A stretch of 64,000 nt of DNA, taken from a bacterium. GTDB lineage: Bacteria > SZUA-79 > Acidulodesulfobacterales > Acidulodesulfobacteraceae. Positions 1 through 64,000 of this stretch are shown here, one piece after another. Each line of letters opens with the position of its first letter. Position 1 is the first letter of the stretch. Position numbers and translations under genes: made by a program. The notes beneath the pieces are model-generated. The model did not search any database and had not been told where the DNA came from. It saw only the letters and a list, made by a program, of their open reading frames with translations. The stretch covers positions 1-64,000 of the forward strand of contig JAKAQP010000004.1 in the NCBI GenBank assembly GCA_021822485.1, given 5' to 3'.

Positions 1-767
1 GTTAAAAATTTAATTTTAAAAGACCCTTCTATTCCGGACGCCGCATTTAATAAAAAACAAAAGTCTTTCTTGCAGTCGTCCGGCGACATGTAAGAATTAA
101 CGTTTTGACCTAAAAGAGTAATCTCTGCCGCGCCTTTATTTATAAGATTTTTAATTGTCTTATATATAATGCCGATAGGAATAGACCTTTCTCTTCCCCT
201 AACGTACGGCACTATGCAGTAAGAACAAAAATTATTGCACCCTTCCGTTATTTTAACGGATGCGGTTCCGTCGTTTTCCGGTTTTTTGCCGTAAAAATAT
301 TCTTCGATTTTTCCGGCGTTTTCTAAATATTCCTCCGGCTGTTCCGTTAAGGAATAATTTTGGTTTGTTTCGTTTGAACCGCCTGTATCGTTGGCGGCGG
401 TATTATTTTTAAGTATATCGGGAATAGAAAAAATTTCTTCCGGAGCGAAACAGTAATCGAAATATATACTGCCGTTTTGTTCTTTTTTCAGCTTAATCTG
501 TTTAGCAAAACACCCTGCAAGAACTATTTTTTTATCGGCATAGTTTTTTTTAAGCCTTCCAAGTTCGGAAATTACTTTATGGTCTGCGTTATCCCTTACG
601 CTGCAAGTATTGAAAACAACTATGTCAGCGTCTTCGACGGAGTAAGCTTTTTTAAATCCACTTTTAACGAGCCCGTTTTCTATTAAGCCGGAATCGTGAA
701 CATTCATCTGGCAGCCGTAAGTTTTAATAAAAAATTTATTATTTTCTTTAATCTTCGACAAGGTCAT
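1..767 (-). CDS. miaB: tRNA-2-methylthio-N6-dimethylallyladenosine synthase (MiaB), C-terminus truncated by window edge
   Basis: Reverse-strand translation from ATG at 767: MTLSKIKENNKFFIKTYGCQMNVHDSG... and radical SAM motif CNNFCSYCIVPYVRGRERS, typical of MiaB; open to window start. Confidence 0.9.
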   Translation of the reverse strand, partial: MTLSKIKENNKFFIKTYGCQMNVHDSGLIENGLVKSGFKKAYSVEDADIVVFNTCSVRDNADHKVISELGRLKKNYADKKIVLAGCFAKQIKLKKEQNGSIYFDYCFAPEEIFSIPDILKNNTAANDTGGSNETNQNYSLTEQPEEYLENAGKIEEYFYGKKPENDGTASVKITEGCNNFCSYCIVPYVRGRERSIPIGIIYKTIKNLINKGAAEITLLGQNVNSYMSPDDCKKDFCFLLNAASGIEGSFKIKFL

Positions 768-1026
768 TTTTATAAATTTTACTTACTTTAAATTGAGGAA
801 CTACTTTTTTTTCTACCTCTATTTTTTCTCCCGTTTTTGGATTTCTGCCGGTATAATTATCGTATTCTTTAACGAAAAAACTTCCAAATCCTCTGATTTC
901 TATTCTTTTACCCTGAATTAAAGTTTCTTTAATTTCATTAATTATAGTATTGATTATTCTGTCAGCCAATTTAATTGGTATATTGTTTTTAGAAGCTAAT
1001 TTTTCCGTAAATTGAGCTTTATTCAT
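748..1026 (-). CDS. HU/IHF family DNA-binding protein
   Basis: 92 aa with IRGFGSF...RNPKTGEKIEV signature of the HU/IHF family. Confidence 0.93.
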   Translation of the reverse strand: MNKAQFTEKLASKNNIPIKLADRIINTIINEIKETLIQGKRIEIRGFGSFFVKEYDNYTGRNPKTGEKIEVEKKVVPQFKVSKIYKNDLVED

Positions 1027-1203
1027 TTGATCGTAACCTCTCGAATATATAATTAATTAATTTAATTTATATGGTTATTTATATTATTATTATATAATTT
1101 TTAACTGCAAATTATCGTTATTAATGCCAGCGGTTAAGTAAAAAAAACAGCTCACGCTATATAATTTTATATTATATATCATATAGAATAGAGTTTTAGT
1201 TTA

Positions 1204-3549
1204 TCACATAAGAACGTCGGGGTCAACATCTACGACAATTTTTCTCGACGAAAAGCTTTTAAAGAGATTTGCATCTATTTTTAAAGCCGATACGAGTTTA
1301 TGTAGATTTGCCGCAGGCGGAGGCGATTTTAAAATAAGCTGATACCTGAAGTCATTATCTATTTTTTCTATGGGGCAAGGTGAAGGCCCCAAAATCCTTA
1401 TATTGCCGTTATAGCCGTCGCCGGAAAAATCACCCGATTTTATTTTTATATCTATAATATTTTCGATGCTTTTTTTTAAGTTTAAAGCGGTTTCTATTAG
1501 AGCGTCGATATTTTTGTCGGTTAATTTCAGGGCAATTATCTTAGAATAAGGCGGATATCCATATTCTTTGCGTATCTCAAGTTCTTTTTCGTAAAATCCT
1601 TTTATATCGTGAGCCGCAGTATATCTTAGCAGGTAGTTATCCGGTATAAAAGTCTGAACGGCTATTTTGCCTTTATCCGTTCCCCTGCCGGCTCTTCCGG
1701 CTACCTGCGTTAGTATTTGAAAAGCTTTTTCGGCGCTTCTAAAGTCTGGCAGATTAAGCAGACTGTCGGCAAAAATTACCACTACGAGACCGACGTTAGG
1801 AAAATCATGACCTTTGGCTATAATTTGCGTACCTATGAGTATGTCTATTTTTTTATCGTGCATTTTTTTAAAAATTTCTGCGCCTGTTTTGCCTTTTTTT
1901 GCGATATCCGAATCTATTCTCTCGATTATTATCCCGTTTTTTTTATTTTTTTCGCCGTTTGATTCTAATTCACCGGCGGCCGTATCCAAGTCTTCGCCGT
2001 CATCTTTACATTCGGTTTTTTCATATCCGTAAGAACGGCGGGAATAGTTCGAGAATAAAGACTTAACGTGTTCTTCTAATTTTTGTATGCCTATGCCATA
2101 AGGCTCTATAGTGTCCATGCCGCATTCCGGACAGAGCTTTGGAACTTTTTCTTTATAGCCGCAATAATGGCATTCTAATATTTCCTGCGATATATTGGTA
2201 TTAATTTCCTTTTTCTTTCCGTCTTTATGTTTATGATAAACCAAAGATATAGCGCAATTTTTACATAAAAATTGATGTCCGCAAGAAGTGCATATTAAAA
2301 ACGTGGAAAATCCCCTTCTGTTTAAAAACAGCAGAACCTGCTTTTCGGCCAAAATGTTTTCGGTTATTAATTTAATAGTTTCTTCCGATAAAATTTTATC
2401 TTTAAATTCTTTTTTAGTAAGCGTTTTAAATTCGGATTTTAAATTTATAAGTTGTATATCAGGGAGCGTTTTGCCTTTAACCCTGTTTTTTATATAAATA
2501 TATTCATATTTTTTTAATACGGAGGCATTATAATAAGACTCCAAAGAAGGCGTGGCGGAACCAAGTATGCATACCGAGGAAGTTTTCTTAGCTATCATAA
2601 CAGCAACGTCCCTTGCATTATAAAGAAGACCTGACTGCTGCTTGTAAGAACCGTCGTGCTCTTCGTCGATTATTATAAGTCCGGGATTTATTAAAGGAGA
2701 AAAAACTGCCGATCTGGCGCCCAGAATTAGCTTGACGCCGCCGTTCATTATCCTTATATGGTTTATTAGTTTTTCTTTTCTTGAAATTTTGCTGTGAAAT
2801 ACCGCAAAAGCGTTTTGTTTTACAAGATTTTCAAAACGTTTTTTTATGAGATAAATAAACTGGTTCGTTATAAAAATTTCGGGAACGGTAATTATAACCT
2901 GTTTATTTAAAGACAATACATAATCTATCAGGTTAAAATATACTTCGGTTTTGCCGCTTGCCGTTACTCCGTGAAGCAGAAAAGTTTTATAGAAGCCTTC
3001 CGATATAGATTCTTTTATAAAATTTACGGCGTTTTCCTGGTCTTTAGTCAGTTCGTATCCTGCTTTTGAAAGGAAACCGTTTGTTAATCGTTCATTTAAA
3101 ATATCGGAATTATTTTCTTCATGAAAATCCTCAGACTTTTTTGAAATATATTTTGAAACCCGGCCGGAAGTTTTATTAAAACTTTCAGCCTCTTCAAAGT
3201 ATTTATCTAGCAGGTCAAATCGTTTTACGTCTATAGAAGGCAAAACAGCATCAAAAACCCCGGATATATTTTCGTGATAATAACCGGCTAAAAAATTAAA
3301 AATATCTTTACGCGATTCTGTAAAAAAAGTTGCCTTTGAAATACGCAATACATTTTTTAATTTTATAGGTTTATCCTGCTTTAGAAATTCTTTTCTTACG
3401 TCGTAAATAAATCCGTAAACGGTTCTGTTTTTTAACGGAACAAGCGCCGCCCTTCCCGTTTCCGCTTCGCTTTCAAGATTATCCGGTATTATATAGGTAA
3501 ACTTTATGTCCGTTCCGCTTTTAGGTATAACTATTTCTGCCGTGGTCAT
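1204..3549 (-). CDS. priA: Primosomal protein N' (replication restart helicase PriA)
   Basis: Walker A-like LLHGVTASGKTEVY, DEEHDGSYKQ, zinc-binding CxxC clusters, GTQIIAKGHDFPNVGLV, QVAGRAGRG. Confidence 0.95.
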   Translation of the reverse strand: MTTAEIVIPKSGTDIKFTYIIPDNLESEAETGRAALVPLKNRTVYGFIYDVRKEFLKQDKPIKLKNVLRISKATFFTESRKDIFNFLAGYYHENISGVFDAVLPSIDVKRFDLLDKYFEEAESFNKTSGRVSKYISKKSEDFHEENNSDILNERLTNGFLSKAGYELTKDQENAVNFIKESISEGFYKTFLLHGVTASGKTEVYFNLIDYVLSLNKQVIITVPEIFITNQFIYLIKKRFENLVKQNAFAVFHSKISRKEKLINHIRIMNGGVKLILGARSAVFSPLINPGLIIIDEEHDGSYKQQSGLLYNARDVAVMIAKKTSSVCILGSATPSLESYYNASVLKKYEYIYIKNRVKGKTLPDIQLINLKSEFKTLTKKEFKDKILSEETIKLITENILAEKQVLLFLNRRGFSTFLICTSCGHQFLCKNCAISLVYHKHKDGKKKEINTNISQEILECHYCGYKEKVPKLCPECGMDTIEPYGIGIQKLEEHVKSLFSNYSRRSYGYEKTECKDDGEDLDTAAGELESNGEKNKKNGIIIERIDSDIAKKGKTGAEIFKKMHDKKIDILIGTQIIAKGHDFPNVGLVVVIFADSLLNLPDFRSAEKAFQILTQVAGRAGRGTDKGKIAVQTFIPDNYLLRYTAAHDIKGFYEKELEIRKEYGYPPYSKIIALKLTDKNIDALIETALNLKKSIENIIDIKIKSGDFSGDGYNGNIRILGPSPCPIEKIDNDFRYQLILKSPPPAANLHKLVSALKIDANLFKSFSSRKIVVDVDPDVLM

Positions 3550-3610
3550 AGTTTTATATTATAATATAAATGGAAAGAATATAAAACTATATGCGTTGCA
3601 GATCAATTAT

Positions 3611-5059
3611 TTAAACTTTTTTATTATCTTCTTTGTTTTTACCTCCTTTAAGCGGATACAACTGTTTTCTATAGTAATCTTCTTCGTTTAATTCTAATTT
3701 TTTGCCGTCGTAGGCAGTGAAATATTTACCGTTTCCAAATTCGGTTTCCCATACTTTGTCGGCAATTTTGGCGTAATTTTGGGAATATTCGTCCATCTTG
3801 TCTTTAAGTTCCGTAATTATGGACTCTCCTCCTTCCTGTGCAGCCTTTGCTCCGCCTTCGGAGACTACTTTTCTTAGTATTTTGGGATGGTCTATTATCA
3901 TGCATGGACGAAGCCTGTTCTTGACCTCCATCTGCTCTTTTCTGATTGATTTAAAATACATGGAGTTTAAAATTTCTTCCATAGATTTATCGAAAATATT
4001 GTCTGCGGCAAACTGGGCAAATACGCAAGGCTCTACTCCGCCGTTTGCATTTACGTGAAGATATACGCGTCCGCCCGAAAGGCATCCGTGGGAAAGTACG
4101 CCGTCGTTCCAAAAATCGGCAACCACTATCGGTTTTGTTTCCCTTATTTCTACTACTCTTTTTCTTCTAAAATTGCGCTGTTCCGGCGTCGGCATAAGAT
4201 TTACGTCGGGTTCGCGTCCGATTGGTATATAATTAAAATACCAGCCGAGAAAAGCGCCTTGTTTAACGTAAAAATCTATAAATTCGTCGCTTACGATTAT
4301 TTCATTGTTATGGCGGGTAGCGGTCGCCGAAAATCCAAACAATACTCCGTTGTCATTAAGATTATTCATAGCGGCTACTACTTTTTTAAAATGTCCTTTG
4401 CCTCTTCTTTCATCTGTTTCATCCTCAAATCCTTCGACGCTTATACACGGAAAAACGTTTCCGAGATTAGACAATCTTTCCGCAGTCTTACCGTCTATAA
4501 GCGACCCGTTTGTATATATCTGAAAATAACAGTCGTTATTTTTTTCTAAGATATCAAACAGGTCTTTTCTTACGAAAGGTTCTCCGCCCGATATAGTATA
4601 AAAGAATATGCCGAATTTTTTGCCTTCGTCGATAATTTCGTTAATTTTTTCAAAAGAAAGTTTATCGCTACGTGTATAATTGGCGGAATAGCACCCGTAA
4701 CATTTTAAATTGCAGTGCATTGTAGGGCTTATAACGTAAAAAAGAGGCGGATAAAATCCGTTTTTTTCTATAAACGCTTTTCTTCTGTCACCGCTGAGCA
4801 AAAGAAAGTTTGAAATAAAATTATCCACTATCCCATGTTTTACGTTTTTAGATAAATGCGGAAATTTTCTTTTTAATCCTATAAAAATATGGTCGAAAAA
4901 AATCTTTCCGGCAGGCGCTTCAAAATTATTTATTTTATCGGAAAGTTTAATTATAGTTTCGTCGCTTAATTTTGGTAATACATAGTTGCCCGCAAAGTGA
5001 AACACGTTTTTTACGACCGAACTTTTAACGGACTGCTTGAATGAAGCCAATCCTTCCAT
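3611..5059 (-). CDS. Radical SAM protein, SPASM-like C-terminal region
   Basis: CNLKCYGCYS radical SAM CxxxCxxC motif, ISGGEPF motif, downstream Cys residues (HGCLSGG, EPCVFAQ). Confidence 0.85.
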   Translation of the reverse strand: MEGLASFKQSVKSSVVKNVFHFAGNYVLPKLSDETIIKLSDKINNFEAPAGKIFFDHIFIGLKRKFPHLSKNVKHGIVDNFISNFLLLSGDRRKAFIEKNGFYPPLFYVISPTMHCNLKCYGCYSANYTRSDKLSFEKINEIIDEGKKFGIFFYTISGGEPFVRKDLFDILEKNNDCYFQIYTNGSLIDGKTAERLSNLGNVFPCISVEGFEDETDERRGKGHFKKVVAAMNNLNDNGVLFGFSATATRHNNEIIVSDEFIDFYVKQGAFLGWYFNYIPIGREPDVNLMPTPEQRNFRRKRVVEIRETKPIVVADFWNDGVLSHGCLSGGRVYLHVNANGGVEPCVFAQFAADNIFDKSMEEILNSMYFKSIRKEQMEVKNRLRPCMIIDHPKILRKVVSEGGAKAAQEGGESIITELKDKMDEYSQNYAKIADKVWETEFGNGKYFTAYDGKKLELNEEDYYRKQLYPLKGGKNKEDNKKV

Positions 5060-5277
5060 TTTCCCCCCTCCTGATTTAATTATTTAATTGTTTATATTTT
5101 ATAATTAAACTTTATATATCAATTAATTATATTAATTCAAGAAATTATTAAGTGTTTAAAACAAGTAAAATATTTATCGTTTCTTATTAATATTTTATCG
5201 CAGGTATTCAAAAAGTCAAGAGCGAGGTTGAATTTTGGTTGCAATTTTAATTTTTTTTTGGGATAATTATTAAAAGT

Positions 5278-5353
5278 GGGGGGTTAGCCCAGTTGGTAGA
5301 GCGACGCCTTCGCATGGCGTAGGCCGCGGGTTCGAGTCCCGTGCCCTCCACCA
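5278..5353 (+). tRNA. tRNA-Ala (anticodon CGC), CCA encoded
   Basis: Folded by eye: acceptor GGGGGGT/GCCCTCC with G3:U70 pair (alanine identity element), anticodon arm ACGCC TTCGCAT GGCGT (CGC), T-arm GCGGG TTCGAGT CCCGT, encoded CCA. D-stem contains one C-A mismatch. Confidence 0.93.
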
Positions 5354-5425
5354 CTTAAAATAAATATTTAAAACAGCGCAGGTAACTTTTTGTATAAATT
5401 TTTTTATAAAAAACGAGGAGTTAAC

Positions 5426-5881
5426 ATGAAAAAGATATTTTTATTAATAAGTATATTTATAAGCATAGCTTTTGCTAACAGTGCATTTGCAAGCAGGCTG
5501 TTTTTGCCGGGATTATGGCAATATACCTCTACAACAACTGTTTTGGGACTCCCGTACGCTATGCCTCCTGTAACCTCGACTTATTCATCTTGCATGGGTA
5601 ATAAACTTAAACCGCCTATGCAGAAAAATCCCGATATACCGGCTAACTGTCCAAAGCCTATCGTAACTGTTAACGGAAATACTGTCGTTACACGCTTTGA
5701 ATGTTCTACTGGAGTCGGCACGGAGATAAAAGAACTTATGTTTGAATATTTTCCTACCGACACAACAATGCATATGCATGGACATATTAATATTATCCAC
5801 ACATATCAAGGCAGGACCATGAATTTTAATACAAGCATCGAACTTACCGGAAAAAGAATCGGCGCATGCAGGGTGAAATAA
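5426..5881 (+). CDS. DUF3617-like exported protein
   Basis: Signal peptide MKKIFLLISIFISIAFANSAFA then PGLWQYTSTT...; internal ATG at 5426 preceded by gaggag RBS, preferred over the 5390 start. Confidence 0.65.
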   Translation: MKKIFLLISIFISIAFANSAFASRLFLPGLWQYTSTTTVLGLPYAMPPVTSTYSSCMGNKLKPPMQKNPDIPANCPKPIVTVNGNTVVTRFECSTGVGTEIKELMFEYFPTDTTMHMHGHINIIHTYQGRTMNFNTSIELTGKRIGACRVK

Positions 5882-5923
5882 ACAAAAACCTTGGTTAATT
5901 AAAAAAAATGGAGAGCTTCCAAT

Positions 5924-6604
5924 ATGAAAATCAATCGCTTTTTTATTTTTTTACTGTTAATTCCTGTTGCCGCAACTGTAATTTCAGGCTGCTCTAAAAC
6001 GCCGTCAAATATTTCAGCCGATAAATCCGTCGCATCACAGAGCAATAGCGGTATAACCATGGCTAAGCTGACCTCGCTGAAAAATTACGAATCAATCACA
6101 CGAGCGATGTTTGGAACTACCATAGACAAAATTTATAATTTAAATAACTGGCAGGAAGAAATAATCGGAGGTACTAAAGCAAAACCAGCCTATACATTCA
6201 CCAGAAACATAAATGGAGTTTTTTACGCAATTATAACACTTCATTCTTCGCCGCATGGTTTAAAATGGTATAAAGAGCCTTCGAGTTTTAGAGAAAGACC
6301 CAAGGGTCAGCTACGTTTATTCTCCGAATCAGTAGTAAGAGACATAGCCCCTCCTATGAAACTCGTATTTGTAAAATATGCCGTAGTAGCAAACAGGCAG
6401 TCTATTGAATACCGTGGAATAAATCCTTACAATGAATACTCCGGAACTTTCTGGATAGACAAAAAAACCGGTGCGCTCTTAAAATACACCAATCCGTCTG
6501 TTAATATAGGATCTAATGGATTAAATTCAGGCATGAAATTCATAGTTAAAAAAATAGGAAAAATCCATGCTTTTAAAACACCTTTAATCAGTTCAATTCC
6601 TTAA
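5924..6604 (+). CDS. Hypothetical lipoprotein
   Basis: Signal with lipobox-like ATVISGC; no family recognised. Confidence 0.7.
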   Translation: MKINRFFIFLLLIPVAATVISGCSKTPSNISADKSVASQSNSGITMAKLTSLKNYESITRAMFGTTIDKIYNLNNWQEEIIGGTKAKPAYTFTRNINGVFYAIITLHSSPHGLKWYKEPSSFRERPKGQLRLFSESVVRDIAPPMKLVFVKYAVVANRQSIEYRGINPYNEYSGTFWIDKKTGALLKYTNPSVNIGSNGLNSGMKFIVKKIGKIHAFKTPLISSIP

Positions 6605-6643
6605 TAGATTATCTATTATATAGCCGCAATAAAAATTAAAAAG

Positions 6644-6690
6644 TTTTTTACTGGTATAAATCAGCGGCGAAACAGGGATTTTTTGTCCGC
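6644..6690 (+). pseudogene. Relic of a Sel1-repeat gene (single fragment)
   Basis: In one + frame reads KVFYWYKSAAKQG, matching the Sel1 repeat core of the nearby genes (e.g. AAYWYKLAAEQG); no intact ORF around it. Confidence 0.5.
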
Positions 6691-6761
6691 ACTCAGAACA
6701 ACACAGGCGATGTTTCATTATTTTTTTGGGATTAGACGAATCGCAAAATGGCGGCGGGTGT

Positions 6762-7541
6762 TTAATATTTTTTGCAGCGCCCTTCTTTAAGGTTATATGT
6801 TCCGTACTCATCAAGATCGTTAGATCCATACAATTTGTTTATTTTGACCGGCTTTAACGACAGAATGTATCCATTTGAGCGCCTTGCTATGCTGCCGTCT
6901 CCCGTGTTTCCCCACCCGTCTATAAATCGAAAATAAATATCACCCTCAGATTTTTTCTTAAAAGGTACTTTTCCTGTGTCCAAAAGATGTCCCGTCCATG
7001 AAAATTCAACCTGAACATTCACATATTTAAACCTTTTATTTACTTTGGCGCAAATTTGAAGATTGCCTATGGGGAAATTTTTCCCGTTTCCGGTATATCC
7101 CATAATCTGCTTATCATTAAAGTACTCAACTGTTTTGGAATCTGTCGCGCTTTTAACATTATCAGAAAGCTTCTTTAACCACCTAACGCGATCTATTAGC
7201 ATACTTCTCAAGCACGCCCCTATTTCTAAACCTTTTAAGGCTCCGCCGCCGTACATCATCTGGCCGTCGGCATCGCAATTATACCTGCGGTAAAGAATCC
7301 AACTGATTTCCGATTTTTTTAGATATTTCCCGTATTTGGACGGTAGTTTTTTCATTAGGCCAAAATACTCTTTATTAAGTTCCAAGTTCCATTTTTCCAC
7401 GCTTTTATAATAACAACTGGCCCAACCTGCATTAGATTCATGCTTGCTCATACATAACCTGTATTCTTGACCTGCCGCCGCCGTCAAAGGAACACCTATC
7501 ATTAGTAATAACGCTATTATAAATATTATAATTTTTAGCAT
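6762..7541 (-). CDS. Secreted protein with DUF1311 (LprI N-terminal-like) domain
   Basis: Signal peptide; CMSKHESNAGWASCYYKSVEKWNLELNKEYF...SEISWILYRRYNC...SCLRSMLIDRV pattern with paired Cys. Confidence 0.65.
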   Translation of the reverse strand: MLKIIIFIIALLLMIGVPLTAAAGQEYRLCMSKHESNAGWASCYYKSVEKWNLELNKEYFGLMKKLPSKYGKYLKKSEISWILYRRYNCDADGQMMYGGGALKGLEIGACLRSMLIDRVRWLKKLSDNVKSATDSKTVEYFNDKQIMGYTGNGKNFPIGNLQICAKVNKRFKYVNVQVEFSWTGHLLDTGKVPFKKKSEGDIYFRFIDGWGNTGDGSIARRSNGYILSLKPVKINKLYGSNDLDEYGTYNLKEGRCKKY

Positions 7542-7585
7542 TTATCCGCAACTATTAAGAATTCGATTCACATCGCTATTAATGA

Positions 7586-7972
7586 TTAGTGCTGCCTGTT
7601 TGCCGGCAGGAACGGTTCTAAATCCTTAACCCTATCTATTAACATTGTCCTGAGGCAGGAGTCTTTCTCTATAATATTACTGCTGCTGCCGAACATAATA
7701 TCTCCTGCGGCAATGCAATTATACCTGCGGTAAAGAATCCAACTGATTTCCGATTTTTTTAGATAACTGCTGGAGTTTGGGCCATCAGCTTTCATTATAT
7801 CATAATAAACAGCGTTAAGCTTCATATTCCACTTCTTAATGCTTTGCACATAACACCCATTTATCCCTGCGGTAGATTTGTTTCGCCTAATGCACGATTT
7901 AAATTCCTGCCTAGCGACAGCTGTTGATGAAAAGCTTGCTATCAGGATAATTGCCAATATGTATTTCATCAT
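7586..7972 (-). CDS. Secreted DUF1311 (LprI-like) protein, paralogue of the neighbouring gene
   Basis: Signal peptide; shares CxxxK...KKSEISWILYRRYNC...CLRTMLIDRV with 6762..7541. Confidence 0.65.
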   Translation of the reverse strand: MMKYILAIILIASFSSTAVARQEFKSCIRRNKSTAGINGCYVQSIKKWNMKLNAVYYDIMKADGPNSSSYLKKSEISWILYRRYNCIAAGDIMFGSSSNIIEKDSCLRTMLIDRVKDLEPFLPANRQH

Positions 7973-8346
7973 AAAAATCTATAAACGCAAGTTGGAGATT
8001 GAAAGTTTAATATTATTATATAGCTTACGTTATCTGACGCTGGTCAACTGCCCATAATGTAAATTATATCAATTTTCAAAACATTGTCAAACGGTTTTCC
8101 GCTACTGACTGGACATGCTATAAATAAACACACGGTCAAGACTATTTTAAAATAATTAGAATAATTGGAAGTTTGCGTTGACAATACGATATATAATATT
8201 ATAATATTATAACTATTATAAAAGATTTAAGATATAAATAATATTATAATATATGTCAAATATTAAACTGCGAAAGGCTAAAGCAAGTCTGTCAGTATAA
8301 AACACACCCTTATTCTAAAATTATATTAAAGGATATACATATATAA

Positions 8347-9480
8347 ATGATTAAAACCAAAATAAAAATAATATCGGTTTTATTATTTTCTATTATTTTT
8401 TTATATCTGTCGCCGGCCTATGCGGCACAATCTTATGCCGTCATGATAAAAAAAGTTAATAATGACTTTGCAAAGCATCATTATGAAAAAGCGTTTTTGA
8501 TTCTTAGAATGTTAGCGGACAAAGGAAATATGAAAGCTCAAAGAAAACTTGGGTTTATGTATGATAACGGTTATGACGGGTTTCCTAAAAACTTTAAAAA
8601 GGCAAACCGCTGGTTCGAATTAGCCGCAGAGCAAGGAGATGCTGAATCTCAGCTTAATGTAGGCAATGCTTTCTTTTGTGGATTTGGGGTTCCTAAAAAC
8701 TTTAAAAAAGCTCTTTACTGGTATAAATTAGCGGTAAAACAAGGAAATTCCGCAGATGTTGAGGGTGAAGGCAACGTGGGATCCAATCTGTATCTTTATG
8801 AAACGCATAAATACGCAAGTTATCCAACAACCTACGACGGCGAAACTAACATAGGGGTTATTTATTATATGGGAGGATACGGCATCCGCAAAAACTTGAA
8901 AAAAGCGATATACTGGTCAAAATTAGCGGCAAAACAGGGAAACGAATATGGGGAATATAATATTGGTCTTCTGTACTATAACGGCGAAGTAATTCCAAAG
9001 AAATGGGCAGAAGCAAACTTCTGGTATAGATTTGCCGCAAAACAGGGAAATCAAGTTATTAAAATGGAATTAAATAAAGCATATCGTTATGATTATATTC
9101 AAGAAGACTTTAAAAAAGCGGCCTACTGGTATAAATTAGCGGCAGAACAGGGGGATATAGATGCGCAAACCGATTTAGGCCATATCTATTATCACGGAAA
9201 AGGAGTGCCTCAAAATTACAAATTAGCGGTCTATTGGTATAAATCAGTGGCAGCAGGGGGAGTCTCAACAGGGCAGGCAACCTTAGGCTATTGTTATTAC
9301 AAAGGGTACGGGGTTGCTAAAAACTATATTAAAGCCCTTAAATGGTTCATCATAGCAAAAACTAACGGTTGTAAATGTATTAATAAATATATTAACGATA
9401 TTAAACATCGCCTGACCGCAAGCCAGATTGCCGAAGCCAAGCGGGAAGCTCAAGAGTGGCGGTTAAAACATCGTGAATAA
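8347..9480 (+). CDS. Sel1-like repeat (SLR/TPR) exported protein
   Basis: Multiple repeats of KKAxYWYKLAAxQGxxxAQxxLGxxYYxGxGVxxNY; signal peptide. Confidence 0.92.
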   Translation: MIKTKIKIISVLLFSIIFLYLSPAYAAQSYAVMIKKVNNDFAKHHYEKAFLILRMLADKGNMKAQRKLGFMYDNGYDGFPKNFKKANRWFELAAEQGDAESQLNVGNAFFCGFGVPKNFKKALYWYKLAVKQGNSADVEGEGNVGSNLYLYETHKYASYPTTYDGETNIGVIYYMGGYGIRKNLKKAIYWSKLAAKQGNEYGEYNIGLLYYNGEVIPKKWAEANFWYRFAAKQGNQVIKMELNKAYRYDYIQEDFKKAAYWYKLAAEQGDIDAQTDLGHIYYHGKGVPQNYKLAVYWYKSVAAGGVSTGQATLGYCYYKGYGVAKNYIKALKWFIIAKTNGCKCINKYINDIKHRLTASQIAEAKREAQEWRLKHRE

Positions 9481-9617
9481 TATTTATTCAAATTTCATTT
9501 TTTTTGTGTTAAATTAAGTAAACGGCGGTAGAATAATTTAAATTTTCGCACCCACTCTTGAGCTCCCAGTCTGGCTTCGGCAATCTGGCTTGCGGTCAGG
9601 CGATGCTTAATATCGTT
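9394..9617. repeat. Long inverted repeat joining the 3' ends of two convergent Sel1 genes
   Basis: Arms 9394..9459 and 9552..9617, 66 nt each, 5 mismatches counted by eye, 92-nt spacer. Confidence 0.88.
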
Positions 9618-10505
9618 TAAAAATTTATTTTTATAGACAAAGCCGTAATGTCTCGCTATAAAAGACAATTCAAGGGCCTCAGTATAATTTTTAGCAACCC
9701 CGTACCCTTTGTAATAGCAATAGCCTAAGGCTACCTGCCCAATTACATCTCCTTGCTCTGCGGTCTTATTCCACCAGTAAACTGCTTTTTTAAAGTCTTC
9801 TTGCATATAATTGTAACGATAGGCTTTATTTAATTCTGTTTTGACAGTTTTATTTCCTTGTTTCGAGGCAAATTTATACCAATAGTTTGCTTCTATCCAT
9901 TTTTTTGGAATTACTTCGCCGTCATAATACATATATCCAATATTATCTTGCGCTGCGATATTTCCATGAGCGGTCGCTTTTTTCCACCAGTAAACTGCCT
10001 TAGAATAGTTTTTCGGCATGCCTTGACCTTGTTCGTAAGCATAGCCCAACTTATTTTCGACCATGCCCAAATGATATTTGGCTGCGATATATCCCTTAGC
10101 GATGGCTTTTTTAAGCAAATAGAAGGCTTTGAAATAGTTTTTAGGAACGCCGTGGCCTGCATAATAGGCATAAGCTAAATGATCTTCAGCCTTGGCATAT
10201 CCCTGCGCGGCAGATTTTTTAAGCCAGTAAACTGACTTGGAATAATTTTGTTTTACCCCTAGACCGTGTTCATAAGCATAAGCTAAATTGCTTTCTGCAG
10301 CTGCGTTTCCCTGAGCTGCGGCTATTCTGTACCAGTAGAACGCATTATGATAGCTATGCTTTACACCGCCAAGACCGGAATGATAACCATTGCCCAGCTT
10401 ATTTTCTGCTTTTGGGTTGAGGGTTTTGCCGCAGCTTAAAGAAGGCATTATAAATATTAAAAGCAAAAGTAAAAATGCAACAATTGTACTGTGGTTTATT
10501 TTCAT
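9495..10505 (-). CDS. Sel1-like repeat (SLR/TPR) exported protein
   Basis: Repeats such as KAVYWWKKATAHGNIAAQDNIGYMYYDG; C-terminus LNDIKHRLTASQIAEA as in 8347..9480. Confidence 0.92.
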   Translation of the reverse strand: MKINHSTIVAFLLLLLIFIMPSLSCGKTLNPKAENKLGNGYHSGLGGVKHSYHNAFYWYRIAAAQGNAAAESNLAYAYEHGLGVKQNYSKSVYWLKKSAAQGYAKAEDHLAYAYYAGHGVPKNYFKAFYLLKKAIAKGYIAAKYHLGMVENKLGYAYEQGQGMPKNYSKAVYWWKKATAHGNIAAQDNIGYMYYDGEVIPKKWIEANYWYKFASKQGNKTVKTELNKAYRYNYMQEDFKKAVYWWNKTAEQGDVIGQVALGYCYYKGYGVAKNYTEALELSFIARHYGFVYKNKFLNDIKHRLTASQIAEARLGAQEWVRKFKLFYRRLLNLTQKK

Positions 10506-10557
10506 TGCTTTTTTCCTGTTTTAATTGAAGTAGAAGCGGACAAAATTATCCGCAATT

Positions 10558-11862
10558 TTATAAATTTTTATAATTGCTAAAATATTTTTTTATCGCTTCC
10601 GAAATAATAGCAACGGTTTTGTCTAAGTCGGATTTAGTATGTTTGGAACTTACAAACATTGCTTCATACTGGGACGGAGCAATAAATAATCCTCCGTTTA
10701 ATGCCGAAGCAAAAAAATCTTTAAATCTGTTTGTATCGGATTTCATAACGTCGTTAAAATTAAGAACCCCTCCACCCTTAAAAAATATAGTCAGTATCGA
10801 AGAAATAGAATTAACGGTTATTTTATCGCTAAAATTTTTAAGTTCGTTTTTTAAACCGTCTATTAAATAATTGGCGGAAGAATCAGCCTTAGATACGGCG
10901 TCGTCGCTTTCTATAGCTTTTAAAGTCGCAATGCCGGCGGATACGCATACCGGATTACCCGATAACGTACCGGCTTGATAAACAGGTCCGAGCGGAGAAA
11001 GAAATTCCATTATGTCTTTTCTGCCGCCAAAAGCTCCTATGGGAAGTCCTCCTCCTATTATTTTACCGAGACAAGTAATATCCGGTTTTAAACCGAATAA
11101 TCCCTGCGCTCCACCGTTAGAAAGCCTGAAACCCGTTATAACTTCGTCGAAAATTACGAGAGAACCGTTGTCATGAGCTAAATTGATTAATTCGTTTAAA
11201 AAACCTTCCTTCGGCAAAACGACTCCCATATTTGCCGCAACCGGTTCTATTATAACAGCCGCTGTCTCTTTTTTGTTCGCGGAAAAAAGTTCTTTAACCG
11301 ATGATATATCGTTGTAAACGGCGACTAAAGTATCCTTTGAAAGGCTTTCCGTTATGCCGGCGCTTGAAGGAACGGACGTAGTCAGCGCTCCGGAGCCTGC
11401 TTTAACAAGCATAGAATCTGAATGTCCGTGATAGCATCCTTCAAATTTTATAATTTTGCTTCTTCCGGTAAAACCTCTTGCAAGCCTAAGCGCGCTCATC
11501 ACGGCTTCCGTTCCGGAACTTACGAGCCTGACGGACTCTATGGAAGGAAAATGTTTATTGATTAAACCTGCAAGCTCTATTTCGGCTTCCGTCGTGGCGC
11601 CGAAGCTGAAACCTTCCGACGCGGCGGACCAGACGGACTTGACTACTCTTTCGTCTGCGTGTCCAAGGAGCATCGGGCCGTAAGACATTACGTAATCAAT
11701 ATATTCGTTTCCATCTATATCGTAAATTTTATCGTCTTTAGCCCTTTTTACGACTATCGGCGATAACCCGACGGATTTAAATGCCCTGACCGGACTGTTA
11801 ACGCCTCCGGGCATAAGCGATTCGGCATGTTTTACGGCGTCTAAGCTTTTATCTCGTTTCAT
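10558..11862 (-). CDS. hemL: Glutamate-1-semialdehyde 2,1-aminomutase
   Basis: PGGVNSPVRAFKSVG, YHGHSDSMLVKAGSGALT, FDEVITGFRL, CLGKIIGGGLPIGAFGGR. Confidence 0.97.
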   Translation of the reverse strand: MKRDKSLDAVKHAESLMPGGVNSPVRAFKSVGLSPIVVKRAKDDKIYDIDGNEYIDYVMSYGPMLLGHADERVVKSVWSAASEGFSFGATTEAEIELAGLINKHFPSIESVRLVSSGTEAVMSALRLARGFTGRSKIIKFEGCYHGHSDSMLVKAGSGALTTSVPSSAGITESLSKDTLVAVYNDISSVKELFSANKKETAAVIIEPVAANMGVVLPKEGFLNELINLAHDNGSLVIFDEVITGFRLSNGGAQGLFGLKPDITCLGKIIGGGLPIGAFGGRKDIMEFLSPLGPVYQAGTLSGNPVCVSAGIATLKAIESDDAVSKADSSANYLIDGLKNELKNFSDKITVNSISSILTIFFKGGGVLNFNDVMKSDTNRFKDFFASALNGGLFIAPSQYEAMFVSSKHTKSDLDKTVAIISEAIKKYFSNYKNL

Positions 11863-11941
11863 AAAATTCCCTTTAAAATTTTTTTATATAATAAATACGG
11901 CAGCATAATTGAATTCTGTCACCGTATTAAGATTGATATTA

Positions 11942-13045
11942 TTATAAAAATTTCCTTCCGTTTTTATTGCTTTTTATATTTTTTTTAACGGCGTTTTTAT
12001 CGTATTTCGGCAGATAAGGAGCAAAAAATTTAAAAACTTCCATATTCCAGCCCGGAAGCACGACGTGACCGCTGTTTTTTGCGACAAAAAGCTTTTTCTT
12101 CGATTTAATCATTTTATAAACTACCAAAGTGCCTTTAGGCGGACAGTCCTCGTCTTTAAGTCCTATGCCTATCATTACCGGAACTTTTATCCATTTTGCA
12201 AAGTGTTTAGTATCCACGTAATATAAAGAGCGCATAACTTTAGATTTGTCGCCGGGATGTTTCTTTAAAAAAGCCTTAACTTCCATATAAGGACCCATTT
12301 TTGCGAGCGGCATCTGCACCGGAATATCGCTTAAAAACGGAACGTCTCCCGCCGCCGCGGTAACGTGAGGATCGATAGCGGCGTCGATTAAAGACAGCCC
12401 TCCGCCCATACTTCCGCCGGTAACGAAAATATATTTATTGTTTATATCTTTATAGTGTTCAAGGAATCTTAAGGATGCAAGAGAATCCATTACTATTTTA
12501 ACCATAGAAAAACTTTTTACGTGAAGAATTCCGTTAGTCATAAGACCCGGAAAACCGGGATGATAAACCGTAGCGCTTCTGCCGTGACCCCTTAAATCTA
12601 TGGAAAGAGCGGCATATCCCCTCCTTGCAAAAAAATGCGCCCAGCCCGGCGTTCCGTAAGAGCCGTAACCGTGAAGCAGCAGAACCCCCGGATATTTTTT
12701 TCCTTTGACCCCGTACGGAATTGCGAAGTAGCCCTTCAGCTGAAGCCCGTCGTAAGAAGTAAGGGTTAGGCTGTATGTTTCTATTTTATTAATTTTATCG
12801 TTATAAAGCGGCCTTAAAGAATAAATGACTTTTTCGGTGCGAAGATGGGCGTACATTTTATGCCAAAATTTTTTAAATTTTTGATATCTATTAAGTTTAA
12901 TTTTAGAAATTTTTGATTTTGAGGCAGATGTAGAGGCGTTAGGTTTTGCGTTAAAATTTTTATACAGCAGCGTTCCTGCGGCTAAAACGACTGCGACTAT
13001 TAATAATATTATTAATACGGTTTTATTTTTGTTATTTGTTTTCAT
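11942..13045 (-). CDS. Alpha/beta hydrolase (esterase/acylaminoacyl-peptidase-like), membrane anchored
   Basis: N-terminal TM; PGVLLLHGYGSYG, GGSMGGGLSLIDAA nucleophile elbow, late His (NSGHVVLPG). Confidence 0.85.
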   Translation of the reverse strand: MKTNNKNKTVLIILLIVAVVLAAGTLLYKNFNAKPNASTSASKSKISKIKLNRYQKFKKFWHKMYAHLRTEKVIYSLRPLYNDKINKIETYSLTLTSYDGLQLKGYFAIPYGVKGKKYPGVLLLHGYGSYGTPGWAHFFARRGYAALSIDLRGHGRSATVYHPGFPGLMTNGILHVKSFSMVKIVMDSLASLRFLEHYKDINNKYIFVTGGSMGGGLSLIDAAIDPHVTAAAGDVPFLSDIPVQMPLAKMGPYMEVKAFLKKHPGDKSKVMRSLYYVDTKHFAKWIKVPVMIGIGLKDEDCPPKGTLVVYKMIKSKKKLFVAKNSGHVVLPGWNMEVFKFFAPYLPKYDKNAVKKNIKSNKNGRKFL

Positions 13046-13103
13046 AATAAATTTTTCTAATTTTTGTATATATATTGTTAAGATTAATATGAAGAATCAT
13101 GTA

Positions 13104-13154
13104 AAAAGGCATCTATGAATTTAAATTTATTCAATTTATTCATAGATGCCTTTT
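13104..13154 (-). terminator. Rho-independent terminator-like inverted repeat downstream of the cytochrome c gene
   Basis: Perfect 17-nt arms AAAAGGCATCTATGAAT (13104..13120) and ATTCATAGATGCCTTTT (13138..13154), T-run on the minus strand. Confidence 0.75.
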
Positions 13155-13203
13155 ATTGTTATTTATGTTAATTAATTTTGCGCGATGATACGATTGTAAA
13201 AAC

Positions 13204-13671
13204 TTATTTTAAAGATTCAAGATATTCCGCAACGGTTTTTAACTGAGTCGGATTTAGGTTATGATTTGGCATCATAGTGGTCTTATCGTGAACTTTAGGA
13301 GTATTGATCTGAACTTCAAGCCAATGTATAGAATGGCCTTTTGTTCCTTCTTTGTCGAGATTTGGACCTATAGTTCCGCCTTTTCCGTTAATTACGTGAC
13401 ATCCTTCACAACCCTGAGCGTTAATAATTTTCAATGCGGCGGTTTTTAAATTTGCTGCAGCCGGTTTTAAAGCAGATACGGTTTTTGCTTTAATTTTAAC
13501 CTTAACTTTAGAAGTTTTTGATACTTTTTTAGCGGCTTTCTTGACTTTTTTAGCCGGTTTAGCCGGTGCAGCCGGTTTTTTTGCGCAACCGTAAAGACTG
13601 AAGCTTACCAATACTAAAAATAATGCGGTAAATAAAACGGTTAATCCTTTTTTTCCTTTCAATACTTTCAA
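13204..13671 (-). CDS. Monohaem c-type cytochrome lipoprotein with Lys/Ala/Pro-rich linker
   Basis: Lipobox-like SLYGC; CEGCH haem motif; distal Met MMPNHNL. Confidence 0.85.
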   Translation of the reverse strand: MKVLKGKKGLTVLFTALFLVLVSFSLYGCAKKPAAPAKPAKKVKKAAKKVSKTSKVKVKIKAKTVSALKPAAANLKTAALKIINAQGCEGCHVINGKGGTIGPNLDKEGTKGHSIHWLEVQINTPKVHDKTTMMPNHNLNPTQLKTVAEYLESLK

Positions 13672-13907
13672 TTTCTTACCCTCCCTAATTAATTAAAAAT
13701 TAAATTAAATTTATAATCATATTACCATCACCTGTTAAATTAATTCAAAAAAAGGATTAAAATTATATGACGTATGTTTTATACTGCATCTATCAATATG
13801 CAGTATGGTATATTTATAAATACGATATAACATTTGTTTCAGTCTTTCATTGGCTTATTATCTTAATATATAATATAACTATTTTTAAATTTGTCAATAA
13901 ATTTTTT

Positions 13908-16280
13908 TTATAAATTTATATTTATAATTTTTAATCCTTCAGGCAGCAAACCGTTTATTTTATCTTTTAAATCGGTCAAATTCATAGATGCGGCATGAAT
14001 TTTTGGAATTCTCCCCTTAATGTACAGCCCGTCGCTTTCCGACATAAAAGGTATCGGGTTGGAAAAACTTAGTTTCGGTCTCAAAGTATATTCGGATTCT
14101 TTATATAACAGCGGAATTTTTATTATCCTGAAAGCTTTAAGCAGTATTTTAACGGTTTCCAAATGTCCGAGATATTTTGCTATTCCTCTTTTTGAATATG
14201 TAAAAGTTATTTCTGAAAACGGAACGGTTTTAACTTTAATATCATTATTGCCGTTAAAATTATAGAGTTCTACTTTTTCATTTTCATTATTTTTAATATT
14301 ATTTTTATGCATTTTTACATTTGCGGCTTTTGATGAATAAATCGGACTTACGGTTTTAAAATCGCATACTCCGCATAAGCAGCATATTTTTCTGCAGTTT
14401 TGGGTAGAAAGGTATTCTCCGTCTATTTCGGAATTAAAATAATAAATAGATTTTGCATTTTGCATGCAAGATTTTTTATATTCTTCTTTCAAAAATTTTT
14501 TATCGACCAGAATATCGATAAAATCCCACGGCAGCGGGTCGTTTATATTTTTTTCTTCATATAGATATTTAAAATAACCCTGATAAGATTGATAATCGTT
14601 TTCATAGCTAAACTTGTTTTCGTTTTGATTCCGGTTTTCGGTTTCTATCGCCTTTATCCATGCATTATAGTTGAAAAGCCTCGACTCACTGTCGTAAACG
14701 GCTCCAGATTTGTACGCCTTATATATAATTTTAGACGAAAATTCATTCCCTCTCGATATCAGCGCTTCTACAAAACTCACCCGGGGGTCCTGATATTTAA
14801 AATTTACGTTCAGCGGTTTTAATATCTTTTTTAAATAATTTATTTTAAAGTTAAGCGTTTCTTCTTTTTCCATCGGAAACCACTGAAAAGGAGTATGCGG
14901 TTTTGGAACGAAGTTATTTACGTTAACGGTAACGTTAAGTCCTCTTGCCGCTTTTTTTATTTTTATTATTAGGCTAGCTATTCCGTCCAAGTCGGCTATT
15001 CTTTCAAAAGGAAGACCTATCATAAAATAAAGTTTTAAAGACTTATATCCTTTTTGGGAAAGCCCTGCGGCTTCTTGAAGCAGGTCTGATTCAGATATAT
15101 TTTTATTTATAATATTTCTAAGCCTTTGAGTTCCGGCTTCCGGAGCCAGCGTAAAATTTGTTTTTTTGATTGCGGCGGTTTTTTTAAGTATATCTTCGCT
15201 TAATGAACCTATTCTCATAGACGGAAACGACATCGATATTTTCTCTTCGGTAGTTAATTCCGCTAACTCGGAAAGAAGCGGTTCTATTTCGGAATAGTCT
15301 CCGGTAGAAAGCGAAGACAGCGATATTTCCTCTAAACCGGTCGTATGCAACCCGTGTTTTACGGCATTTACTACGGTATCTTTTTTCCTTTCCCTTACCG
15401 GCCTGTAAATATAACCGGCCTGGCAGAACCTGCATCCGGAAGAACAGCCCCTTGCTATCTCGACGGTAAGCCTGTTGTGGACGGTTTCTATAAGCGGTAC
15501 GATATGCTTGTTAATATAAACATACTTGTTGGTTTTAAAATCAAAGTTATAATTTAAATCTATATCGTTATGTAATGATTTTTTTACGCTTTTTGAAATT
15601 CCAGGCACATAAACGCCGCGTATTTCGGCAAGTTTTCTTTTAACGTAATTTCTGTAATCCGATATATCGACAACGCCTGATTTTAGGTCGTTTTTTGCTT
15701 CCAATATCGCATCGCATACCAGAACGGTAGTAATTTCGCCGTCTCCTATTATGAAAAAATCCATAAAGTCGTTTAACGGCAGAGGGTTAAAAGCGCAAGG
15801 TCCGCCCGCTCCTATGAAAGGAGAGTCCGTTCCGTTCCGGTCTTTAGAAAATAAGGGAATACCCGAAAGCTCAAGCATTAATAATATATTCGTATAGGAT
15901 AGTTCATACTGAAGCGAAAAACCTGCTATGTCGAAATTTTTAATTTCTTCGAAAGATTCTAAAGAAAATAAAGGAATATTATGCTCTTTAAGTTTTGCGT
16001 TCATATCCGGATAAGGCAGATAAACCCTTTCGCAGGCAATATAATCTACGGAATTTAAAATATCGTATATTATTCCCATTCCTATATGGCTCATGCCGAG
16101 TTCATAAAAATCTGGGAAAGCCAGAGCAAATTTTAAAGGAATATTTTTGATATCTTTTATGGTAGTTCCTGTTTCCAAACCTAGATATCTAACCGGTTTC
16201 TGGACGAAAGGCAGAACGTCGCCGTTCAGTTTGCTGTAAAGTTTATGGTTTGTTTTCATGTTTATGTAATATATTATCAT
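13908..16280 (-). CDS. TIGR03960-type B12-binding/radical SAM protein with fused C-terminal DUF2344-like region
   Basis: VEIARGCSSGCRFCQAGYIYRPVRERK; LAPEAGTQRLRNIINKNI; C-terminal TYSKRGIAKYLGHLETVKILLKAFR typical of DUF2344. Confidence 0.88.
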   Translation of the reverse strand: MIIYYINMKTNHKLYSKLNGDVLPFVQKPVRYLGLETGTTIKDIKNIPLKFALAFPDFYELGMSHIGMGIIYDILNSVDYIACERVYLPYPDMNAKLKEHNIPLFSLESFEEIKNFDIAGFSLQYELSYTNILLMLELSGIPLFSKDRNGTDSPFIGAGGPCAFNPLPLNDFMDFFIIGDGEITTVLVCDAILEAKNDLKSGVVDISDYRNYVKRKLAEIRGVYVPGISKSVKKSLHNDIDLNYNFDFKTNKYVYINKHIVPLIETVHNRLTVEIARGCSSGCRFCQAGYIYRPVRERKKDTVVNAVKHGLHTTGLEEISLSSLSTGDYSEIEPLLSELAELTTEEKISMSFPSMRIGSLSEDILKKTAAIKKTNFTLAPEAGTQRLRNIINKNISESDLLQEAAGLSQKGYKSLKLYFMIGLPFERIADLDGIASLIIKIKKAARGLNVTVNVNNFVPKPHTPFQWFPMEKEETLNFKINYLKKILKPLNVNFKYQDPRVSFVEALISRGNEFSSKIIYKAYKSGAVYDSESRLFNYNAWIKAIETENRNQNENKFSYENDYQSYQGYFKYLYEEKNINDPLPWDFIDILVDKKFLKEEYKKSCMQNAKSIYYFNSEIDGEYLSTQNCRKICCLCGVCDFKTVSPIYSSKAANVKMHKNNIKNNENEKVELYNFNGNNDIKVKTVPFSEITFTYSKRGIAKYLGHLETVKILLKAFRIIKIPLLYKESEYTLRPKLSFSNPIPFMSESDGLYIKGRIPKIHAASMNLTDLKDKINGLLPEGLKIININL

Positions 16281-16398
16281 TATATAATATTACGGACAAA
16301 AAATTAACGGGAAAATTAAAATAAAATAATAAACATTACTAATAAACTAATAAAATTATGTTGATTTATAAGGAAAAATAATCGTATAATAGTTTAAT

Positions 16399-17097
16399 AT
16401 GAATAATACGATTCAGCTAATAGTAATTGCGATAATTCCGGTTTTATTCGCCATAATACTTCACGAGGTTTCACACGGCTACGTAGCCCATATTTTCGGC
16501 GACGATACCGCAAAAAATGCCGGCAGGCTGACGCTTAACCCTATTAAGCATATCGACCCGTTTGGAACTATACTTCTCCCTTTATTATTAATTTTGGTAG
16601 GTTCTCCGTTTTTATTCGGCTATGCAAAGCCTGTTCCCGTAAATTTTAACGGGCTAAAAAATCCGAAAAGAGATACTGGATTCGTTGCGGCGGCAGGACC
16701 GGTCACTAATTTTATTCTGGCTTTTATATGTTTTGTTTTTTTAAAGATTATACTTTTTGAATTTCCGACTATACATGGACATCTTGTATACTTCATAAAT
16801 CATCTTCACTTCCAGTCGGTTCACGGCACGCCTTTTTTTAAATTTTTCGTTTATCCCGTAACTTTTATGCTTTTTATTGGTATCATAATAAACGTAATAC
16901 TTGGAACTTTCAATTTAATACCTATTCCTCCTTTGGACGGCGGCAGGATAGCAGTTAGTCTTTTACCAGAGCCTTTTTCTGGTTATTTAAGCAAATTAGA
17001 ACCTTTCGGCATATTTTTAATTTTAATACTGCTTTTAATCGATCCGGGCAATTTTTTAGCGGCTTCTTTTAAATTTATAGTAAAACATATAGTTTAA
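16399..17097 (+). CDS. Site-2 protease family (M50) membrane protein
   Basis: HEVSHGYVAH zinc site (HExxH), NLIPIPPLDGGRI motif. Confidence 0.92.
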   Translation: MNNTIQLIVIAIIPVLFAIILHEVSHGYVAHIFGDDTAKNAGRLTLNPIKHIDPFGTILLPLLLILVGSPFLFGYAKPVPVNFNGLKNPKRDTGFVAAAGPVTNFILAFICFVFLKIILFEFPTIHGHLVYFINHLHFQSVHGTPFFKFFVYPVTFMLFIGIIINVILGTFNLIPIPPLDGGRIAVSLLPEPFSGYLSKLEPFGIFLILILLLIDPGNFLAASFKFIVKHIV

Positions 17098-17195
17098 AAA
17101 ATCTTTATTTTTAATGAATTTACCGTATTTTAATACCTTCCGCAATTAGCACTCTAAATGATTAATTATATATAATATTATAATAGTTTATAATC

Positions 17196-18173
17196 ATGCA
17201 GTCGATTACACGACAAGATACCGTAACTATTTCTTTAAATTCAAATTCCTTTTATCCCAAAGTAAACCTCGAAGCTTATAACGGACCCTTAGATCTGCTT
17301 TTAACTTTAATTAAAAAAAATAAAATCAATATATACGACATTCCGATTGTCGAAATAACGAACCAATATTTGGAAGTCATAGGCATCAGCGAAAAAAGCG
17401 GAATTTTGACTGAAGAAGAAGGAGAGGCCGGGGACGGTATTAACGGCGGCAGCGCCTTAAATTTAGATTCAGGCGGCGATTTTATAGTAATGGCGGCACA
17501 GCTTATATATATTAAATCGGTAATGCTTCTGCCTAAACGCAATACCGAAAACGGCGAAGACAATGACGGCGATATAGAAGATCCGAGAGCCGAATTGACG
17601 GATATGCTCTTAGAATACAAGAAAGTAAAGGAAGTTGCCGAATTTTTAAATAACCGCCCTATACTCGGCCGCGACGTATTCGGAGTTAAAATTATTCAAA
17701 GCGATGAAGCTGAAGACGAAAACGGCGCTCTCATCATACAAAATCAGAATAAAAATAACGGAGTCGTTTTTGAAGCAAATATCTTCATACTTTCTAAATA
17801 TTTTTACGATAAAATTAAAGAAGCCCAAAGCAGAATTAGCGTATACGAAATAGCTAAAGAAAATTTTTCCGTAAAAGAAAAAATCATAGAAATAATGGAG
17901 AAATTTAACGATAATATTTATTATTTCGAAAATTTTAACGCCGCAGGAAATAACAATAATGCTATTGCTAATAAGGGCAATATAACTTTTGGAATAATCG
18001 TAAAAAACAGCCGCACCAAAGATGAATTTTTTACATATTTTCTTGCGGTATTAGAAATGGCAAGACTGCTACTTATAACTATCGACCAGTTTCAATTATT
18101 CGGCGATATATACATAACCCCAGTTTCCGGCAGTCTCGAAACGTACCGTTCAAAAATAGCAAGCATGAACTAA
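17196..18173 (+). CDS. scpA: Segregation and condensation protein A
   Basis: YNGPLDLLLTLIKKNKINIYDIPIVEITNQYLE, AAQLIYIKSVMLLP; typical ScpA N-terminus. Confidence 0.92.
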   Translation: MQSITRQDTVTISLNSNSFYPKVNLEAYNGPLDLLLTLIKKNKINIYDIPIVEITNQYLEVIGISEKSGILTEEEGEAGDGINGGSALNLDSGGDFIVMAAQLIYIKSVMLLPKRNTENGEDNDGDIEDPRAELTDMLLEYKKVKEVAEFLNNRPILGRDVFGVKIIQSDEAEDENGALIIQNQNKNNGVVFEANIFILSKYFYDKIKEAQSRISVYEIAKENFSVKEKIIEIMEKFNDNIYYFENFNAAGNNNNAIANKGNITFGIIVKNSRTKDEFFTYFLAVLEMARLLLITIDQFQLFGDIYITPVSGSLETYRSKIASMN

Positions 18174-18177
18174 TTTT

Positions 18178-18230
18178 TAAAGGGGACAGATTTATTTATT
18201 TCTTTACTCCCGACTGCGTTTGCTGGTTAA
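18178..18230 (+). repeat. REP-like element (GGGGACAGATTTATTTATT...ACTCCCGACTGCGTTTGCTGG)
   Basis: Homologous by eye to the reverse complements of 62435..62490 and 54533..54583. Confidence 0.65.
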
Positions 18231-18280
18231 GTCGATAAATCGAAAAAGGTGAATTTTCCGCAAGCGAAAAAGGTGTCATG

Positions 18281-18367
18281 AAAAAGGTGTCAGATATTAT
18301 TTTCCGCATACGTAATAGTCAATTTATAAATAAACTACTTGCGGAAAATTAATCTGACACCTTTTTC
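18281..18367. repeat. MITE/REP-like inverted-repeat element (copy 1)
   Basis: AAAAAGGTGTCAGATATTATTTTCCGC ... GCGGAAAATTAATCTGACACCTTTTT. Confidence 0.85.
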
Positions 18368-18428
18368 GCTTGACGGCAAACCGAAGCAGAAAAATATTTA
18401 TTTATTTGCGCTGCCTCATATTAACATA

Positions 18429-19298
18429 TTAATCCGAGTCTGCGTTAGAAATAGCTAATTCAGCGGTTTTTTTGTTTAATATGCGGTATTCGCCCGAAGG
18501 CAGGTCGCCGATATATAGCCCGCCTATTCTTACTCTTTTAAGCATTAAAATCTTAAGATTAAAAAACTCCATAAGACGTCTTATTTCACGGTTTTTTCCG
18601 TGAGTTAAATCGACCGACAGTATAAACTTATTAGGATTTTTTCTAACAATTCTTACGTCGTCCGGCTTTAATAGACCGGTTTCTTCGAGTCTTATGCCTT
18701 TTTTTATCCTGTTGAAAAGGTCTGAGGTGAGTTCTCCTTTAACCTCTACTATATAAGTTTTTAATACATCGAATTTTGGATGCGTCAATTTATAAGAAAA
18801 ATCGCCGTCGTTGGTAAGTATCAGCATGCCCTCGCTCATAAAATCGAGCCTGCCTGCAGGAAATATATGCTTGTATTTCAAGGTTTCTTTTTTCACCAAT
18901 TCCATGACCGTTTTAAAGCCTTCTTCGGATTTTACTGCGGTAATATATCCTTGGGGTTTGTTAAGCATGATATAAATTTTAGGTTCTTCTTTGAATTTAA
19001 TTTTTTTACCGTCGACGGAGACCTCGTCGCCGGGTTTAACCGAAACCGCAAGTTTATTTATTTTTTTTCCATTTATTGCGACTCTGCCTTCTTCGATGAT
19101 TTCGTCTGCATTTCTCCTTGAAACGCCGGTATGAGTTGCTATGAATTTATTTAACCTTATTATTGCGCTTCCTGCGCCTGACGCAGGCAACGCCGATTTT
19201 ACAGACTTTACAGACTTTGATTTTGACGGATTATTATTAGCAGATTTAGGAATCGCGGAATACTTGGAAGTCTTGTTTATTTTTTTTTCTTTTGTCAA
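18429..19298 (-). CDS. RsuA/RluB-family pseudouridine synthase
   Basis: S4 domain [58 protein letters not shown]. Confidence 0.93.
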
Positions 19299-20077
19299 AA
19301 TACTATTCCCTCCATTTGGGTTGAAGCCTGAGCATAAAGTTTCATAGGGATTCGTCCCGACAGGTACGCTTGTCTGCCTGCTTCTACCGCTTTTTTCATA
19401 GCGTCTGCCATATTAACGGGATCTGCGGCTCCTGCTATTGCAGTATTAATAAGAATGCCGTCTACGCCGAGTTCCATGGTTTTACACGCATCGGATGCCG
19501 TTCCTACCCCCGCGTCGACTATTACGGGAACGGAGACGGTTTCTTTAATTATTTTTATGTTATACGGATTTCTTATGCCTAAACCGGAACCTATAGGAGA
19601 AGCAAGCGGCATAACTACCGGACATCCAATGTCTTCAAGTTTTTTTGCAAGTACCGGATCGTCCATCATATAAGGCATAACCGTAAATCCTTCTTTAACT
19701 AAAATTTTTGCCGCCTTTAACAGTTCTTCGTTATCGGGATAGAGGGTTTTTTGATCGCCTATCACTTCCAATTTTACTAGGTCTGTTCTAAAAACGTCTA
19801 ATTCTCTCGCAAGCATTAAAGTGTTTACCGCGTCTTCCGCCGTGTAACATCCTGCGGTATTCGGCAGAAGAATATACTTATCTAGGTCAATATAAGACAA
19901 TAAATTTTCTTTGGCGTTAAAATCGATTCTTCTTACGGCGACGGTTATTATTTCTGCTCCGGAAATATCCGCCGCCACTTTCATTGTTTGAAAGTCTGGA
20001 TATTTTCCGGTTCCTATTAGAAGTCTCGAGTTAAACTCGTATTTTCCTATTTTTAAAATATCGTCTTTTTTTTTCAT
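19295..20077 (-). CDS. thiG: Thiazole synthase ThiG
   Basis: [63 protein letters not shown]. Confidence 0.97.
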
Positions 20078-20111
20078 CGTTTTATATAACCTCCTATTTT
20101 ATTTAAATTAA

Positions 20112-20152
20112 AATAAATAAATCTGACACCTTTTTTTTGACACCTTTTTTTT
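20112..20152. repeat. Partial REP-like element between thiS and thiG (AATAAATAAATCTGACACC...TGACACC)
   Basis: Shares AAATAAATCTGACACCTTTTTTT with 54560..54583. Confidence 0.6.
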
Positions 20153-20160
20153 ATTTTTTT

Positions 20161-20364
20161 TTATCCGCCGGGAGCTATAGTTACCATGTCTATTTTATCG
20201 TTCTCTTTTAACATGAATTCTGCGTAAGAACTTTTGGAAATTATAGTTTTATTTACTGCAACGGCGGTGCTTTTTATATCCAGTTTGAGTTCGTCGATTA
20301 GTTTTTGAATCGTAATGCCGTTTTGTTCGACGCTGTATTCGTTTCCGTTTAATTCTATTTTCAT
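20161..20364 (-). CDS. thiS: Sulfur carrier protein ThiS
   Basis: 67 aa beta-grasp protein ending VTIAPGG (C-terminal GG). Confidence 0.92.
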   Translation of the reverse strand: MKIELNGNEYSVEQNGITIQKLIDELKLDIKSTAVAVNKTIISKSSYAEFMLKENDKIDMVTIAPGG

Positions 20365-21515
20365 AAAATTTTATTATATATTTTTTCGTAAATATAATTA
20401 TATACGGTGTCTCTTCTGACCGGAATTTTACCAGCATGTTTTATTAAATTTATTATTTCTTTTTCCTCTAAAAATTCGCCGAATTTACCTCCGGCGCTTT
20501 TAGTTATATTTTCTTCCATTAAAGTTCCGCCGAAATCGTTAATGCCGCAATCAAGAGATTTTAAAGCCGCAGGCACGCCTATTTTCGGCCAGCTGGTTTG
20601 AATATTTTTAAAGTTGTCTAAGAAGAGCCTTAAAATTGCATAAAATTTAAATACTTTATTTTCGCCTATTAATTCATTCCTTTCGATTGACTTTCTTAAC
20701 GACGTTTTTGCCGAAATAAACGGCAGGGCGATAAATTCAGTAAATCCTCCCGTTTCATCCTGAATCTGCCTTATAATACTTAAATGATAAGCCAAATCCC
20801 CGCTTGATTCTAAATGTCCGAAAAGCACCGTAGCCGACGTTTTAACGCCGAGCATATGTGCCGTTTTTATTATTTCAATCCACTTCGTCGTATTTATCTT
20901 TTGCGGGCATATTTTTTTTCTGGTTTCTTCGGCTAAAATTTCTGCCGCAGTTCCAGGCATAGAATTAACGCCGCAATCAACTAATTTTTCGATAACCTGC
21001 GCATATGTCATGCCGGTTGTTTCGGAAAGTTCATAAATTTCCTGAGGCGAAAACGCATGTATATGGAGTTTCGGAAAATTATTTCTTACAATTTTAACTA
21101 AATTAAAGTAATAATCGGGATTAGCTTTCAATTCCGGATTTATTCCGCCGGTTACGCATATTTCGTCAATGCCGATGCTTTCTATGCCATCCGAAATTTT
21201 CTCGATTATCTTATCGTAATCCAGTAAAAAAGCGTCTTTAGAATTTTTTGTTCTTTTGTATCCACAAAATTTGCAATTTAAACCGCAAATATTCGTAAAA
21301 TTAATATTTCTGTTAACGACGTAAGAAACTTTATCCGAATTAATTTTTTTATTTAGCGTATCGGCCGTAAAAATAATTTTCTTACCAGCTTTCTCTTTCT
21401 GTTCTTCAAGCAGTATAAGCAAATCATCGCCATCAAGTCTTTCGCCGGACAAAGCTTTCTGCAAAATATCGTCCGGTACGATTTTATGTGTTTTATTATT
21501 CGACAAATTAAGCAT
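20361..21515 (-). CDS. CofH-family radical SAM enzyme (CofH/MqnE/MqnC superfamily) in a thiamin operon
   Basis: CGLNCKFCGY radical SAM motif, HIHAFSPQEI, NSMPGTAAEIL, TSATVLFGHLES; 4-bp overlap with thiS; TPP riboswitch upstream. Confidence 0.85.
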   Translation of the reverse strand: MLNLSNNKTHKIVPDDILQKALSGERLDGDDLLILLEEQKEKAGKKIIFTADTLNKKINSDKVSYVVNRNINFTNICGLNCKFCGYKRTKNSKDAFLLDYDKIIEKISDGIESIGIDEICVTGGINPELKANPDYYFNLVKIVRNNFPKLHIHAFSPQEIYELSETTGMTYAQVIEKLVDCGVNSMPGTAAEILAEETRKKICPQKINTTKWIEIIKTAHMLGVKTSATVLFGHLESSGDLAYHLSIIRQIQDETGGFTEFIALPFISAKTSLRKSIERNELIGENKVFKFYAILRLFLDNFKNIQTSWPKIGVPAALKSLDCGINDFGGTLMEENITKSAGGKFGEFLEEKEIINLIKHAGKIPVRRDTVYNYIYEKIYNKIL

Positions 21516-21614
21516 TTTAATATATCTTCAATTTATTACTTAAATAATACATTATGCCTGAAGATAAAGCTTTTGGAAAGAAAAACTGCAGAAAAGAAAT
21601 AGTAAGCAGAAAGT

Positions 21615-21714
21615 CTATCTTCCCTACGACGGCATTATCCGTATCAGGTTCAAAGGGTTGCGTGCTTTAACGGCTACGCTCTCAGCCATAGTTACAATAA
21701 TACGGCACCCCTGA
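21615..21714 (-). promoter_or_regulatory. TPP riboswitch (THI element)
   Basis: Minus strand reads CAGGGGTGCCGT...GGCTGAGAG...ACCCTTTGAACCTGATACGGATAATGCCGTCGTAGGGAAG, the canonical TPP aptamer core. Confidence 0.96.
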
Positions 21715-21774
21715 TTTCATTGCATACCGACCTAAAACATATAAACTATCGATATATTATAAATTATACCATTA

Positions 21775-22545
21775 TTATTTTATAATTCCAACCAAAAAAC
21801 TTTTGCTTTTATTGTTATAAACTTTAACGCAAAAAACTTTTACCGTTAAAACGTCGTGTTTTGCCGTTAAAGGAATAAAATTATAGGATAGAAAAACGGA
21901 TTTTTTAATATGTCCGAATGTTCCAGTCCTTTTATTTATAAACTTTTCAGCTTTTTTAGCCGGAATTTTTAAAAAATTAAATTTGCCTGCATTTTTGTAA
22001 ACTATCGTTAAATTTTTTGAAAAATAATAAATATTTCCGTGTTCTATCTTTACGAAATCAATATTTCTGTCGGTTCTCATGTCGTTCATTATGACTTTAT
22101 TTTGATTGCGGTACGTTAAATAGAAACCGCCTTTATTCATTATATAACCGCTAAGCGACGCTTTTACGTAATTTTTAAAATATTTGACTGAATCGACGTA
22201 GCTCATAAGTTTATTCAGCCTTGCCTTATCTTCAGAATATAGCTTATTCCATAAAAAAACATTATTCCTGTCATGCTTATATTTTGCCGGATTAACTATT
22301 TTTATATAGGTAACCACGTCGTTTTTACTTATAGCCTGTCCTTTCGCCTTTAAATAAAGCGCATAAATTATAGGATTTGTAGCATAGACTCCATTGCACA
22401 CAGTATTGCCGTTTCCGTCGGCAAACGACTTTCTGGCCGACGTCGGATTAAAATTAAGAAATACAATCGCCGACAACACTAAAATAAATAAAAATGAGGT
22501 CTTAAAAATAGATACGCCGTTTTTAATCGTTTTATTCTCAGTCAT
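21775..22545 (-). CDS. Hypothetical exported protein
   Basis: Intact 256-aa ORF with N-terminal hydrophobic segment; no family recognised. Confidence 0.6.
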   Translation of the reverse strand: MTENKTIKNGVSIFKTSFLFILVLSAIVFLNFNPTSARKSFADGNGNTVCNGVYATNPIIYALYLKAKGQAISKNDVVTYIKIVNPAKYKHDRNNVFLWNKLYSEDKARLNKLMSYVDSVKYFKNYVKASLSGYIMNKGGFYLTYRNQNKVIMNDMRTDRNIDFVKIEHGNIYYFSKNLTIVYKNAGKFNFLKIPAKKAEKFINKRTGTFGHIKKSVFLSYNFIPLTAKHDVLTVKVFCVKVYNNKSKSFLVGIIK

Positions 22546-22641
22546 TTTATGATGCTCCTTGTTTTTTTAAATTTTTAATTAATTTAATTAATTTACTTAA
22601 TTTTAATAAAATTAAGTATAATTTGTCAAATCAATAAAATA

Positions 22642-23640
22642 TTAGGTAGCAAATAATACATTTTGCTTATTTAAAAGTAACGAAATCCTTTTTTCTGCAA
22701 GGTCGATGTACTCTTGTTTAATATCATAGCCTACAAACTTCCTTCCGGATTTTAATGCCGCCGCCGCAACAGTTCCGCTTCCCATAAAAGGGTCGAGAAT
22801 AATGTCGTCTTTAAAAGAATAGAGTTGAATTAAACGAAACGGCAGCTCTTCCGGAAATGGCGCAGGATGCCCTATTCTTCTTGCGCTCTCGGCTTTCATC
22901 GTCCATATAGATTTAGTCCACTCCATAAACTGCTCTTTAGTAATAGTGTTTTGCTTGCCCTTGCCGATTCTGCTATAATCGCCTTTTGAAAAAACTAAAA
23001 TATATTCGTGTATATCCCTTAAAATAGGATTTGCGGAACTCATCCAACTTCCCCAAGCCGTCGATGGACTTGCGCTTGAAGACTTATTCCATATAATTTC
23101 GCCCCTCATATTGAAACCTATATTAATCATCATCGTAGAAATATAATCTGAAAGCGGTATGTAGGGTTTACGGCCGAGATTAGCTAGATTTATGCAAGCT
23201 CTGCCGCCGTTGATTAAAACTCTATAAGTTTCTCTAAACGAATTTTCCAACAGGCTTAAATACTCTTGCAGCGAAAGATCGTTATCGTATTCTTTTGAAA
23301 CATTGTACGGAGGAGAAGTTATCATTAAATGTATAGAATTATCAGGCAACTCTTGCATATTTTCCGCAGAACCTAATATAAATTTGTTAACCAATTCTTC
23401 GGGCAGTTTTCTTTCGGCTTTGTCTTCTATTTCTTTAGTTTTAAGCGTTGAATATAGTTTGGAATTATAAAAACGGGAACTGTCGTGGTTTATTCTTCCG
23501 TTTGTTCCAAATGCGCTTGATTCGGTACCTTTTTTTAGTTTTACTGCAGACGATTGTCGAAATGATTTCGTATCCACAATCTGCTTTTTTTGCTCTTCGT
23601 TTAACTCTTTTATGTCAATGGATTCGTTTATGGTTTTCAT
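22642..23640 (-). CDS. Beta-class site-specific DNA methyltransferase (probably N4-cytosine, type II)
   Basis: TSPPYNVSKEY (motif IV) precedes DPFMGSGTVAAAALKSGRKFVGYD (motif I). Confidence 0.88.
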   Translation of the reverse strand: MKTINESIDIKELNEEQKKQIVDTKSFRQSSAVKLKKGTESSAFGTNGRINHDSSRFYNSKLYSTLKTKEIEDKAERKLPEELVNKFILGSAENMQELPDNSIHLMITSPPYNVSKEYDNDLSLQEYLSLLENSFRETYRVLINGGRACINLANLGRKPYIPLSDYISTMMINIGFNMRGEIIWNKSSSASPSTAWGSWMSSANPILRDIHEYILVFSKGDYSRIGKGKQNTITKEQFMEWTKSIWTMKAESARRIGHPAPFPEELPFRLIQLYSFKDDIILDPFMGSGTVAAAALKSGRKFVGYDIKQEYIDLAEKRISLLLNKQNVLFAT

Positions 23641-23657
23641 GATTTTTCTTTTTTTAA

Positions 23658-24521
23658 TTATGTATTATTTATTAAATTTAAAAATTTTTCCGCTTTCGCA
23701 ATATTGGTAGATTCTCTATCCGCTTCAGCAATCAATTCGCCAAGATTACGTTTAGAAATCATAGAAGAAAAATAGTTCATATCGCTTTCTATCAGATGTC
23801 TTATTAATCCTAAAAGCATTTCCGGTCTTTCGATAGTTTTAAAGTCTCCTTTCGGAGTTGTTTTAATAAATTCTTCTTCCGTAGGTTTAGGATTGAGCGA
23901 CCAAAAACCCTGAATTACTCCTGATGTTTTAAGAAAATCAACTTTTTTAATATAACTATCAGTAATAGGACTGTTACCTAATATTATTATCGGAATTCTT
24001 GTCGAAGCATTGCCGGAAACTCTGATATTTATGGATTTACCTGTTGCTTTTAACATAGAGTCGGAACGAAGGATAGACGGATTGCCTTTATGACGCTTAT
24101 AATCTCCTAAAAACTCTATTTCATCAGGTCTATGAAATTTGTAATTAGAAATTATGCTCATTTTAACTTCAAAAATTAATTTTATATTTTCTGCACTTTG
24201 GTTATCATTTTCAGTTGTACAAAACGCAAGATCTGCTCTTGATCTTTGCGTCAACCCCAATTCTTCGCATATGACGCCGTTTACGGCATATAATCCTAAT
24301 TCTTCGGCAACTGGTTTAAATAAAGTTTTACACCATTTTTCCGTAAATTCGCCTATAAGCGAATTTCTGCTCTGCAAGGTCTGCCCTTCTGCACGCATAC
24401 CTTTAGGAATATAAGCATAATATTCGTTGTTTAAATTATAAAAAAGTTTTTCCGGAGAAGCAAAACTTTTTAACGCCTCTTTAAAAAAATAAATTTCAGT
24501 TTCGTTATTCCATAAAGTCAT
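23658..24521 (-). CDS. Putative type II restriction endonuclease (PD-(D/E)xK-like)
   Basis: Adjacent upstream of the methyltransferase, same strand; SRADLAF...KLIFEVKMS resembles a D...ExK active site. Confidence 0.62.
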   Translation of the reverse strand: MTLWNNETEIYFFKEALKSFASPEKLFYNLNNEYYAYIPKGMRAEGQTLQSRNSLIGEFTEKWCKTLFKPVAEELGLYAVNGVICEELGLTQRSRADLAFCTTENDNQSAENIKLIFEVKMSIISNYKFHRPDEIEFLGDYKRHKGNPSILRSDSMLKATGKSINIRVSGNASTRIPIIILGNSPITDSYIKKVDFLKTSGVIQGFWSLNPKPTEEEFIKTTPKGDFKTIERPEMLLGLIRHLIESDMNYFSSMISKRNLGELIAEADRESTNIAKAEKFLNLINNT

Positions 24522-24575
24522 TGCAAGATAATATTCCTAAATATAAATTATTAAATTTTATATATTATAACATAT

Positions 24576-25175
24576 TTATTTAAGCAATTTTCTGTAATAA
24601 TTGTAATACTTATATACCCGCATAATATAAATCTCAGTCTGCCGGTACGGCGGAATTATAAATTTGCGGCGGTTTTTGATATATACCGTGCGGACAGAAT
24701 CTGGGCCCGCGTTATAACAGGCTAAAGCGGGGACCGGCCTTAAACCGAAACGTTTAAGGCATAAATGCAGATATTTTGCTCCCGCTATAATGTTAGATTC
24801 CGGATTGTCGACGTTAATATCCATTTCTTCTCCTGTTTTAGGCATTACCTGCATAAGTCCGACGGCGCCTTTAGGACTTAAAGCCATAACGTTAAAGCCG
24901 CTTTCGGCTTTCATAACCGCAATAAAAAAAGGAAGCGGTATGCCGTATTTTTTTGAAGCGTAAACTATGGTTTCGGCCAATCTTTTTTGATTTAAACCCT
25001 CGGCATATACAGGACTTAAACAGGTTATAAAATTTGCTAAAAAGATGCAAAGCAGTAAAACGGATAAAATAAAAAACGGAGCCGAAAACTTTTTAATTAA
25101 TCTTGTATTTAATAAAAAAATTGATAACATTATCGATAGATACCAAAGTATGAAAATTAAAATTATTTTAGGCAA
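24576..25175 (-). CDS. Lytic transglycosylase (SLT domain), VirB1-like
   Basis: AVMKAESGFNVMALSPKGAVGLMQVMPKT...NIIAGAKYL...ALACYNAG; at the end of the T4SS cluster. Confidence 0.9.
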   Translation of the reverse strand: MPKIILIFILWYLSIMLSIFLLNTRLIKKFSAPFFILSVLLLCIFLANFITCLSPVYAEGLNQKRLAETIVYASKKYGIPLPFFIAVMKAESGFNVMALSPKGAVGLMQVMPKTGEEMDINVDNPESNIIAGAKYLHLCLKRFGLRPVPALACYNAGPDSVRTVYIKNRRKFIIPPYRQTEIYIMRVYKYYNYYRKLLK

Positions 25176-25211
25176 ATTATATTCATAATTTAACGGGCAG
25201 TTTTATAAATC

Positions 25212-25631
25212 TTATTCCGCCTTCATAAAGGAAGGCACAATATAACCATTGTTTAAGCCTGTTTGCTTAATTTTGCCCTTATGCCAGTATTTTTCCAAAC
25301 GCTCTAAATTCTTAATTTTTCTTCCCGAAACTTTGTTTAATTTTAAAGAATAGTATAATACGCTATTTTCCAGCGCTTTTTTAAGGTTTTCATTTTTTTC
25401 TAAAAAAGCGCCGCTTCCGTTGCTGCCGCTTTCTCCATTATTATATCCGTTATTATAATTATTATAAGTCGATGCAGAACTATTTCTAAATAAAGAATTT
25501 GAAGCGCAACCAGAAAGAAAAAATTGCATCGATAAAATTAATGTAAAACATAAAATATATATCTTTATATTATTATATTTAATAATTTTTTTTATTATTT
25601 TTATACCTATATACTTATTCTTGATTTTCAT
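25212..25631 (-). CDS. Small lipoprotein, possible VirB7-like component
   Basis: Lipobox FLSGCAS; position in T4SS cluster. Confidence 0.5.
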   Translation of the reverse strand: MKIKNKYIGIKIIKKIIKYNNIKIYILCFTLILSMQFFLSGCASNSLFRNSSASTYNNYNNGYNNGESGSNGSGAFLEKNENLKKALENSVLYYSLKLNKVSGRKIKNLERLEKYWHKGKIKQTGLNNGYIVPSFMKAE

Positions 25632-25702
25632 TTTTTTATTTAAGATTTTTATTTATGATTTTAGCTATCGAAATATAAATTAAAATAGAGATTTAATATC
25701 GA

Positions 25703-26791
25703 TTATGGGTTAATACCGTTAATTTTTAATTTTATTAATCTTTTACCGTATAAAATATGAAAAGAAAGCCTCATATTCGTATATCCCGACGATTGCGCCG
25801 AATATCCGCCGCCGCTCGAACCGCTTTCGCCGCCTTTTTTAAAAATTATTACGTTTTTTATTATTTTATAAGGCATATAATATTTGTTATGAGGCGTTTT
25901 ATTTATAGCCGAAATTTCTTCTAATTTATCGGGCGTGTATCCGTTGAAAAAATTGCCGCCGTATTCTTTATAAAGATAGACGTTTCTTACGAAAAATTTT
26001 CTGTTTGAATTATTAGTCAGCTGATACTGCAGGTAATAAAAATTTTTTATCCTGCTTACGGCAAGCGCAGTCAGCGTAATACCGTCTTCGGTAAAAGACT
26101 TGTTGATTATTTTTCTGTTAATCATAAGGATAAGATTCATAACGCTTCGTTTTTCTTTTTTTAATTCTTCGGCTTTTTTGCTTAAAGATAATTCACGAGT
26201 TTCATATTTTTTGGACAAAGCCGTTTTTAAAGCGTCAATTTTGTTTTTAACGTAATTTTTGACGAAAACGTTTTTTATAGTATTTGCAATGTTTAAATTA
26301 TAGGTAACAGATTTAGCGTTGCGTATCCTCAAAAGCACGTTGATAAGGCCGTATTTAGTGTATATTTCAAGGTTGCTGGTTTCTTTATAATCGTATGTAA
26401 TAGGTTTTATGAATATCTGCCTGCCTACTATCTGTTCGAAAAAAGCTCCCGTGTTGCCCAGCGCAACGTCCAAAGGTATAACGGGAAGAGTTATAACGGA
26501 AACATATCCTGGCGACGTGTTCAATTTATATATTATGCCGGATTTTATTCGCAGTTTATGTACCCAAAGTTTTTTCCTCATCGTATATTTTTTTAAAGGC
26601 GAATAACTTACGGCGAATGAAAGCTTGGCGGTAAAATTTATATAATATGCCAGAAATAAAATTAAGAAAAAAGGCAATATTCTATATAATTTAATGCCGT
26701 TAATACAATCAGTTATAGTATTATATTTAAACTTAAACTTTAATTTATACTTATAATTTTCTTTCAAATTCTGGTTTGAATTTAATTTCAA
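25703..26791 (-). CDS. T4SS outer-membrane component, VirB9/TraK-like (tentative)
   Basis: SPGYVSVITLPVIPLDVALGNTGAFFEQIVGRQIFIKPITYDYKETSNLEIYTKYGLINVLLRI resembles VirB9/TraK N-terminal beta pattern; cluster position. Confidence 0.5.
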   Translation of the reverse strand: MKLNSNQNLKENYKYKLKFKFKYNTITDCINGIKLYRILPFFLILFLAYYINFTAKLSFAVSYSPLKKYTMRKKLWVHKLRIKSGIIYKLNTSPGYVSVITLPVIPLDVALGNTGAFFEQIVGRQIFIKPITYDYKETSNLEIYTKYGLINVLLRIRNAKSVTYNLNIANTIKNVFVKNYVKNKIDALKTALSKKYETRELSLSKKAEELKKEKRSVMNLILMINRKIINKSFTEDGITLTALAVSRIKNFYYLQYQLTNNSNRKFFVRNVYLYKEYGGNFFNGYTPDKLEEISAINKTPHNKYYMPYKIIKNVIIFKKGGESGSSGGGYSAQSSGYTNMRLSFHILYGKRLIKLKINGINP

Positions 26792-26806
26792 AATATTTCC
26801 TCCTTT

Positions 26807-27157
26807 TTACGGTTTCATGCCATTTTCATCGTTATTGCCGCCGTTATATTTTTCTAATTTATTAAACATTTTTAGCTTTGAACCGCTGACCCTTATTTCA
26901 AAAATTCTAATGTATAAACCGTGAAGTCCTGCTAAAAAAAGAAACATGTTTAAAGCATACAATATTACTACTGCAGGATAAACTTTAAAAGAATAGGCGA
27001 TAAACGCATAAAACGAATTTATATAATATTTAAAATTTAAATTCGTAAAATAGAAAAGAGCGAATAATCCGCTGAATACAAGAAAAGCTATTTCTATAAT
27101 ATCTAAATCGTCGCCATGTCCTCCTCTTCCGTTTCCGCCGTAGCCGTAATTGCCCAT
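26807..27157 (-). CDS. Small membrane protein of the T4SS cluster
   Basis: Two hydrophobic segments, Gly-rich N-terminus; position between VirB9-like and VirD4-like genes. Confidence 0.5.
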   Translation of the reverse strand: MGNYGYGGNGRGGHGDDLDIIEIAFLVFSGLFALFYFTNLNFKYYINSFYAFIAYSFKVYPAVVILYALNMFLFLAGLHGLYIRIFEIRVSGSKLKMFNKLEKYNGGNNDENGMKP

Positions 27158-27286
27158 ATTATATTATCTAACCTCCAACCTTATTATTTCAAATTTCAAA
27201 ACGCGTCCGTTTTTACCCGATAATTGATATTTACCTCACCCCTGCCAATTCTTATGCAACTTAAATAAATTTTAATAATAACAAAA

Positions 27287-29086
27287 CTAATCGAAATAAC
27301 TCTTATTTTTAGGCCTATATATAGGATGAAGATATACTACGCCGGGTCCTTTTACTTCGCCGCCGGAATAAACTCTGTAAACGGCCTGATTTAATCTTAA
27401 ATTTGCAAAACCGTCGGTATCGAAAGACTGCATTTTTTCGTAAGTCTTTGTGGTTCCCTGAGAAATAGTATTGTCGTCCGACAGCAGTTTTCCTATATAT
27501 GGATTAAAAACCGCCCTGTCGTCCTGCTCGGTTATATTTTCCGTAATTTTAAGCTTATATTCCTTATCGCAAATTTTAGAAGCTTTTTCCCTTGAATAAT
27601 CGTCGCTTAACGCAAGCCAAATAGTCGATCTTATATTTCCTATCAAAGAATTTAATTTTTCTTCGGAGCCGAGTTTCAACTTTAAAGAACTGTAACTTTG
27701 GGTTAAAACTATATTAATCGCTTTAGACTGTCTGCATCTTGCGAAAAATTCAGCGTCCGATTCTATATTGCCGGAAGTCACGTAATTCTGATATTCGTCG
27801 CATATGAACAAGACCGGTCTTTTAGTATTTACTTTATCGTCTATGACCGATTTGTAAACCCTGTTTAGAACCGTCCTGAAGTAATCTAGTTTCATCATTA
27901 TGCCTATAATTTTTCCGGTTAAACCGTATTTTGATTCCGGCATGTTTAATATAACTATTTTCCCGGAATTAACGACTTCATGAAAGCCGGGAAAATTAAG
28001 CTTTTCCTGAGGAGCGCAGAAAGTATCTTTAAAAACAGGCTTTATAAAATCGCTGCATACCCTTAAAGATTCGCTCTTTATAATGGCTTTTGTCCTTTCG
28101 TCGAGACCTGCGTAATCCGCTCCAGAAAAATAAGACACCGCTAATTTAAGCTCGTTTGCGTAAGTTTCGGTTTTATTCGATTTTATTTTTATTAAATTTT
28201 TTGCATAATCTATAATGTTGCTAAGTTTATTTTCGTCGGACAATATTTCGTAAATATCGCTTAAGGCGACGTAATCAATGCAAAGCCTTATTATATCTAT
28301 GGAATTTGCCAAAAGATTTATAGATTTATCTTTCCAGAAACTGTCCTGTCTTCCGTCGTTTGAATTCATATTTTCTAAAACGGAATATAATCTTTCTGCA
28401 ATAATTTTGGCATCTAGATGCGGATAATGTACGGGATTAAAGTAGTAACCGGACCCGGGTTCGATTATAACTATATCTTCTGCTCTTCCATTTCGTTTTA
28501 GTATATAAACCGCCTCTTTCCAAAAATCGCCTTTAACGTCTAGTATAAGCCCGCCTATCTTTTCTTCCTGCGACTTGTTTTTATATTTAGCCAACTGGTC
28601 TAAAAAAGGGTATGCGCAGGCGGTTGTTTTTCCGGTGCCCGTAGAGCCAAATACTAATACTCCGGTATAAAGACCCTTTGCGTCAATTGTAAGCCAATCC
28701 GGTTTTTCTTTTCTGTTTCCGTTTTTTTCGTGTATTTCTCCTATCACCAACTGAAGTTCCGGGCTTTCCGGCCATATCAGGGCTCCTGTATTTTTTGATT
28801 TTTTGACCGTTAGTTTATTTTTAATTTTTTTACCTTCGTCAGGTTTAAAATATAAATATTTGTTGAAAATTATATTAGTCAAAGTGTATGAAGACGCAAA
28901 CCATGTGGTTAAAGGAATAAAAATAAACGCAAGCTTTACTCCTTTAAAATAAGCAAAATAGTAAGATATTTTTTCATCGAAGAAAAATCTGGATATAAGA
29001 AACAGATAAACTAATTCTATTGCGAAAATTCCGCCGGAAACCGATAATTTTACGATAAAAGCACCGTTTTTTTCGCCGTTTTTCAT
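27287..29086 (-). CDS. Type IV coupling protein (VirD4/TraD family ATPase)
   Basis: GVLVFGSTGTGKTTACAYPFLDQL, LILDVKGDFWKE, RPVLFICDEYQNYVT, ARCRQSKAINIVLTQSYSSL. Confidence 0.9.
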   Translation of the reverse strand: MKNGEKNGAFIVKLSVSGGIFAIELVYLFLISRFFFDEKISYYFAYFKGVKLAFIFIPLTTWFASSYTLTNIIFNKYLYFKPDEGKKIKNKLTVKKSKNTGALIWPESPELQLVIGEIHEKNGNRKEKPDWLTIDAKGLYTGVLVFGSTGTGKTTACAYPFLDQLAKYKNKSQEEKIGGLILDVKGDFWKEAVYILKRNGRAEDIVIIEPGSGYYFNPVHYPHLDAKIIAERLYSVLENMNSNDGRQDSFWKDKSINLLANSIDIIRLCIDYVALSDIYEILSDENKLSNIIDYAKNLIKIKSNKTETYANELKLAVSYFSGADYAGLDERTKAIIKSESLRVCSDFIKPVFKDTFCAPQEKLNFPGFHEVVNSGKIVILNMPESKYGLTGKIIGIMMKLDYFRTVLNRVYKSVIDDKVNTKRPVLFICDEYQNYVTSGNIESDAEFFARCRQSKAINIVLTQSYSSLKLKLGSEEKLNSLIGNIRSTIWLALSDDYSREKASKICDKEYKLKITENITEQDDRAVFNPYIGKLLSDDNTISQGTTKTYEKMQSFDTDGFANLRLNQAVYRVYSGGEVKGPGVVYLHPIYRPKNKSYFD

Positions 29087-30003
29087 TTTAAAACTCTCCC
29101 TACGATATTTCTTACTGCTCTTATATCAGAATAATATGTCCATAAAGAAGGTTCGAGCATTTTTAGGTCTTCCGCCGCAACATAAGACCTTTTATTTAAA
29201 ACAGCCGCCGTTTTTAAAATTTTGACAGTTTCCCGCCATCTTCTGTCGGAAACTATCACCTGCTTATTTTTTAATTCTTCTCTGATTAAATACATTTTAT
29301 TTAAAATTTCATCGTTAATTTCTACGTTTTCCGCCTTTTTGTTTAGGATATTTATATCTTCCCTTTGCAAAAAAACTTCTTTTCCGTATTTAGAAATTTC
29401 ACATTTTTCAATATCTCCGTCTTTAATTCCAAGTAATTTTTTAAAATTTTCTTCGCTTCTGACGGGCAGAATTTCCATTCTAAATAAAAATCTGTCGTAA
29501 AGAGGCAAAAGATTTGAATCGGAAGACTTGTCAGGCCTCTCGTTAGACGACGCAAAAAGGCTTATTAGCGGAATTTTCACGGGTTCGGAGTTTCCGTTAT
29601 AAAATATTCTTTCATTCATTATCGATAACAATGAGTTTAACGTGGAATGATGACCTTTAAAAAATTCGTCTATCAAAGCAATATCGCAATTGTCGATGCC
29701 GATTTTATTTTTATTCCGGCTGCGGCTATCGCCTATTCCTTCACAGGAAAGAAGTTCCTCTATTTTAGTTGCCGGCGTCATTTGAAAATCAAAAAATTTT
29801 AAACCTTTTATCCTGCCTGCAAGCGCTTTTAAAACAGCCGTTTTTGCGAGTCCTGGGCCGCCTATTAAAATTGAATGTTTTCCTGAAATAACGGATAAAA
29901 CTATCATATCTACGGCATTTTTTCTTTCCAGAAAATTTACGTTTAAGCCGTCTTTTATGGCGTTGATTTTATCTGCTATCGTATATGCATTATTATCGTT
30001 CAT
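29083..30003 (-). CDS. MoxR/RavA-type AAA+ ATPase embedded in the T4SS cluster
   Basis: ILIGGPGLAKTAVLKALAG, IALIDEFFKGHHSTLNSLLSIMNERIFYNG, LFASSNERP; 4-bp overlap with the coupling protein gene. Confidence 0.9.
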   Translation of the reverse strand: MNDNNAYTIADKINAIKDGLNVNFLERKNAVDMIVLSVISGKHSILIGGPGLAKTAVLKALAGRIKGLKFFDFQMTPATKIEELLSCEGIGDSRSRNKNKIGIDNCDIALIDEFFKGHHSTLNSLLSIMNERIFYNGNSEPVKIPLISLFASSNERPDKSSDSNLLPLYDRFLFRMEILPVRSEENFKKLLGIKDGDIEKCEISKYGKEVFLQREDINILNKKAENVEINDEILNKMYLIREELKNKQVIVSDRRWRETVKILKTAAVLNKRSYVAAEDLKMLEPSLWTYYSDIRAVRNIVGRVLK

Positions 30004-30026
30004 AATTTTATTTTGCGTTCAAGCCG

Positions 30027-31325
30027 TTAAATCCCGTTCATATATAAAGGTCTTAAAAAAATTATCTTAATAGGAGTACCCGCCGGCAAAGTAATACTAA
30101 TGTTTTGATTGGACTGCGCATAACCGTTAAGTCCGTTTTCTGCGTCGTTAAGTTCGTTTTGCGCTACGTTTTGCCGAACCTGATCCTGAAAAGTATATGG
30201 ATTAGAGGAGTTAACGCTTGACCCTCCTCCTACGAAAATAGACGCCGCGCCGACTATGCCCTGCGCTATAGAAGTTAATATATTTCCTGCATAATGATTA
30301 TGGACGTCGCCCTTTACGCCGCCGGAACCGTCGGGCATCATCGCTATTGCGTCTATGGTCAAAGATTTTCCGGAATGCTCTATAATCTTATTAAAATTTA
30401 TGTTAAGCCTGTTTAAAGAATGTTTTACGCTTACCGTTCCAAAAAATTCGGCTCCTTTTTCGAAAACCCGTTTGCCGCCGCGATAATAACCCGAAACGGA
30501 TACGGCTATTACCGGAACGGACGTATTATACGAAAAAATTTTATATTTCGTGTAGGCGTTTATTACTGCGCCTTGCGGGACGGCTATTTCTGAATAAGCT
30601 GTTTTCTGCGGAAAACCGCCGTTTTTTCGCTGGCCTTTGACGGTTTTTAAACCTCTTTCTTTATTTAAAATATATTTTCCGTAGCTTGCTTTTATAAAAA
30701 CTACGGTTTTTTTCGTTATCTGAGCCGCCGAACCGCTTCGAGAGTTCAAGTCGTGTCCGCCGTATCCGTTACCGTTACCTACGCCCGAATTAAATTTTAT
30801 CCTGCGGTTCAAATTATCTGCTTCTTTTTTAAATTTAACGTTAAATTTTTTTCTTCTTATCTTATTCGACTTGGAACTTAAACGATTTTTTTCTACGGAA
30901 TTACTTTTACCGCTTTCATTAAAAACCGCAGGAGAAAACATTTTTTTATCGTTTATAACGGTATTGTTCTTCACGACTTTTTTCACGACTTTTTCCGGTT
31001 TTCCGCTTAATATATATTTTATAAAAAGCAAGGCGGTAATTAATATAGCTAAAATTATCAGCGGTAATTTAAAATAGCGTAAAAAATCTTTTCCAGATAA
31101 TTTTTTTGGAACTGCAGGGTTTGAATTATAAATATCTTTGCCGTCGTCGGCTCCGTCGTCATATATGGCGTCGACCGTTTCATTTTTGTTTCCGCTTTCA
31201 TTTCCGCTTCCGCTTTTACTTTTTCTTTTACTTTCGTTAAAATTAACGTAATTATCGTTATAACTGTCGCCGTTCTCTAATTCTTCTTCTTTGATTACGT
31301 TAGAATCGTTTAAATTTTCAAACAT
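30027..31325 (-). CDS. VirB10/TrbI-like T4SS scaffold protein
   Basis: Single N-terminal TM; AVPQGAVINAYTKYKIFSYNTSVPVIAVSVSG...FFGTVSVKHSLNRLNINFNKI...TLPAGTPIKIIFLRPLYM. Confidence 0.82.
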   Translation of the reverse strand: MFENLNDSNVIKEEELENGDSYNDNYVNFNESKRKSKSGSGNESGNKNETVDAIYDDGADDGKDIYNSNPAVPKKLSGKDFLRYFKLPLIILAILITALLFIKYILSGKPEKVVKKVVKNNTVINDKKMFSPAVFNESGKSNSVEKNRLSSKSNKIRRKKFNVKFKKEADNLNRRIKFNSGVGNGNGYGGHDLNSRSGSAAQITKKTVVFIKASYGKYILNKERGLKTVKGQRKNGGFPQKTAYSEIAVPQGAVINAYTKYKIFSYNTSVPVIAVSVSGYYRGGKRVFEKGAEFFGTVSVKHSLNRLNINFNKIIEHSGKSLTIDAIAMMPDGSGGVKGDVHNHYAGNILTSIAQGIVGAASIFVGGGSSVNSSNPYTFQDQVRQNVAQNELNDAENGLNGYAQSNQNISITLPAGTPIKIIFLRPLYMNGI

Positions 31326-31328
31326 CCT

Positions 31329-31991
31329 TTAAGCTCCTCCAAGCTTTAAACTGCTGAAATAAACCACTTCTAAACCGAATGGATACTGAACGCTTCTTTT
31401 GATTCTTTTAAGAATTAATTTGTCTTCGTAGGCCGCCGCATTCTTCGCTGAAGTATCGGAATTAGATATTACGGTTCGTATAACGTAAAGTTTTAATTCG
31501 TCGTGATTGACGGTCTGCTTAATTAACTTTATTTTTTTAAATTTTATTTTTGAAGTAATATCTGCTTTCTCCATTTTTTGAACAAACCGGCTTCTTATTA
31601 TAGCCCTGAGCGTTTTTTTGCCGTATGTTTCCGACATTTTATTTAATGCGCGGGAAAGTTCCGTTTTTATCATTATCGAATTAAATCCGGTAAATTCCCT
31701 TACGAAACTTTTTGAAAAATATACTATTTCACCCATTCCCGTTTTATTATTAAAGGGCAGATTTCTCAATACCTTTGCGTTTCCAGCCGAATTAACCCTT
31801 ATTACTACCGGAATTCTGTTTGCTTTATAAGTATAAAAAGCAGTCAATAAAGATGTCAAAGTAATTAAAGACATTAAGACTATTATTATTTTTAGGGCCG
31901 TATTCTGTGCTTCCAAATCGCCCCATATTTCGTAAAACAACCTGCCGTTTCTTTTTTTATGACCGTCTTTATAATTAAAAAGATTAGACAT
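31329..31991 (-). CDS. VirB8/TraE-like T4SS inner-membrane protein
   Basis: Cytosolic N-terminus, single TM (LKIIIVLMSLITLTSLLTAFY), beta-rich periplasmic domain; position next to VirB10. Confidence 0.65.
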   Translation of the reverse strand: MSNLFNYKDGHKKRNGRLFYEIWGDLEAQNTALKIIIVLMSLITLTSLLTAFYTYKANRIPVVIRVNSAGNAKVLRNLPFNNKTGMGEIVYFSKSFVREFTGFNSIMIKTELSRALNKMSETYGKKTLRAIIRSRFVQKMEKADITSKIKFKKIKLIKQTVNHDELKLYVIRTVISNSDTSAKNAAAYEDKLILKRIKRSVQYPFGLEVVYFSSLKLGGA

Positions 31992-32056
31992 ATAGTATTT
32001 ATCCTGATTTTCTATATTTATAATTTTTAATATTTATTTTTTATAATTTTTTTATA

Positions 32057-33250
32057 TTATGAAACGGCGGCAATTCCTGCAGAAACGACTTTTGATTTTA
32101 CGTTTTTAATTTTTTCATGCGCTTCGCCGCTTATACCTTCAAATAATTTTGCTACTAAAAAAGGAACCGAAACGTTTATTACTATCATTACGATAAAAAC
32201 GGTTATAACTTCCGCAAAGGTAAATAATCCAAGAATATTGCCTATTCCGCTTCCCGTAGAAGGCATATTTGCAGATTCCATTTTGCTTAATATAGTAAAA
32301 AAAATAAGCTGTTCGAGAGCAACCATAACCCCCCAGAACGATATTTCTACAAACATTTTAAACCATTTACCGAATATTCCTCTCATATAAGGTATAGTTT
32401 CAAAACCGAGTATTATTGGACACATCGAAAATAAAAGCCCTAAAAATACAAGCTGAATTAACGCCATAAAAAGTTGTACCGCAAGATAAATTATATTAAA
32501 CAAAAACCATATTATACCCATAAGAACGGCTCCGGTTATGGCATGCATAGCGCCGGCAAGCCACGAAACCGGATTGAGATTCCAGCCGCTTTCTACTGAT
32601 GCAGTACCGTTTGAAGAAATGGTCGGTATGGAAACCGAATGAATGCTGCCCGAAATAGAAGAAACTATCTGCGAAACAGACTGACCTATCCCCAATATGT
32701 TTTGCTTTATCAGATAAAGCTGAATTTTATCGGCTAAAGTCAATATAAGCTGGGCAAAATTAGACTGCCCGGTCTGCTTCCATGAAAGAAAGCCTATAGC
32801 TATCAAAGCCGTTCTTAAAAATAATCCGTAATAATTAAAAACAGCTCCCGTTAATTCTGCGCGGTATCCTTCAAAAAAAGAAAGGACTATTCCAAGCGCA
32901 AATAAAAAATAGAACATATATGTAACGAAGGTACTCAGTTCGGAGTCGTTATTCAATGCCGAAGGAATAGAATCGATAGAAAGCATGCTTAAATCTTCGC
33001 CGTTTTTAAGTTTTGAAATAGAAAGGGCGGATTGACTCACCGCCGTATCGTTTGATTTTGCCCCTTCCTTTTTAGAAGAAGCGGCTGAGGCGGGAGGATT
33101 GGCCGCATAACATTTTTTTGCGTTAAAAATAGAGGAAACAGACCAAAAAATTAACAATATAGATAAAATTACCGCCAAAAATGCAGCAAGGATTATAAAA
33201 AAATTATAGCGCAAATTATGCTTTAAACCTGTATATATTTTCATTTCCAT
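32057..33250 (-). CDS. VirB6/TrbL-like polytopic T4SS membrane protein
   Basis: Multiple TM helices; FWGVMVALEQLIFFTIL; cluster position. Confidence 0.65.
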   Translation of the reverse strand: MEMKIYTGLKHNLRYNFFIILAAFLAVILSILLIFWSVSSIFNAKKCYAANPPASAASSKKEGAKSNDTAVSQSALSISKLKNGEDLSMLSIDSIPSALNNDSELSTFVTYMFYFLFALGIVLSFFEGYRAELTGAVFNYYGLFLRTALIAIGFLSWKQTGQSNFAQLILTLADKIQLYLIKQNILGIGQSVSQIVSSISGSIHSVSIPTISSNGTASVESGWNLNPVSWLAGAMHAITGAVLMGIIWFLFNIIYLAVQLFMALIQLVFLGLLFSMCPIILGFETIPYMRGIFGKWFKMFVEISFWGVMVALEQLIFFTILSKMESANMPSTGSGIGNILGLFTFAEVITVFIVMIVINVSVPFLVAKLFEGISGEAHEKIKNVKSKVVSAGIAAVS

Positions 33251-33359
33251 GTTTTTTAATTTCCATTTTTTTAAACATTTTTTAAAAATATTTGTTTTAA
33301 TTTTTTTTTAATTATTAAGAATCGGTTAAGGTTAATGGGTAATGAGTTGAATATAAAAT

Positions 33360-34496
33360 TTACATAGTAGTTTTAGTATAATAATTTAAACCGGGGGTCG
33401 GATTTGTTTGCGGCATAATAACCGAACCGGTATGTTCTTTTTTAATTTCTTCCGCCGATTTATCTAATTCTATCTGCTTAAGCTGACTTTCCATATAACC
33501 TAAATTCTTTAAACTAGATGCGTTTTCTTCAGCCATAATAGTTAAAATAGAACTTTGATACGCATAATAATTTGAGCTGTTTTTTAATGCCTCCCCGGAA
33601 ATTTCGTTCATAAATTCAGAGCCTTCCAACTCCGTCTTGTGAGCTCTTGCCGCGGATAATCCAGCATTATAAAGCCCTGAAGATGCGGTATCGATTAGCA
33701 ATCCGCCGGCTAAATCGGTGCATCCTCCTACGGGATTTCCGTTATCATCAAAAGAATAACCGTAGTCAAGGGAAGAACAGTTCAGAGTTTCGTTTGCATT
33801 GCCAGAATTTCCTCCCGAATTGAAAATTGTCTCCCGGGAAAACAAAGCGGAACCGTTTTCAAGATTAGATTTATTTAAAGAGCTCTCTGGGTCTGCCGAA
33901 CCTCCCGATGCAAATACTTCGGGATTATAAGCGTTTTCTCCCGAAACAACGGCGCTGAGATTGCCGTATTCCGACGATTCGTAATTGATATTGGAATTAA
34001 TACCTGATACAAGATTTTGTAAAGAGTTCGTTTCGGTATCGCTTCCGGTCAAATCCTGCGGAATTTGATTAAAAGCCGAATTAATTTGACTGTTTAAATT
34101 ATTTATACTGTCTACGGCATCTCCTACGGAATTGACTAAATGGTTTATTTTATCGAAATTTATTAATATATTCTGATACTCTTCCTGCATATTCGAAACG
34201 TCTGCAGTCAGTTTATCTACTGTTGCCATTGCTTCCGAAAGTCCGGGTCCGGGATTAAAAAGAGGTCCCCCGCTTGCCCCCGGCGCGTAACCAAGAGTCC
34301 CCGCCAGCCCTTGAAGGGCAGAAAATGCGCCGTTTGCCGCAGTTTCGACGGACTGTATCTGACCGGATATCGCGCTTATATCCGGAATCGGCAGGGGCAA
34401 TCCGTAAGAAACTCCCGTCAAATATGCCGAAACTGTAAAAATAGCTATAACCGATGCTATCAGCGGTTTATTTTTTAGGTTTATCTTTATTTTCAT
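33360..34496 (-). CDS. VirB5/TrbJ-like periplasmic T4SS protein
   Basis: Signal peptide, coiled/helical region and C-terminal IMAEENASSLKNLGYMESQLKQIE; position between VirB4 and VirB6. Confidence 0.5.
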   Translation of the reverse strand: MKIKINLKNKPLIASVIAIFTVSAYLTGVSYGLPLPIPDISAISGQIQSVETAANGAFSALQGLAGTLGYAPGASGGPLFNPGPGLSEAMATVDKLTADVSNMQEEYQNILINFDKINHLVNSVGDAVDSINNLNSQINSAFNQIPQDLTGSDTETNSLQNLVSGINSNINYESSEYGNLSAVVSGENAYNPEVFASGGSADPESSLNKSNLENGSALFSRETIFNSGGNSGNANETLNCSSLDYGYSFDDNGNPVGGCTDLAGGLLIDTASSGLYNAGLSAARAHKTELEGSEFMNEISGEALKNSSNYYAYQSSILTIMAEENASSLKNLGYMESQLKQIELDKSAEEIKKEHTGSVIMPQTNPTPGLNYYTKTTM

Positions 34497-34524
34497 TCTA
34501 TTTTCTCCGCTTATATAAAAAACT

Positions 34525-37110
34525 TTACAAATTTTTATTGATACCGTAAGGTCCGTTAGGATATTTTTCCGCCAGAATATAAAGCCGTTCCTTTAAAGTT
34601 TTATTCGGATAAAGCCGTTCTATCCGCCTTTCTAATTCTTCGTCTTCGGACGATTTACAGCAAAGCCAGTATTCAAAAGGGTCTGGGGAATTTCTTATAA
34701 CCGACGAATCTTTTCCGAATTTTAAAAGATATTCGGAATAATGTCCTTTGACTACCTTAAGATTTTTTACTATATTTATCTCTTTTTCGTTTAGTCCGCA
34801 CGTTTTTAAGTCGTTTTCCGAAACTTCTCCGTCAAGCTGGCAAAATATTTTTACCGACGAATTTTCTATTATGCTTTTACCTACGGCACCGGCCTTTAAC
34901 AAATCGCCCGGCTCCTGCGTAATGCTCCATACCATAGAACCCCATTTTGCGGACGTTTTGTACAGATGCATTATCAGCTCCGCAAGTTTAGAGTCCCCCA
35001 TAAATTCCCAGCATTCATCGTAAAAGAAAAAAACTTTTGCCGATTTATCGTACATTTTCTTAAAAGATATATTTTTTATAATTGCGAACACTACTTTTTG
35101 CAAATCTTCGTGTCCTTTTAACTTCTGCAGGTCAAATATTACTATTTTATTATCTATATTTATACCGTTCTTCCTGTTTATAAGCATTCCGTAAGGAGAA
35201 GAAATATCCGTCCACTGAAACAGATTTTTACCCATTTCCATAGCTCTTTGTTTATCTTGAATATCCCTGGCTTCGCCGTAATCGAATAAAATGTTGTTTA
35301 TATCCGATATTATAGGCATATCTTCATAGTCATCTATATTGTCGTAAGCCGCCTGCACGGCTCTCGATATTATGGTTCTGTCGTTGGGCGATAATTTTTT
35401 TTCCGGTTCTACCATTAGTCCTATTATACCCGTCAGAAAAACCATAATATCGGGGTCGAAAGCCTCTTCTCCGTTTATTTCTTTGACGAAGTATTTTTTC
35501 GGAGGGAAAGGATTTATGCAGTAAGAGCCGTCGAGGTCGATTTCGATATAGTCGCCGTTAAATATTTTGCAGAATTTTTTGTAAGTTCCTCCTATATCAA
35601 CCCCTACTATATGGTAATCGTCTCCGGATATGTAAAAATTGCTTAAAAATCCGTTCAGCATAAAACCTTTTCCGCTTCTCGTTTTGCCGAAAACTATTCC
35701 GTGTTTCGACGGCAGACGGTTTTCGTAAAGGTCGAGTCTTACCGCTTCCCCTCTGTCGTTTATTAACGGAATAGCGCATCTTTCCGTCCCTCTAAACCCT
35801 TCGTTAAGCGGTATGAAAGGCGCTGCCGCAGTCGAAATAGACGTTTTAAATCTCCTGTTAAAACGCGACTGACCGGGCAAAAAAGAAAGATAAAGTTTAT
35901 GATGCTCCATGTCGTCTATTATGCCCTCCATTCCGTTAAAATTTTTAAAGGATTCAAGGAGTTTTACAGCCTTCATATTCAAGTCTTCCAAGTTTCTGGA
36001 CTTTATTCTAGCACATAAAGAAAACTCTACGACTTTCTTTTTAAGTTTTGAAACCGATTCTAAAAATTCATCCAGTTGTTCGGTGATATTAACTCCTTTA
36101 TAATCGGTATATCCGCCATTTACGGCTTCCGTCAGGCTTGCCTTTATATTCCTGTCGGTCTGTATTTTTTCCATAGTTTTTTCCTGTTCCGGAATATTAA
36201 AAGATACTGCTATATCGTAAGGAAAAAAATCATCTTCCGTCCCTGACCCGTTTAAGTTTAAAAGGGGCGTTATACCGAATGAATCTATTTTTGACGGAAG
36301 TCTGTGCATGTTTATAAATTTATAATAATATCCGTCTATATAAAAAAAATCTTTTTTAATTTCGGCATACGAATATATAATCTGACTCCTGAAAGTAGAA
36401 CCATCCAGCATATTTTCCCATTTCGGCGCTTTAACTCCGGACGTAAATCTTAAAGGGTTTAATTCTTCGTAAAAATAGTCCACAAGCTCCTGATTATCCA
36501 TTCTTTTTAAATTTAAATCCAGATTGGAAGATATAAAGCCGAGATTATTCTCTACGTTTTTTAATTTTCTTTTTATAACTTTTTTATCGCAGCCGGCGTT
36601 TAATTTTGCGATAGAATTAATAGAAGACTTTAAATCTATCTTAATAAGGCTGCCGGCAAAATCGGCAAATTTAGACGTTAATCCGGTTTTACCCGTATTT
36701 GAGCGAAGATTTAAACCGTTAATAGTGCAAAAAAGATATATATTAACGTTTTTAATATTTTTAGACCATAGATGCTTTATCTTATTTTCTTTGATATATT
36801 TAAAATTTTCGGGCGGCACGGAAGAGCTTTCGTAGTTAGAAATAAATTTTTTATTTTTGTCGTCTATTTTGTAAATCCATTGAAGACTAATGTTTTCGTC
36901 CATAAGATTGAGCAGAAGATCGTTAACGTAAGCAGCGTCGTTTACCGTTTTATTTTCGGAGAGATAATAATCAAATCCTTTTACCGAAAAACCTATCGTG
37001 AACGACCCGTCCGCTCCGACGGCTATGCCGTCGTTTACCGACAAAAGGTTAACGTATTTATTTAATGAATCCGAAGGCTCTATTTTTTTTAAAACTGAAT
37101 TTAACAGCAT
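34525..37110 (-). CDS. VirB4/TraC-like T4SS ATPase
   Basis: KHGIVFGKTRSGKGFMLNGFL...VGVDIGGTYKKFCKIFNGDYIEIDLDG...VFFFYDECWEFMGD...SMVWSITQEPGDL. Confidence 0.9.
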   Translation of the reverse strand: MLLNSVLKKIEPSDSLNKYVNLLSVNDGIAVGADGSFTIGFSVKGFDYYLSENKTVNDAAYVNDLLLNLMDENISLQWIYKIDDKNKKFISNYESSSVPPENFKYIKENKIKHLWSKNIKNVNIYLFCTINGLNLRSNTGKTGLTSKFADFAGSLIKIDLKSSINSIAKLNAGCDKKVIKRKLKNVENNLGFISSNLDLNLKRMDNQELVDYFYEELNPLRFTSGVKAPKWENMLDGSTFRSQIIYSYAEIKKDFFYIDGYYYKFINMHRLPSKIDSFGITPLLNLNGSGTEDDFFPYDIAVSFNIPEQEKTMEKIQTDRNIKASLTEAVNGGYTDYKGVNITEQLDEFLESVSKLKKKVVEFSLCARIKSRNLEDLNMKAVKLLESFKNFNGMEGIIDDMEHHKLYLSFLPGQSRFNRRFKTSISTAAAPFIPLNEGFRGTERCAIPLINDRGEAVRLDLYENRLPSKHGIVFGKTRSGKGFMLNGFLSNFYISGDDYHIVGVDIGGTYKKFCKIFNGDYIEIDLDGSYCINPFPPKKYFVKEINGEEAFDPDIMVFLTGIIGLMVEPEKKLSPNDRTIISRAVQAAYDNIDDYEDMPIISDINNILFDYGEARDIQDKQRAMEMGKNLFQWTDISSPYGMLINRKNGINIDNKIVIFDLQKLKGHEDLQKVVFAIIKNISFKKMYDKSAKVFFFYDECWEFMGDSKLAELIMHLYKTSAKWGSMVWSITQEPGDLLKAGAVGKSIIENSSVKIFCQLDGEVSENDLKTCGLNEKEINIVKNLKVVKGHYSEYLLKFGKDSSVIRNSPDPFEYWLCCKSSEDEELERRIERLYPNKTLKERLYILAEKYPNGPYGINKNL

Positions 37111-37120
37111 AAATTTATTC

Positions 37121-37435
37121 TTATTTCTCCTTTTCAGAATTTAAAACGTACAGCTCTTTTTTCGCTAATATAAAAGATAAAAGCGAATTCGTATAAAAAT
37201 CCGGTTTATTTTTCTTATACTTTTTTATAAATATTAATGTTGCGGTATCCAATAATATCGCTATAATAATAGCTTTTTTAAATATTAATATAGAAGCCGT
37301 AGTCAAAAAAATAAAAAATGCCCAGTCATAAATTTCAAGCCCGAATCTAGTTATTTTTCCGTATATTTCGCTGTATATTTTAAATTCGGTATATCCTTGC
37401 GCATTTATTGCTTTGTTCTGTTTTTTTTGAGTCAT
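37121..37435 (-). CDS. VirB3/TraL-like small membrane protein
   Basis: Small TM protein directly upstream of virB4-like gene. Confidence 0.55.
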   Translation of the reverse strand: MTQKKQNKAINAQGYTEFKIYSEIYGKITRFGLEIYDWAFFIFLTTASILIFKKAIIIAILLDTATLIFIKKYKKNKPDFYTNSLLSFILAKKELYVLNSEKEK

Positions 37436-37487
37436 TTTTTATTTTATTTATATGTATTGTTATAATTATTTTTATTTATGCAGCATT

Positions 37488-38033
37488 TTAAGGCTGTCCT
37501 ACAGTAGTTGCGCCATTACCGGCTCCAATATTCATACCTGCTACTGAGCCTCCCGCATTCTGGACTATTCCGAGTATTGCCCCTGTTATAGTCGGAGCAA
37601 GCATAACGCCTGTTCCTGCCGCCGCAGTTATAAACGCTTTTCTTGCGGCATCGGGTTTGTGCTGTTTTATATCGTAAAACCCTTTAACTAAACCTATTGT
37701 AAGGGTAGCGGGAGCAAGCCTGTAGCATATCCACGTCGTAGCTTCGTTTAAAATGCCTGAAGCGCCTATACCGAGCGAACCCTGATTTAAGTTTATCATC
37801 GCGGAAGCGTTTGAAGCGACGGAGATAATACTTCCGAAAGCAAAAACCGATAACAAAACCTTGCCGTAAGATACATTAGTTGCCTTATTTTTTTCAATTT
37901 CGGATTGAATTTTCGCGGCGATATTTATTGAAGCGTTAAGATAAAAATTTTTAAACGTTTCAATAGTTTTAAATGCTTTAAAAGGATTAAAATAATTAAA
38001 ATAAACGGCGTTTTTTAATTTTTTTGCGGACAT
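37488..38033 (-). CDS. VirB2-like pilin/major T4SS subunit candidate
   Basis: Long leader then hydrophobic Gly/Ala-rich segments; first gene of the T4SS operon. Confidence 0.5.
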   Translation of the reverse strand: MSAKKLKNAVYFNYFNPFKAFKTIETFKNFYLNASINIAAKIQSEIEKNKATNVSYGKVLLSVFAFGSIISVASNASAMINLNQGSLGIGASGILNEATTWICYRLAPATLTIGLVKGFYDIKQHKPDAARKAFITAAAGTGVMLAPTITGAILGIVQNAGGSVAGMNIGAGNGATTVGQP

Positions 38034-38262
38034 TTCTGCGCCCCTCCTTAAACTTAACGATTAAATTAATTTAATATCAATACTAAAAACTAAAATAATT
38101 TAGATAATATTATTTAATCATTTTAATGTTTCAGGATTATGACGAAAATGTTAAAAATATGTTAATTTTTTGTTACATTTACGTTACAAAATTCCGCAAA
38201 TAAGGAAGGAAACGGCAATAGCGGGAAAAGGACATAATTCAATTCTGTCCCCGTCAAAAATA

Positions 38263-38772
38263 TTAGTATTTTTCAAAATCTTTAATCGCTTTTCTAAGAT
38301 ATTCGGGAATACGTTTAGGTTTAAAATCTACGTTGTCGACGCAGACTAAGACCGTATATCCGGAGGCAATGTCGGTATGTTCGGTATATGTTGAAGGCAG
38401 AGTTTGTTTAAGTTTCGAGGTTATAGGATATCCGCCGTCTTTCGGCGGATTTTCCGTCTTATTTTCTCTTACTATTTTATAAATAAAGTTAAAACTTGAA
38501 TTTTTTATATATTCTATTTTTGTATATATCTTTAAATCGTCGTCGTATTTCGCAGGATTAAAATATTTGCAGTTGGATTCGGCTACAACGAAGTAAAAGC
38601 CTTCTTTTTCTATGTCGGTATATTTGTAGCCTATATTTTTAAGATATTCCGTCCTTGCAACTTCGAAAAAAACGAAATATTTACCATAATAAACGACGGA
38701 CATTGCATCGGTTTCTTCGTATCTGACCTTTAGTTCGGTGTAAAATTTGAATTCGTCCATTTTATCCTTCAA
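38263..38772 (-). CDS. Acyl-CoA thioesterase, 4HBT/YbgC-like
   Basis: VRYEETDAMSVVYYGKYFVFFEVARTEYLKNIGY hot-dog fold signature. Confidence 0.9.
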   Translation of the reverse strand: MKDKMDEFKFYTELKVRYEETDAMSVVYYGKYFVFFEVARTEYLKNIGYKYTDIEKEGFYFVVAESNCKYFNPAKYDDDLKIYTKIEYIKNSSFNFIYKIVRENKTENPPKDGGYPITSKLKQTLPSTYTEHTDIASGYTVLVCVDNVDFKPKRIPEYLRKAIKDFEKY

Positions 38773-39139
38773 TTTTTAAATATTCCCTTATTTTTTCGTA
38801 AAGTATGTTTTTATCTATAGGTTTTGCGATAAAATCGTTAAACCCAAGAGACATCAGATGTTCTTTATTGCCTGTCATGGCGTGCGCCGTAACCGCAATA
38901 ACGGGAATATCTTTGTATGCTTCATTGCATTTCAGCCTTTTAAATACTTCTATTCCGTCTATTCCTGGAAGTCCAATGTCAAGCAGAATTAAAGAAATAT
39001 CATGATTTTCGTTCGTTTTTTTAAGCGCTTCGTAACCGTCTTCGGCAGTAAATATATCTAAGTCGAAAGGTTCAAGCATTGCCGTAATTAAATCAAGATT
39101 AATCGCATTATCTTCTACAATAAGAATTTTATGGCGCAT
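38762..39139 (-). CDS. Response regulator receiver protein
   Basis: KILIVEDNAINLDLI...LILLDIGLPGIDGIEVF...VTAHAMTG...AKPID. Confidence 0.95.
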   Translation of the reverse strand: MRHKILIVEDNAINLDLITAMLEPFDLDIFTAEDGYEALKKTNENHDISLILLDIGLPGIDGIEVFKRLKCNEAYKDIPVIAVTAHAMTGNKEHLMSLGFNDFIAKPIDKNILYEKIREYLKIEG

Positions 39140-39188
39140 ATTGATTAATTTAATTATTTTTTAATTTATTTTTTTATTTTTTAATTAT

Positions 39189-42125
39189 TCAGTTTACTTC
39201 CGCTACGGCATTTCCTCCAGAATTCTTAAGTCCGCACAGCCTGTTGTATATTTTGGAAATCAGCTCTTCCGGAGTTTCCCCGTCTTTCGGAAACGAAGCG
39301 ACTATAAAAGAAGCAGTTAATTTTTTTAAATTCAGTTCTTCTTCTTTGTAAAAAGGATAATCCCTTACGACAGAACAGAACCTGTTTGCAACTAATGTAG
39401 CGGCATCTTTTAAGGTATTATTTAATATTACGGCAAATTCATCATAGCCGAATCTTACTACTACGTCTGAACCTCTAAGCATTTTCTTCAACATTTCTGA
39501 TATTTTTTTAAGCGCTATGTCGGAATGAAAATTTCCTACTAAATCACAGTATTCTTTAAAATTATCTATATCTAAAAATACCACGCTGAAAGCTATATTA
39601 TATCTTTTGGCCCTGTTAATTTCCTGCGCCAATCTTATATTAAAATAATTATGGTCTAAAAGACCGGTAATTTCATCGAGTAAACCGGCTTTTTGGGGAT
39701 AAATAAGCTCCAATTCCCTTATAGAGCGGCTTAATTCTTCGGCGGAAAAAGATTTTTTGCCTATTATTCTTTCAATATTGCCGGAAAGTTTAAGCCTTTC
39801 TTCTACCGTCAAATCCTTGGACGTTATAATGAATATAGGTATTTGAGCAGATATAGGATGTTTTTTTATGTTTTCGGCTACTTCGAATCCGTCTATGTCC
39901 GGCATTACCAAATCTAGCAGTATCAAATCCGGTTTAAGTTCTATAGCCATTTTAAGACCTTCTTCGCCGTTGTATGCATGGACGAGATTAAAACCTTCAT
40001 CCGCCAAAATTTTTCCTATCATTTTATGAACTATCGGGTCATCATCGACAAGCAGAATATTAACCTGTCTTTTTTTTCTTTTAGACGTAAGAGTAAACTG
40101 CGAAAGAGTATGAATAAGCGTTTCTTTTTCTATAGGTTTTATAAGATAATCCGTAGCGCCTAGCGCAAATCCCAAGTCTTTATTGTCTATTATACTTGTT
40201 ATAATTACTGGTATGTTTTTGGTGTCTTTGTCGGTTTTTAATTCGTTTAAAACGTCCCATCCGTCATTTTTCGGCAGCATAATATCTAATAGAATAGCGA
40301 AAGGTTTTAAACTTTTCGCCTTTTCGACGGCTTCTATGCCGTCGTATGCGTGGGCAACCGAATATCCCGAGTTTACCAAGTTTATAGTTAAAATTTCAGA
40401 AGTAGGGCGGTCGTCTTCTGCAACCAGCACTAAAGGTTTATTTCTTTTAGCGTTATTGTTCCTGAAAAAAGTTTTTGCATCTACCGTTATTAAAGTTTTT
40501 TCGGTTTCTTTGACGCTCATTGCAGCAGCTTTTTCGGCTTCGAGAGGATTTGGCAGGATAAAAGTAAAATCGGTTAAACCGTTTTTGACCGATTCAAAGT
40601 TTATATGCCCTCCGTGCAGTTCTATTATTTTTTTCGTCAAAGCAAGTCCGAGACCCGTTCCTTCATACTGCCGAGAGTAATTATTATCCGCCTGAGTAAA
40701 TTCTTCGAATATTTTATTTTTAAAATTATCGTCTATGCCTATTCCGCTGTTTATAACGTCTATCTGTATGTATTCAAACAATTTATCGCGAGATGTTTCC
40801 GGTTTAATATTTACGGCGGGAGAAATATTTTTGCACACTACTTTAACTTCGGTATTTTCAAAAGAAAATTTTATGGCGTTGCTTAAAAGATTATATATCA
40901 CCTGTTTAAATTTAATTCTGTCGGAATACAGTTCGTAATCTTGGGAACATTCGTAATCGACGGTTATCGTAAGATTCTTTTTTCCGGCAAGCGATTTTAA
41001 AACGACGATAGCTTCGTCTATAGCTTCCTTAATAGAAAAAACTGAGTATTCAAGAGTAAACATTCCGGCTTCTATTTTCGATATGTCGAGAATATTGTTT
41101 ATAAGCTGAAGCAGATGTTTTCCCGAAACTAATATATTATTGGTATATTTTTTATGTTTGTCGCTCAGGTCGAAAGAATCTTTCAGGAGGTCTGAATAGC
41201 CTATTATAGCGTTAAGAGGCGTCCTGAGTTCATGAGACATATTTGCGATAAATTTAGATTTTAATTCGTTTGCCCTTCTGAGTTCCCTGTTGCTTTCTTC
41301 CAACTGTTTCGTTCTTTCGATAACCTTATTTTCAAGATTTTCGTTCAGCTCTTTCAGCCTTTTTTCCTGCAATTTTATGTCCGTAATATCTTTAGAAATG
41401 CCTATAGTTCCTATTATATCTCCATTCTTATCCATAATGCGTGATATCGTAAGGGATATATTAACCGTATTTCCGTCCTTTTTTCTAAGCAGCGTTTCGT
41501 AATTTGCTACGAATTTATCTTTTTTAAGCTTTTCTAAAATATCGTCTCTTTCTTCCGGATTTATATAAAATTCGGATGCGCGCTTTCCTATAACTTCTTT
41601 CTGGGAATAACCTAGCATATTTTCGCCGCCCTTATTAAATTCGGTAATTATGCCGCGGCGGTCGGTGACCATAATCATATCGAAAGAATCGTCTAATATA
41701 TTTTGAAAGTATGCCTTCTGCTCTCTTAACTGCTTAATAATGCTTTCTTTATCGATATAATTTTTGTGCCTGTCGTAAAGCAGGTCATAAATAAGTTTGG
41801 AACTGACGGAATTAATAATCTCTATTCCGTGGTCGTGAAGCAACGCAAGCTCGGCAAGTTCTAATTCAGGTTCTCCGGTCAGATTAAATATTATATTATA
41901 ATTTATATTAGCGTCGTTAACTTCCTTAATCGTTTTAAAGCATTTTATTCCGGATTCTTTTGCATAAACGGCGCCTTCTTTATCTAAATTTCTGGCGGTT
42001 AATGCGGCTATCTCGACGTTTTTATCGTCTCGAAGCATTTCAATTATAGTTTTGGCGGCTTTGCCGCCGCCGTATATCAGGATTTTTGCCATGACACCGT
42101 TCATAAAATTATTCAGTTTCTTCAA
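39189..42125 (-). CDS. Hybrid histidine kinase: Rossmann-like domain, PAS, HisKA, HATPase, REC, REC, GGDEF-like
   Basis: ILIYGGGKAAKTIIEML; PAS LGYSQKEVIGKRASEF; NMSHELRTPLNAIIGYS; GTGLGLALTKKIIE; two REC (AILLDIMLPKNDGWDV, LILLDLVMPDIDGFEV); RFGYDEFAVIL. Confidence 0.93.
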   Translation of the reverse strand: MKKLNNFMNGVMAKILIYGGGKAAKTIIEMLRDDKNVEIAALTARNLDKEGAVYAKESGIKCFKTIKEVNDANINYNIIFNLTGEPELELAELALLHDHGIEIINSVSSKLIYDLLYDRHKNYIDKESIIKQLREQKAYFQNILDDSFDMIMVTDRRGIITEFNKGGENMLGYSQKEVIGKRASEFYINPEERDDILEKLKKDKFVANYETLLRKKDGNTVNISLTISRIMDKNGDIIGTIGISKDITDIKLQEKRLKELNENLENKVIERTKQLEESNRELRRANELKSKFIANMSHELRTPLNAIIGYSDLLKDSFDLSDKHKKYTNNILVSGKHLLQLINNILDISKIEAGMFTLEYSVFSIKEAIDEAIVVLKSLAGKKNLTITVDYECSQDYELYSDRIKFKQVIYNLLSNAIKFSFENTEVKVVCKNISPAVNIKPETSRDKLFEYIQIDVINSGIGIDDNFKNKIFEEFTQADNNYSRQYEGTGLGLALTKKIIELHGGHINFESVKNGLTDFTFILPNPLEAEKAAAMSVKETEKTLITVDAKTFFRNNNAKRNKPLVLVAEDDRPTSEILTINLVNSGYSVAHAYDGIEAVEKAKSLKPFAILLDIMLPKNDGWDVLNELKTDKDTKNIPVIITSIIDNKDLGFALGATDYLIKPIEKETLIHTLSQFTLTSKRKKRQVNILLVDDDPIVHKMIGKILADEGFNLVHAYNGEEGLKMAIELKPDLILLDLVMPDIDGFEVAENIKKHPISAQIPIFIITSKDLTVEERLKLSGNIERIIGKKSFSAEELSRSIRELELIYPQKAGLLDEITGLLDHNYFNIRLAQEINRAKRYNIAFSVVFLDIDNFKEYCDLVGNFHSDIALKKISEMLKKMLRGSDVVVRFGYDEFAVILNNTLKDAATLVANRFCSVVRDYPFYKEEELNLKKLTASFIVASFPKDGETPEELISKIYNRLCGLKNSGGNAVAEVN

Positions 42126-42208
42126 GCTAAACTTATTTCTCCTTGATAGTTAAGTAATAAATATCTATTTATACGTTATACGCAACGATAATAAATTATA
42201 AATTTGAA

Positions 42209-42613
42209 TTATAAAGACTGGCTGTTAAGCAGAAGGCTTATTTTGTCTCTGAGCAGTTCGTTTCTTATAGGCTTATCGACGTAATCGGTAGCTCCGTCTT
42301 CAAAACTTTTTTTTACGGTTTCTTTATCGTTAAGAGCGCTTATCATTAAAATGGGAACCTTGTCGTAAACTTTTCTGATAGTCCTGAGAACTTCGAGTCC
42401 GTTTATTTTCGGAAGCATTATATCGATAATAATAAGGTCGAAAATATTTCCTTCGGTAATTTTATCCAATGCGTCCCTGCCGTTTTCTGCTATAGTTACG
42501 CCGGCGTCAAAAGACGATTGTATAATAATTCTCACAAGTTCCGAATGCATCCTGTTGTCTTCTACCAGAAGAATATTTTTTTTGGGAATAATTCTGTTCG
42601 CTAAATTTATCAT
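42209..42613 (-). CDS. Response regulator receiver protein
   Basis: NILLVEDNRMHSELV...DLIIIDIMLPKINGLEVL...DYVDKPI. Confidence 0.95.
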   Translation of the reverse strand: MINLANRIIPKKNILLVEDNRMHSELVRIIIQSSFDAGVTIAENGRDALDKITEGNIFDLIIIDIMLPKINGLEVLRTIRKVYDKVPILMISALNDKETVKKSFEDGATDYVDKPIRNELLRDKISLLLNSQSL

Positions 42614-42685
42614 AGCATTATCCTTAATAAATAACAGCCGTTGGATTAATTTTGATATATTATGTAATACCGTTTTTTAATATTA

Positions 42686-43048
42686 TTACTTATTCTTTCT
42701 TTTTTCAAGTTCTTCCTGCTTAGTTTTGCAGGCAATGCATAGAGTAGCTTCCGGCCTGTATTCCAATCTTTTTTCGGAAATTTCTCCGCCGCATTCGTCG
42801 CATATTCCGTAAGTTCCGTTTTCTATTCTGGACAGCGCTTCCTGTATTTTAGGAATCAGTTTCCTTTCTCTGTCGCGTATCCTGAGTTCGAAGTTTCTAT
42901 CGGATTCTAATGTTGCCCTGTCGTTAGGGTCGGGGAAATTATCGTCTTCTTTCGTCATAGTATCAACAGTTTTCATAGCATCGTCAAGCAGAGACTCTAA
43001 TTTTTTGTTTAAAATATTTTTAAAATGTAAAAGCTTTTCTTCCGTCAC
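42686..43048 (-). CDS. DksA/TraR-type C4 zinc-finger protein
   Basis: DRATLESDRNFELRIRDRERKLIPKIQEALSRIENGTYGICDECGGEISEKRLEYRPEATLCIACK. Confidence 0.93.
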   Translation of the reverse strand: MTEEKLLHFKNILNKKLESLLDDAMKTVDTMTKEDDNFPDPNDRATLESDRNFELRIRDRERKLIPKIQEALSRIENGTYGICDECGGEISEKRLEYRPEATLCIACKTKQEELEKRKNK

Positions 43049-43151
43049 GGAAATTATACCCCCGCCTTTTTATAATATAATTTTATAATATAATTTGTTG
43101 TTTAGTTATAAAAATTATAACATAATTTTAATTTTTAAAAAATATCTATAT

Positions 43152-44198
43152 TTAGCTATATTTTTTTATTAGCGTATAATTATTGGTTCTCTGCGCAGGA
43201 ATAAAACCGGCGTCCTTAACCAGCCGAACCATTAATTTTTCATCGACTGTTCTGTTTGCCGTTCCCGCCGCTTTTACTACGTTTTCTTCAAGCATTGTGG
43301 AACCCATATCGTTAGCTCCGAAACTTAACGCGATCTGCCCCATTTTCGCCCCCTGCGTTACCCATGATGCCTGAATATTATCGAAATTGTCTAAAACTAT
43401 TCTTGAAACCGCAAGTACTTTAAGATAATAATGACCGAAAACACCCCTTGGATTAAGCGACGTATTTTTGCTTTGAAAACTCCAAGGAACAAAAGCCTTA
43501 AAACCGCCGGTTTTATCCTGAAGGTTCCTTAGTTTTAAAAGATGCTCCACTATATCTTCGTCGGTTTCTATAGTTCCGAACATCATGGTGGCGGAAGAAT
43601 TTAAACCCGCATTGTGAACTTCTTCCATGACTTTAAGCCACTGCCCGCTGTCTATTTTATTCGGACTTATTTTTTTTCTTACCCTGTCGACTAATATTTC
43701 TGCTCCTCCGCCAGGGACGGAATCCAAGCCTGCTTCTTTCAAAAGATTTACGGTTTCTCTGATAGTCATATCGTTTAAATGGGCGATAAAAGTAATCTCC
43801 GGCGGAGAAAACGCATGTATATGTATATCGAAATTTTCTTTAATATCGTTTAACAGATTAATATAGTATTCTATAGTTATATCGGGATTTAATCCTCCCT
43901 GAAGAAGAATTTGGGTGCCGGAAAGCTCTTTTGTTTCCCTGATTTTATCGAAAATTTGCTCTTTAGTCAGCACGTAAGCATCGTCGTCCCGTATTCCGTA
44001 TTTTTTGTAAAAAGCGCAAAATTTACATTCCGAGGTGCAGACATTGGTATAGTTAATATTTCTGTCTATAATAAACGTAACTATATCGTCCGGATGTTTT
44101 TCCTTTCTTATGCCGTCGGCTATTTTTCCAAGTTCGATAATGTTATCATTTTTAAATAGCGCCAAAGCATCTTTTTTGCCTATTCTATTTTTATCCAT
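43152..44198 (-). CDS. mqnC: Cyclic dehypoxanthinyl futalosine synthase (MqnC)
   Basis: CTSECKFCAFYK, HIHAFSPPEI, VPGGGAEILVDRVRKKISPNK, MMFGTIET, WSFQSKNT typical of MqnC. Confidence 0.9.
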   Translation of the reverse strand: MDKNRIGKKDALALFKNDNIIELGKIADGIRKEKHPDDIVTFIIDRNINYTNVCTSECKFCAFYKKYGIRDDDAYVLTKEQIFDKIRETKELSGTQILLQGGLNPDITIEYYINLLNDIKENFDIHIHAFSPPEITFIAHLNDMTIRETVNLLKEAGLDSVPGGGAEILVDRVRKKISPNKIDSGQWLKVMEEVHNAGLNSSATMMFGTIETDEDIVEHLLKLRNLQDKTGGFKAFVPWSFQSKNTSLNPRGVFGHYYLKVLAVSRIVLDNFDNIQASWVTQGAKMGQIALSFGANDMGSTMLEENVVKAAGTANRTVDEKLMVRLVKDAGFIPAQRTNNYTLIKKYS

Positions 44199-44245
44199 AT
44201 TTTTTTATTCTATTTTTATTTATATTTCGTTTGCGGTTTATTTAT

Positions 44246-45568
44246 TTAATTCAGCAGTCCGGCCATTTCGCCAATGCTTTCCTCGAAAGAATATTTTTCG
44301 TCGGGGGTCTGTTTTATAAAGTTTTCTATCTTAGCTATATGGTCTATAGCAAAATCTATCGCTTCGCTGGAACCTTTGGAATAAGCGCCGATGTTTATAA
44401 GGTCTTCGTTTATCCTGTATTCCGAAACCACTTTTAAAACCTCCCGTGCGGCCAGCAGATGCTCTTTTGAAACTATGTCCGGCATAACGCGGGATAAACT
44501 GTTTAAAACGTCTATCGCCGGAAATATTCCTTTTTCCGCCGTCTTTCTCGAAAGAACTATATGACCGTCGAGTATAGACCTTACCGTGTCGGAAATAGGT
44601 TCGTTCATATCGTCGCCTTCTACTAAAACCGTGTAAATTCCGGTGATGCTTCCTGCGTCGGAATTAGCCGCCCTTTCTAAAAGTTTAGGCAAAACGCTGA
44701 AAACGGACGGCGTATAGCCTCTTACCGTCGGAGGTTCTCCAGCCGACAGCCCTATTTCCCTCGAAGCCATCGCAAACCTTGTAATGGAATCCATAAGAAA
44801 AAGTACGTTAAGCCCTTTGTCCCTAAAATATTCCGCAAGAGCGGTGGCCGCAAAAGCTCCCCTCATTCTGACCAAAGGTGATTTATCCGACGTAGCTACT
44901 ATAACTGCCGATTTTTTTAAACCTTCTTCGCCTAAGTTTTTTTCTATAAATTCTTTAACTTCACGGCCTCTTTCGCCGATAAGCGCTATAATGTTTACGT
45001 CCGATTTTGAATATTTAGTAAACATGCCGAGAAGAGTGCTTTTGCCGACCCCCGAACCTGCAAATATACCTATCCTCTGCCCTTTGCCTATCGTCAAAAA
45101 AGAATTTACCGCTCTTACTCCTACGTCCATAACTTCGTTAATTATTTTTCTGGATAAAGGAGATGGAGGCTCGTTGACTATCTTTGCGTAACCGCCGCAT
45201 TGAATTTTTCCTTTGTCGTCCAAAGGATTGCCGAACGGATCCACGACTCTTCCAAGCAGTTCTTCGCCTGCGGGAAATTTTTCTTCTTCTTCTAAAAGAA
45301 TAACTTCGCTTTCTAAACTTATGCCTCCTATATCGCCGTAAGGCATAAGAACGGCCCTGTCGTCTTTAAAACCGATAACCTCTGCGGTGATACCTTCAGG
45401 CGATACGTCGTTTTTACCTTTAATGCGGCAGATTTTTCCTATGGAAAGATCCGGATGTTTAGCTTCAAGGACGAGTCCGACGGCTTTAACTATTTTCCCC
45501 TTTATAAGCATAGGATTGGAGTCTTGCAGCAAGCCGGCGTATTCTTCTAAATTTATAAGTCTTCCCAT
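44246..45568 (-). CDS. fliI: Flagellum-specific ATP synthase FliI
   Basis: GIFAGSGVGKSTLLGM, ALIGERGREVKEFIE, FLMDSITRFAMASREIGLSAGEPPTVRGYTPSVF. Confidence 0.95.
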   Translation of the reverse strand: MGRLINLEEYAGLLQDSNPMLIKGKIVKAVGLVLEAKHPDLSIGKICRIKGKNDVSPEGITAEVIGFKDDRAVLMPYGDIGGISLESEVILLEEEEKFPAGEELLGRVVDPFGNPLDDKGKIQCGGYAKIVNEPPSPLSRKIINEVMDVGVRAVNSFLTIGKGQRIGIFAGSGVGKSTLLGMFTKYSKSDVNIIALIGERGREVKEFIEKNLGEEGLKKSAVIVATSDKSPLVRMRGAFAATALAEYFRDKGLNVLFLMDSITRFAMASREIGLSAGEPPTVRGYTPSVFSVLPKLLERAANSDAGSITGIYTVLVEGDDMNEPISDTVRSILDGHIVLSRKTAEKGIFPAIDVLNSLSRVMPDIVSKEHLLAAREVLKVVSEYRINEDLINIGAYSKGSSEAIDFAIDHIAKIENFIKQTPDEKYSFEESIGEMAGLLN

Positions 45569-45625
45569 AATATAAAATAAACGATATAATAAAATTTATA
45601 CGATAATAATCCTGCTTAAAATTAA

Positions 45626-46537
45626 TCAAGAGTATTCTTTGTAATAAGCAAGAACTGTTTTTACGTAATTTTCCGTTTCTTCAAAAGGCGGTATTCCGTT
45701 ATATTTCTCGACGTTGCCTATACCTGCGTTATAAGCGGCAAGAGCAAGTTCGGTATCGCCTCCGTAACGGTCTAAAAGCTGTTTAAGGTAAAGCGTTCCG
45801 CCTAAAACGTTGCCTTCGGGATCGTAAGGATCGACACCCAGTTCTTCCGCAGTTTTAGGCATTAACTGCATAAGTCCGACGGCGCCTTTATTGGAAACGG
45901 CATAGGGATTAAAATCGGATTCTGTTTTCATTACGGCTTTTATTAAACCGTACGGAATGCCGTAAATTTCGGAAGCTTTTTTTGCAAGACCGTCGGCGGT
46001 AACATAGTCTCCGGTAAACACGGCGGCGTCCGAATCGGAATCGTTAGCGGATGCACCGTTTGATTCTAAAGCGTTAAGTTTCAGCCCTTCGACACCGGCG
46101 CCTCCGTATTTTGAAGCCAATCCGTATGCCTGAAATAAATTGCCGGTAGCGGACATAGAAGCGACGGAAGAACCTAATTCTTTTATTCCGTCCCTTGCTA
46201 TCAATGACGGATGCTCTTTAAAATAATCGACTATCATTTTTGCTATTCCTATGCCTTTACCGTAGCTGTTGTTGTTAGCTACAGCTTCGTAAAAAAGAGA
46301 ATTGTAAATTTTATAGCCGGTACCTTTATCTATAAAAGAGCCCTTTTCCACTTCCTTAGACATAGAATCAAAAATCATATTTAAAAAAAGGCTTTCGAAT
46401 TTAACGGCTACGGTTTTTATTTCGCTAAGTTCTTCCGGAGTGATATTATCTTTACTCTTATTTTTAACGGACGTTTCTTGTGAAATTTTCGGTTCCGAAG
46501 AAAAGGGAATATTGAGATTATTATTTAATTTTTCCAT
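45626..46537 (-). CDS. flgJ: FlgJ-like rod-binding domain fused to SLT lytic transglycosylase
   Basis: N-term KFESLFLNMIFDSMSKEV...NSLFYEAVANN; C-term KTESDFNPYAVSNKGAVGLMQLMPKTAEELG...ALAAYNAG. Confidence 0.87.
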   Translation of the reverse strand: MEKLNNNLNIPFSSEPKISQETSVKNKSKDNITPEELSEIKTVAVKFESLFLNMIFDSMSKEVEKGSFIDKGTGYKIYNSLFYEAVANNNSYGKGIGIAKMIVDYFKEHPSLIARDGIKELGSSVASMSATGNLFQAYGLASKYGGAGVEGLKLNALESNGASANDSDSDAAVFTGDYVTADGLAKKASEIYGIPYGLIKAVMKTESDFNPYAVSNKGAVGLMQLMPKTAEELGVDPYDPEGNVLGGTLYLKQLLDRYGGDTELALAAYNAGIGNVEKYNGIPPFEETENYVKTVLAYYKEYS

Positions 46538-46806
46538 TGTCGTTTGAAATATGCGGCATTAACGCAATTTAAATTTAATAAAAATTTTAATTTTTATATT
46601 ATATCATAACAGGAATGTTAATAAAAGATTAACCTGCGGATATAAAATTATCGTTTATTATTGAATGTTTATTATCGAAATTAATTTATTAAGATTTATT
46701 AAGATATTTAAAAAAAATATTTTTTGTATTATAATATAGAAAATTTTTCTATTTTGATTTATATTTATTTTAATACAAATTAATCTTTTTCTAAATACAA
46801 ACAACA

Positions 46807-47589
46807 ATGGATATAGCATCTATTATCGGCTTTATATTGGGCATCGGCGGAATAATATTCGGAAATATCCTTCAGGGTTCAACTGTAATGCAGCTGATTG
46901 ATCCCATAGGTTTCATAATAGTCATAGTAGGAACGACTGGAGCCACTATCGCCGGAAACAGGATGGAAAATCTTAAAAAAGCGCTAACATCCGCAAAAGG
47001 AGTTATTTTATCAAAAAAAATCGATTATGAAACTACTATTTCCGACCTTTTGAATTATGCCACTAAAGCAAGAAAAAACGGCGTTCTTGCATTAGAATCG
47101 GAAATAGAAGCGTCATCCGACCCTTTTATAAAAAAAGCGCTCCAGTTAGTCGTGGACGGCATAGACCCTCAGGTAGTCATGGATATTATGGAAACGGAGT
47201 TATCCAACATAGAAGAATTCGGCGACGAAAGCGTTAAAATATTCGAACAGGCGGGCGGCTATTCACCGACTCTCGGCATCATAGGAGCAGTCTTAGGGCT
47301 TATACACGTTATGCAGCATCTGAACCAGCCTAACAGGCTAGGCGCCGGTATAGCGGTAGCATTTACGGCCACGCTTTACGGTCTTGCCTTTGCAAACACA
47401 ATACTTTTTCCTATATCCAGCAAACTAAAGATGAATCTTAAAGTGGAAGTTTTAAGATACGAGCTTATCCTGATGGGCATAAGAAGCATTCAAAACGGCG
47501 AAAATCCAAGGCTTATAGAAGAAAAGCTCAAGTCTTTTTTAAACGCCGAGCAGAAAAAAGTTTACGAAGCGAAAAACGGAGAAAAATAA
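46807..47589 (+). CDS. motA: Flagellar motor stator protein MotA
   Basis: GFIIVIVGTTGATIAGNR, GGYSPTLGIIGAVLGLIHVM, LYGLAFANTILFPISSKL. Confidence 0.93.
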   Translation: MDIASIIGFILGIGGIIFGNILQGSTVMQLIDPIGFIIVIVGTTGATIAGNRMENLKKALTSAKGVILSKKIDYETTISDLLNYATKARKNGVLALESEIEASSDPFIKKALQLVVDGIDPQVVMDIMETELSNIEEFGDESVKIFEQAGGYSPTLGIIGAVLGLIHVMQHLNQPNRLGAGIAVAFTATLYGLAFANTILFPISSKLKMNLKVEVLRYELILMGIRSIQNGENPRLIEEKLKSFLNAEQKKVYEAKNGEK

Positions 47590-47591
47590 AA

Positions 47592-48386
47592 ATGGTCAGA
47601 AAAAAGAAAAAATGTCAGGAACATTCCAATTCAGAAAGATGGATGATCAGTTACGGAGATTTTCTTACTACTCTTCTTTCTTTTTTTATAGTAATGTTCG
47701 CAATTTCGAAAGTAAACAACGTGAGGTTGAAAGAACTTGCAATTTCAATACAGCAGGCATTCGGAGCCAATAAGTTTATAACGGTTTCGCGTTCAAGGCC
47801 GAATATAGCTTCTACCCCAAAGTTAGTAGTGCCTAAGGTTTCGCCTTCCAAATTTAAGGTATCGAAATCCAATAAAAAACTCATTAAAGAAGAGCGGCAG
47901 GAATCGGCGGTATTTACTGGAATAGAATCAAAGATAAAATCTTTTGCCGCCGGAAACGCATTGTATAAATCTTCGCTAAGAGTTTATAGATCTACCAGGG
48001 GACTTGTTATATCTCTTAAAGGTTCAAGCTTTTTTAATTCCGGCAGCGCAAGAATAATAACGAAATATCATCCGTTATTAAAATATATAGCTTCCAAACT
48101 TTTAAAAATAAACAACAATATTTCAATTGAAGGATATACGGATTCTACACCTATTAGAACCTTAAAATATCCAAACAACTGGATGCTTTCAACCGCAAGG
48201 GCGGTCAACGTCCTCAGTTTTTTTATAAAAAGCGTTAATTTTCCCCCGCCTAGGCTGTCTGCTTCCGGATACGGCAAATATAAACCTGTAGCCAGCAATT
48301 CTACCGCCGCCGGACGCGCCCTTAACAGACGCGTCAATATAGTAGTTCTATCCGATTTTTTAAACAACGAACTTCCGAGGTCGTAA
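47592..48386 (+). CDS. motB: Flagellar motor protein MotB (OmpA domain)
   Basis: RWMISYGDFLTTLLSFFIVMFAIS; OmpA-like ISIEGYTDSTPI...NWMLSTARAVNVLSFF...GRALNRRVNIVVL. Confidence 0.93.
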   Translation: MVRKKKKCQEHSNSERWMISYGDFLTTLLSFFIVMFAISKVNNVRLKELAISIQQAFGANKFITVSRSRPNIASTPKLVVPKVSPSKFKVSKSNKKLIKEERQESAVFTGIESKIKSFAAGNALYKSSLRVYRSTRGLVISLKGSSFFNSGSARIITKYHPLLKYIASKLLKINNNISIEGYTDSTPIRTLKYPNNWMLSTARAVNVLSFFIKSVNFPPPRLSASGYGKYKPVASNSTAAGRALNRRVNIVVLSDFLNNELPRS

Positions 48387-48469
48387 GGAAATTACACTTT
48401 GAAGAAAGACGTTACAAGAAAGCGTCGGATGGCGTCGCAGTCATTGCGAGCGTTAGCTAAGAAATAGAA

Positions 48470-48552
48470 AAATGTGAGAGATTTTATTTTCCGCATACGA
48501 AACGGTCAAATAACTTAAAAGTTATTTGCAGAAAATTAATCAGACACCTTTT
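48470..48552. repeat. MITE/REP-like inverted-repeat element (copy 2)
   Basis: GATTTTATTTTCCGCATACG...GTTATTTGCAGAAAATTAATCAGACACCTTTT; same plan as copies at 18281 and 54418. Confidence 0.75.
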
Positions 48553-48554
48553 CT

Positions 48555-49556
48555 CTATAGATGCTCCGTCGTATTCTGTTTAGCTATCTGCCGTCTCTGC
48601 TGTTCAAAGGTGAATTTAATTATTTCATCTCTGTCCGATTCGTTTATTGCGGTGAATTTGCATGCAAAAGAAATCTTAGCTTTATTTGAACTTTCGTCGA
48701 GTGGATATTCGGAAACGTTAACGACTTGTGCCAGAGCTTTTACTACGAATTGAGGAATGGAAGGAAACAGCATAGTAATCTTTAATATGTCGCCGCGTTT
48801 TAATTTCAAATCCTCTTTATTTTTCTCTTTATTTTGAGCAGTATTGTTTTTATCTGTTTCTTCCTCTGTTTCTTCTGTCCACATAATTCCGGAACCGCTT
48901 ATGGATACCCTTTTTTCTTTAACGTCCGAAAAAATAGACGCTTCAGGATTTAATATGGACAAAATAACATCCAATTTACTGTTTATGGCTATCAAAAGAT
49001 TTTCTAATTTAGGATTTATAGGGGTATCTTCGTCCTTTTCGCCATGCGTTCCGTATACTTTCGGCGAAGCTACGCCGTAAATTCCATAGACCGACGTAGT
49101 AAAAGAAGGTCTGGAAATATACGACTCTTTAGTTTCAAGGAATTCGTCCATAGAAATTCTTTGATAAATAAACTGGATAACGGCAATTACCCTGACAAAC
49201 TCCCTTCCTTCCCTTTCTTCTATATGCCGGCCGGAAACATTTGCCTGAAGAAAAATACCGCCCGTATTTCTAATAATTTTCTCTGCCGCAATTTTATATT
49301 TATATGTCTTAGAAAATCCATAGCTTATTATATTTATATCGGCCGCCTTTTTTATAAGTTCTATATATTTTTCCGTATCGCAATCGTTTAATTCGAATTC
49401 TACGACTTTTTTATCTTCAAAGCAGGCGTATAAAACGATGCTTAAAAGATTTTTATCTGTTTTAGTAATATATCCTTTAAATTTCTTTTTCGGAGTTTCT
49501 AAAACTATCTCCTGATTTTCATAAAAAAAATTATCGTAATCTTCCGCGCTATTCAT
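48555..49556 (-). CDS. PilZ-like domain protein (degenerate motif)
   Basis: EREGREFVRV...VSISGSGIMW...LKRGDILKITMLFPSIPQFVVKALAQVVNV; PilZ-like C-terminal fold pattern. Confidence 0.6.
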   Translation of the reverse strand: MNSAEDYDNFFYENQEIVLETPKKKFKGYITKTDKNLLSIVLYACFEDKKVVEFELNDCDTEKYIELIKKAADINIISYGFSKTYKYKIAAEKIIRNTGGIFLQANVSGRHIEEREGREFVRVIAVIQFIYQRISMDEFLETKESYISRPSFTTSVYGIYGVASPKVYGTHGEKDEDTPINPKLENLLIAINSKLDVILSILNPEASIFSDVKEKRVSISGSGIMWTEETEEETDKNNTAQNKEKNKEDLKLKRGDILKITMLFPSIPQFVVKALAQVVNVSEYPLDESSNKAKISFACKFTAINESDRDEIIKFTFEQQRRQIAKQNTTEHL

Positions 49557-49592
49557 TTATCGTCCGTCCGTTTTTATTTAATTTAATAGTTT

Positions 49593-49952
49593 TTAGTTTG
49601 ATTCATAAGCTTTTACAGCCGAAGAAATTTTATTAAGCACCGCTATTTTTTCGCCGACGGTTTCTTTCATACCGCCCAGCATATTGATAATTTTTTTATC
49701 CGATTCTATAATATAAGATAATTTATTTTGCATATCGGTTTTATAAACTTCTTCGTTTATGTTTTTAAATCCGCTTAAATCTAAATTTTCAAAGCGTATG
49801 TCGGATTTAAAAAACAGTTTCGTCAGCAAAACTTTTCTTTCGAATATTTTTTTTAAACTAACCGGATTTTCTCTTTTTTCGGATAAAATTAACATTATAT
49901 AATTATTCAATATAATAATATTATCGGCAATTTTTAATTTCAATAAATTCAT
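49593..49952 (-). CDS. Hypothetical small protein in the flagellar region
   Basis: Intact ORF collinear with the neighbouring gene; helical, no family recognised. Confidence 0.45.
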   Translation of the reverse strand: MNLLKLKIADNIIILNNYIMLILSEKRENPVSLKKIFERKVLLTKLFFKSDIRFENLDLSGFKNINEEVYKTDMQNKLSYIIESDKKIINMLGGMKETVGEKIAVLNKISSAVKAYESN

Positions 49953-50053
49953 TTTTTTATTTATTTTTATTTATTTTTATTTGCTTATTAATTATAATAA
50001 CTATTACAATTTTATAATATGATATAATATAAATCAACACAAAACGGAAAAAT

Positions 50054-50434
50054 ATGCAGAAAGTTAAAACCGACAAATTAAAAGCAGGGGACGTTCTGGC
50101 AAAAGATATAGTTTCCGAAAAAGGTATAACTGTTCTTAAAAAAGGAACGGAATTAACCGATAAATTTATAGAAAATATAAAAAAAATAAGCGGCGAATAT
50201 TCTTCTCCCGAAGAAATGCATATATTTATAGAAGGAACCGGCCGCGACCAGGAAAAAGATAATAAAATTTCCGTAGAAAATAAAGAGAAAATGGAAAAAG
50301 AGATAGCGTCTTTAGAAAAAAGATTTAAAAATATCGAAGGTTATGAATATATGAAGGAAATAAAAGACGCAATTAAAAATCAGATAATTAAATTTTACGG
50401 TGAAGCTCATCATTCAGAGGAACACGGCAAATGA
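50054..50434 (+). CDS. Hypothetical protein with DUF3391-like N-terminus
   Basis: VKTDKLKAGDVLAKDIVSEKGITVLKKGTELTDKFIENIKKI pattern seen N-terminal to HD-GYP domains; overlaps HDOD gene by 4 bp. Confidence 0.6.
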   Translation: MQKVKTDKLKAGDVLAKDIVSEKGITVLKKGTELTDKFIENIKKISGEYSSPEEMHIFIEGTGRDQEKDNKISVENKEKMEKEIASLEKRFKNIEGYEYMKEIKDAIKNQIIKFYGEAHHSEEHGK

Positions 50435-51336
50435 AAAAAATAGACAGCTTGGACAAATTAATAGCTGCCGTAAAAAAAACGGAAAATATACCTACCCTGC
50501 CTAAAGTTTTAACTAAAATTTCGGAAGAAATCGATAACGATAATTTTTCTATCAAAAATATCGGCGACTTGATGTCCCGCGACGTCAGCCTGTCCGCAAG
50601 AATATTAAAAATAGTCAACTCTCCTTTCTACGGGTTTCCGCAAAGAATATACAGCATTAACCATGCTATCGTACTTCTCGGCGCAAACGTCTTAAAGAGC
50701 ATCGTAATTTCTACATCGGTTTTCACCGCAATGAAAGAAGCTATGACCGGTCTTTCAGAACATTCCCTATTCTGCGCATTTACTTCTAAACATATAGCTC
50801 AAGAAATAAACAAAAACATAAAAAAAACCGGCGAAACCTGCAAATTAAAATCAAACGAAAAACAAAAACAGCAGCAAACTATAGACCCGGACAATATGTT
50901 TGCGGTCGGTTTACTGCATGACATAGGGAAAATAATTATAGCAACGACTTTTAAAGAAGATTTTAAAACTATATTGGAAATAGCGCAAAAAGAAGAAAAA
51001 CCTTTGGAAAAAGTCGAGCATGATATTCTCAATATATCTCACGACCAGCTGGGCTATATGCTGGTAAAAGAATGGAATCTTCCTTCCGCTATATATATAC
51101 CCATAAAATATCATCATAACCCCGCTCTTGCCGACGATTTTAAAAAAGAAACAGCGATATTAAACATTGCAGATTTTTTAACAAGGGCTATGGGGGTTGG
51201 ATTTTCAGGCTCCGCTTACTTAGAAAAAATAAATACCGATTCCATGAATATTTTAGGAATTAATATCGATTTTATAAAATCGGCGATAGAAGAAATTTAT
51301 CTGTACAAAGACGAACTGAATATATTCGACTGTTAA
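50431..51336 (+). CDS. HDOD domain protein
   Basis: IPTLPKVLTKISEEIDNDNFSIKNIGDLMSRDVSLSARILKIVNSPFYGFPQRIYSINHAIVLLG; LLHDIGKII. Confidence 0.93.
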   Translation: MKKIDSLDKLIAAVKKTENIPTLPKVLTKISEEIDNDNFSIKNIGDLMSRDVSLSARILKIVNSPFYGFPQRIYSINHAIVLLGANVLKSIVISTSVFTAMKEAMTGLSEHSLFCAFTSKHIAQEINKNIKKTGETCKLKSNEKQKQQQTIDPDNMFAVGLLHDIGKIIIATTFKEDFKTILEIAQKEEKPLEKVEHDILNISHDQLGYMLVKEWNLPSAIYIPIKYHHNPALADDFKKETAILNIADFLTRAMGVGFSGSAYLEKINTDSMNILGINIDFIKSAIEEIYLYKDELNIFDC

Positions 51337-51365
51337 TAAATAAAATAAAAATTGAATAATAATGC

Positions 51366-52376
51366 ATGAACAAAGAAAAAAATAAATCTTATAAAATATT
51401 TGCGGTACTCGACGAATCCGAAAAAAACTTTTATAAATCCTTTATAAAAGACGAACTAGAAGAATACAATATAATGATGTTCGATTCTTTTAACAGGGCA
51501 TATTATTCGGTTTACGCATCCCCGCCAAATTTAATTATAATAGTAATCGGTTCTATAATGCAAAAAAACGAACTTGAATACAAAAAAGAACTGAAAATGA
51601 TTAACGATATGCAGATAGACAACATGCTGAGCAATATTCCGATTCTTTTCGTTATTCCTCCTGATTTTGATTTTAAATCTATTGCCTCGTCGGAAAAATA
51701 TATCTTAAAAGATTACATTAAAGAACCATTAAGCAAAAACGAATTTAAATATAAGATAGAAAGCATAATAAAATCTTCTAAATCGGCATTAGACGCAAAT
51801 CCTCTTACTAAACTGCCCGGAAACTCGTCCATAATAGAATCGGTAAAAACCAAATTAGACGAAGATATCGATTTTGCTTTTGCTTATATCGATATAGACA
51901 ACTTTAAATCGTATAACGACAAATACGGTTTTTTGAGAGGCGACGAAGTTATAATGATGACCTCAAGGCTTATTGCTACTACCGTTTACGATATTTCCAA
52001 AGCAAAACGCAGAAATATCGAAAAACATGTATTTATCGGACATATAGGCGGGGACGATTTCATAATAATGTCCCACAACGACGACATATTGGAAATATCA
52101 AACAATATAATCGCTAATTTCGATAAAATAATCCTTTCTTTTTACGATAATACGGATAAAGAACGAGGATATATAGAAGCTTACGGAAGGCAAAAAAATC
52201 TTCAAAGATTTCCTATAATGAGCCTGTCTATAGCAATTATAGAAAACGTAAATAAAAAAATTACGCATTACGGACAGATAAGCGAAATAGCCTCAGGACT
52301 GAAACAAGCCGCAAAAGATATGTCCGGTTCAAATATAATAACCGACAGAAGAAAACCTGAAAACGGCGACGTTTAG
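51366..52376 (+). CDS. GGDEF-type diguanylate cyclase with degenerate receiver-like N-terminus
   Basis: AYIDIDNFKSYNDKYGFLRGDEVI...HIGGDDFIIM (GGDDF signature). Confidence 0.83.
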   Translation: MNKEKNKSYKIFAVLDESEKNFYKSFIKDELEEYNIMMFDSFNRAYYSVYASPPNLIIIVIGSIMQKNELEYKKELKMINDMQIDNMLSNIPILFVIPPDFDFKSIASSEKYILKDYIKEPLSKNEFKYKIESIIKSSKSALDANPLTKLPGNSSIIESVKTKLDEDIDFAFAYIDIDNFKSYNDKYGFLRGDEVIMMTSRLIATTVYDISKAKRRNIEKHVFIGHIGGDDFIIMSHNDDILEISNNIIANFDKIILSFYDNTDKERGYIEAYGRQKNLQRFPIMSLSIAIIENVNKKITHYGQISEIASGLKQAAKDMSGSNIITDRRKPENGDV

Positions 52377-52426
52377 TAATTTAAGATTAATGGATTCATG
52401 GATTAATTTTAGAAATTATTATTAAA

Positions 52427-52885
52427 TCATGATTTAACGGGATTTATGGGAAGTTTCTGTTTAACGTCGTATAAATCGTTATTTAAAACGGATTGTATAG
52501 CTTTCCGGCTTTTAACGTTGATTATTATCGGAGCTTTTAGATTAACCGTAGAGGAATATAAATCTTTAAAAACGGTTACTATAACGAATATAATAGCGTC
52601 GGTTTTATCTTTTAATCCTATAAGTTCTTTATCCTCTTCCGTAATACCCGCAGTATAATCCTTAAAGAAATAGTTCGGGTCGGCTACGATAAAGCAAAGT
52701 TTATCGTTTTCGATACTTTGCAGTATAAAAAAAGGAAGATTTTTTTCTTTATTTATATTTAATACGCAATATTTTTTTAAATCGTTAAATCCAAGTATAG
52801 GCCTAACGAATTCTAAAATTTTCGATTTTTCTACCGCAACCCCTTCGGGATAATATATACTTTTTACTAAAATTTCGGAATCCAT
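52427..52885 (-). CDS. fliW: Flagellar assembly factor FliW
   Basis: PILGFNDLKKYCVLN...PFFILQSIENDKLCFIVADPNYFFKDY; adjacent to csrA. Confidence 0.92.
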   Translation of the reverse strand: MDSEILVKSIYYPEGVAVEKSKILEFVRPILGFNDLKKYCVLNINKEKNLPFFILQSIENDKLCFIVADPNYFFKDYTAGITEEDKELIGLKDKTDAIIFVIVTVFKDLYSSTVNLKAPIIINVKSRKAIQSVLNNDLYDVKQKLPINPVKS

Positions 52886-52902
52886 TAATTATAAAACTCC
52901 TT

Positions 52903-53226
52903 TTATATTTTTTTATTTTTATCCGGTGATAAAGCGTTTAAATTGTTAATTCCGTTTAACTGGACGAACTTTTTAAAATTATTTAAGTTATTAATCTCAT
53001 TCAGTTCGTTAAGTTCGTTCAAACCCGATATATCGTCTAAGCTGACTGCCGAAGCGTTTATATTTTCGTTCTTAATTATATCGTAAAGTTCTTTTCTTAA
53101 AATATTTATTGATTTAGGAGCGTTTATTCCTATTTTTACGCTGCTCCCCGACACAGATAATACTTCTATAGTTACGTCATCGCCGATTTTAATGCTCTCT
53201 CCGGCCTTTCTCGTAAGAATCAGCAT
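52903..53226 (-). CDS. csrA: Carbon storage regulator CsrA with C-terminal extension
   Basis: [49 protein letters not shown]. Confidence 0.95.
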
Positions 53227-53387
53227 GATTAAAATTATTTATTATATTATATGATATATGATATTTTTATTGTTTTGTATTGCTTTTTATTGCATATTGT
53301 TTATCGTTAAGAGGCTTTTCTTATATATACTCTTATATTATATACTATAGCATATAATAAGTATAGAGCATATAGTGAACATATGGC

Positions 53388-54398
53388 TTATTTTAAATAC
53401 TGGAGAAGCATAGGCGTAAGCGAAGTAATATCAGACGAGGCTTCAAGCGTAGCCTGATATGAATTTTGAGCCTGCGTAAGATTAGTCATGGCCTGCGCTA
53501 CGTTCACGTCCTGCGTCTGACTTAGGAGTTGGGAAATATTTGTCAAAACGGTCTGATAGCTCGTCTGCTGTTCATTAAGCCTCTCGGTTACGGTTCCTAT
53601 AGTCGCCTGCGCGGCAGTCATAGTGCTTAATCCGTTCTGTATGCCTTGAATAATAGATGAGGAATTTTGCTGATACACGTTATTCTGAAGTTCTGACTGA
53701 AAAAGCGAAAGGACGGAAATGAGACCGGAGGGAACAGCGTTTGTGGGTTTTGCAGATGTAGAAGTAGATTTAGGGTCGTTTCCGAATATAGCATCGGCGG
53801 TAAGCGTAGGCGTTACCGTTTCATTTTGGGTTATCTGATAATTCTGGCTCGTATCCGTTCCTTGATAGGTGTAAACGCTAAATTTTACGGGAGTATTTGT
53901 ACCTGAAACAGTTGCTGCGGAATAGTAAGACGTTGACGACGAATATGCCGAAGATAAATTAAGATTGGTCCCGGTAAAAAGATTTTGTCCGTTATAGGAG
54001 GTATCCGCATACTGCGTAAGTTCGTTAATCATCTGCCCTACCTGCTGGGCTGCCGCCTGATTATTTGCAGGAGTATTCGACCCGTTTGCCATTTCGACGG
54101 CAAGAGAATTTGCCTGATTTACCACGTTCATCGCATTTGTTATTGTAGAAGAAGCTAAAGAACCGATATTGCCGGCGATACTAACGTTTGAATTGTACTG
54201 CGTGACGAGTGCAGTACTGTTGTTATACGACAAAACGTTAACCATGCCGCCAGGATTATCCTGCGGCGACATAATCTGCAAACCGCTCGAAATCTCGTCC
54301 TGAAGGTTATATACGTTGGTAGATTCGTTAGACAACTCGTTATTAATGTTATTGTATATCATGCTATTAGTTATCTGTATCATTTTATTTGCCTCCAA
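53388..54398 (-). CDS. flgL: Flagellar hook-associated protein FlgL
   Basis: QITNSMIYNNINNELSNESTNVYNLQDEISSGLQIMSPQDNPGG; C-term QAMTNLTQAQNSYQATLEASS. Confidence 0.92.
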   Translation of the reverse strand: MEANKMIQITNSMIYNNINNELSNESTNVYNLQDEISSGLQIMSPQDNPGGMVNVLSYNNSTALVTQYNSNVSIAGNIGSLASSTITNAMNVVNQANSLAVEMANGSNTPANNQAAAQQVGQMINELTQYADTSYNGQNLFTGTNLNLSSAYSSSTSYYSAATVSGTNTPVKFSVYTYQGTDTSQNYQITQNETVTPTLTADAIFGNDPKSTSTSAKPTNAVPSGLISVLSLFQSELQNNVYQQNSSSIIQGIQNGLSTMTAAQATIGTVTERLNEQQTSYQTVLTNISQLLSQTQDVNVAQAMTNLTQAQNSYQATLEASSDITSLTPMLLQYLK

Positions 54399-54417
54399 AC
54401 ACTTTTTTTGACGCTTT

Positions 54418-54508
54418 GGATAAAGGTGTCAGATTAATTTTCCGCGAATAACTTTAAACTAAGATTGAACGTCTCTTATGCGGAAAATAAAATCTGACAC
54501 CTTTATCC
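54418..54508. repeat. MITE/REP-like inverted-repeat element (copy 3, between flgK and flgL)
   Basis: GGATAAAGGTGTCAGATTAATTTTCCGC...GCGGAAAATAAAATCTGACACCTTTATCC; long matching terminal arms. Confidence 0.88.
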
Positions 54509-54532
54509 TTTATGTCTTTTATCGCTATATAC

Positions 54533-54583
54533 CCTCAGGTGCAGACGAGAGTAAGAGAATAAATAAATCTGACACCTTTTTTT
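54533..54583 (-). repeat. REP-like element (reverse complement GGTGTCAGATTTATTTATTCTCTTACTCTCGTCTGC...)
   Basis: Homologous to 18178..18230 and reverse complement of 62435..62490. Confidence 0.6.
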
Positions 54584-54611
54584 GTCATTCCCGCGCAGGC
54601 GGGAATCCAGT
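54584..54611. repeat. Short palindromic REP-like element GTCATTCCCGCGCAGGCGGGAATCCAG
   Basis: Hairpin ATTCCCGC / GCGGGAAT. Confidence 0.65.
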
Positions 54612-54621
54612 CTTTTATTAA

Positions 54622-56820
54622 TTACGGCACCGTGCTTAAAAGCGCCGTCATAATTGCCTGAACGGAGCTTGTAATTGCCGCCGCCGCCTGATACGAATTC
54701 TGGTAATTGACGAGGTTCGTCATCTGCTGGTTCATATTTACTCCGACGAACGATTGGAGCTGATTCTGCAAATTCGTCAAAACCGACGTCGAATTTGTAT
54801 AGTTTGTGTTAGCGTTCTGAGCCTGCGTTCCGATATTTGAAACTATATTTGAATAATACGTCGAAATAGTCGAACTAGTCCCGTTAATAGGCAGATTGTT
54901 ATTTTGAAGCGCGCCGAGGGCAAGCGCGTTTTCGTTATTGCCTGATAAACCGGCAGAATTCATATTGGATAGGGTCATAGATGTTAAATCATTACTATTA
55001 AGATTTGAGCCGTTCGTAGTAACTGACTTAGATGGACTTAAAATGTCTGCAGTGAATGAATCATTTTTGACTGGTGAACCAGTTATGGTAACATGAAAAT
55101 TTTCTGGTTGACTGCCGTTAGAAACGGAACTAGAAGTTGATGGCGGATTACCAAAAAAAATAGAATATTCGGGTTGACCTGACGAATTTGTCGTAATTGG
55201 TATATTATTTATTTTTTGAGTTAAGTTTGTAGTATTGTTGGTTATTTGAAAATCAGCATTACTTGAAGACGAACCCTGACCTAAATATGTTATAGTATAT
55301 TGTCCACCCATATTGCTAGTACTTGAACTTGGGGAAGGATACGGATTAATAACCGCTCCGGCGCTAATAGTTCCGTCGCCGGTATTGTTAGGATTAACCG
55401 CTGTTGAAACGGCTGATGCTGCCGCTACTTGAGATGTCGTCAAGTTAGGATTGACCGCCATAGTAAAAGCAGGGGCGGTTGTCAATTGATTGACGGTAAA
55501 AGTGTCTGTACTTGCCGGAGCACCTCCAGTAGCATTTGGTGCTATAGAAGTAGCAGAAGGCACAGGCACGGCAGTAGTAGTTATATTTACCGATACCCCG
55601 TCAAAGTTAAGCGTATATACATTTTGCCCGTATTTATTCTGGGTCGGAGTTACTGTTTGAGGGGCAATTTTATTTGATGAATTAGTATTGTCGGTTATGT
55701 TAAAAGTTGCACTTGTAGAAGAAGAACTTGAAAGTTGTATCGTATATTTATCCCCCGTCAAATCCGCGGGATTAGTTACCATGCCGGTAGATATTGTGGC
55801 ATCGGTTGCAGTTGTAGACGTCGTCAAATCCGGTTTAAAGAAATAATTCCCCGTCGAACCGTCCAAACCGTAACCGTTGTATTGCAGGGAATTTACGTTA
55901 TCCGTTACGGAAGCCGCAAGGGAATTAAGCTGGTTTATGTAAGACGGCGCTACGTTTTGTTCAAGATTTACGTATGCACCCAGAGTGCCGCCGGTTACCT
56001 GGCTTGTTACCGACTGGGCGGAGCCGTCGGGTCCTGTCCACATTACGTCTAAGTTTGAAGCATTAGACGGGTCCACCTGCGTAGAAAGATTAAAAGAAGT
56101 ATCGCTCGATACTAGCGGCACGTTGCCGAGTGCTATATTTGTTTTTCCGTTATTATTGGTATAATATGAAATATTTACAAGTTTGGAAAGACTGTTTATG
56201 GCGTTTGCTTGTTCATCCTGCAGTTCGTTTGCGTTACTGCCCGCGTTAATAGCATAAGTAATCTGTTTATTAAGACCGGCAATCTGCGTAGTTAAATTGT
56301 TTATTTCAGGAATTAAACCCTGTATAGAATTATTTGTTGATGCTACCGTGTTTTGAATAGTCGTATATGCATTGTTTATAGAACCGGTAAGCGACTGAGC
56401 GTCGGATAATAAAGCCGTTCTCTGCGAAGTATTAGAGGGATTGTTAGCAACGTTTTGAAAATCGTTGAAAAACTTCGAAATTTGAGAACTGAAACCGGAA
56501 CCCGTCTGGTCGTTGAACAGATTCTGAATTTGGTCCAAACCCTGATATAACGTTGTATAATAGCTGTTTTGTCCCGTTTCGTTGTTTACTTCCGACTGTA
56601 CGAAATTATCGGTGCTTCTTTGAACTTGATTGACGTTTACGCCGGTGCCGTATGTATAAGGAGCTCCTACTACCGCCGGAGCTTCTGTTTCTATCGGGGT
56701 TTCGCTGTTGTAAAACGGCGTATTGACGTTCGCTACGTTCTGCGAAACCGTGTTCATAGCCGCCGTATTGGCGTTCATAGCCGAGTCTGCAATATCGAGT
56801 ATATTATTGACGGTTATCAT
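54622..56820 (-). CDS. flgK: Flagellar hook-associated protein FlgK
   Basis: DIADSAMNANTAAMNTVSQNVANVNTPFYNSETP; C-term SFVGVNMNQQMTNLVNYQNSYQAAAAITSSVQAIMTALL. Confidence 0.93.
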   Translation of the reverse strand: MITVNNILDIADSAMNANTAAMNTVSQNVANVNTPFYNSETPIETEAPAVVGAPYTYGTGVNVNQVQRSTDNFVQSEVNNETGQNSYYTTLYQGLDQIQNLFNDQTGSGFSSQISKFFNDFQNVANNPSNTSQRTALLSDAQSLTGSINNAYTTIQNTVASTNNSIQGLIPEINNLTTQIAGLNKQITYAINAGSNANELQDEQANAINSLSKLVNISYYTNNNGKTNIALGNVPLVSSDTSFNLSTQVDPSNASNLDVMWTGPDGSAQSVTSQVTGGTLGAYVNLEQNVAPSYINQLNSLAASVTDNVNSLQYNGYGLDGSTGNYFFKPDLTTSTTATDATISTGMVTNPADLTGDKYTIQLSSSSSTSATFNITDNTNSSNKIAPQTVTPTQNKYGQNVYTLNFDGVSVNITTTAVPVPSATSIAPNATGGAPASTDTFTVNQLTTAPAFTMAVNPNLTTSQVAAASAVSTAVNPNNTGDGTISAGAVINPYPSPSSSTSNMGGQYTITYLGQGSSSSNADFQITNNTTNLTQKINNIPITTNSSGQPEYSIFFGNPPSTSSSVSNGSQPENFHVTITGSPVKNDSFTADILSPSKSVTTNGSNLNSNDLTSMTLSNMNSAGLSGNNENALALGALQNNNLPINGTSSTISTYYSNIVSNIGTQAQNANTNYTNSTSVLTNLQNQLQSFVGVNMNQQMTNLVNYQNSYQAAAAITSSVQAIMTALLSTVP

Positions 56821-56822
56821 TT

Positions 56823-57284
56823 TTATATCCTCACGCCGGATTTCATTAAAACGTTCTTTAAAGGAGAAAACGATGCATTGTTTGAACCGGATCTGTTGTA
56901 AATAGAATTTCTTTTAAAAGCATCCGTAATAAAAGAAATGGTCAGCTGGTTATAGTTTATATTTTTTCTGATCAAAGAAGAAAATGCTTCGTTAATCTTG
57001 GAAAGTTCGTAAATTTCAGCTTTTATAATTTCTTTAATTTCTTCGGCTCCGTCGTCGTTTCCTTTTGAAACTTCGTCATCCTGCTTAGATAAAAATATAC
57101 CGGATTCTTTTATTTTTTCGGTTATTTCCTTTAAAATAGCACCTTTTTTTTCAAATAAGCTTATATTGCTTAAAGGATTAAAACTTGTTTTTAAAACGCT
57201 ATAGCAACCGGAAAGCTCGCTTTTTAATTTAAGAACGATATCTAAAAGTTCTTCGTATGTTTTTAATTTAGTTTCGTTTTTCAT
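56823..57284 (-). CDS. flgN: FlgN-like flagellar chaperone
   Basis: Position between flgM and flgK; helical FlgN-like pattern. Confidence 0.6.
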   Translation of the reverse strand: MKNETKLKTYEELLDIVLKLKSELSGCYSVLKTSFNPLSNISLFEKKGAILKEITEKIKESGIFLSKQDDEVSKGNDDGAEEIKEIIKAEIYELSKINEAFSSLIRKNINYNQLTISFITDAFKRNSIYNRSGSNNASFSPLKNVLMKSGVRI

Positions 57285-57348
57285 AGTTTTGATATATATA
57301 ATTTATATTCTGTCTTATGCTTAATTTTATATATAAATTACTACGTTA

Positions 57349-57645
57349 TTATTCGCCGAAAATATTTAGCGAATTAATCAAGCCTTCGGCTATTTTTGAA
57401 CTGTCCGCATACGTGCCGGAAGCTATTTTTTGAATTATATCGTTAATTTTAGACGGAGAAGACGTTTCGGAAGAATCTATCTGCCCTTTTAAATTACTAA
57501 TGAAAGCCGCGTCTCCCGATATGCTTACTTTATCGGAAGAAGACTGGACGTTTTCAGATGAAAGAGTATCTTTTTTCTTCTGAACGTTCCCGTTTTGTAT
57601 AATCTCGCCGACTACAGGCGTTACGTTTGAAATTTCGATTGCCAT
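57349..57645 (-). CDS. flgM: Anti-sigma-28 factor FlgM
   Basis: SSDKVSISGDAAFISNLKGQID...KINDIIQKIASGTYADSSKIAEGLINSL typical FlgM C-terminus. Confidence 0.87.
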   Translation of the reverse strand: MAIEISNVTPVVGEIIQNGNVQKKKDTLSSENVQSSSDKVSISGDAAFISNLKGQIDSSETSSPSKINDIIQKIASGTYADSSKIAEGLINSLNIFGE

Positions 57646-57829
57646 AATTATATACCTTCTTAAAATTTAAGATATTTTACTTTCTTGTATATAACAATCG
57701 GCATTTTCAAACCGTAACTTTAATTTTGCCTCCTATAATACATATAGTAATAAGTTAAGTAAATTATGTTATCTGGTTCTATGCTTTTTTGATAATAAAT
57801 TAATTTATACATTTTAATTTTATAAATTT

Positions 57830-58903
57830 TTATATAACTTTTATTTCGGCGGACAGCGCTCCCGCGGCTTTTATAGATTCCAGCATTGAAATAATACTTG
57901 AGGTAGAAGCTCCTACCGCATTAAGGGCTTTTACGAGATTAGCAACGGTTAAGCCTTTCTTTAAATAAAAAGCGTTTGGCGTTCTTTTCCCGTTTATTTT
58001 AAGCGTAATATTCCTGTTTGATACGGCAACCGGGTTTATTTTTATATTGCCGCCCATCACTACCGTTCCAGACCTTTCGTCAATAACTATGATTGCTTTA
58101 GAATGAGTTTTTACGTTTATAGCGTTAACGACGGATACGAACTGAGATACATTTCCTGAATAAGAAGCCGGAACTGCGACTTCTATGCTTGCTGAATTTA
58201 AAGGCTTTGCGGTTCCTTTTCCGATTTTTGCGTTTATGGCGGCGGCTATTCTTGACGAATTGGTAAAACTTGGGTTTTTAAGAATAAGTCTGACGGTTTT
58301 AAAAGTATTTAAACCGATAGAAACTCCCTTTTCTACTATTCCGCCGTTATCTATAATGCCTGCAGTTTGAAAATTCTGCGATACAGGAACGTAACCCGGA
58401 AGAGGCATAACGTTTTGAGCCGCAACGCTTCCGCCGGTCGAAATAGAGCCCTGCGCAAGGGCGTAAACTTTTCCGTTAGGACCTTTTAGCGGCGTCATAA
58501 GCAAAACCCCTCCTTCTATGCTTTCCGCATTGCCGATAGCGCTGACTGTAACGTTTATCTTTTCGCCCGGAACGGCAAACGGCGGAAGTTCGGCCGTTAC
58601 CATGACGGCGGCGGTATCCCTGATTTCGTAAAGAGAAGCTTCGTTAGTATTAATGCCGAGTTTAGACAGCATGGTAACTATTGACTGCTGGGTAACGTTA
58701 ACGCCCCACTGGTCGCCGGTGCCGTCGAGGCCTGTAACTAAACCGTAGCCTACTATAGGATTACTCATCGCTCCATAAACGGAAGTAATGTTGCCTATTG
58801 TAGCGGCGTAAGAAGAATTAGGAGCAAAAAAGATATCTGTCGTTAAGCCCCAAAACAGGAAGAGCAGAAAAGCTAAAGATATTAATAATATTTTTTTATT
58901 CAT
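57830..58903 (-). CDS. flgI: Flagellar P-ring protein FlgI
   Basis: NPIVGYGLVTGLDGTGDQWG, VTAELPPFAVPGEKINVTVSAIGNAES, IVIDERSGTVVMGGNIKINPVAVS. Confidence 0.96.
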   Translation of the reverse strand: MNKKILLISLAFLLFLFWGLTTDIFFAPNSSYAATIGNITSVYGAMSNPIVGYGLVTGLDGTGDQWGVNVTQQSIVTMLSKLGINTNEASLYEIRDTAAVMVTAELPPFAVPGEKINVTVSAIGNAESIEGGVLLMTPLKGPNGKVYALAQGSISTGGSVAAQNVMPLPGYVPVSQNFQTAGIIDNGGIVEKGVSIGLNTFKTVRLILKNPSFTNSSRIAAAINAKIGKGTAKPLNSASIEVAVPASYSGNVSQFVSVVNAINVKTHSKAIIVIDERSGTVVMGGNIKINPVAVSNRNITLKINGKRTPNAFYLKKGLTVANLVKALNAVGASTSSIISMLESIKAAGALSAEIKVI

Positions 58904-59010
58904 TTATTATTGCGGCCTCCAAAAATTATTGCAATATATATCTTATATTTATATATCTCAAACCTTCACTTAGTAAATATTTATATTGCTTTTAAGCAAT
59001 CCTTATTCTG

Positions 59011-59736
59011 TTAGAACGGCCATATATCCTGCATAATTCTATACAGCCAGTTCGGACTTTGCGAACTGTTGACGTAACCTCTGCCGTTTATCCATATTCT
59101 TTCGTCTGCAAGCTGGGTGGACAGTACCGTATTTGCCGGCGATATGTCTATAGGACGGGCTATCCCTTTAATCAGCAGAAATCTTGTTTCTCCGTTCACA
59201 GATACTTCTCTTTCTCCTTTAAGTTCAACGTTGCCGTTGGGAAATACTTTCACCACCTGAGCCTGAATCGTCGAGTTTATCTGTCCTGATTCCGCTACTC
59301 CGCCGCCGCCGTTAAAAGTTTCGTCGTTAGAACCTTCATAACCGGTAGGTTTAGAAGTAGAAAGCGTGCCGAAAGCAAACTCTCCGGTGCCTGACGAATT
59401 ATGCGAAAGAGACGTGCCTGACGAATCGGAAACCTGCGTCTGATCGTCAACTATAATAGTTACGGTATCGTTCAGCCTGAAAGCTACGTTATCAGCATAA
59501 AGATTAGTTCCGCTTCCCGTACCTGTCCAGAGAGAACCTAGAATCGGCTTAGATTGCAGTCCTCCGTTTTTTGCCGTAGGCTTGACGTATGTCGGAGGAA
59601 TCATAGACTTGGGAGGATTAACTCCGCATCCCGTTAACGCAATAGTCAATAAACCCGTAAAAAATAAAGTTACGACCAAAAATATTTTTACTTTTGATTT
59701 AGATTTTATTTGCGTTCGCGTTTTTTTAACTTCCAT
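59011..59736 (-). CDS. flgH: Flagellar L-ring protein FlgH
   Basis: Lipobox LTGCG; SLWTGTGSGTNLYADNVAFRLNDTVTIIVDDQT; VVKVFPNGNVELKGEREVSVNGE. Confidence 0.95.
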   Translation of the reverse strand: MEVKKTRTQIKSKSKVKIFLVVTLFFTGLLTIALTGCGVNPPKSMIPPTYVKPTAKNGGLQSKPILGSLWTGTGSGTNLYADNVAFRLNDTVTIIVDDQTQVSDSSGTSLSHNSSGTGEFAFGTLSTSKPTGYEGSNDETFNGGGGVAESGQINSTIQAQVVKVFPNGNVELKGEREVSVNGETRFLLIKGIARPIDISPANTVLSTQLADERIWINGRGYVNSSQSPNWLYRIMQDIWPF

Positions 59737-59798
59737 ATAATTTATACCCCTCTTACTTTTTTCTTTTCAGTTTCCACTTCAATATTTGTCTGCCGCTA

Positions 59799-60557
59799 TT
59801 AATTTACTTCTGCAACTTTAGGCGATTTTACCGAGCATTTTACTATTTCTCCCGATTCCAAATTTTTTACCCTTATTTTTGAATTTAAAGCGCCGGATTG
59901 CAGAGCCATACCTTTTGTCTTTAAAATTAATCCGTTTTCGTCGTAAATTATATTTACCCTGTCGCCGAAGTTTATTATCCTGCGCCTTTCGGTGTTTGCA
60001 TTATTTAAAGACGACCCCTCGGCAATAAAAAACTTGGCTTCCTTTCCTGCCGCTTTTTTAACGTTTAAAAAATAGCCGTCGTTTAAACTCGGAATATTTT
60101 TGTAAGATATTTTTATCTCGCCGCTTTTTATAATCTGAAATTTTCCGATAGTTTCTGATGCTACGGCGACGGGAGCATAAATAGACGTTTTAAAAGTAGC
60201 GGCATCCAAACCCTGCATTTCGCCGTTTTTTATATTTATAATTTTTATTAATGCCGTATGATATCCGGAATATCGGGTATCGGCAATATTTATCCTTAAA
60301 TTTTTGAAATTAAAATTTTTATACGGCATATTGAAATGAAAATTCCAGAAGTGAAAATACTTTTTAAATTTTAAAGGAACTTTTTTTAAGTAAGCTTTTA
60401 TTATTAAACGTTTTAGTAAAATATAGCTGCTCTTATTGCCGATGACGGTTGCGCCTGAATATGCCGCCTCCGCATTTTTAATAGTAAATACGCGCGGCGA
60501 TATAGCAACTGTCACGGCTAACGCTATTAATGCAAAAATTAATTTCATTCTATTCAT
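59799..60557 (-). CDS. flgA: Flagella basal body P-ring formation protein FlgA
   Basis: C-terminal SAF-like region RRIINFGDRVNIIYDENGLILKTKGMALQSGALNSKIRVKNLESGEIVKCSV. Confidence 0.88.
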   Translation of the reverse strand: MNRMKLIFALIALAVTVAISPRVFTIKNAEAAYSGATVIGNKSSYILLKRLIIKAYLKKVPLKFKKYFHFWNFHFNMPYKNFNFKNLRINIADTRYSGYHTALIKIINIKNGEMQGLDAATFKTSIYAPVAVASETIGKFQIIKSGEIKISYKNIPSLNDGYFLNVKKAAGKEAKFFIAEGSSLNNANTERRRIINFGDRVNIIYDENGLILKTKGMALQSGALNSKIRVKNLESGEIVKCSVKSPKVAEVN

Positions 60558-60668
60558 CTATTTATTGTTTATTATTTAGCTGTTATAATATCCGCACTTA
60601 TCACTTATATTTATTTAATAAATTAGTTTAATTTAATCATAGTAACTAGCTTAATTTATTAAAATTTA

Positions 60669-61454
60669 TTACGGTATTAAACCGCTCATTGTTTGAAGCA
60701 TCTGGTTCGCGGTGGTAATAGCCTTCGAATCTATTGTATAGGCATTTTGAGCCGTAATCATGTCAACCATCTGACCTACAAGATTTACGTTAGACATTTC
60801 CAAAAACCCCTGCTGTAGCGTTCCAAGCCCGTTTTGATTTGGCGTGCCGACCTGCGGAACGCCTGAAGCCGAAGTTTGAAGATAAAGATTGCTGCCTATG
60901 CTGTTAAGTCCCGCCGGATTAATAAAATTTGCAAGGCTGATAGTTCCGATTTGAGCCGGATTAGTTTGTCCGGATATGACCGCCGTAACCGTTCCGTTTT
61001 CGGAAATAGTAACCGACGTAGCGTTAGGCGGTATGGTAATAGCCGGAATCAGCGGATATCCGTTAGCATCTACTAACTGACCCTGTGAATTAGTATCGAA
61101 TGTTCCGTCTCTGGTATATGCCGTTTCGCCGTCAGGAAGCTGCACCTGAAAAAAACCCTGACCCGAAATTGCGATATCTAATGGATTAGAAGTCTGCTGA
61201 AGATCGCCCTGCGTAAACTCTTTTTCTATAGAAGATACTTTAGAACCGAGACCTATTTGAATTCCGGTAGGCGACTGAGTATATTCCGAAGAATAAGCGC
61301 CCGGAGATTTAATAGTCTGATAAAAAAGGTCTTCAAAATTGACCCTCGATTCTTTAAAACCGGTAGTATTGGTATTTGCAAGATTGTTTGCTATGTTGTC
61401 TATTTCTATCTGCTGTCCTTCCATTCCCGTAGCCGCCGTCCATAAAGCTCTCAT
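60669..61454 (-). CDS. flgG: Flagellar distal rod protein FlgG
   Basis: MRALWTAATGMEGQQIEIDNIANNLANTNTTGFKESRVNFEDLFYQ. Confidence 0.97.
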   Translation of the reverse strand: MRALWTAATGMEGQQIEIDNIANNLANTNTTGFKESRVNFEDLFYQTIKSPGAYSSEYTQSPTGIQIGLGSKVSSIEKEFTQGDLQQTSNPLDIAISGQGFFQVQLPDGETAYTRDGTFDTNSQGQLVDANGYPLIPAITIPPNATSVTISENGTVTAVISGQTNPAQIGTISLANFINPAGLNSIGSNLYLQTSASGVPQVGTPNQNGLGTLQQGFLEMSNVNLVGQMVDMITAQNAYTIDSKAITTANQMLQTMSGLIP

Positions 61455-61503
61455 CTAATGAATAACCTCCGTAATTGTATAATTAATCTATTAATATATT
61501 AAT

Positions 61504-62280
61504 TTATACCGCCGCTCCAACGGTGTTAATAGCGGTATTATCTACCGTCGAATATGATTTTAACGCCTGCATCATATTGTTATACGTTTCCGAAATATTT
61601 ATCATCTTGACCATACCTTTGATTTCGTTTACGTTGGATTCTTCGATATAACCTTGAAGTATATCGGGATTTTTATTTTCGACAGGGGCGCCTGAACTTT
61701 TAGTTTCGGAAAACAGGGTGTTTCCGTATTTAGATAAATACTGCGGGTTTTTAAAATTAGCAATTAATATCGTACCCGAATACATTTCGTTGCCGGTCTG
61801 CGGATCGGTAAGACTTATTTCGCCCGAACCGCCGATAGTTACGTCCGAACTTCTTTCGTTAAGAAAGATAGGTTTTTTAAACGTGCTTAAAACCGGATAC
61901 CCTTCCTGAGTTACAAGCTCTCCCGCCTGATTAAGCGAAAATACGCCGTTTCTAGTATATTTAACGCCTGTCGGAGTTGAAACTACGAAATATCCGCTGC
62001 CTTTAATGGCAAGATCGAGTCTGTTGCCCGTTTTTTTTAATGCACCCTGGGACATATTGTTATAAGTATTTAAAACAATAGGATATGCTTTATCGACAAG
62101 CGGTTTATTTTCGCCGGATTCGTTTGCGTTTATGGCTTTTTGCGATAAAAATTCCGCAAAATTAACGTTTGTGCTTTTATAACCAGCCGTATTGACGTTT
62201 GCAAGATTATTGGTAACGGCGGAAAGTTGTCGTTCTACCGCCAATATTCCGCTCAAAGTTATATAAGAACCGCCGTTCAT
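61504..62280 (-). CDS. flgF: Flagellar proximal rod protein FlgF
   Basis: MNGGSYITLSGILAVERQLSAVTNNLANVNTAGYKSTNVNFAEFL; adjacent to flgG. Confidence 0.92.
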   Translation of the reverse strand: MNGGSYITLSGILAVERQLSAVTNNLANVNTAGYKSTNVNFAEFLSQKAINANESGENKPLVDKAYPIVLNTYNNMSQGALKKTGNRLDLAIKGSGYFVVSTPTGVKYTRNGVFSLNQAGELVTQEGYPVLSTFKKPIFLNERSSDVTIGGSGEISLTDPQTGNEMYSGTILIANFKNPQYLSKYGNTLFSETKSSGAPVENKNPDILQGYIEESNVNEIKGMVKMINISETYNNMMQALKSYSTVDNTAINTVGAAV

Positions 62281-62434
62281 CTTTTAAAACTCCGGTAATT
62301 ACAATGGTAATTGCAATAATTAAATTAATCTATTAAAAAATCTAAACAAAAACTATGGAATATATAAATCTTATTCTATATAATTCAATGCAATAAATGT
62401 GCCATAAAAAAGGGAAAAAATTTCCCAAAATAGT

Positions 62435-62490
62435 TAATTTCCCGCAAACGCAGGCGGGAGTGAGTAAATAAATAAATCTAACACCTTTAA
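62435..62490 (-). repeat. REP-like element (reverse complement GGTGTTAGATTTATTTATTTACTCACTCCCGCCTGCGTTTGCGGG)
   Basis: Shares AGATTTATTTATT...CTCCCG(C/A)CTGCGTTTGC with 18178..18230; hairpin CCCGC...GCGGG. Confidence 0.7.
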
Positions 62491-62550
62491 AAGATACCTT
62501 TAAAAAAAAATTGCTATTGATATAGCAGGTAGGAATGATATACAATATTA

Positions 62551-62889
62551 ATGAATATTATGGAAAAAAATAAACTTGCGGTTATAATTTCCGAAGATAA
62601 GCATTTAGGTCATATTGCCGGATTGATAAAAGCGGCGGCGAAAAAAGGCGGCGATATATCCGTGTCTGTTTTTATTACCGATAAAGGTGTTTTTTTGACG
62701 GAAAATAAGGAATTTATTTCCCTTTTAAAAGAACTGGGCGGTATAATTGATAATATTTCCGTTTGCGAACACTCCTGCAACGTAAACGGCGTAGTTTTTC
62801 TTGATGAAATTTTTAACTATTCTTCGCAGTTCGAAAACGCAAAAATTATCAACGAACTTAAAGAAAACGACAGAGCTTTGCTATTATAA
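62551..62889 (+). CDS. DsrE-family-like protein
   Basis: KLAVIISEDKHLGHIAGLIKAAAKKGGDISVFITDKGV-like Rossmannoid pattern, CEHSC; weak assignment. Confidence 0.5.
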   Translation: MNIMEKNKLAVIISEDKHLGHIAGLIKAAAKKGGDISVSVFITDKGVFLTENKEFISLLKELGGIIDNISVCEHSCNVNGVVFLDEIFNYSSQFENAKIINELKENDRALLL

Positions 62890-62927
62890 TATAAATTATA
62901 TTTTTATTTCTATTCTTAACACAAAAC

Positions 62928-63647
62928 ATGTTCGATATAAAAAAATTAAAAGAAAATCCTGATATCAATATATATTCAAAAAAGCAGGAAATACACTCTA
63001 TACTCAAGGGTTTTGCCAATCAAAAAAAACCCGTCATTATTTACCCCGTTCCGTTTAACGACGAATATACGACTAATATTCTCAAAGTAAAAGACGATAC
63101 TATAACCGTCGATTCCCTTATTCCAAAGTCCGGAAATTTAAAAATAACGGAGTCGTCTTATTTAAAAATAGCGTTTAAGTTTTCCAATAACGACCATTTT
63201 TTTCTGTCTAAACTTTATAGCTACGAAAAAGACGGGGATTATTTAGTATTCGATATTTACAAGCCTATTGAAATATTATCTTTAGAAAAAAGAAAATTTT
63301 TCAGGATAGAACCCTCTATAAGCGAACCGGTTATCATATCGTTTTTTTATAGCAATAAATATATAGAAACCCGGCTGTACGACCTGTCAGGCGAAGGTTT
63401 TTCTTTTTTATTGGATTTTCCTTTAGAAAAACATACGGTACTGGAAAACGTTAAGATTAAGTTTCCGCTCGGACTTCCTGAAGTTACTCTGAGGCTTGAA
63501 ATAAGGTCTAACGTCAGGCTGGATAATTTAAAATATAAAACCGGCGCTAAAGCTATAAATATAAAACCGGCGCAGCAGGATATACTGTTTAACTATATTT
63601 TTAAAAGGCAGAGAGAGATAGTAGCCGTAATGAGAGGAACGGTTTAG
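62928..63647 (+). CDS. PilZ domain protein, YcgR-like
   Basis: RKFFR (RxxxR) and DLSGEGF ([D/N]xSxxG) PilZ motifs with N-terminal beta domain. Confidence 0.85.
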   Translation: MFDIKKLKENPDINIYSKKQEIHSILKGFANQKKPVIIYPVPFNDEYTTNILKVKDDTITVDSLIPKSGNLKITESSYLKIAFKFSNNDHFFLSKLYSYEKDGDYLVFDIYKPIEILSLEKRKFFRIEPSISEPVIISFFYSNKYIETRLYDLSGEGFSFLLDFPLEKHTVLENVKIKFPLGLPEVTLRLEIRSNVRLDNLKYKTGAKAINIKPAQQDILFNYIFKRQREIVAVMRGTV

Positions 63648-63922
63648 CGAAGGCTTATTTTATCGTCCAGTTTGTATAAAAACGCAAAAATATTCGCTAT
63701 AGCTTTATAAAGTTCCGGCGGTATTTCCTGATATATATCAAGTCCGTCGAGAATATCCGCAAGTGCGTCGTTTTGGGTAATCGGTATATTTTCTTTTTTA
63801 GCTATCTCTAATATTTTTTCGGCAAGCTCTCCCCTTCCTTTTGCTACTACTATGGGAGCGCCGTTTTTTTTAGGGTCGTATTTTAATGCCGCCGCTTTCT
63901 TGTTTTTTTTAAATTTTTTCAT
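63644..63922 (-). CDS. FlhB C-terminal-domain-like (FhlB/YscU-type) protein
   Basis: AALKYDPKKNGAPIVVAKGRGELAEKILEIAKKENIPITQNDALADILDGLDIYQEIPPELYKAIANIFAFLY. Confidence 0.88.
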   Translation of the reverse strand: MKKFKKNKKAAALKYDPKKNGAPIVVAKGRGELAEKILEIAKKENIPITQNDALADILDGLDIYQEIPPELYKAIANIFAFLYKLDDKISLR

Positions 63923-64000
63923 CGATTATTTTTCCGTTTAAAAATACGTAAGAGTTTGGGTCGTTTATATTTACGGATGCCGGATTAGCCTGTCCTACTG
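63909..64000 (-). CDS. C-terminal end of a truncated upstream gene (unknown product)
   Basis: Reverse-strand frame ending ...VGQANPASVNINDPNSYVFLNGKIIDEKI*, overlapping the FlhB-like start. Confidence 0.6.
   Translation of the reverse strand, partial: VGQANPASVNINDPNSYVFLNGKIIDEKI

Follow-up and report, generated by a model that had tools for sequence, protein, structure and literature searches.

Thiazole synthase ThiG needs dehydroglycine, and the known suppliers of this compound are ThiH and ThiO. In the window, i.e., the whole stretch of 64,000 nt of DNA that was analysed, thiS and thiG are encoded together with a radical SAM gene of the CofH family. This raises the question of whether the CofH-family protein takes the place of the usual supplier. 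ThiO supplies dehydroglycine to ThiG in aerobes, and dehydroglycine as a fragment of tyrosine is established for ThiH (PMC9046217). CofH abstracts a hydrogen from the tyrosine amine and breaks tyrosine into fragments, one of which, a p-hydroxybenzyl radical, is added to ribityldiaminouracil; as of a 2021 review, no structure was known for CofG/CofH (PMC8498797).

Genomic context of the CofH-like gene

The annotated features are listed in the order of transcription on the minus strand.

21763..21791 (-): promoter-like sequence TTGGAA-17-TATAAT with extended -10 (TGG); a 10/12 consensus match only, function not implied
21603..21722 (-): TPP riboswitch aptamer (RF00059; 69.4 bits, E = 1.4e-11)
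20361..21515 (-): CofH-family radical SAM gene, 384 aa, proposed thi-linked tyrosine lyase (dehydroglycine synthase); Radical_SAM and CofH_C domains
20161..20364 (-): thiS, sulfur carrier with GG end (TIGR01683, 61.9 bits)
19295..20077 (-): thiG, thiazole synthase (PF05690, 367.3 bits)
18429..19298 (-): RluB-like pseudouridine synthase, 4-bp overlap with thiG (PF00849, 71.2 bits; S4, 42.3 bits)

The original prediction had described a TPP riboswitch ahead of a CofH-like gene that overlaps thiS by 4 bp and is followed by thiG, and all of these elements were recovered. The riboswitch is full length and lies above the Rfam gathering score of 54.3 bits, with the promoter-like site located ~40 bp upstream. 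The CofH-like protein contains the CxxxCxxC motif at residues 77-84 as well as HAFSPQEI and PGTAAEIL, and its stop codon shares the sequence ATGA with the thiS start. The interval initially assigned to the operon (20161-21720) holds thiS and the CofH-like gene but omits thiG and cuts the riboswitch slightly short at its start. According to the neighbour table, the RluB-like gene is not found beside the operon in genomes with the order thiS-thiG-cofH, and it is therefore probably a mere transcriptional neighbour of the thi operon.

Elsewhere in the window, a conjugation or type IV secretion-like cluster (27287-38033, minus strand) is located on the same contig as housekeeping genes. It includes a TraG P-loop protein (34525-37110) and a TrbI-like protein (30027-31325). 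An N6/N4 DNA methylase gene with an upstream gene of 287 aa that has no Pfam match is found at 22642-24521 (minus strand); the latter gene is possibly the restriction endonuclease partner.

Thiamine-related genes in the host genome and its relatives

The host genome is a MAG of 1.6 Mb and 90% completeness, and by its kinship the host is taken to be an uncultured relative of Ca. Acidulidesulfobacter. Named relatives include Ca. Acidulidesulfobacter diazotrophicus (L042; deposited as Acididesulfobacter), and the phylum of these relatives is Ca. Acidulodesulfobacteriota; they are described as facultatively anaerobic acid-mine organisms (PMC6776010).

A search for thiH, thiO and cofG, proposed along with the original prediction as a way to refute it, returned none of the three in the host or family by curated HMMs. 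For ThiH (TIGR02351), the best match in the host and in each of 29 genomes from the same family is the thi-linked gene itself, at ≤39 bits compared to a cut-off of 380 (37.2 bits for the window protein). CofG matches in the 30 genomes do not exceed 63 bits (cut-off 213) and correspond to the thi-linked gene, MqnE/MqnC, and a further, weak radical SAM match. A hidden ThiO was considered for three DAO matches in relatives. Two of them were scanned, and in both cases the best-scoring model is that of L-2-hydroxyglutarate oxidase; one match exceeds the cut-off of this model and the other is truncated by a contig end. The third (G023) is a similar match, and the candidates were rejected. The absence of ThiH and ThiO is not unique to this family. 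Two distant genomes, G289 and G152, encode ThiG and have neither ThiH nor ThiO by the same models. The respective loci (L163 and L164), and similarly L165 in G336, contain thiG, some with thiS, thiE or thiC adjoining; the genome G336 likewise has no ThiH and no ThiO above the curated cut-off.

Of the three CofH-family proteins encoded in the host genome, the two that are not thi-linked are bona fide members of their groups: MqnE (L004, 470.8 bits) and, as originally annotated, MqnC at 43152-44198 on the minus strand (TIGR03699, 491.2 bits, cut-off 428.1). Since MqnE and MqnC are present as separate proteins, the futalosine pathway does not need the thi-linked gene. ThiC is found in 29/30 family genomes including the host, where a ThiE-like gene adjoins thiC (thiE-thiC pair). 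A second ThiC-family protein (L151:4029-5342, G000:C82:43067-44287; 560 bits to NF009895) is encoded directly downstream of CobB and has equivalents in nearly every family genome. It is possibly a ThiC paralogue for the B12 lower ligand (benzimidazole) and not the thiamine ThiC.

Synteny with thiS and thiG across the family

The thi-linked gene and thiG are both present in 27 of the 30 genomes and both absent from the other three (G008, G015 and G024); these are 85-86% complete, and the joint absence may be partly a matter of assembly. The other 26 orthologues share 63-90% identity with the window protein. The gene adjoins thiG on the same strand in 26/27 genomes, with thiS beside them wherever the stretch that was read reaches it. 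Two gene orders are found: cofH-thiS-thiG in 19 genomes and thiS-thiG-cofH in seven, the second of which matches E. coli thiSGH. The exception is the complete genome G020, where the gene is located 36 kb from thiS-thiG on the same contig and the riboswitch precedes thiS-thiG. A TPP riboswitch heads each of the 24 adjacent operons with readable upstream DNA, although four of these score slightly under the gathering score (50.8-54.0 bits vs 54.3). Two adjacent operons were left out of this count because of a contig edge (G018) or a stretch that is too short (G016).

The synteny of TPP riboswitch, cofH-like gene, thiS and thiG, for which a survey had been suggested, is thus conserved family-wide with a rearranged order. 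Each of the genomic checks put forward with the original prediction came out in agreement with it. Of the 27 genomes with the thi-linked gene, 26 have the same gene set, and the association is therefore not due to chance. Moreover, the linkage survives a change of gene order, which points to function rather than common descent alone. A functional link of the gene to thiazole synthesis is highly probable.

Further genes were observed around the thi loci. In L042, L045 and L048 (Ca. Acidulidesulfobacter-type), a MoeB/ThiF-like E1 gene, a gene for an 81-aa protein, and a CysK-like gene are encoded upstream of the thi operon. This cluster is preceded by a SAM riboswitch in L045, and the riboswitch is also found in L046 and L047. 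Two MAGs contain a second thiG on a separate contig (G003:C11:330-1064 and G010:C34:316-1050), representing a duplicate or a strain mixture.

Phylogenetic placement and profile scores

A maximum likelihood tree was built from 70 proteins including 23 thi-linked orthologues, 19 CofH, MqnE and MqnC. The 23 thi-linked proteins form one clade (support 100/100) with a long stem of 0.69 changes per site. MqnE and MqnC fall in separate clades, and grouping of the thi-linked proteins with either is rejected by AU tests (p = 1.9e-4 for MqnE and 1.4e-4 for MqnC). Together with the separate bona fide copies, these tests led to the rejection of an MqnE or MqnC paralogue. The clade is placed outside the 19 CofH rows at a support of only 68/52, and nesting with the CofH of G070, G347 and G215 is not rejected (p-AU 0.51); several of the CofH rows are long-branched, which calls for caution in this part of the tree. 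Both a sister position to F420-type CofH and an origin within that group are compatible with these results. The tree check intended for the original prediction hence came out in two parts: the proteins are located outside the MqnE and MqnC clades (AU p ≤ 2e-4) but not cleanly outside CofH, the NCBI cut-offs of which are just passed.

In terms of profile scores, the window protein passes the CofH models narrowly, i.e., by 4 bits for NF005609 (430.2, cut-off 426) and by 23 bits for TIGR03551 (396.9, cut-off 374.1). All 23 clade members match both models at E below 1e-100; the G020 copy, at 416 bits, is below the NF005609 cut-off of 426. The models for MqnE (TIGR03700, 317.1 vs 434.6) and MqnC (TIGR03699, 356.1 vs 428.1) are not passed, and neither is the ThiH model. 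The identity to both MqnE and MqnC is 39%.

Outside the family, a survey of 386 genomes was used. The closest sequences are CofH proteins of 42-46% identity, with the next best matches in G070, G347, G215 and G076 at 390-419 bits compared to 643-726 bits for family members. CofG is present in all four of these genomes and no thi genes are found near their CofH genes, which are therefore regarded as ordinary CofH. The thi operons of G070, G347 and G215 have the order TPP-thiS-thiG-thiE-thiD-thiC and lack thiH (the thiS of G215 was not recognised by the quick scan used), and the ThiO-like oxidases of these genomes score below the ThiO cut-off. A thi-linked CofH was also sought in other lineages, and none of the 19 best-matching non-family loci that were read has thi genes in reach. 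In the unrelated genome G085 (L100:341-3058, G085:C328), a CofH gene follows thiG on the same strand at a distance of ~0.5 kb. Since the protein is a typical CofH (475 bits) and CofG is present in this genome, it was not counted as a thi-linked case; its position could be chance or could reflect use of the CofH by-product.

Conserved residues and predicted structure

The Cys triad, E159, E192, H220, R296, D327 and R368 are invariant in CofH, MqnE, MqnC and the thi-linked clade. The clade differs from CofH at position 122, which is Thr in 23/23 thi-linked proteins and Gln in 19/19 CofH. Further changes are Thr227 to Ser, Pro263 to Ala/Thr/Ser, Val310 to Pro, and Phe86 to Tyr. Position 122 is part of a segment after strand beta3 that reads VTGG in the clade, QGG in CofH and MqnC, and V-GG or V-SG in MqnE. 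The corresponding segment contains Thr-Gly-Glu (TGE) in ThiH of E. coli, T. carboxydivorans and G214, and also in NosL, compared to AGE or MGE in the solved HydG sequences. The Thr122 parallel between the clade and ThiH is suggestive only.

In ThiH, tyrosine is held by T299, R300, R306, S318 and S321, and E158 touches the tyrosine carboxylate (PMC9046217). E158 aligns with E192, which is invariant in all four groups and hence does not discriminate between them. No clear counterparts of the other five residues are found in the profile alignment, which is weak in this region (14% identity overall). The R300 column holds no Arg in the window protein (P310, or W309 if shifted by one). As the crown of R300, R306 and Ser residues is not carried over, tyrosine would be bound in the CofH manner.

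An AlphaFold (AF2) model of the window protein was obtained (pLDDT 79, pTM 0.83). Its best PDB match is MqnE (6XI9/6XIG; TM 0.82, 28% identity), followed by HydE, HydG and tyrosine-bound ThiH at a TM of about 0.7. MqnE is the sole close relative by sequence with a solved structure. The structural likeness contrasts with the score below the MqnE cut-off, the separate clade, and the presence of the genome's own MqnE.

Proposed function of the thi-linked protein

The reading best in line with these data, to which we assign a probability of about 75%, is a CofH-derived tyrosine lyase that would feed dehydroglycine to ThiG, ThiH-like in its role without being ThiH. The protein belongs to a known CofH-type radical SAM subfamily and the role itself is known; it is predicted to be a non-orthologous replacement of ThiH. 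With CofH it shares the CxxxCxxC, HAFSPQE-type and PG..AE motifs, the CofH_C domain, and presumably the cleavage of the tyrosine Calpha-Cbeta bond; it differs in the four positions 122, 227, 263 and 310, in the lack of a CofG partner, and in its location in a TPP-riboswitch/thiSG operon. The likeness to ThiH concerns the proposed role, the link to thiG under TPP control, the operon position (thiS-thiG-X in Ca. Acidulidesulfobacter corresponds to E. coli thiSGH), the Thr-Gly motif after strand beta3, and the Glu aligned with E158. In contrast to ThiH, the thi-linked protein is of another subfamily and has a C-terminal CofH_C domain, and the Arg300/Arg306/Ser crown is not conserved in it. ThiO, an FAD-dependent enzyme of DAO fold that is absent here, comes from another protein family.

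The operon would be expressed under the control of the TPP riboswitch. The [4Fe-4S] cluster bound by the CxxxCxxC motif would cleave SAM, and the resulting 5'-deoxyadenosyl radical would abstract a hydrogen from the amine of L-tyrosine. Breakage of the Calpha-Cbeta bond would release dehydroglycine (2-iminoacetate), from which ThiG would make the thiazole together with ThiS-thiocarboxylate and DXP. The aromatic half would leave as p-cresol, as in ThiH, an exit that is expected because no CofG is present. An F420-type CofH carries out the same first half-reaction, after which the 4-hydroxybenzyl radical is trapped on ribityldiaminouracil for CofG. The substrate, the product, the p-cresol by-product, and the hand-over to ThiG are thus assigned by inference. 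By analogy, release of dehydroglycine from a CofH-type enzyme would follow from the same bond cleavage as in ThiH.

Among the alternatives, a dual-purpose CofH would still move the 4-hydroxybenzyl group to an acceptor (ribityldiaminouracil or other) and pass dehydroglycine to ThiG as a co-product. CofH is known to fragment tyrosine (PMC8498797), and the fold and most family-invariant residues, including E192, D327, R296 and R368, are retained. However, the genome has no known partner that would use the adduct (no CofG), and a dead-end adduct would drain a riboflavin precursor, which makes this alternative unlikely. A role in thiazole synthesis with a substrate other than tyrosine, or at a different step, is quite unlikely. 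It would account for the differences from CofH at T122, S227, A263 and P310 and for the missing tyrosine crown of ThiH, whereas ThiG chemistry needs dehydroglycine, no other supplier was found, and CofH, the closest characterised relative, uses tyrosine.

The scores over the TIGR03551 and NF005609 cut-offs and a position sister to or nested in CofH would agree with a genuine CofH that serves FO/F420 precursor synthesis and is located in the thiamine operon only incidentally. This explanation is very unlikely and was rejected mainly for the missing CofG, which is absent from all 30 family genomes yet present in the nearest outside relatives G070, G347, G215 and G076; the family-wide riboswitch and thiSG linkage and the consistent replacement of Gln122 by Thr also speak against it. 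Finally, a futalosine-enzyme paralogue sitting by chance in the operon of one lineage has the family resemblance to MqnE and MqnC in its favour and is close to refuted by the adjacency kept in two gene orders, the joint absence with thiG in three genomes, the riboswitch in every readable case, and the separate MqnE and MqnC.

Implications for thiamine synthesis and annotation

The open-access library that was searched contains no paper on CofH together with ThiG, nor on CofH together with thiamin and ThiH; subscription journals may differ. The curated CofH equivalog models TIGR03551 and NF005609 accept the window protein. NCBI models would thus name the thi-linked protein CofH, probably wrongly, and annotation pipelines would imply F420 synthesis. 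If the tyrosine lyase reading is true, it corrects this annotation in a group that has no CofG.

It is conceivable, if rather doubtful, that the protein represents a third, phylum-wide route to dehydroglycine, in which the CofH by-product 2-iminoacetate was first exploited and a stand-alone tyrosine lyase then arose after CofG loss. In that case, some lineages that have CofH, CofG and ThiG without ThiH, such as G070, G347 and G215, may still draw their thiazole precursor from CofH. For thiamine pathways with apparent gaps, the thi-linked protein offers a concrete candidate. If the proposed function is true, vitamin B1 synthesis would include a supplier derived from CofH as a non-orthologous replacement, which would also show how a 4-hydroxybenzyl-radical transferase can become a simple lyase.
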